From a virus, in the IMG/VR virus record IMGVR_UViG_3300035698_019761, positions 1 through 21,775 of that record: a stretch of DNA of 21,775 bases; one strand, given 5' to 3'. Positions 1 through 21,775 of the stretch are shown one piece after another. The position numbers and the translations under genes are program-made. Under the pieces are notes generated by a model that worked only from the letters and a program-made list of their open reading frames with translations, did not search any database and was not told the DNA's origin. Numbering within the stretch: position 1 is the stretch's first letter; each line of letters begins with the position of its first letter.

Positions 1-113
1 CAGCCGCATTTGATCACCATGACTTTGAATCAGTGCGTATGTGTGTTATGAAATGATCTAGTCAACTTAGGCTCTAATCGCCTCTCTGGGGCACTTATCG
101 AAAAGGACTACCA
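1..113 (+). other. Leader of the 89-aa gene; no full gene seen
   Basis: No complete gene is visible. Two plus-strand frames entering from the left edge stop at about 51 and 56, so the 3' end of an upstream plus-strand gene is possible but cannot be identified from fewer than 20 codons. A Shine-Dalgarno-like AAGGA at 103-107 sits six bases before the ATG at 114 and supports that start. Confidence 0.4.
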
Positions 114-383
114 ATGGCACCAAAAGACGGGACAAATATTTCTCCTTCGTCCACCGAGAGGGCTAGAAGACTTAAAACGATCTCTAGCACTAACTCTCAC
201 AAGTTGATTGACCGGGTTTGCGAAGGGGTCGCATCACCACGACAAGTGATCAAATTGAAGTGCCAAGAATGCTGTGGTTTTGAGGACTATAAAAATAGAA
301 TAGTTAACTGCTCAAGCTATATGTGTGGAGCATGGAATTATAGACCCTACATCCCTAAACCAAAAAAACCCCAGATCAGTTAA
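114..383 (+). CDS. Small cysteine-motif phage protein (putative zinc binding)
   Basis: An 89-aa basic protein. The C-terminal half carries a compact cysteine cluster: KLKCQECCGF, then NCSSYMCGAW, then a YRPY tail. This resembles a widespread family of small phage proteins with a C-x2-C ... C-x5-C pattern followed by an aromatic/proline/arginine end. The family has no firm function; metal binding is inferred. The start is supported by AAGGA six bases upstream. Its stop codon lies inside a hairpin that terminates the convergent minus-strand lipoprotein transcript. It may belong to a plus-strand operon that begins left of the window. Confidence 0.75.
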   Translation: MAPKDGTNISPSSTERARRLKTISSTNSHKLIDRVCEGVASPRQVIKLKCQECCGFEDYKNRIVNCSSYMCGAWNYRPYIPKPKKPQIS

Positions 384-392
384 GACCTGGGG
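362..392 (-). terminator. Intrinsic terminator of the lipoprotein operon
   Basis: Read on the minus strand, 392-369 forms a 9-bp stem (CCCCAGGUC / GAUCUGGGG, one G-U pair) with the loop UUAACU. Seven U follow at 368-362. It lies 56 bases past the stop of the lipoprotein gene and overlaps the last codons and stop of the convergent 89-aa gene. On the plus strand no U tract follows, so it should act mainly on minus-strand transcripts. Confidence 0.85.
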
Positions 393-447
393 CTTACGCA
401 TAGTTAGAATGTCGATATCAATTTAGGTTGTCACAAAAATCCTAACA

Positions 448-2700
448 CTACAGTTGCCACTTGTCATGACTAGACCATAAGTCTGTTGCAAGCGGTGGCT
501 TGTAAGCATTCGCTCGATGATATGGAATCATCACGTCACGAAACCACGGCCACTCACTATGGTCTTGTCCCATTGTCTCCACTGCCTTCACCCATCCTGA
601 ATACCAAGACTGCGTGAAAGAACCTTGCGGCAATGACCAGTCATTGATCCGATGCTCACCCCCATTTTGACCATTGGGCTCAAAATAGAATTCTCTCGCA
701 TTCATATAGCTATGAAGCACTTGTTTTGATTTAACCGTTTCAAAACCATGTCGGTACATAGTCGCTAGCCAAGAAGAATGGAATCCGGTCCACCAACCAA
801 CAATACAAGCGTTATTCTCAAACGGAGCACCACTTATGTTTGTTGCATTCGGTGTAGTCCCTAAACAATACGGGTGTCGGTTGTCATTGAACACATACTC
901 CCATCCACTGAATCCGTATTGACTCACGTTTTGATCGTTTATGTTTTTATGAACTCCAACTCTTGATATCAATCTCTCCTTTAGCTTTGATGCATTCATA
1001 CTATCTGGGAAAAAAAGCAGTTGTTGTGTTGCGTCCTCTTGAACTCGAACACTTCGCTCACTACCTGGTCTAACGAAATATTGCTCAAAATCCCCTAGTT
1101 TTCCCCACACATTTAAGGCTTGACGATACACTAGTAAATCACCGATGAACGCATCACCTGTCATTTCCCATGCCGCACCTAAATGCCTCTCGCCAGCGTG
1201 TTGCTGATCCTCTCCGATCCATCCATAGTTCTCACCAATTTGAAAACCATTGTTGCCCGCTCGAACGTTTGCCTCTTGGCAATGCCCTTGGTTCCATGAT
1301 GGATCCCAATGCGGATAGTTATTCCAAAACACACAAGACGTTGGAATATGATTCAAATTCATTCGATCGTTTGAGTGCCAGAAATAAGTCGGACGATGAG
1401 TAATCATTGTTAACCCGTGCAAGTAATCCTGCAATGGACAACTACTCTCACTCGTAATGGTTTGTTGTTGCTGGAGTGGCATGTTTCCACTGAAGTGGGT
1501 TTGATCACCAGTAGCTCCAGGGAACTTAGAAACATACCTAGGGTAAGCACCACCATTAACTGTTACGTTTTCATGGCTGCCACAAAGGTATTCAACACTA
1601 CTTGCTAGCTGTTCCTTGGTTCCTCGTCCCGGCATGACCGTGCCCCATATTCCTCCAGCGAGTGAACTTGCCCAAATCTCTCTTCGGGCGACTCCAATAA
1701 GTGGATCAGCTGATTCAGCTTCCGCGCTTTGTCTCCCCAGTTCACCCGAATGAATGGACATACTCCATTGTCCTCGGAAAGTACGTGCAGATCCGTCTGC
1801 AATTGAATGAGTTCCCATAAGACGTAGTTTTTTATATCCGTTCGCATCTTTGACCCCCCAGTCTCCAACTTGATACTTATCCTTATTTCTGATACTAAAC
1901 GTCATCGGATCAAAAGCAACTAGGTCTATGCTTTTTACACTAACCCCCCCACTAACAGGGTTCTCCCAATCATCATTACCAACTGATACAACCATCTCAC
2001 CGTGGTCTTGACGATTATGGATATTCATATAAACGGTGTAAGAAAGCCTAGTTTTCTCTCCGTTTTCCTTATGAAATGCTTTTCTCCACCTAAGCTCCAT
2101 TCCGTGTGTTCCCTGGTAAAGAACTTTAGCGTTTTGGAAAAACGGTGCATAAGCTTTTGTTCCATCACTTAGCTCGGCAGCCATGAATATCGCAGTGTCC
2201 AAGTTGGCGTTTTGTAAATACGCATACAAGATCGGACCCCAAGCAAATGGAAGTGGATTTGCCTTAGGCGTCCCATTCATCACGTTCATAACCAGGGTTT
2301 GATTTGGTTCCATGTAAATAGGGAAACGAAGCTGCCCAATAGCGATACTTGATTTATCTCCCCACCACTTCAACACCTTCCAATCATAAGCCCCATGCCC
2401 AGGGTGGTATTGTTTTAATGCCGCTTCGCTTGGCACCAATCCAACAGCAAAAGGAATAGACACCACTGCCCACTGGATTCTAGCCTTATTGGTGCGATTC
2501 TTTAGTGTGAATTGAGTGTAGAGAGTCTGGTCTTCTTCCACTGGCTCTGGTGCAACGCGCACAGCCTTTACATCTGCTACACTTAAAGATGCCATGCCAG
2601 CGTCAAAAAACGGTTTAGGCATCTCTTTTATGGGTTTTACTTCGGGCGTAGAACTACACCCTATTAGGGCCAAGAGCCCCAATGTAACTAATTTCTTCAT
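448..2700 (-). CDS. Large phage-encoded lipoprotein, putative polysaccharide lyase/hydrolase (PcRGLX/YetA-like, tentative)
   Basis: A 750-aa protein with a clear lipoprotein signal: Met-Lys-Lys, a short hydrophobic stretch and the lipobox L12-I13-G14-C15. Serine at +2 favours outer-membrane sorting. Residues about 60-130 read like the N-terminal beta-barrel of PcRGLX/YetA-like exo-rhamnogalacturonan lyase relatives: an IPFAVG segment at 82-87, then WWGDKSSIAIGQLRF at 112-126, matching the family style of 'PF..G ... W.DGS..W...F'. The C-terminal 350 residues are rich in Trp, His, Tyr and Asn with helical spacing, as in an alpha/alpha toroid of glycan-active enzymes. The family call is from pattern memory only. 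The start has AAGGGG seven bases upstream. The gene lies 49 bases after a small RHH gene, outside the virion operon, and ends at a strong terminator. It may be a cell-surface-modifying moron gene (for example receptor removal), which is inference. Confidence 0.6.
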   Translation of the reverse strand: MKKLVTLGLLALIGCSSTPEVKPIKEMPKPFFDAGMASLSVADVKAVRVAPEPVEEDQTLYTQFTLKNRTNKARIQWAVVSIPFAVGLVPSEAALKQYHPGHGAYDWKVLKWWGDKSSIAIGQLRFPIYMEPNQTLVMNVMNGTPKANPLPFAWGPILYAYLQNANLDTAIFMAAELSDGTKAYAPFFQNAKVLYQGTHGMELRWRKAFHKENGEKTRLSYTVYMNIHNRQDHGEMVVSVGNDDWENPVSGGVSVKSIDLVAFDPMTFSIRNKDKYQVGDWGVKDANGYKKLRLMGTHSIADGSARTFRGQWSMSIHSGELGRQSAEAESADPLIGVARREIWASSLAGGIWGTVMPGRGTKEQLASSVEYLCGSHENVTVNGGAYPRYVSKFPGATGDQTHFSGNMPLQQQQTITSESSCPLQDYLHGLTMITHRPTYFWHSNDRMNLNHIPTSCVFWNNYPHWDPSWNQGHCQEANVRAGNNGFQIGENYGWIGEDQQHAGERHLGAAWEMTGDAFIGDLLVYRQALNVWGKLGDFEQYFVRPGSERSVRVQEDATQQLLFFPDSMNASKLKERLISRVGVHKNINDQNVSQYGFSGWEYVFNDNRHPYCLGTTPNATNISGAPFENNACIVGWWTGFHSSWLATMYRHGFETVKSKQVLHSYMNAREFYFEPNGQNGGEHRINDWSLPQGSFTQSWYSGWVKAVETMGQDHSEWPWFRDVMIPYHRANAYKPPLATDLWSSHDKWQL

Positions 2701-2727
2701 TTTGATCCCCTTAATTAGGTTTGTTTA

Positions 2728-2741
2728 TATGCTTTTGCATA
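2728..2741. promoter_or_regulatory. Palindrome between the RHH and lipoprotein genes, candidate operator
   Basis: TATGC-TTTT-GCATA is a perfect inverted repeat of 5-bp arms. It lies in the 49-base gap between the stop of the RHH gene (2750) and the lipoprotein start (2700). Its outer TATG...CATA matches the palindrome on the other side of the RHH gene at 2931-2943. RHH proteins bind short palindromes, so autoregulation or separate control of the lipoprotein is a reasonable inference. Confidence 0.4.
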
Positions 2742-2749
2742 CCCTAACT

Positions 2750-2920
2750 CTAAAGGACTCGATGGCTTAATACACGCTCTATTCTCTTAGCTATCGCATC
2801 GCGCATGAATTCGCTCGGGGTCATTCCACTTTCCTTGGCCGCCGCCTTGATTCGCTTCCCCATTTCAGTGAAACACCGAAATGAAACAGTTAGCTCAAAA
2901 TCCTTTTTTTTCTTTGGCAT
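2750..2920 (-). CDS. Ribbon-helix-helix (CopG/Arc-like) DNA-binding protein
   Basis: A 56-aa frame. It starts at ATG 2920 with MPKKKKDFELTVSFRCF and ends RIERVLSHRVL. The layout is that of an RHH repressor: a basic N-terminal arm, a beta strand around residues 9-16 (ELTVSFRC), helix A around 18-31 (TEMGKRIKAAAKES), the turn G32-M-T-P-S, and helix B around 35-51 (SEFMRDAIAKRIERVL). No strong Shine-Dalgarno is seen. It lies directly upstream of, and co-directional with, the lipoprotein gene and divergent from the ERF gene. Palindromes on both sides are candidate operators. It probably controls this divergent region. Confidence 0.8.
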   Translation of the reverse strand: MPKKKKDFELTVSFRCFTEMGKRIKAAAKESGMTPSEFMRDAIAKRIERVLSHRVL

Positions 2921-2930
2921 ATTAGGTCTT

Positions 2931-2943
2931 TATGTAATACATA
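2931..2943. promoter_or_regulatory. Divergent control region with a perfect palindrome, candidate RHH operator
   Basis: TATGTA-A-TACATA is a perfect 6-bp inverted repeat around one base, in the 61-base gap between the divergent RHH (2920) and ERF (2982) starts. A weak minus-strand promoter, TTGCGT (2959-2954) with a 17-base spacer and TACATA (2936-2931), would put its -10 box inside the palindrome. A plus-strand TATAAA at 2942-2947 abuts it. A second, imperfect dyad, ACTT-ACGC-AAGT, is at 2950-2961. Repression of both directions by the RHH protein is inferred. Confidence 0.45.
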
Positions 2944-2981
2944 TAAACCACTTACGCAAGTAGAATGGAGAATCAAAAATC

Positions 2982-3635
2982 ATGAAAACATCGGAATCAA
3001 TCCTAGAACTAGCCAAGGCAATGTCAAAGATGCAGGGAGAGCTTGGTCCCGCTGAGAAGAACAGAACGAATAATCATTTTGGAAATAAATATGCTGACAT
3101 AGACTCACTCAGGAAGGCTTCCAGAAAGCCTTTAGCTGACAACGGTCTATTCGTTTCTCACCCGACCGAGACTTTAGAAAATGGTAAAGTGGTGATGAAT
3201 GCCATAATTGTTCATTCATCTGGTCAATTCCTTCAAATGACCTATCCAATTAATCCTGTTAGGCAGGACCCGCAAGGTCTTAAGAGTGCCATGACCTATG
3301 CTGAACGTGTGACCTTAATGGCATTGACTGGTTTGACTGATGGTGAAGACGACGACGGAAATTTAGCTTCCGGTAAAGGAGAAACATCTGAACCATATGA
3401 AAAAGAAGCTCAACCCATAGTTAACCTTCCAATCCCAAAAGCAACCACCCCACCTGTAAATAGATTCAAGCCAGTTGAATTAGCAATGAAGGATAACTCT
3501 CACTGGTCCAAAGATTCAGTGGCCGAGTATTGCCTTAAGCAATATGGGAAAAAAGGAAACGAACTCACTTGTGAAGAGATTAATGAGTTAGCAAAACATA
3601 TCTCAGTAGCTAAGACCGGTGGGAATAATGGCTGA
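2982..3635 (+). CDS. erf: ERF-family single-strand DNA annealing protein
   Basis: A 217-aa protein. Residues 1-126 match the ERF superfamily of phage recombinases (P22 Erf type), which anneal complementary single strands in recombination-dependent replication and genome circularisation. Visible signatures, in order: helical LELAKAMSKMQ, then HFGNKYADI (32-40), a DNGLFV strand (53-58), HSSGQ (78-82), the diagnostic QGLKSAMTYAERVTL (98-112), and an acidic DGEDDDG loop (120-126). The remaining 90 residues are a proline-rich linker and a small C-terminal helical domain, probably for partner binding. GGAG lies 11 bases before the ATG. It is the first gene of a plus-strand cluster and overlaps the next gene by 8 bases, indicating translational coupling. 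It is divergent from the RHH repressor gene. Confidence 0.9.
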   Translation: MKTSESILELAKAMSKMQGELGPAEKNRTNNHFGNKYADIDSLRKASRKPLADNGLFVSHPTETLENGKVVMNAIIVHSSGQFLQMTYPINPVRQDPQGLKSAMTYAERVTLMALTGLTDGEDDDGNLASGKGETSEPYEKEAQPIVNLPIPKATTPPVNRFKPVELAMKDNSHWSKDSVAEYCLKQYGKKGNELTCEEINELAKHISVAKTGGNNG

Positions 3636-3837
3636 ACGATACAAATGCAGGCACTGTAATGGGACGGGAAAAACCCCGTCAATAGACCCAATAACCATGC
3701 GCAAATTCAAATGCAACCATTGTAGGGGTGAAGGTGTCACAGGGGATGCTATGGATTACGAGTATGAGCAAAATAAAGACGATTGGAAAGTCATACAAGA
3801 CGCTTACAATGACGCTGAAAGATATAGCTCAAGGTAA
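3628..3837 (+). CDS. Small DnaJ-type zinc-ribbon protein
   Basis: A 69-aa protein. It has two CxxCxGxG-like knuckles: C7-x2-C10-NGTG and C29-x2-C32-RGEG, separated by 18 residues and followed by an acidic, Tyr-rich helical tail. This is the zinc-binding unit seen in the DnaJ cysteine-rich domain and in many small phage proteins. The ATG at 3628 is preferred over an upstream in-frame GTG because GGTGGG sits just before it. It overlaps the end of the ERF gene. Its partner is unknown; the neighbourhood suggests a role in DNA replication or recombination. Confidence 0.75.
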   Translation: MAERYKCRHCNGTGKTPSIDPITMRKFKCNHCRGEGVTGDAMDYEYEQNKDDWKVIQDAYNDAERYSSR

Positions 3838-3841
3838 CCGA

Positions 3842-4234
3842 ATGAATTCAAAACATGTAAGATCAACACGTAAAAGATCTAAAGTAGAAATACGTAAGTT
3901 ATTCAAACCGATCCATAGGTTCGAGTTTAAGAAACGACCTGAAAATAATGGGTGGCGTTTAATCTGGGTAGAAAATGGGCGTAGAGAATATGATGTGTTC
4001 AAAACAAAAAAAAAAGCTACAACTTTTAAGAAAAACACCATTACTAGGATTTCTTTTGAGGAAGACAATATTTACCTTCTTAGGCTTGTGGATACAAAGA
4101 GACGCATAGAAAGTCAGATGCAAGAAATACTGGAAGACGCAAATGGCCATGTGCCAACGCAGATGACTGTTTCAAATTATAATCTTTCTATAGTTCAGGC
4201 AAAATTGGCGCTTATAAAAAGATTGTTGTCTTAG
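3842..4234 (+). CDS. Basic hypothetical protein
   Basis: A 130-aa protein, not recognised. It is strongly basic in the first 100 residues (runs of Lys/Arg such as STRKRS and KTKKKATTFKKNT). A short beta-rich core, FKKRPENNGWRLIWVENGRREYDVF, resembles a generic nucleic-acid-binding or tRNA-like fold only in charge. The rest is helical and ends IVQAKLALIKRLLS. The ATG at 3842 follows AAGG (3831-3834) and lies four bases after the stop of the zinc-ribbon gene. The same frame is open further upstream, but that stretch overlaps the zinc-ribbon gene and is unlikely to be used. Confidence 0.6.
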   Translation: MNSKHVRSTRKRSKVEIRKLFKPIHRFEFKKRPENNGWRLIWVENGRREYDVFKTKKKATTFKKNTITRISFEEDNIYLLRLVDTKRRIESQMQEILEDANGHVPTQMTVSNYNLSIVQAKLALIKRLLS

Positions 4235-4258
4235 AATTTAGGATGTGTGGGGGAGTCA

Positions 4259-4750
4259 ATGGACTGTTATGTGTGCCATGGGATGGGCACGGTCTCAAGA
4301 AAAGACCCGGTCCTGCTCAGAGAAACTACAATCAATTGTTATGAATGTAAGCGAGGGGCTATGACTAAAGTTTCCGATTCAAGTAAAGTTCTATTCTTGG
4401 ACCCTTACCGTCTGCGTACCTCTTTGCAGCGACTATCTCAACTAACTGAGAATCGTCTTCAAATAGGACTCCGTTTGCGGAATCAAATAGCGACTTTAAG
4501 AGGTTATCAAGATCAGGCTTCACAATTGGATATTTCGGATGTTTCGGCTTTGCTGGCCGAGGTAAGTAAAATACAAGCCTTGCTTTTAGAGGACCTTGAT
4601 ATGGCTGCTCAGGCCTCTGGTGAAGTCGGCATATTAGCGAAACCGCTGCTTCAAACTCTCGGGTCCGAGACGGGGTATAACATTTTCCCGACCGAGAAAA
4701 CCTATGTCTACCTTTTGAGATCGGGTTTAAGGAAAAACGATTTTCATTAA
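4259..4750 (+). CDS. Second zinc-ribbon protein, with a reading frame that runs antisense through RusA
   Basis: The first 35 residues are a second zinc-ribbon unit like the gene at 3628: C3-x2-C6-HGMG and C27-x2-C30-KRG. This part is convincing. From about 4365 on, the frame (163 aa in all) lies wholly antisense to the RusA region on the minus strand and gives a Leu/Gln-rich sequence with no recognisable domain, probably not a true protein. One extra G in the G4 run at 4355-4358 would change the end to ...CKRGGYD and stop at a TAA at 4366-4368, exactly where RusA stops (4365). The natural gene may therefore be about 36 aa at 4259-4368. GGGGAG lies just before the ATG; a GTG at 4247 is also in frame. 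Confidence 0.5.
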   Translation: MDCYVCHGMGTVSRKDPVLLRETTINCYECKRGAMTKVSDSSKVLFLDPYRLRTSLQRLSQLTENRLQIGLRLRNQIATLRGYQDQASQLDISDVSALLAEVSKIQALLLEDLDMAAQASGEVGILAKPLLQTLGSETGYNIFPTEKTYVYLLRSGLRKNDFH

Positions 4751-4973
4751 GCTTTGAATTTATTTCTAAGAGAATCTTGTAGTTCTCTCTCGTTAGATCA
4801 GACTCAGTCTCTACCACTAAGATCCGGTCATCTAGTCTTTTATGGGCTGAAGCAGCCCTCTCTTTCTCTTCAAACGTAGCAAACAAGAATATAACAGCGC
4901 CCATACCAATCCCCATTATCTGAAGGATTGTTATTGATAGCTTTTTAATTAACCCCTGGAACGCCTCCACCAT
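4365..4973 (-). CDS. rusA: Membrane-segment protein fused in frame to a RusA-like Holliday junction resolvase
   Basis: A 202-aa frame with two parts. Residues 1-79 hold a membrane segment (about 12-34, ILQIMGIGMGAVIFLF) followed by a charged, probably coiled-coil region (35-78), the layout of an i-spanin or similar small lysis protein. Residues 80-202 are RusA: ISKGRHRFS near its start, YTPSRTREFE, then VKPDLDNLLK with D154, D156 and K160, and FEDDSQ with D173/D174. These match the catalytic Asp triad and Lys of RusA, which cuts Holliday junctions and branched DNA before packaging. An ATG at 4747 in another frame (MKIVF) would be a natural RusA start if the T5 run (4737-4733) had one more T. 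The join may therefore be a single-base indel rather than a real fusion. It overlaps the upstream gene by 28-29 bases. Confidence 0.75.
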   Translation of the reverse strand: MVEAFQGLIKKLSITILQIMGIGMGAVIFLFATFEEKERAASAHKRLDDRILVVETESDLTRENYKILLEINSKLNENRFSLNPISKGRHRFSRSGKCYTPSRTREFEAAVSLICRLHQRPEQPYQGPLKARLVFYLPRPAKPKHPKYPIVKPDLDNLLKSLFDSANGVLFEDDSQLVEIVAAKRYADGKGPRIELYLNRKL

Positions 4974-5391
4974 ATGATCTGCACTCTGTCCCTGCTCTTA
5001 ATAGAAAATCGTGCTCACTAGCTGGCACATACTTTTCATGCTTTTTCTTCGGTGCCAGGAACCACGATCTCTCATACCAATGGTGGCAATAACCCGGCTT
5101 GTCTTTACATATTTTATAAAACTTATCCCCTATTGTGCAAATGAACCCGATCTCATTCGCGTCCCTACGAAACAGCTCGTCATCTAATCGGTAATGCTTA
5201 ATGTGCAAGTCCTCGCATTTATTACCATTGTACTTCAAGCACCTGGAATTCGTAAGTTCCTCTGGATATGCGGGGCGCGCCATAAGGATCTGATCCTTTA
5301 AAGCAGTTGGAGCCATTACCTCTAAAGAGGAACAACTCCAACCCATAACCATCACCACTAAAGAAATCAGCGTAAATTGAAGACTAAGCAT
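4945..5391 (-). CDS. Exported cysteine-rich protein of the lysis region, possible lipoprotein
   Basis: A 148-aa protein starting at ATG 5391, which overlaps the TAG of the previous gene (ATGCTTAG); the frame is open 12 codons further upstream. The N-terminus is a signal sequence (MLSLQFTLISLVVMVMGWSC) with a possible but poor lipobox at G17-W18-S19-C20. The mature part has six more cysteines, which suggests disulphides and a periplasmic location. It also has many Tyr, His and Lys residues. Position between the amidase block and a membrane/coiled-coil protein suggests a lysis role such as an outer-membrane spanin partner, but it is long for Rz1 and lacks its proline-rich character. No family recognised. 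Confidence 0.6.
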   Translation of the reverse strand: MLSLQFTLISLVVMVMGWSCSSLEVMAPTALKDQILMARPAYPEELTNSRCLKYNGNKCEDLHIKHYRLDDELFRRDANEIGFICTIGDKFYKICKDKPGYCHHWYERSWFLAPKKKHEKYVPASEHDFLLRAGTECRSYGGGVPGVN

Positions 5392-5614
5392 TCGCTTGGA
5401 TATCCCTTTCAAGGGATTCAAGGTCAATCACCTTTTGTTTTATCAGAGCCATTAAGCGGACGTCATCCCGATCGTACCCCTTGCTATGCTCCTCTAGAAT
5501 ATCCATGTTGATATCCCTAAGACGGTCAATGTACTTTCTCTGATTCTCTCGATCAATCACACCAAAGATCTTATCAACGATTGATACAAACGCTGTAATC
5601 AGAGTCATGTCCAT
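5384..5614 (-). CDS. Small hypothetical protein of the lysis region
   Basis: A 76-aa protein. An amphipathic N-terminus (MDMTLITAFVSIVDKIFGVI) is followed by a charged helical region (res 20-76) likely to form a coiled coil. The hydrophobic stretch is too short and too interrupted by charges for a confident membrane segment, so a holin call is not justified. It starts in a TAATG overlap with the gene before it, with GAGG upstream, and ends overlapping the start of the cysteine-rich protein. Coupled translation within the lysis block is likely. Confidence 0.6.
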   Translation of the reverse strand: MDMTLITAFVSIVDKIFGVIDRENQRKYIDRLRDINMDILEEHSKGYDRDDVRLMALIKQKVIDLESLERDIQANA

Positions 5615-5886
5615 TACTTCTGCACCTCAGCCATAACAGCCATAACAACTTCCATTCCTTCAGAGAATGAAATGTCCTTAATCTCTTCTGGAACCATTCC
5701 AATGTCGGCAATCGCCTTATCAACCAAAGCTTTGAACTCTGGGTTTCCTGTGTATTGACTCATGAGCATCATTGCATCACTCATCTGAACACCATCTTTT
5801 ACTAGCACTAAAATGTGTTTGGTTAATGCAGTCAATGCCACTGCTAATTCTTTTACGTTCTTTACATCTCTTGTTTCTTCAGCCAT
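5614..5886 (-). CDS. Conserved-type small phage protein next to the endolysin, function unknown
   Basis: A 90-aa acidic helical protein. The start is taken at ATG 5886, which shares one base with the TAA of the amidase gene (TAATG); five more in-frame codons upstream are unlikely to be used. The layout (VKELAVALTALTKHILVLVKDG, then NPEFKALVDKAIADI, then VPEEIKDISFSEGMEVV) resembles a type of small phage protein often found beside endolysins whose function is not established to my knowledge. No signal or clear membrane segment is visible. Confidence 0.65.
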   Translation of the reverse strand: MAEETRDVKNVKELAVALTALTKHILVLVKDGVQMSDAMMLMSQYTGNPEFKALVDKAIADIGMVPEEIKDISFSEGMEVVMAVMAEVQK

Positions 5887-6362
5887 TAGTCTTCTCCCCA
5901 TTTGTTAATTAAATTCTCTCTCACCGCATCAAAGTCATTATGCATGTACCAGATCAACAACTTCCCTATGTTTATATTAGGACACGTTTTCTTTGAGTCA
6001 AACTCATTATGGCACCTAATATTCCAAGGCTTTATATTATACAACTGACCTAGCGCATCAAGGTAGTATCTAAGTGTGTGAAATTGATCTCTAGTGAAAC
6101 GCGAGGTGCCTATGAGGCAAATACCTATATTTAAGCCTAAAACACCGTCTATTTCGATCTTATTATTTCCCTTAACATGAGCCCCTAACTTGTTAAACCC
6201 ACGCCCTTGCTGCCATTCACCATCCGGCTGTATCACTCCATGATACCCAACACCCTTCCATCCACGTTCTCTATGCCACTTATCAATTACTGATATATCG
6301 CAACCATGTTGATCCGGTGTTGCGGAACAGTGCACGGTTACGACTAATGGTTTTAGAATCAT
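5886..6362 (-). CDS. N-acetylmuramoyl-L-alanine amidase endolysin (Amidase_2, T7 lysozyme type)
   Basis: A 158-aa protein covering one Amidase_2 domain, the usual length for T7-type lysozymes. It cleaves the amide bond between muramic acid and L-alanine in peptidoglycan for host lysis. Zinc ligands are H11 (VTVHCSAT), H118 (RCHNEFD) and C127. Y40 (GVGYHGVI) and K125, two residues before the cysteine, match the catalytic Tyr and Lys of T7 lysozyme (H17, Y46, H122, K128, C130). No signal peptide is present, so a holin or other release route is needed, but none is clearly identified. AAAGGG precedes the ATG. First gene of the lysis block, 47 bases after the fibre gene. Confidence 0.92.
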   Translation of the reverse strand: MILKPLVVTVHCSATPDQHGCDISVIDKWHRERGWKGVGYHGVIQPDGEWQQGRGFNKLGAHVKGNNKIEIDGVLGLNIGICLIGTSRFTRDQFHTLRYYLDALGQLYNIKPWNIRCHNEFDSKKTCPNINIGKLLIWYMHNDFDAVRENLINKWGED

Positions 6363-6409
6363 GTTTCCCTTTAAAAATCACTTCTAACCTAGACAGGATA
6401 ACCAAGAAT

Positions 6410-8185
6410 TTATATTCCTAAATGTTCAATATAAACCCAGTTATCATCAGCATTATTCGACATGGTACTATTACCTACATGAAATCTAAGTAGATCCCCT
6501 ATGCTAAGATCAACCACGTCTCTTAAACTTTGCTGAGATTGAATAGCGCCAGGAGCTGCAACTTCACTTATCACGACTTCGTTTACATAAGGAGTTGTAA
6601 AATTTTGAATAGCTGTATTAAAAGTAGATGAATCTTCATTCAAAGTGAAAGCAAAATAGTTATCTACTGAGGTAGCGTCTCTCCAGAAAACCCTATATTT
6701 ACCGGGTAGCATAGCCTTAATGACCGCACCGTCACCACTAGCGTTGTCTGTATACTCCACAAAGCCCGCAGATGAAGAGTTCGTAGTGAACCTTCGAAGA
6801 AGCGTCGTTGCACCCACCCCATTACCTGTATGCAAAGTGAACACGTTTCTTTTCTTTGCTTCATTAGACAAAGATACATATCCAGTTACATTACTAGACC
6901 CATCATTGAAAACAACTCCAACACATCTCCAAGGGTTATGAGGATGGTAAGGAGAGAGTCTCTCATCTCCCCAGTATGGAGAAATATCACTCATGATTGT
7001 TTCACCTTTTTCTGAGATGTAAAGATAGTAGAAAGTAGAGGCTTGCTCTGTTCCATTATACATATCAGTACTAGTAGCTAGATGAGTTGTGATGTTCCAA
7101 GTAGGAAAACTTTTTGGAAATCTTATGGTCAATCCTTGGACTGAGACATAACTCCCTAAGTTTCTGCCTCTAACTATCTCAGTACTCTCAATCTCTATAT
7201 CAATATTGTTTTCTTTAGCAAAGGTAGTGAAGAACCCCTCTGCTCTTGCACCAACGCAATTAGTGCTATCTAAAACAACCTGCCCAACAAGGGTCCGATC
7301 CACAGACACAAATGAACCACCATCATATCTTTTCCATGTTCCAACACTTAGATCATTCCAATAGTCCCCTGTAGCAGGAGCACTGGGAGTAGACGCGCTA
7401 TAGACAGGAGCTTTGTAACTAACATCAACCGTAACACCATCGTTTTGAACAAAGATGTAACCAGTGGAAAGAGTAGTGATCACATCGTTGTTGGCAAACG
7501 TGATTCTGTTAACAGGAGATAAAGATGGGTTATAGTAATACCCTCTTCTGATATTTGTTAATGAAGTAGCACTTGCAATATAAGCGGTGAAGTACTCATC
7601 AGTTGATCCGTTGTTTATAGAGAAGGATTGAAATGTTCCAACCCGACTACTGATCTCACTCCCAGCCGTATCCACAGTGAGGGAGTTGACTCTGTGCCCA
7701 TACTCCCCCCATAGCCGAGTGTCCTCTTGATCAGCTGCAGTGGTATCATTCACGAGACAAGTGTTATTTGATCCAGCCGCCAAAGTAAGCCCACTTAGTG
7801 CTAGGTCAGTTGAAACCGTTACAGCACTCCCATCGATATCTAAAACTAAGTTAGTCGCAGCACCTGCAACCGTTGCAGTAGCACCAGATCCACTCGGAGT
7901 GATAAACGCTGGCTGGCTAGAGGTGGTCCTAGTTTTTCCAGATACAATACGGTTTGGAATGGCCGAGATTGATCCAGTATCAATTGCAACACCACCAACG
8001 ATGATTGAATTCGCTCGAACCTGACCCCAGGGAAAAGAAGCAGTCCCTAGCTCTTGTCCCGCCGTTGGAACACCGCTTGAGTTACGGCCCACAAGCTGAC
8101 CGTTTAATGAACTGTGAATGTCATTGAAGAATGTGTCTTGTATGGTTTGACCAGTTGTTCTGTTTGTTAAAGTATTTGTAGCCAT
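6410..8185 (-). CDS. Tail fibre / receptor-binding protein with C1q-like tip
   Basis: A 591-aa protein. The N-terminal 70 residues (DTFFNDIHSSLNGQLVGRN, then ASFPWGQVRANSIIVGG) look like the virion-attachment part of phage fibres. Residues about 70-340 are Ser/Thr/Gly/Ala-rich with repeated short beta strands. Residues about 455-591 look like a compact jelly roll of C1q/TNF type: PGKYRVFWRDATSVDNYFAF, then LSIGDLLRFHVGN, then the final DDNWVYIEHLG. Such tips commonly bind host surface receptors. AGAAGG lies just before the ATG. It is the last virion gene before the lysis block. Confidence 0.8.
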   Translation of the reverse strand: MATNTLTNRTTGQTIQDTFFNDIHSSLNGQLVGRNSSGVPTAGQELGTASFPWGQVRANSIIVGGVAIDTGSISAIPNRIVSGKTRTTSSQPAFITPSGSGATATVAGAATNLVLDIDGSAVTVSTDLALSGLTLAAGSNNTCLVNDTTAADQEDTRLWGEYGHRVNSLTVDTAGSEISSRVGTFQSFSINNGSTDEYFTAYIASATSLTNIRRGYYYNPSLSPVNRITFANNDVITTLSTGYIFVQNDGVTVDVSYKAPVYSASTPSAPATGDYWNDLSVGTWKRYDGGSFVSVDRTLVGQVVLDSTNCVGARAEGFFTTFAKENNIDIEIESTEIVRGRNLGSYVSVQGLTIRFPKSFPTWNITTHLATSTDMYNGTEQASTFYYLYISEKGETIMSDISPYWGDERLSPYHPHNPWRCVGVVFNDGSSNVTGYVSLSNEAKKRNVFTLHTGNGVGATTLLRRFTTNSSSAGFVEYTDNASGDGAVIKAMLPGKYRVFWRDATSVDNYFAFTLNEDSSTFNTAIQNFTTPYVNEVVISEVAAPGAIQSQQSLRDVVDLSIGDLLRFHVGNSTMSNNADDNWVYIEHLGI

Positions 8186-8209
8186 GGTTGTTTCCTTCTA
8201 TTTATTTTG

Positions 8210-9568
8210 TTATGCGACTTCTGTGCAATCGATAAGCGCTGCACCTATCACACTTGGATTCCACTTATCGCATGGATCACCTAGCGTTAACGTGCACTCA
8301 CTTCCAATAATAGAGAACCCAACAATGCAGTTCTCTCCAGCATCAATCACACCATCGTTTAGTTCGTTTCCAATTTCCCTTAGCTTAAACGTAACTAAGA
8401 AATCCCTTAAATCTTTTTCGATCTGAATGATCTTCCACGCCGTTCTTGCTAGAATCGCACGTGAGCCCTTTGTAATTGGTAGTGGATCAGACGCGTCGCC
8501 TATCTCAGTAATACCGATAACTGGCAGAAACTCACCAGCTAATCTCATATTAAGCGGTGCGTTGACACTGACTTGATCTAATAGCTCCACGTCTTTGAAC
8601 TCTGGAAGTGGAACCGTTACCTCTACCTCAGCCTTCGGGGCCTTGAACTCATCCAAAATGTTTATCGCTAGATCATTGGCCGTGACGTCACTCGTCACAA
8701 AATCAAAGTTGTAACTCGTAACCCTCTCACCAAAGTCGATAGCAAATCCAGCGTTTCGTTGATTCTCATTATTCACATTCACGCTAGTGAACTGACGGTG
8801 CTTCCCGGTATTGTATTTGACTAGGTTAGTGATGTTCTCTCTACCTAGCTTATCGTCCTTACCGTACATCATCAAGAGCGGGCGAGAGAAGTTAGGAAGG
8901 CGGTTTCTTACGATAACGTTGTCAGACGAATCGATAACCAACACACTATTAGAAGCAGCCAGTAAGTCATTAAGAGCATCGAGAGTACTTTGATTCGTAA
9001 TCCCATCAGCCGTATCTACTATAAAATCATTCTTTACGTTTATATTTGATTCACTCACGTTCAGAACTTGTGTAATGGCGGTCTGATTTAATATGGCAAA
9101 GATCGCCTCGCTACAAAGAGATCCTGTAGCAAAAAGACCTGCGGCTGCTCTAGTGTTTCGAATCACACTATCTCGACTCAAAACCTTTAGCTTTACCTGG
9201 TCTTTATCGATATCGTAACGCGTAGCCTCTTCGTTGATTAGTCCTCTAAAAACGGTAGTTTCAACCAATTCTTGATCATCAAAGGTAAACTCATTTAAAA
9301 CGATTCGAACCTTTGCTAGGTCAAGCCCCACCGGGAATCTAGATCGACTATCCTCAGGCCCGTTGAAACGCCCATCACCGTTAAACATATTCAGAGTGAT
9401 AACGTTCGAAGTGTAAACACCTAGCTGAAAATCCCCGCTATCAATAGACTCACGCGTCTTCACACCATTATCTAGAGTGAAGTCGCTCACGTTAACCTCG
9501 GTTCCGTAGGTGATGCTGGTCACCTTTGGCGTGAAGTAGACTAATATTGATGCAGACTTCCTAACCAT
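8210..9568 (-). CDS. Tail-tip hub protein (Tal/gp27-like, putative)
   Basis: A 452-aa protein without a familiar full-length match. Its position directly after tape measure and Dit-like genes is that of the siphovirus hub (Tal). The first 110 residues read as a beta-barrel hub domain (TLNMFNGDGRFNG, then VFRGLINEEATRYDI). A mixed segment with SVLVIDSSDNVIVRNR follows, and later VTVPLPEFKDVELLDQVSVN, typical of phage hub and baseplate proteins. The C-terminal 50 residues contain several cysteines (C near INEAGENC, SEC, DPC, DCT), which may hold a terminal knob. It starts in a TAATG overlap with the preceding gene, with GGAG upstream. Confidence 0.65.
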   Translation of the reverse strand: MVRKSASILVYFTPKVTSITYGTEVNVSDFTLDNGVKTRESIDSGDFQLGVYTSNVITLNMFNGDGRFNGPEDSRSRFPVGLDLAKVRIVLNEFTFDDQELVETTVFRGLINEEATRYDIDKDQVKLKVLSRDSVIRNTRAAAGLFATGSLCSEAIFAILNQTAITQVLNVSESNINVKNDFIVDTADGITNQSTLDALNDLLAASNSVLVIDSSDNVIVRNRLPNFSRPLLMMYGKDDKLGRENITNLVKYNTGKHRQFTSVNVNNENQRNAGFAIDFGERVTSYNFDFVTSDVTANDLAINILDEFKAPKAEVEVTVPLPEFKDVELLDQVSVNAPLNMRLAGEFLPVIGITEIGDASDPLPITKGSRAILARTAWKIIQIEKDLRDFLVTFKLREIGNELNDGVIDAGENCIVGFSIIGSECTLTLGDPCDKWNPSVIGAALIDCTEVA

Positions 9569-10410
9569 TAAACACTCTCCACCAGTCTAATAGTCGTATT
9601 TACCGGGTTCGTATAGACGTTAGACCTGTACCCACTCGCAACGCTTCGATCAAAGTTCATTTCTAGAACTCTATCTAAACCAAATGGACGTATCTGGTAA
9701 CTGAAGTAAGTCGTACCCCTACGCCCACCACAAAGCCAAACTAGAAAGTTATCGTCACGCTCAAACAAAGAATCCATTAAGCTTAGATCTGCACTGAATA
9801 CCCCACGTCCAGGGTAGTTCCTGAATCCAAGGGAGAATTTAGTTGTCTCGTTAGACTTCTGTACAATGGTTTTACCGGATAGAACTCGGTTGCTGGCACT
9901 GTTTCGATCTGAATCTAAAGATTGTATAATCGGGTAGCCGGCTAAGGTGCCAAGCTCCGTTGTTGTAATGACCTGAGTGATGTACTTCTCTGCATCCACC
10001 ACCTGAGTCCCATTAATTACAATGGTTATGGATGTGAGCATGACCGCGTCAAACTCATAATATGCGGTGGAATCGGCGAAATCCGTTTCACTGATCCCAC
10101 CAACGAGATCTCCGTCTAATCCTACCACGTTAGTGAAGTCCATGAGACCACCACCATTACTATATTGAACCGTGAACTCTTTCAGGTTGTGACCCACGAT
10201 GAATAAACGGGATATTGTTGTAGAGCCTGGCATGACCACGTTCATGGTCTCTGGAATCGAGTCAAGCGACCCACTCGTTCTCCACCTGGTTATGGCGTTC
10301 TTGTCTAGAACTCTATTAGCAATCGCGTCACCGTTCGTGGCAGACGCCGTAGCACCATTAACCTCTAGGTTCTGATTTAAATCAAAATATTTAATTCCGC
10401 CGCTTATCAC
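9568..10410 (-). CDS. Distal tail (Dit-like) protein with discoidin-like domain
   Basis: A 280-aa protein located where siphoviruses encode Dit. Residues about 35-125 look like a discoidin (F5/8 type C)-like carbohydrate-binding fold: NAITRWRTSGSLDS, ETMNVVMPG, ISRLFIVGHNLKEFTVQYS. The C-terminal half has SLDSDRNSASNRVLSGKTI, a long beta region, and the end VNTTIRLVESV, as in tail-tip ring proteins. The start is GTG (10410), overlapping the TGA of the tape measure gene as GTGA, with a perfect AGGAGG eight bases upstream. A sugar-binding role at the tail tip is inferred. Confidence 0.65.
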   Translation of the reverse strand: MISGGIKYFDLNQNLEVNGATASATNGDAIANRVLDKNAITRWRTSGSLDSIPETMNVVMPGSTTISRLFIVGHNLKEFTVQYSNGGGLMDFTNVVGLDGDLVGGISETDFADSTAYYEFDAVMLTSITIVINGTQVVDAEKYITQVITTTELGTLAGYPIIQSLDSDRNSASNRVLSGKTIVQKSNETTKFSLGFRNYPGRGVFSADLSLMDSLFERDDNFLVWLCGGRRGTTYFSYQIRPFGLDRVLEMNFDRSVASGYRSNVYTNPVNTTIRLVESV

Positions 10411-12644
10411 GCGCTTTGCCTCCTAGATATTCCGAGTGCGAAGTCCTCGGTGTCTTGTGCCTGCAATACCCTCGCTGCCTCTTCACTATCAAAACCAATC
10501 ATCACATTAACCCTATTATCCCGTTGATCAAAAGAATCAGGATCACTTTGCTCACGCTGATTACTAACAGCCGCAATTACCTCATCGAAGTTCTGCCTTG
10601 GCACTACTAACTCACCAGGCTCCAGCATAAAGGGCATGATATCCCCGCGACCAGGACCTTGAACGATACCACCGTGTTGAGCCGCTGTAACTTTACCTAT
10701 CTGCTCAACCCCAAAAGCGACGGCAGCGGCCGCCCCCGCGATGCCTAATCCAATTCCTACAATTGGAATCGAAGAGAACCCGCTAAAGATATTCATAGCA
10801 GACTCAGCCGTCTTGATACTAATCTGAACCACAGCCGCAGCTTTACCAATCGCCTTAAGTTCTGAGTTAGTTGAGTTCTGAAGTGCAACCAGTTCACCGC
10901 TAGCAGAGGCCAAACCCTTGACTTGTTTTGAGTTGATCACGTCATTGATGATTGCGTATGCTTCACCAAACTTGATCTGATTCTTTATGAACTCTTTATT
11001 GCCCTTATCTCGCTCTTTTACTTCTTCCGCATTAAGCTCTTTGATGATCTTGAGCTTCTCTTGGCCGGACTTTATAAGTGCTTCCTGCTCTTCTTTATTC
11101 TTAGCTTCTCTGGCCGCGATCAGGTCGTCGTTTAAAACCGCCTTTTCTTCGTCACTAAGTTCTTTAAACTCTTGCTCTAAGGCAACAAGCTCGGTGTTCC
11201 TTAGAGTTAAATCTTCTTTTTCTTTTTCAAGAGCGGCGGCTCTTATCTTTTCTTTCTCGTCTACGTTCTTTTTTATCCTTTCAAGCTCACTGGCAGATCC
11301 CTCATCTAGGGCACCTTGTAATCCTGAGTTTTGAACCTCTTCAATTACTTCTCCTATACCTTTTTTTGTAGCGCCAACGAATGACTTAAAGAACCTTGAA
11401 AGGCCGCCCTCTATATCTAGATTCGCAAGCGAGTTAGCTAGGTCACCGTAAACCTTAAGGGCTCTCTCTGAATCAAGAGTAGCAGCTGTTATACTGTCAC
11501 GAACAAAGTCAAACGCGACGGGTACTTCTTGAAGAATCTGTCTAGTAAGAATCAGAATCTCCACAAATGTTGGAGCTAGTTCTTTACCTACCGTCTGAGC
11601 TAAAACTACAGCCTCAATTTTTGTCTTCTCAAACTCAACGGCTAGCGTTGCCGAAGCTGCACCGAACTCTTTAGTGAGAGACGTATTCTCTACATATCCC
11701 TTTTCAGATGCTTCAAATGTCTTGTTTAATCTATCAGCACTCTGCCCTAAAACACCCAGGACTTGGTTTACACCTCTCCCGGATAGTCCAAACTTATTTA
11801 GGTCAGCTGTTCTTTTCTCGACTGGTATTTTATTTAGCCCATTGATAAATATTCTGAATGCCTCACCAGCATCGTCTCTGAATACCTTATTGAACTGAGC
11901 ACCAGTGAGACCTGTAATTTTCTCTAGGGCTTTTAGTTCTTTCCCGCCGCTTGTAAGCGCTTTATTAATTTGTTGGAATGCAATACCTACTACGGATCCA
12001 CCAATTTCAGCATTTTGACCCAATGACTTTAGAGCAGTAGATATGGCTAGAACGTCTTGAGACGATACTCCGAATTGAGATGTAGCTGAAGCAACACGAG
12101 TTGCAACTCTTGTAATCTCACTCTCGCTAGCTGCGAAGTTATTACCCAGCTCAACTATTGCACTAGCGAAGCGATCAATATTCTCTGGACCATTACCCGT
12201 TAGATCAAGGATACGAGTAAACGCCGTCGCCGCTTCTTCACCTGAGATATCAGAAGCTCTCCCTAACTTAGCGATCGTATCAGTGAACTTTAGAATGTTC
12301 TTTGAACCAGTTACACCTAATTGACCCGCACTCTGCGCGGTGGCCAATAACTCGTCTGTGGATACACCCGTTTGTTTTGCGACTGTCTGAAGGGACTTAC
12401 CGAGTTGATCTAACTCTTTACCAACAATGTTAGTGGTCTTTGATACCCCAACAAGGCCCGTCTGGAAGTCTGCAAATAGCTTTAGAACGGTACCAACCGC
12501 AACTCCAATGGAGGCGAATGCCGCTGCGCCTACTTTTGCAATTGAAGCAAAGGAAGTGGATAACCTATTTGTGGATGTGTTTAATCCATCAACACCGATC
12601 TTGGCTTCCTTCCCATCAAAATCTACTTTTATTCTTATGCCCAA
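10407..12644 (-). CDS. Tail tape measure protein
   Basis: A 745-aa protein. The N-terminal region has a glycine/alanine-rich hydrophobic stretch (about 35-55), then the TP901-type tape measure domain (about 60-290: VSKTTNIVGKEL, TGVSTDELLATAQSAGQLG, DISGEEAATAFTRILD). A highly charged coiled coil follows (about 440-560), then a hydrophobic segment (about 610-650, IPIVGIGLGIAGAAAAVAFG), and the common C-terminal motif HGGIVQGPGRGDIMPF ... EPGELVVPR. It sets tail length and helps DNA passage through the host membrane. At about 0.15 nm per residue the tail would be roughly 110 nm. The start is TTG 12644 with GAGGA seven bases upstream, overlapping the end of the chaperone T frame. Confidence 0.92.
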   Translation of the reverse strand: MGIRIKVDFDGKEAKIGVDGLNTSTNRLSTSFASIAKVGAAAFASIGVAVGTVLKLFADFQTGLVGVSKTTNIVGKELDQLGKSLQTVAKQTGVSTDELLATAQSAGQLGVTGSKNILKFTDTIAKLGRASDISGEEAATAFTRILDLTGNGPENIDRFASAIVELGNNFAASESEITRVATRVASATSQFGVSSQDVLAISTALKSLGQNAEIGGSVVGIAFQQINKALTSGGKELKALEKITGLTGAQFNKVFRDDAGEAFRIFINGLNKIPVEKRTADLNKFGLSGRGVNQVLGVLGQSADRLNKTFEASEKGYVENTSLTKEFGAASATLAVEFEKTKIEAVVLAQTVGKELAPTFVEILILTRQILQEVPVAFDFVRDSITAATLDSERALKVYGDLANSLANLDIEGGLSRFFKSFVGATKKGIGEVIEEVQNSGLQGALDEGSASELERIKKNVDEKEKIRAAALEKEKEDLTLRNTELVALEQEFKELSDEEKAVLNDDLIAAREAKNKEEQEALIKSGQEKLKIIKELNAEEVKERDKGNKEFIKNQIKFGEAYAIINDVINSKQVKGLASASGELVALQNSTNSELKAIGKAAAVVQISIKTAESAMNIFSGFSSIPIVGIGLGIAGAAAAVAFGVEQIGKVTAAQHGGIVQGPGRGDIMPFMLEPGELVVPRQNFDEVIAAVSNQREQSDPDSFDQRDNRVNVMIGFDSEEAARVLQAQDTEDFALGISRRQSA

Positions 12645-13404
12645 GGATATTTCCTCATTAACTTCTCAGCCAATAGTTTTGGATCCCGTGCAAGAGACTT
12701 GAGCTTGTCTTGTTGAAACCTTTGGTTAGCTAACCGATCAAGTGCCTCTTCTTGTTCTTTCGTGAACTTAGAAGGTGCACTCGTGTTAACCCTTGGTTTC
12801 AACTTAACCCCATGAAGAGCAGCCTCAAAGGCGTGATCATTATGAGTTCTACTATCGATGTACTTACAGGCTATGTGGATCTCTCTTAAACTCATCCCTC
12901 TGATCTCATCATAAGTATAACCATACTCCGACGCTATTAAATCAAAGATCGATCCCCAGTCTGTCTCTATTTTTTCTTGCTGTCTTTTTTTTTCTCTGTG
13001 TTTACGGAAGCACTTGTTTCTTTATCTATTATAGGCTGAGAGTCGTTGATTGTCTCTATAACTGATTTAGCTATTTCACCCAAATGTTGCACATTCTTAA
13101 TGCCCTCTAGAATGTACTCCCAGCCAGGCTTAAAACGTGTAACCTTTCGACCATCCTCATCATAGTCAGTAAGCTCTTGGCCCTCGAATGCGCTCTTGTC
13201 CTCTAACATCCGGTAAAGGAGACGGGCCACCACATCACCAGTCATGTTATTCATATCGACCTCATGGTCTTTAACGAACTTAGTGAACCATACCGAGTCA
13301 GCCATGTTGAACTTCCGAAGCTTTAACTCCTTCAGGTTCAAGAACTCTGTATCGGTGTAGATTTTCACATGCCTGGAATCACAAATAATGTCTTCTAACT
13401 TCAT
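12635..13404 (-). CDS. Tail assembly chaperone G-T, -1 frameshift product
   Basis: Expected 256-aa product. It reads frame 0 from 13404 to the A9 run and then shifts -1 to continue to 12635. The -1 frame has no stop: it runs RQQEKIETDWGSIFDLIAS, then EYGYTYDEIRGMSLREIHIA, and joins directly the frame that otherwise begins at an internal ATG (12895). This WGSIFDLIA...YTYDEI...SLREI pattern is typical of the T half in lambda G/G-T systems. The position just before the tape measure gene is the conserved place for this pair. G-T binds and holds the tape measure during tail assembly. The 86-aa internal frame (12635-12895) is therefore best read as part of this product, not as a gene of its own. 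Confidence 0.85.
12967..13404 (-). CDS. Tail assembly chaperone G
   Basis: A 145-aa protein from ATG 13404 (MKLEDIICDSRHV). An upstream TTG frame start (13440) is rejected because it adds a non-typical peptide. The first 100 residues are helical with IYTDTEFLNLKELKLRKFN and a YRMLEDKS segment; the C-terminus is charged and ends in TEKKKDSKKK. It plays the role of lambda gpG: it is made in excess over the frameshifted G-T form and chaperones the tape measure. There is no clear Shine-Dalgarno. It lies between the tail tube gene and the tape measure, with a plus-strand RHH gene in the gap before it. Confidence 0.8.
   Translation of the reverse strand: MKLEDIICDSRHVKIYTDTEFLNLKELKLRKFNMADSVWFTKFVKDHEVDMNNMTGDVVARLLYRMLEDKSAFEGQELTDYDEDGRKVTRFKPGWEYILEGIKNVQHLGEIAKSVIETINDSQPIIDKETSASVNTEKKKDSKKK
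12970..12993 (-). promoter_or_regulatory. Programmed -1 frameshift site (A9 run; second A6 run)
   Basis: On the minus strand the end of G reads GAG AAA AAA AAA GAC AGC AAG AAA AAA TAG. The A9 run (12993-12985) offers the heptamer A-AAA-AAA, on which both tRNAs can re-pair after slipping back one base. The A6 run (12975-12970) just before the stop is a weaker second candidate. Either slip leads into the same open T frame. Confidence 0.8.
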
Positions 13405-13466
13405 ACTAAACGAATAGCATGAGGCTCGTTGCACGCACAATTCTTTTGTTGTACATTTTGTGTAAC

Positions 13467-13661
13467 ATGGATGAAATAAAGAAACGTAAGTTCGATAAGT
13501 GGATGGGGTGCAGACTAGACGAAAGACTCTACAAGGAGGTCGAAGTTTACGCTGATATCTACGCCGAAGGGCATAAGAGCAAATTCGTGAGGCACTGCAT
13601 TAGAACCTTCATAGACAAATGTGAACGTGAGTTCCTAAAGAAAAAGCCCCGAAGGAAATAA
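13467..13661 (+). CDS. Small ribbon-helix-helix-like protein on the opposite strand inside the tail operon
   Basis: A 64-aa basic protein from ATG 13467 (MDEIKKRKFDKWMGCRLDERL). A frame opening 16 codons upstream is hydrophobic and unlikely. The layout suggests an RHH DNA-binding domain: a basic arm, a strand around W12-L17, helix A around 19-30 (ERLYKEVEVYAD), a G-H-K turn, and helix B (SKFVRHCIRTFIDKCERE), then a Lys/Arg-rich tail. A weak plus-strand promoter is possible: TTGCAC, a 17-base spacer, TACATT, ending about 9 bases before the ATG, which would give an almost leaderless mRNA. No Shine-Dalgarno is seen. It sits against the flow of the late operon, between tail tube and chaperone genes. 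Confidence 0.65.
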   Translation: MDEIKKRKFDKWMGCRLDERLYKEVEVYADIYAEGHKSKFVRHCIRTFIDKCEREFLKKKPRRK

Positions 13662-13671
13662 ATCCAACGGG
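13638..13671 (-). terminator. Probable intrinsic terminator after the tail tube gene
   Basis: On the minus strand, 13671-13648 folds as CCCG, a UU/UU internal loop, GGA, the loop UUUAUU, UCC and CGGG. It is followed by GCUUUUUCUUU at 13647-13637. It lies about 33 bases past the tail tube stop and overlaps the 3' end of the plus-strand RHH gene. The interrupted stem suggests partial read-through, which would make much tail tube mRNA and less chaperone and tape measure mRNA. Confidence 0.55.
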
Positions 13672-13703
13672 ACCCTTATGGTATGTGAGAGAAACTGCCT
13701 TAA

Positions 13704-14588
13704 TTATGCAGGTCTAACTCGAGTCATTTGATAAACACCATCTCTTGTGCTGTCTAGGAATGCTTGAGCAGTTACAGACGCCTCAGCGAATGCGTTCTCA
13801 GCGAAAGGAATTGGGAATCCAACTGCTTGAGTTCTGAAAAGATCGATCTCAAACATGTCTCCGTTACCAGATTGCTTGGCTAGAATCTTCATTCCAATCT
13901 CAGGAAACACGTCAGTAGCCGCACCAACAACAACGATATCAGAACCACTATTGATAGGTCGTGTCTCGAAAGTAGCAGTATCGCCGACTGTCAATGCAAC
14001 CGTTCCAGATCCACCAGTAAGCTCTACACCAGTATTAGGAACAGAGACCGTGCCACCAGTATCAGGTACTGTGAGATCAGCAGCCAAAACTTCCAATTGG
14101 TCTGTTTCAAAAGAGAGATCATCACCTCGTGAATAGTCTACGTTTGAGTATCCGAAAACAGTTACTTCAGTCGCGCTGGTTGCTTGAACAACATAACCTG
14201 CGAACTTCAGATCACCCTCTTGGCCAGCTTCAGTTGAGACACTTGCTACACCAGTTGTGGCGTTCACTAGAGCACCGGATTGGTTAGTAAGAGCAGAAGT
14301 GTTACCGCTTGCTTCCGAAGCGTTCAAAGTAGGTGCCTTACCGTAAAAGATCTCCCAAAGGAAGTTAGGGAATTCACGGAACACTAGAGATACTTCAGCC
14401 GTGATAAGTCCTGTGTTGACAGCGAATGGGTACTTAGATGATCCACCGTTTAGGGAGATCAATTCGCCATTGAAGTTAAGAGATGATTCACCAAGAACTC
14501 GTAGCATCCCGTATGGGACCTTTGTGCTTGTATTGTAAGGACTCACTGAGTGAATCCCGAATGAGTATTTTGGATTTGATAAGGCCAT
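13704..14588 (-). CDS. Major tail tube protein (putative)
   Basis: A 294-aa beta-rich protein. N-terminus MALSNPKYSFGIHSVSPYN; the core includes LRVLGESSLNFNGELISLNG, then AEVSLVFREFPNFLWEIFYG, then a C-terminal part with EIGMKILAKQSGNGDMFEID and QAFLDSTRDGVYQM. The middle (about 85-215) is a Thr/Val/Gly-rich insert, perhaps an extra Ig-like domain on the tube surface. Assignment rests on position (after the tail terminator, before the G/G-T pair and tape measure), on size, and on strong expression signals: AGGGGGA close to the ATG and a terminator downstream. No sheath gene follows, consistent with a non-contractile tail. Confidence 0.75.
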   Translation of the reverse strand: MALSNPKYSFGIHSVSPYNTSTKVPYGMLRVLGESSLNFNGELISLNGGSSKYPFAVNTGLITAEVSLVFREFPNFLWEIFYGKAPTLNASEASGNTSALTNQSGALVNATTGVASVSTEAGQEGDLKFAGYVVQATSATEVTVFGYSNVDYSRGDDLSFETDQLEVLAADLTVPDTGGTVSVPNTGVELTGGSGTVALTVGDTATFETRPINSGSDIVVVGAATDVFPEIGMKILAKQSGNGDMFEIDLFRTQAVGFPIPFAENAFAEASVTAQAFLDSTRDGVYQMTRVRPA

Positions 14589-14619
14589 TATTCCCCCTGG
14601 TTAGGTTATTAGTTCATCC

Positions 14620-15099
14620 CTAGCAATTAGGTGCCGGGACCGTTTGTTCATAGTCAATTTGAATGAAAGTTCTTAGCACGAGAATACCATCACGGTTCTT
14701 TTCAAGCGACAAAAAGTCGATACCATCATCACCTGTATATTGTGCGCGTTGCATTAAAGATGGGTTTCCAAGTCTTGGATCTGAAGCGATTGCATCAAGA
14801 ACCAAAGCCTGATCATCCATCAGTAACTTCTCCGTGTCTTCTCTCGCTTCTTTATCTCTAGAAGTAGAGAACTTTCGCCTTGTAATGATAATTTCAAAAA
14901 CACGTTGCCTTTGCTCTGCACCTGAATACTCATTACCTAGCAAGTTAGAGCCATCTCTATAAGCAATACCGAAAGATGCCTTATAGGTCAGCACCGCATC
15001 GTTATCTAAACGGTATGGGTTATTGAGTTCGTTATGATTGGGTAACACCCCGGCCACAACTACCTTAAGAGCGGTTAGAATATCGGCTATCTTACTCAT
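14620..15099 (-). CDS. Tail terminator / tail completion protein (putative)
   Basis: A 159-aa protein with an N-terminal helix (MSKIADILTALKVVVAGVLP), then alternating strands (VLTYKASFGIAYRDG, RQRVFEIIITRRKFS) and a C-terminal strand (ILVLRTFIQIDYEQTV). This alpha/beta layout and size fit the lambda gpU-like terminators that cap the tail tube and join it to the head. It starts in an ATGA overlap with the connector gene and lies directly upstream of the tail tube gene. Confidence 0.6.
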   Translation of the reverse strand: MSKIADILTALKVVVAGVLPNHNELNNPYRLDNDAVLTYKASFGIAYRDGSNLLGNEYSGAEQRQRVFEIIITRRKFSTSRDKEAREDTEKLLMDDQALVLDAIASDPRLGNPSLMQRAQYTGDDGIDFLSLEKNRDGILVLRTFIQIDYEQTVPAPNC

Positions 15100-15947
15100 C
15101 TAACCATCACTCCCGTCGGTGTATTCCTAACCTCTCCAGATGTCTCGATCCCATCAGCATGTCTGTCGATAGTAAACCGCTTCACATCCAGCAGGGACTT
15201 GTAAGTTGATAGAGCATGGTCTCGTCTAAACTCGAAGTCAGGTCCTAGCATCGTGTAGATCAAGCTAAGGGCTAGGTACGCTGTGGCCTGAGCTACCTCG
15301 TCAATACGTAAGAGCTGGCCAGGGTGGATGATGATCCCTCTTGATCTCATTTCAGCGATGATCTGATCACTGGCTAAAACCAATTGATCATCCCAGTTAG
15401 TTTTTCCAGCTTCCCAATTAGTCAGGTATTGAGAAATATCGGGGTCAATCGCGTTCAGCATCTGAGAGCTAGCAAACCGATATCCAATACGATCGATGAT
15501 AGTACCAACTGATAGGTCAGCCGTAGTCCGAACACGCAACCAGTAAAGGTTATAGATCTGTACCCCGGCGGCTCTTAGCTCAGGGGGGGCCTCGTTCTGC
15601 TCCTGCGTGTCCTTCACTAACTGCCAGTCTTCTTCGTCACTGTAAGAGTATTGAATCACACCTGGTCTAGAGAGTGGAACCCCCCCAACCTTAGTTGCGT
15701 CTAGAAAGTCAGTTGTTGAATGGAATTCTTTTCCATCCCATATCTCCATGTAGAGATTGGCTGCATTTGTATTAGCAGTATTCAGGTCTAGAAATAAGTT
15801 ATTGAATGGGTAGTGCATACCAACGTAAAGACTATCGGTAGCTGCAGCTAGCTCCAACGGTATCGTGTCGTCGTTCTGAGCAGCAAGCGTGTAATCTGTG
15901 ATCGTACCGCTGTCGCTTCTTAATACCCTGATCCATTGTGTAAGCAT
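15096..15947 (-). CDS. Carbohydrate-binding-like domain fused to a head-tail connector domain
   Basis: A 283-aa protein with two parts. Residues about 30-165 look like a beta-sandwich seen in phage structural proteins (SLYVGMHYPFNNLFLDLNTA, NLYMEIWDGKEF, GVIQYSYSDEEDW, IYNLYWLRVRTTAD). Residues about 165-283 look like a small helical head-tail connector (gp6/DUF1320-like): WDDQLVLASDQIIAEMRSRG, LLRIDEVAQATAYLALSLIY, then FRRDHALSTYKSLLDVKRF. It should bind the portal ring and form the neck; the N-terminal domain would decorate the neck. GGGG lies eight bases before the ATG. It precedes the tail terminator. Confidence 0.6.
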   Translation of the reverse strand: MLTQWIRVLRSDSGTITDYTLAAQNDDTIPLELAAATDSLYVGMHYPFNNLFLDLNTANTNAANLYMEIWDGKEFHSTTDFLDATKVGGVPLSRPGVIQYSYSDEEDWQLVKDTQEQNEAPPELRAAGVQIYNLYWLRVRTTADLSVGTIIDRIGYRFASSQMLNAIDPDISQYLTNWEAGKTNWDDQLVLASDQIIAEMRSRGIIIHPGQLLRIDEVAQATAYLALSLIYTMLGPDFEFRRDHALSTYKSLLDVKRFTIDRHADGIETSGEVRNTPTGVMVR

Positions 15948-15959
15948 TTAATTATCCCC

Positions 15960-16514
15960 TTAAACAGGTATCTCAACCCAATCAATATCAATGTGCGTAG
16001 GCACCGCTCCGATGCTGCTCTGGCACGTAAAAAGTAATCTAGTAACCCCAGTGTCTGGCCTTTTAAGCTCATATTCAACAGGAAAATCAATAGTCTGTCC
16101 AGAGGTATGACCTATGTACATGTTCAATAATGTACCTCTGTCTGTGATGTCCATGTCATTGTTGTTCCGAGTAACCAATGCGTTTGCTGGTCGTTGGTTG
16201 TTTCGATTGATTAGCCTGTTATTCTCAACCATTCCTGTCCCAGGTCCACCAGGACCAATAACTGGCATAGCCCACACACGCAGAATAGTCTTAGCCATTA
16301 GATCATTCCCAAAACGAACGTTCTTGATTCGAATATCTGAGTTACGAGCAGAGAAGACTCTAAACAAAATGAAGTTAATCTGGCCTGTGCCAATGTTTTT
16401 AAAATCACTGGTTACGGTATAAGCTAACCCCTTTTCAAAAGAGTCCCTAAAATCACTCTTAGCAATTGACCCGGTAGTTCTTTTTCTTAATGGTTCTCTG
16501 GTTTCTCTAGCCAC
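15960..16514 (-). CDS. Virion-associated hypothetical protein
   Basis: A 184-aa protein, not recognised. Basic N-terminus (ARETREPLRKRTTGS), then beta strands (INFILFRVFSARNSDIRIKN) and a C-terminal jelly-roll-like part ending IDIDWVEIPV. The start is a GTG (16514) inside the end of the preceding gene, with AGAGGT upstream. Its place between capsid and neck genes suggests a small capsid or neck accessory protein. Confidence 0.55.
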   Translation of the reverse strand: MARETREPLRKRTTGSIAKSDFRDSFEKGLAYTVTSDFKNIGTGQINFILFRVFSARNSDIRIKNVRFGNDLMAKTILRVWAMPVIGPGGPGTGMVENNRLINRNNQRPANALVTRNNNDMDITDRGTLLNMYIGHTSGQTIDFPVEYELKRPDTGVTRLLFTCQSSIGAVPTHIDIDWVEIPV

Positions 16515-17055
16515 AGACTTCTACCTCTATAAACAGACTTAACCAAATAGGTCCAATGGACGTGTTCTCTGCCTCGATTGCTATCTTTTTAACACCATCA
16601 CCAGTAACCATTTTTTTAAACGGTATTTGAGAATCACCTTTAATGGTCCAAAGAATCTCTTCTCCTAGACCACCATAATCCCATATCAATTTGATTACTG
16701 CATCAGGACCGAAACTAGCGGACCCATATCCGTAAGATATCTTAGCGATCTTCCCATCAGGGACTATATACGTCTCAGCAACAGATGAACTTAGTGGTAC
16801 CTGTTCGGCTATGGTCAGCTTAACCAGCTCAAGGTAGGACGATAAGATCTCGTTAACATTTGATTGATCAAAGATGCGATGCTTTTTATACAGATCATTA
16901 GAAGCACTCCTAGACTCAGCCATGTAAGAAATAAGATAGTACTCTAGATTGACCCCTAGTCGTGTGCAATCAGTTAGCTTAACGTGGATTGATTCATTCA
17001 AATATTCTGGATTCAATTCAGCTAATTCAACTGGAACTAGGGCCGTGAACTTCAT
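16507..17055 (-). CDS. Virion-associated hypothetical protein
   Basis: A 182-aa protein, not recognised. It is beta-rich in the second half (KIAKISYGYGSASFGPDAVI, KLIWDYGGLGEEILWTIKG, IWLSLFIEVEVCG), with a helical middle (VNEILSSYLELVKLTIAEQ). It starts in a TAATG overlap with the FN3-LamG gene and overlaps the next gene by 8 bases. Context suggests a head-surface or neck component made together with the FN3-LamG protein. Confidence 0.55.
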   Translation of the reverse strand: MKFTALVPVELAELNPEYLNESIHVKLTDCTRLGVNLEYYLISYMAESRSASNDLYKKHRIFDQSNVNEILSSYLELVKLTIAEQVPLSSSVAETYIVPDGKIAKISYGYGSASFGPDAVIKLIWDYGGLGEEILWTIKGDSQIPFKKMVTGDGVKKIAIEAENTSIGPIWLSLFIEVEVCG

Positions 17056-18122
17056 TATGGCACATCCATTACGAAGTCGCCTGACTCCATGTTGATCATT
17101 GTTCCGTCTACTGATCCTTCGTTGTCACTTATAGTTGGGAAAGTATCTCCATCACCCATCTGGTACCAATGCTGTAGGTTAGCTGATTGAGAATGATTAT
17201 TGGGATCGTCCGGCGTCCCGGCGTTATAGAGTTCTGTTACTTGAGTCTGATTCAATGCTACCCCCCACCATGTGGCTTCATCCAGATTCGCACCTAGAGG
17301 GAAGGTTCCATTTCGTCTCCCGAATGTAGAGAAGGTAGTAGTTATTAAAGTGTTTGTTAAAGTGCCCGTCGCAGGCGTAGCGGCTACAGTACCGTTGAAG
17401 TAAAAGCGTAGCCCATTTATATTCTGCCCACCGCTATACGTGATAACCGTATGAACCCATGCCCCAGCTGTGTAAGGAGTAACGGTTGTGGTGTGACTTC
17501 GAAGCTGTCCGCCGCTAGCACGGACCTGAACGAATAGTTGACCAGTGTTAGTAATGTAAAAACCCCAACCAAACACGTTGGCGTCTGCACTAGCCTTGGC
17601 CCATAAAGTCTTGTTTGATCCAGCTAGGTTAGTAACTTTTACCCAAATGCTAAGGGTGTATGGGACGTTATTTTCATAGTTGTGATTGTTTCCGAAGTTA
17701 ATTTCTTCATCAATCCCGTCGATAAGCGTGGAAAAAACGTTAGTGTATGTGATGGGAGTTGAGTTCAACTCATTAGGGCTTAGAGCTGTAGTGCCCCATG
17801 CTCCAATAGCAACCACCTTGTAATAGTACGTGGTCCCATTAGTGAGACCGGTATGCACATAAGACGTAGATGCGGACATGGTATCAACCGTTGTTGACCC
17901 TATAGTCACGCCGCTAGAAGTTTGGAAGTAAAGAACGTAGTCAGTTGATCCCGCTACGATTGTCCAGGTGATTGTATTTTCCTGATTCCCTGGTGTTGCA
18001 GTAAGAAGCGTTGGTGCTTCTGGAATAGTGGCCGTGATAACAACTCGGACCGCAACCTCTCCGTTCGGGTCCTCTTTGAACTTAGCTTGCTCTCTATCTA
18101 CCAGGCTACTAGGCAATGCCAT
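17055..18122 (-). CDS. FN3 plus LamG (concanavalin A-like) virion protein, likely head or neck decoration
   Basis: A 355-aa protein. Residues about 33-122 form a fibronectin type III domain (PEAPTLLTATPGNQENTITW, YVHTGLTNGTTYYYKVVAIG). Residues about 130-345 form a LamG/jelly-roll lectin-like domain (YTLSIWVKV, WVHTVITYSGGQ, LRFYFNGTVAA, GANLDEATWWGVALNQTQV, LYNAGTPDDP, LQHWYQMGDG). Such domains on phage particles usually bind glycans or decorate the capsid. GGAG precedes the ATG, which overlaps the end of the small gene before it. The place among capsid and neck genes favours a head or neck role over a tail fibre role. Confidence 0.8.
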   Translation of the reverse strand: MALPSSLVDREQAKFKEDPNGEVAVRVVITATIPEAPTLLTATPGNQENTITWTIVAGSTDYVLYFQTSSGVTIGSTTVDTMSASTSYVHTGLTNGTTYYYKVVAIGAWGTTALSPNELNSTPITYTNVFSTLIDGIDEEINFGNNHNYENNVPYTLSIWVKVTNLAGSNKTLWAKASADANVFGWGFYITNTGQLFVQVRASGGQLRSHTTTVTPYTAGAWVHTVITYSGGQNINGLRFYFNGTVAATPATGTLTNTLITTTFSTFGRRNGTFPLGANLDEATWWGVALNQTQVTELYNAGTPDDPNNHSQSANLQHWYQMGDGDTFPTISDNEGSVDGTMINMESGDFVMDVP

Positions 18123-18336
18123 TTAGGTCTCCGAGTATGGAACGATACTTGTCAATGTCGATCAGAAACCATCCCACCCACTCGCCATCTGCGAAAGTGA
18201 TATCGGTGAGACTGATCTCTCCCTTGATTGCAAGGTTCACATCTAGCTGCTTCTGAACCAACTCTTCAGGTGAGTCAGCTCTCAAGAATAACTTGATTGA
18301 TGACGGGGAAGCTGAATGCCCCCCCGATCCGATCAT
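18109..18336 (-). CDS. Small hypothetical protein after the capsid gene
   Basis: A 75-aa protein from ATG 18336 (MIGSGGHSASPSSIKLFLRA); a TTG two codons upstream (18342) is also possible and fits the AAGGA near the capsid stop better. It has a disordered start, then SPEELVQKQLDVNLA and a beta part (EISLTDITFADGEWVGWFLI). Not recognised. It lies 6 bases after the capsid gene and overlaps the FN3-LamG gene by 14 bases, so it is part of the head module. Confidence 0.5.
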   Translation of the reverse strand: MIGSGGHSASPSSIKLFLRADSPEELVQKQLDVNLAIKGEISLTDITFADGEWVGWFLIDIDKYRSILGDLNGIA

Positions 18337-18342
18337 ACTCAA

Positions 18343-19155
18343 TTAGTTGTTGTCCTTAAGGAGTAGTAGTCCACCTTGAAGCTCATCATGTCCCCACTTC
18401 ATGTCGAGGGTACGAAGCACCGCAGTCGAACCGTACTCAGGAGCAGCTCGTTCGCCCATGTTGGCTGCACGTTGGATAGCGAATCCGTATCCAGCTTTAT
18501 CGTACATGTAGAAAGTAGAGGCACCGATCAAAGTGCTCATACGAATCTCAACACCGTACAACTTGCCTAGCAAGCCAGAAGGGATGATTGCAGATCCGTA
18601 CTTGTCAGCTTCTACGAACTCAGCAATTCCTAGAAGAGCTGCTTCTGAATCAGGACCAACAAGTAAACCAAGTTGGCTAGGGTCAGCTTCAGCGCTCAAA
18701 AGGGCTTCTCTCATCTCAAGGATGATTGATTTAGAGATTGCACCAGCGGTAGTGGTGACAGTTGAGTCAGCTTCCAAACCAGCGATAACTAGGTTATCGA
18801 AGTTCCGAGCATGAGCACGAGCAGCACGTTGAGCAAGGTCAACTTGAACGTCAACACTGGACTCGATCTCATTTTGAGGATCAACTATCCAGGACACAGT
18901 GCTCATTTGGTTTAGAGTAATAATATCTGTTGCGTAAGTTATGTTTGCAAGAGTTGCTTGAACAGTAGTTGCACGATCTTCAACTGCAAAGCTACCGGCT
19001 TTAGGCACGGCAATGCTTTTAGATCCTTTGCCAGCGAAGGCAGAGAAATCAGAGATTGAAGGCATAACTACAGCACGAGCAATCAACTCACGTTGTACTA
19101 GGCTGATAATCAGGTCATTTTTTGTTGCGACTAAGTCGGTATTTCCAATTGGCAT
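18343..19155 (-). CDS. Major capsid protein (HK97 fold, putative)
   Basis: A 270-aa protein. Signs of the HK97 fold: an N-terminal arm and helix (NDLIISLVQRELIARAVVM), an E-loop region (KAGSFAVEDRATTVQATLAN), a spine helix (DVQVDLAQRAARAHARNFDN), then the P/A-domain pattern LEMREALLSAEADPS, LGLLVGPDSEAALLGIAEF, GKLYGVEIRMSTLIGASTFY and RTLDMKWGHDELQGGLLLL. It is compact, with no N-terminal delta domain, and follows a separate scaffold gene. AAGGAG is well placed before the ATG, consistent with high expression. No head maturation protease is visible in the window. Confidence 0.85.
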   Translation of the reverse strand: MPIGNTDLVATKNDLIISLVQRELIARAVVMPSISDFSAFAGKGSKSIAVPKAGSFAVEDRATTVQATLANITYATDIITLNQMSTVSWIVDPQNEIESSVDVQVDLAQRAARAHARNFDNLVIAGLEADSTVTTTAGAISKSIILEMREALLSAEADPSQLGLLVGPDSEAALLGIAEFVEADKYGSAIIPSGLLGKLYGVEIRMSTLIGASTFYMYDKAGYGFAIQRAANMGERAAPEYGSTAVLRTLDMKWGHDELQGGLLLLKDNN

Positions 19156-19175
19156 CTTAAGCTCCTTAAATTAAA

Positions 19176-19841
19176 TTAGCGCCCATCTAAAGCTTTTAGC
19201 TGAGCAATTATCTGTTCTTTTGTTAAGTCAGATCGGACCGCACCGCGTGATACGCTCCCAGCTTGAGATGATTGATGGCTCACTTGTGGAGATGAATGAC
19301 CGAAGAGTCCCAGGTCTTTAAAGGTCTGATGAAAATCCTTAGCGGCATCCTCAGCACCTATTATAGCTCCAGTGTCTTGATCAACCACAACCGTGTGTGT
19401 GTTCATCAACCGGAAAGCTGCATCCTCATGCCTTGGGTTTAGACCCAATTTAATCAGTTGCTCTCGAATAGCTGACTTCTTTTTGCCTTCAACTATTTGA
19501 GTCTGGAGTTGATCGTACTTTCCCTCTACCCCAGATCGTCTTTCCTTCTCTTGCTCCCATAACGTTTTGTACTGCTCCTTTTGCTGCAGCTCGTCTTCCG
19601 TCTTGGCCACACGGTCTCGTTCCATAGCTTCCAACTGTGTTCGAAGTTCTAGAACTTGCTTCTGTGTGTTTTCCTTTTCCTTACGTAGCTTATCTACGAA
19701 ATGTCCAGGATAAGACTTAGACTCGGAACCACCTTCATCACCACCGGTTGATGCTTTTGATTCTTCATTTACGTTATTTGATTCATCAGCTCCACTGGAA
19801 GCTGGCTGGGGTCCACTGGTACCCATTTGACTTTGACTCAT
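19176..19841 (-). CDS. Capsid scaffolding protein (putative)
   Basis: A 221-aa acidic protein. Disordered Ser/Gly/Glu-rich first 45 residues, then a long coiled coil (about 48-120, FVDKLRKEKENTQKQVLELR and on to KDELQQKEQYKTLWEQEKE-like heptads), then a C-terminal helical part ending TKEQIIAQLKALDGR. This layout, and the place directly before the capsid gene, are those of phage scaffolds that guide procapsid assembly and leave the shell. A purine-rich AGAGG lies upstream of the ATG. Confidence 0.8.
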   Translation of the reverse strand: MSQSQMGTSGPQPASSGADESNNVNEESKASTGGDEGGSESKSYPGHFVDKLRKEKENTQKQVLELRTQLEAMERDRVAKTEDELQQKEQYKTLWEQEKERRSGVEGKYDQLQTQIVEGKKKSAIREQLIKLGLNPRHEDAAFRLMNTHTVVVDQDTGAIIGAEDAAKDFHQTFKDLGLFGHSSPQVSHQSSQAGSVSRGAVRSDLTKEQIIAQLKALDGR

Positions 19842-19872
19842 TTTATCCTACCTCTTTTTGTTTAACAAGGCC

Positions 19873-20394
19873 CTATCCTAGCGCCCTGCGTATAATTGCT
19901 CTTATTCTTCTCTCGACTACTTTCTTTAAAACTGTCCGCTCTGATTCTGCCAAGGCCAAGAATGGTCTTCCGCCCTCTGCTACATACTTAGCTATATCCG
20001 CGTTATTGTCGCTGAAAAATCTCTTAACCAACCCATCTGATGGGTTAGCCTTTCTCCTTGATTTTTTAACGTCAACTATTATCAGGCCAGCCCTAGAGCT
20101 AGCGGTCAATGCGTCTAACATTTGACCAGTGTTCGTCAGATTGGACCTGTTTGGAGCTCCGAACTCACCTGTTGGCTTATTCTTCCGTCTCTGCTTCTTG
20201 TAAGAGTTTGAAAGTTTCTTAAGGCGCTGCTTTTTACCGCCACCCTTTACTGACCCCCCAATACCGAAACCGCTCTTAGTTCTCTTGTAGACCATATCCC
20301 TAGCTTTCTCAGCTAGCTTAAGAGTCCCATCCCGGCTTAAAATCTTTCTCTCTATGTCTCTAATTACCTTCTTGAAGGCGTCAAAAGTCGCCAT
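19873..20394 (-). CDS. Virion morphogenesis protein (gpG/gp10-like), copy 2
   Basis: A 173-aa basic protein from ATG 20394, five bases after an AGGGGG; another ATG lies directly before it. It has TLKLAEKARDMVYKRTKSGFGI, then KKLSNSYKKQRRK, then SNLTNTGQMLDAL, then GGRPFLALAESERTVLKKVVE. This order (Arg/Lys-rich 'LS.SYK', 'L..TG.ML', 'RPF..LS..E') is that of phage virion-morphogenesis and tail-completion proteins. The neighbouring gene shows the same order, so the two are probably paralogs. Place between portal and scaffold resembles Mu-type gene order. Confidence 0.65.
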   Translation of the reverse strand: MATFDAFKKVIRDIERKILSRDGTLKLAEKARDMVYKRTKSGFGIGGSVKGGGKKQRLKKLSNSYKKQRRKNKPTGEFGAPNRSNLTNTGQMLDALTASSRAGLIIVDVKKSRRKANPSDGLVKRFFSDNNADIAKYVAEGGRPFLALAESERTVLKKVVERRIRAIIRRALG

Positions 20395-20986
20395 CATTAC
20401 CCCCTATAATGTCGTCTATTAAAAACTCTTGGACCACGTCACCACCCTGTTGCACCTCTCCTGAAACAGCCAGAGCACCAAGGAGTCCGAGAACTCTCTC
20501 AAGGTCTTCCGATTCGTCCACAGCGTTGAAGTCCTTAATCACTCCAGTTAGTATCTTTTTTTGATCTTTGTCGGACAAACCCCAGAAGTCCCTAACAGGT
20601 AAGTTTCCGCTCCCTCTCACATGACCCGTCGCCCTATCATTCTCCTCACCCTCATTGAACCCTATCGTCACAGAAGCGGATCCAACCTTAAGAACGTTTA
20701 TTGACGCCTGCATCTCACCCGTTAGCTTTAGGTTTACCTTGGACGACTTGCCATAGATCTTGAAGTTCAGAGAGTTCTTGTATGCCTTTGAGTACCGGCT
20801 AAAAGGGAAATTCCTCTTGTCCTTACCGCCTAAGGTTCGGTCTATAATAGCCTCAATGGCTCTGGCGCCAAACTCCCTCTGAATGCCTGGCTTCTTAACG
20901 AACGGAGCTAGGGCCTTTTGCTTGGCCCTATCCGGCTCCGTCCTAAGAAGTAGATCCATGAGATCAAACTTCAGCTTCAGGGCCAT
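20381..20986 (-). CDS. Virion morphogenesis protein (gpG-like), copy 1
   Basis: A 201-aa protein from ATG 20986 (MALKLKFDLMDLLLR), six bases after GAGGGGG; the frame is open eight codons further upstream. It has FGARAIEAIIDRTLGGKDKR, then FPFSRYSKAYKNS, then VNLKLTGEMQASINVLKVGS, then LPVRDFWGLSDKDQKKIL, the pattern of phage virion morphogenesis proteins. An acidic C-terminal tail follows. It overlaps the end of the portal gene by 23 bases and the next gene by 14 bases. Confidence 0.7.
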   Translation of the reverse strand: MALKLKFDLMDLLLRTEPDRAKQKALAPFVKKPGIQREFGARAIEAIIDRTLGGKDKRNFPFSRYSKAYKNSLNFKIYGKSSKVNLKLTGEMQASINVLKVGSASVTIGFNEGEENDRATGHVRGSGNLPVRDFWGLSDKDQKKILTGVIKDFNAVDESEDLERVLGLLGALAVSGEVQQGGDVVQEFLIDDIIGGNDGDF

Positions 20987-21775
20987 CTTCATCCCCCTCG
21001 TCCTGGTCATCAGGTACTGATTGTTGCTTGGAGAGGGCTAGGCGCAAGTCCTGTGCTTTCTCCTTACCCTCTTTGTCTATCATCTCCATAAGCTGTTGAA
21101 TCTGATCCCCATCCATCTCAGGGTGGATAGACTTCAATGCCATTTGTCTAGTGGTGAACCCATTATCAAGCTTCATCTTTTCAAGCTCTACCCTATCGAT
21201 ATCCCCAATGAACGGCTTAGGGTCAGCAAACTTGATTGATAGCTCGAAGTCCTCGCTAAACGAACCAACGTAATCACTAGAGATCTGTCCGCTTGATACC
21301 CAGTAAGGTAGGATATTATGAGCGAACTTATCCCATAACTCCTTCTCAGCGTCCCTAAAGAACTGCTCCTGGTCCTTCCGGTCCTCAGTGGTCTCAGCCT
21401 TATCAAGCATCTTGGCCACCCCGCTCATGTTACCCATCGATGCCTTACCGCTTAGGTCTCCCACGCTCAGGTTCTTTGTAGCTAGAATGGATTCTACGAT
21501 CTCTCTGATTAAAAGTAGCCCGTCCTCAACGCTGATCTCAGGCTTAATGACCTTGATGTCAGCTCCGGGGGGGAGAGAGATAATGCTATTTGGGTTAAAG
21601 GTAATGTTCTCACTATCCGCCCCAATGACAGCCAGGATTGACCAGAGCTGATATTTTGAAGCAAAACTTAGGTCAGTGAATAGAAGAGGCACCGAGATAG
21701 ACGCGTTCACTAGATCGTCGTCACTGATAGGGATCAAGTTCCCATCGTCGTTCTCAGGTATGTACACGAACGGGA
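20964..21775 (-). CDS. Portal protein, C-terminal part (cut by the window edge)
   Basis: The frame is open to the right edge, so the start lies outside. The 270 visible residues carry portal features: SFASKYQLWSILAVIGA, FNPNSIISLPPGADIKVIKP, then EDGLLLIREIVESILATKNL, then a helical region with SGVAKMLDKAETTEDRKDQE and WDKFAHNILPYWV, and an acidic C-terminal tail (DDQDEGDEDGPEAEV). The portal ring forms the DNA entry point of the head and docks the terminase and the neck proteins. The terminase genes are expected further right. Confidence 0.8.
   Translation of the reverse strand, partial: PFVYIPENDDGNLIPISDDDLVNASISVPLLFTDLSFASKYQLWSILAVIGADSENITFNPNSIISLPPGADIKVIKPEISVEDGLLLIREIVESILATKNLSVGDLSGKASMGNMSGVAKMLDKAETTEDRKDQEQFFRDAEKELWDKFAHNILPYWVSSGQISSDYVGSFSEDFELSIKFADPKPFIGDIDRVELEKMKLDNGFTTRQMALKSIHPEMDGDQIQQLMEMIDKEGKEKAQDLRLALSKQQSVPDDQDEGDEDGPEAEV

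Follow-up and report, generated by a model that had tools for sequence, protein, structure and literature searches.

The window analyzed here, meaning the whole stretch of DNA under study, corresponds to a full IMG/VR record, 21,775 bases long, from an uncultivated bacterial virus; it has no end repeats and is therefore probably a genome fragment. Virion and lysis genes occupy about 4.9 to 21.8 kb on the minus strand, starting with the portal gene at the right end, and beyond the amidase gene more minus-strand genes run down to a RusA-like gene ending at 4365. To the left of the erf-type annealing gene, and divergent from it, lie two genes encoding a small RHH protein and a 750-aa lipoprotein. 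The features to which the text refers are listed below.

366-395, minus strand: intrinsic terminator closing the cassette, with a U run after it (-20.1 kcal/mol, z -4.4)
448-2700, minus strand: gene for the 750-aa lipoprotein (ORF with ATG start, AAGGGG just upstream)
1198-1314, minus strand: family motif segment, codons 463-501 (Pro463/His464, Trp494, Asp498-x-Gln-His501)
2016-2034: third copy of GTTTATATG, as GTTTATATG-N6-CATA, within the lipoprotein gene; resembles the intergenic copy
2656-2700, minus strand: signal peptide II and lipobox MKKLVTLGLLALIGC as read from the sequence, with Cys15 as predicted lipidation site and Ser at +2
2723-2741: second operator-like dyad, GTTTATATGCTTTTGCATA, in the gap between the RHH and lipoprotein genes
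2750-2920, minus strand: gene for a 56-aa RHH (CopG/NikA-type) DNA-binding protein, from Pfam matches over cut-off
2925-2949: operator-like inverted repeat in the intergenic stretch shared by the RHH gene and the divergent erf gene; in minus-strand reading GGTTTATATGTA-T-TACATAAAGACC
2982-3635, plus strand: erf-type annealing gene, first gene of the early block
5886-6362, minus strand: amidase endolysin gene

Organization of the lipoprotein cassette

An earlier note on this DNA had described the RHH and lipoprotein genes as a minus-strand unit outside the virion operon, with palindromes on both sides of the RHH gene and a strong terminator at its end. Both ORFs were found where the note placed them, and the terminator was confirmed at 366-395, just beyond the span of 448-2920 assigned to the unit. 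The separation from the virion genes was borne out as well: several genes and 3.7 kb stand between the last structural gene and the lipoprotein gene, the early genes among them. The small protein exceeded the Pfam cut-offs for both RHH_1 (PF01402; 23.3 bits, cut-off 20.5) and NikA-like (PF21983; 30.3 bits, cut-off 27). Elsewhere in the window, an 80-aa plus-strand ORF at 13419-13661, within the minus-strand virion operon, also has an RHH/Arc-like look and a weak Pfam Arc_C match (E 0.088); it may be a second repressor or a gene placed in antisense.

The palindromes were recovered at 2925-2949 and in the gap between the RHH and lipoprotein genes. The former has 12-nt arms matching at 83%, and 10 of 1000 shuffles of the same intergenic stretch showed such a dyad; the latter contains the palindrome TATGC-TTTT-GCATA. 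Three exact copies of the 9-mer GTTTATATG are present in the window, all of them within the cassette (2723-2731, 2940-2948, and 2026-2034), while three copies were seen in 0 of 100 shuffles (mean 0.24). The copies at 2723-2731 and 2940-2948 are parts of the dyads flanking the RHH gene; the third, inside the lipoprotein gene, may be there by chance. The natural inference from the dyads is that the RHH protein would repress its own synthesis and perhaps control the erf operon as well.

The N-terminus of the 750-aa protein, MKKLVTLGLLALIGC followed by SS, carries a canonical lipobox (L-I-G-C) and has Ser at +2; direct reading identified the n-region Lys, the hydrophobic core, and the [LVI][ASTVI][GAS]C lipobox expected of a lipoprotein. 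A comparable lipobox, LTLLAC followed by SD, is present in the relative from L021 described below. Ser at +2 is the signal for outer-membrane sorting in hosts with a Lol-type system, and the protein is predicted to be an outer-membrane lipoprotein.

A divergent family in phages and Planctomycetota

The 750-aa protein had no Pfam, NCBIfam, or PHROG family match and no sequence match in the PDB. Searches by tblastn of cultured phages and plasmids returned nothing, as did scans of viral and genome contigs with the single protein. The first relative (28% identical, E 7e-26) was reached through the capsid gene, on viral contig L003/G002. On this contig (1-7248), a terminase-portal block stands head-on to an inverted capsid block with a truncated portal (285 aa); the contig looks chimeric or inverted, and its capsid kinship with the window is therefore a poor guide to the genome in which the enzyme relative resides. 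Further relatives were obtained by spaced-motif scans on the shared D-x-Q-H...TGD segment, which recovered L021/G008, L013/G006, and L019/G007, then L060, L062, L063, L064, and L065. Relatives are carried by nine further viral records and by several Planctomycetota genomes. Most other matches of the first motif scan were due to chance or to an unrelated large phage protein, and two gamma-glutamyltranspeptidases in the Pfam scan of the relatives were neighboring genes rather than family members. None of the members scanned received a Pfam assignment above cut-off, and the L063 and G007 relatives used as queries matched no cultured phage.

Across 12 members, G398, R436, P437, P463, D498, H501, T514, and G515 (window numbering) are invariant, with Pro463, Asp498, and His501 of the motif segment present in 12/12 aligned relatives. 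T397, Q400, W459, W494, R549, and D606 are nearly invariant, and most relatives have FW..RPH at Pro463/His464. That these members, very divergent as they are, all keep the Asp, His, and Arg suggests a conserved active site.

The nearest relative, from L021/G008, is 36-38% identical to the window protein, likewise 750 aa long, and also of the lipidated type; the two form a sister clade with support of 100/100. Next to this clade in the tree are the proteins of G006 and G007, which have no leader, and that of G002, which is truncated at its N-terminus. N-terminal signals of the relatives were read by eye. Sec-type signals were assigned to L060, L062, and L065, and no signal peptide was found in L063, L064, G006, or G007. 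Two more large phage lipoproteins, of 466 and 461 aa, were observed at 9381-10778 of L033 and 15268-16650 of L035; they have the lipoboxes LLTAC and FLTAC, respectively, and no Pfam match, and are encoded by the phages in which the leaderless relatives of the window protein occur.

Gene neighborhoods differ among the carriers. Compared with the window, G006 and G008 have unrelated virion genes and G007 only weakly related ones, so the lipoprotein gene behaves as an accessory gene. Capsid, terminase, amidase, and tape-measure matches, taken as pointers to the host, led to unrelated phage groups. G008 and the window have part of their non-virion neighborhood in common, and a lysis-region protein of 92-95 aa is 29% identical between them. 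A small protein with two CxxC pairs and a DnaJ-like zinc-finger look was also noted in the window (3619-3837, plus strand) and in L021 (9144-9356, plus strand) (33%, E 2e-7); its place close to the gene for the annealing protein is kept although the phages are unrelated in other respects. In L021 the lipoprotein gene runs with recombination genes. The proposal that the RHH and lipoprotein genes form a paired system did not extend to the relatives, with no RHH gene recognized beside the family gene in G006, G007, or G008.

The most telling arrangement was found in L063, where a tail-tip operon (tail proteins phrog_1101, 329, 778, and 1082) ends in overlap with the leaderless gene, via short ATGA-type junctions. 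The placement outside the virion genes claimed by the earlier note therefore stands for the window gene and fails for this distant relative. In the tree, L063 groups with Planctomycetota proteins as a separate subfamily, and phages have thus probably taken up the PL26-like fold described below more than once.

The Planctomycetota relatives were found by profile search (L043, L044), with 7 of 392 genomes matching at E <= 1e-6. These proteins (L043, L044, and L045-L059) have the same two-part architecture and motifs as the phage proteins and are homologous to them by profile. In contrast to the window protein, they are chromosomal and have a Sec-type export signal in place of a lipobox (N-terminus read in L043 and L044); they have no family assignment. 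Planctomycetota genomes often hold two or three divergent PL26-like proteins of this set, from at least two subfamilies. From their sequences, they represent an unannotated, putative cellular enzyme family, with no Pfam assignment above cut-off in those scanned.

Predicted fold and relation to PL26

Structure prediction from the single sequence was useless (pLDDT 33), and an AlphaFold model was built from the alignment of 12 relatives (mean pLDDT 68, pTM 0.78; parts of the toroid below 50). After a proline-rich linker reaching to about residue 50, the modeled protein is divided into a RIFT-barrel/beta domain at about 58-315 and an (alpha/alpha) toroid at about 320-750. In Foldseek searches of the PDB, the first 13 matches were all chains of PcRGLX, the PL26 exo-rhamnogalacturonan lyase of Penicillium chrysogenum (PDB 5XQO, 5XQG, 5XQJ, 5XQ3), the best at E 8.9e-9 with prob 1.00. 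VIA-align superposed 534 residues of the model (23-714) on the PcRGLX chain (26-916) with Z 13.4 and rmsd 4.5, against Z 8.7 for the next unrelated fold. The earlier note had guessed at a PcRGLX-like enzyme, and for the fold this guess proved sound; one of its named counter-indications was a tail-spike fold, and the best PDB match of the model is PL26 instead. The best BFVD match was A0A516M318, a 738-aa viral protein without a name (E 1.9e-14, TM 0.56-0.58). Further resemblances are to GH38 beta domains for the N-terminal beta part of the model and to many (alpha/alpha) toroid enzymes for its C-terminal part; middling Z scores to GH76, GH105, GH88, and epimerases reflect the common toroid and are not taken as a sign of function.

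The likeness to PcRGLX covers the predicted full-length fold, the domain order, the W-x-D-x-S strand of the N-terminal RIFT-like barrel, and the toroid C-terminal half. In contrast, the window protein is only about 10% identical to PcRGLX, about 150 residues shorter, and undetected by the Pfam models: PF19501, PF21345, and PF21346 for PcRGLX/YetA-like proteins matched nothing in the window, even with E allowed up to 10, and none of the 5 phage members examined. It also differs in its conserved RPH...GW..D.QH segment, its lipid anchor, and its carriage by a phage. Sub-threshold Pfam leads in the relatives were weak and included PcRGLX_1st (E 0.031) and the toroid families GH76, GH127, and GH88.

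Profile comparison, which makes no use of structure, reached PL26 through the Planctomycetota relatives. A profile of these proteins aligned over 567 columns (prob 98.4%) with Planctomycetota proteins that pass PcRGLX_3rd, and a joint phage and Planctomycetota profile aligned with the same proteins over 525 columns (prob 96.5%), while a profile of five phage proteins alone gave prob 5% against PL26. By way of these intermediates, the comparison supports a distant homology to PL26, which the phage proteins by themselves do not show. With fair confidence for the fold, we regard the modeled 750-aa protein as a distant PL26-like relative and not as a proven PL26 member; the phage proteins would then constitute a new, unannotated family of phage-borne proteins with a predicted PL26 fold and a lipid-anchored branch.

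Possible roles at the host surface

The safest statement, given the predicted fold, is that the protein is probably a lipid-tethered polysaccharide-active enzyme working on glycans at or near the infected cell. Beyond this, we tentatively favor, at somewhat under an even chance, an accessory phage gene whose membrane-tethered product trims the host envelope or nearby glycans, blocking late-arriving phages and freeing progeny. During infection, the protein would be exported through Sec and lipidated at Cys15, and Ser at +2 would sort it to the outer membrane. There the toroid cleft may cut a rhamnose/uronate-type chain in host capsule, exopolysaccharide, or LPS. The phage would most likely gain from the loss of glycan on the infected cell, in that late phages could not adsorb and progeny would not be trapped on debris. 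Through the dyads, the RHH protein would act as repressor of the operon it belongs to and perhaps also of the divergent erf operon.

The main rival is host feeding by an auxiliary metabolic gene, whose tethered product would break down pectin-like or algal polysaccharide from the environment, to the indirect benefit of the phage. The known substrate of PL26 is plant rhamnogalacturonan, tethering would hold products near the cell, and the closest cellular relatives belong to Planctomycetota, which often carry two or three per genome, with export signals where these were read (L043, L044). However, transporter, sugar-processing, or other CAZyme genes were not recognized in the 21.8-kb window and lytic infection leaves little time to feed, and we consider this role possible but clearly less likely than trimming of surface glycans. 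It is more improbable still that the product is a lipoprotein without catalytic activity that binds glycan and so masks or jams a receptor. Phage lipoproteins that exclude superinfection do act by binding, as with the small, periplasmic T5 Llp, which blocks FhuA (PMC9586334), but the invariant Asp, His, and Arg point to an active site, and a length of 750 aa is far above the Llp-type size. The window protein shares with T5 Llp and T1 Cor that it is a phage-encoded lipoprotein made outside the virion, and departs from these small lipoproteins in its enzyme-like fold.

A component of the particle, such as a virion depolymerase or tail-associated enzyme, is also unlikely. The L063 relative with its tail-tip overlap and the G006, G007, and L064 versions, likewise without signal peptide, would suit this reading, but the window version combines a signal peptide II with a terminator of its own, lies beyond the early genes at a distance from the structural genes, and belongs to a different subfamily from L063. 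Phage capsule depolymerases and tailspikes, which are likewise phage-encoded and likely act on surface polysaccharide, are usually beta-helical virion trimers. The window protein instead combines a RIFT barrel and toroid with a lipoprotein signal, and is encoded in its own unit outside the virion genes; the tail-module location, missing signal peptide, and beta-helix of tailspikes were not found in it. Least probable by far is a conversion factor of the lysogenic stage, in which an RHH-controlled change of the lysogen surface has no lytic role. Morons typically come as separate units that bring along a repressor-like gene and a terminator, as the cassette does, yet neither an integrase nor a lysogeny repressor was seen in the window, which is a fragment record, and the L021 gene runs with recombination genes.

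Trimming of surface glycans by a tethered enzyme thus remains our preferred reading. A wider version of it, which we put forward as doubtful, is a new phage enzyme family aimed variously by lipid anchor, Sec signal, or tail operon, whose anchored branch would provide enzymatic superinfection exclusion and progeny release rather than receptor jamming. None of the Pfam, NCBIfam, and PHROG models scanned detects the family, which has therefore probably been overlooked in viral surveys; the motif and alignment make it searchable. Phage lipoproteins known to alter the host surface are small and act by binding, and the glycan enzymes known from phages are mostly on the particle. A large lipid-tethered enzyme, if true, would add a third arrangement to these two and might indicate that phages adopt one enzyme fold and re-aim it by swapping the N-terminus.
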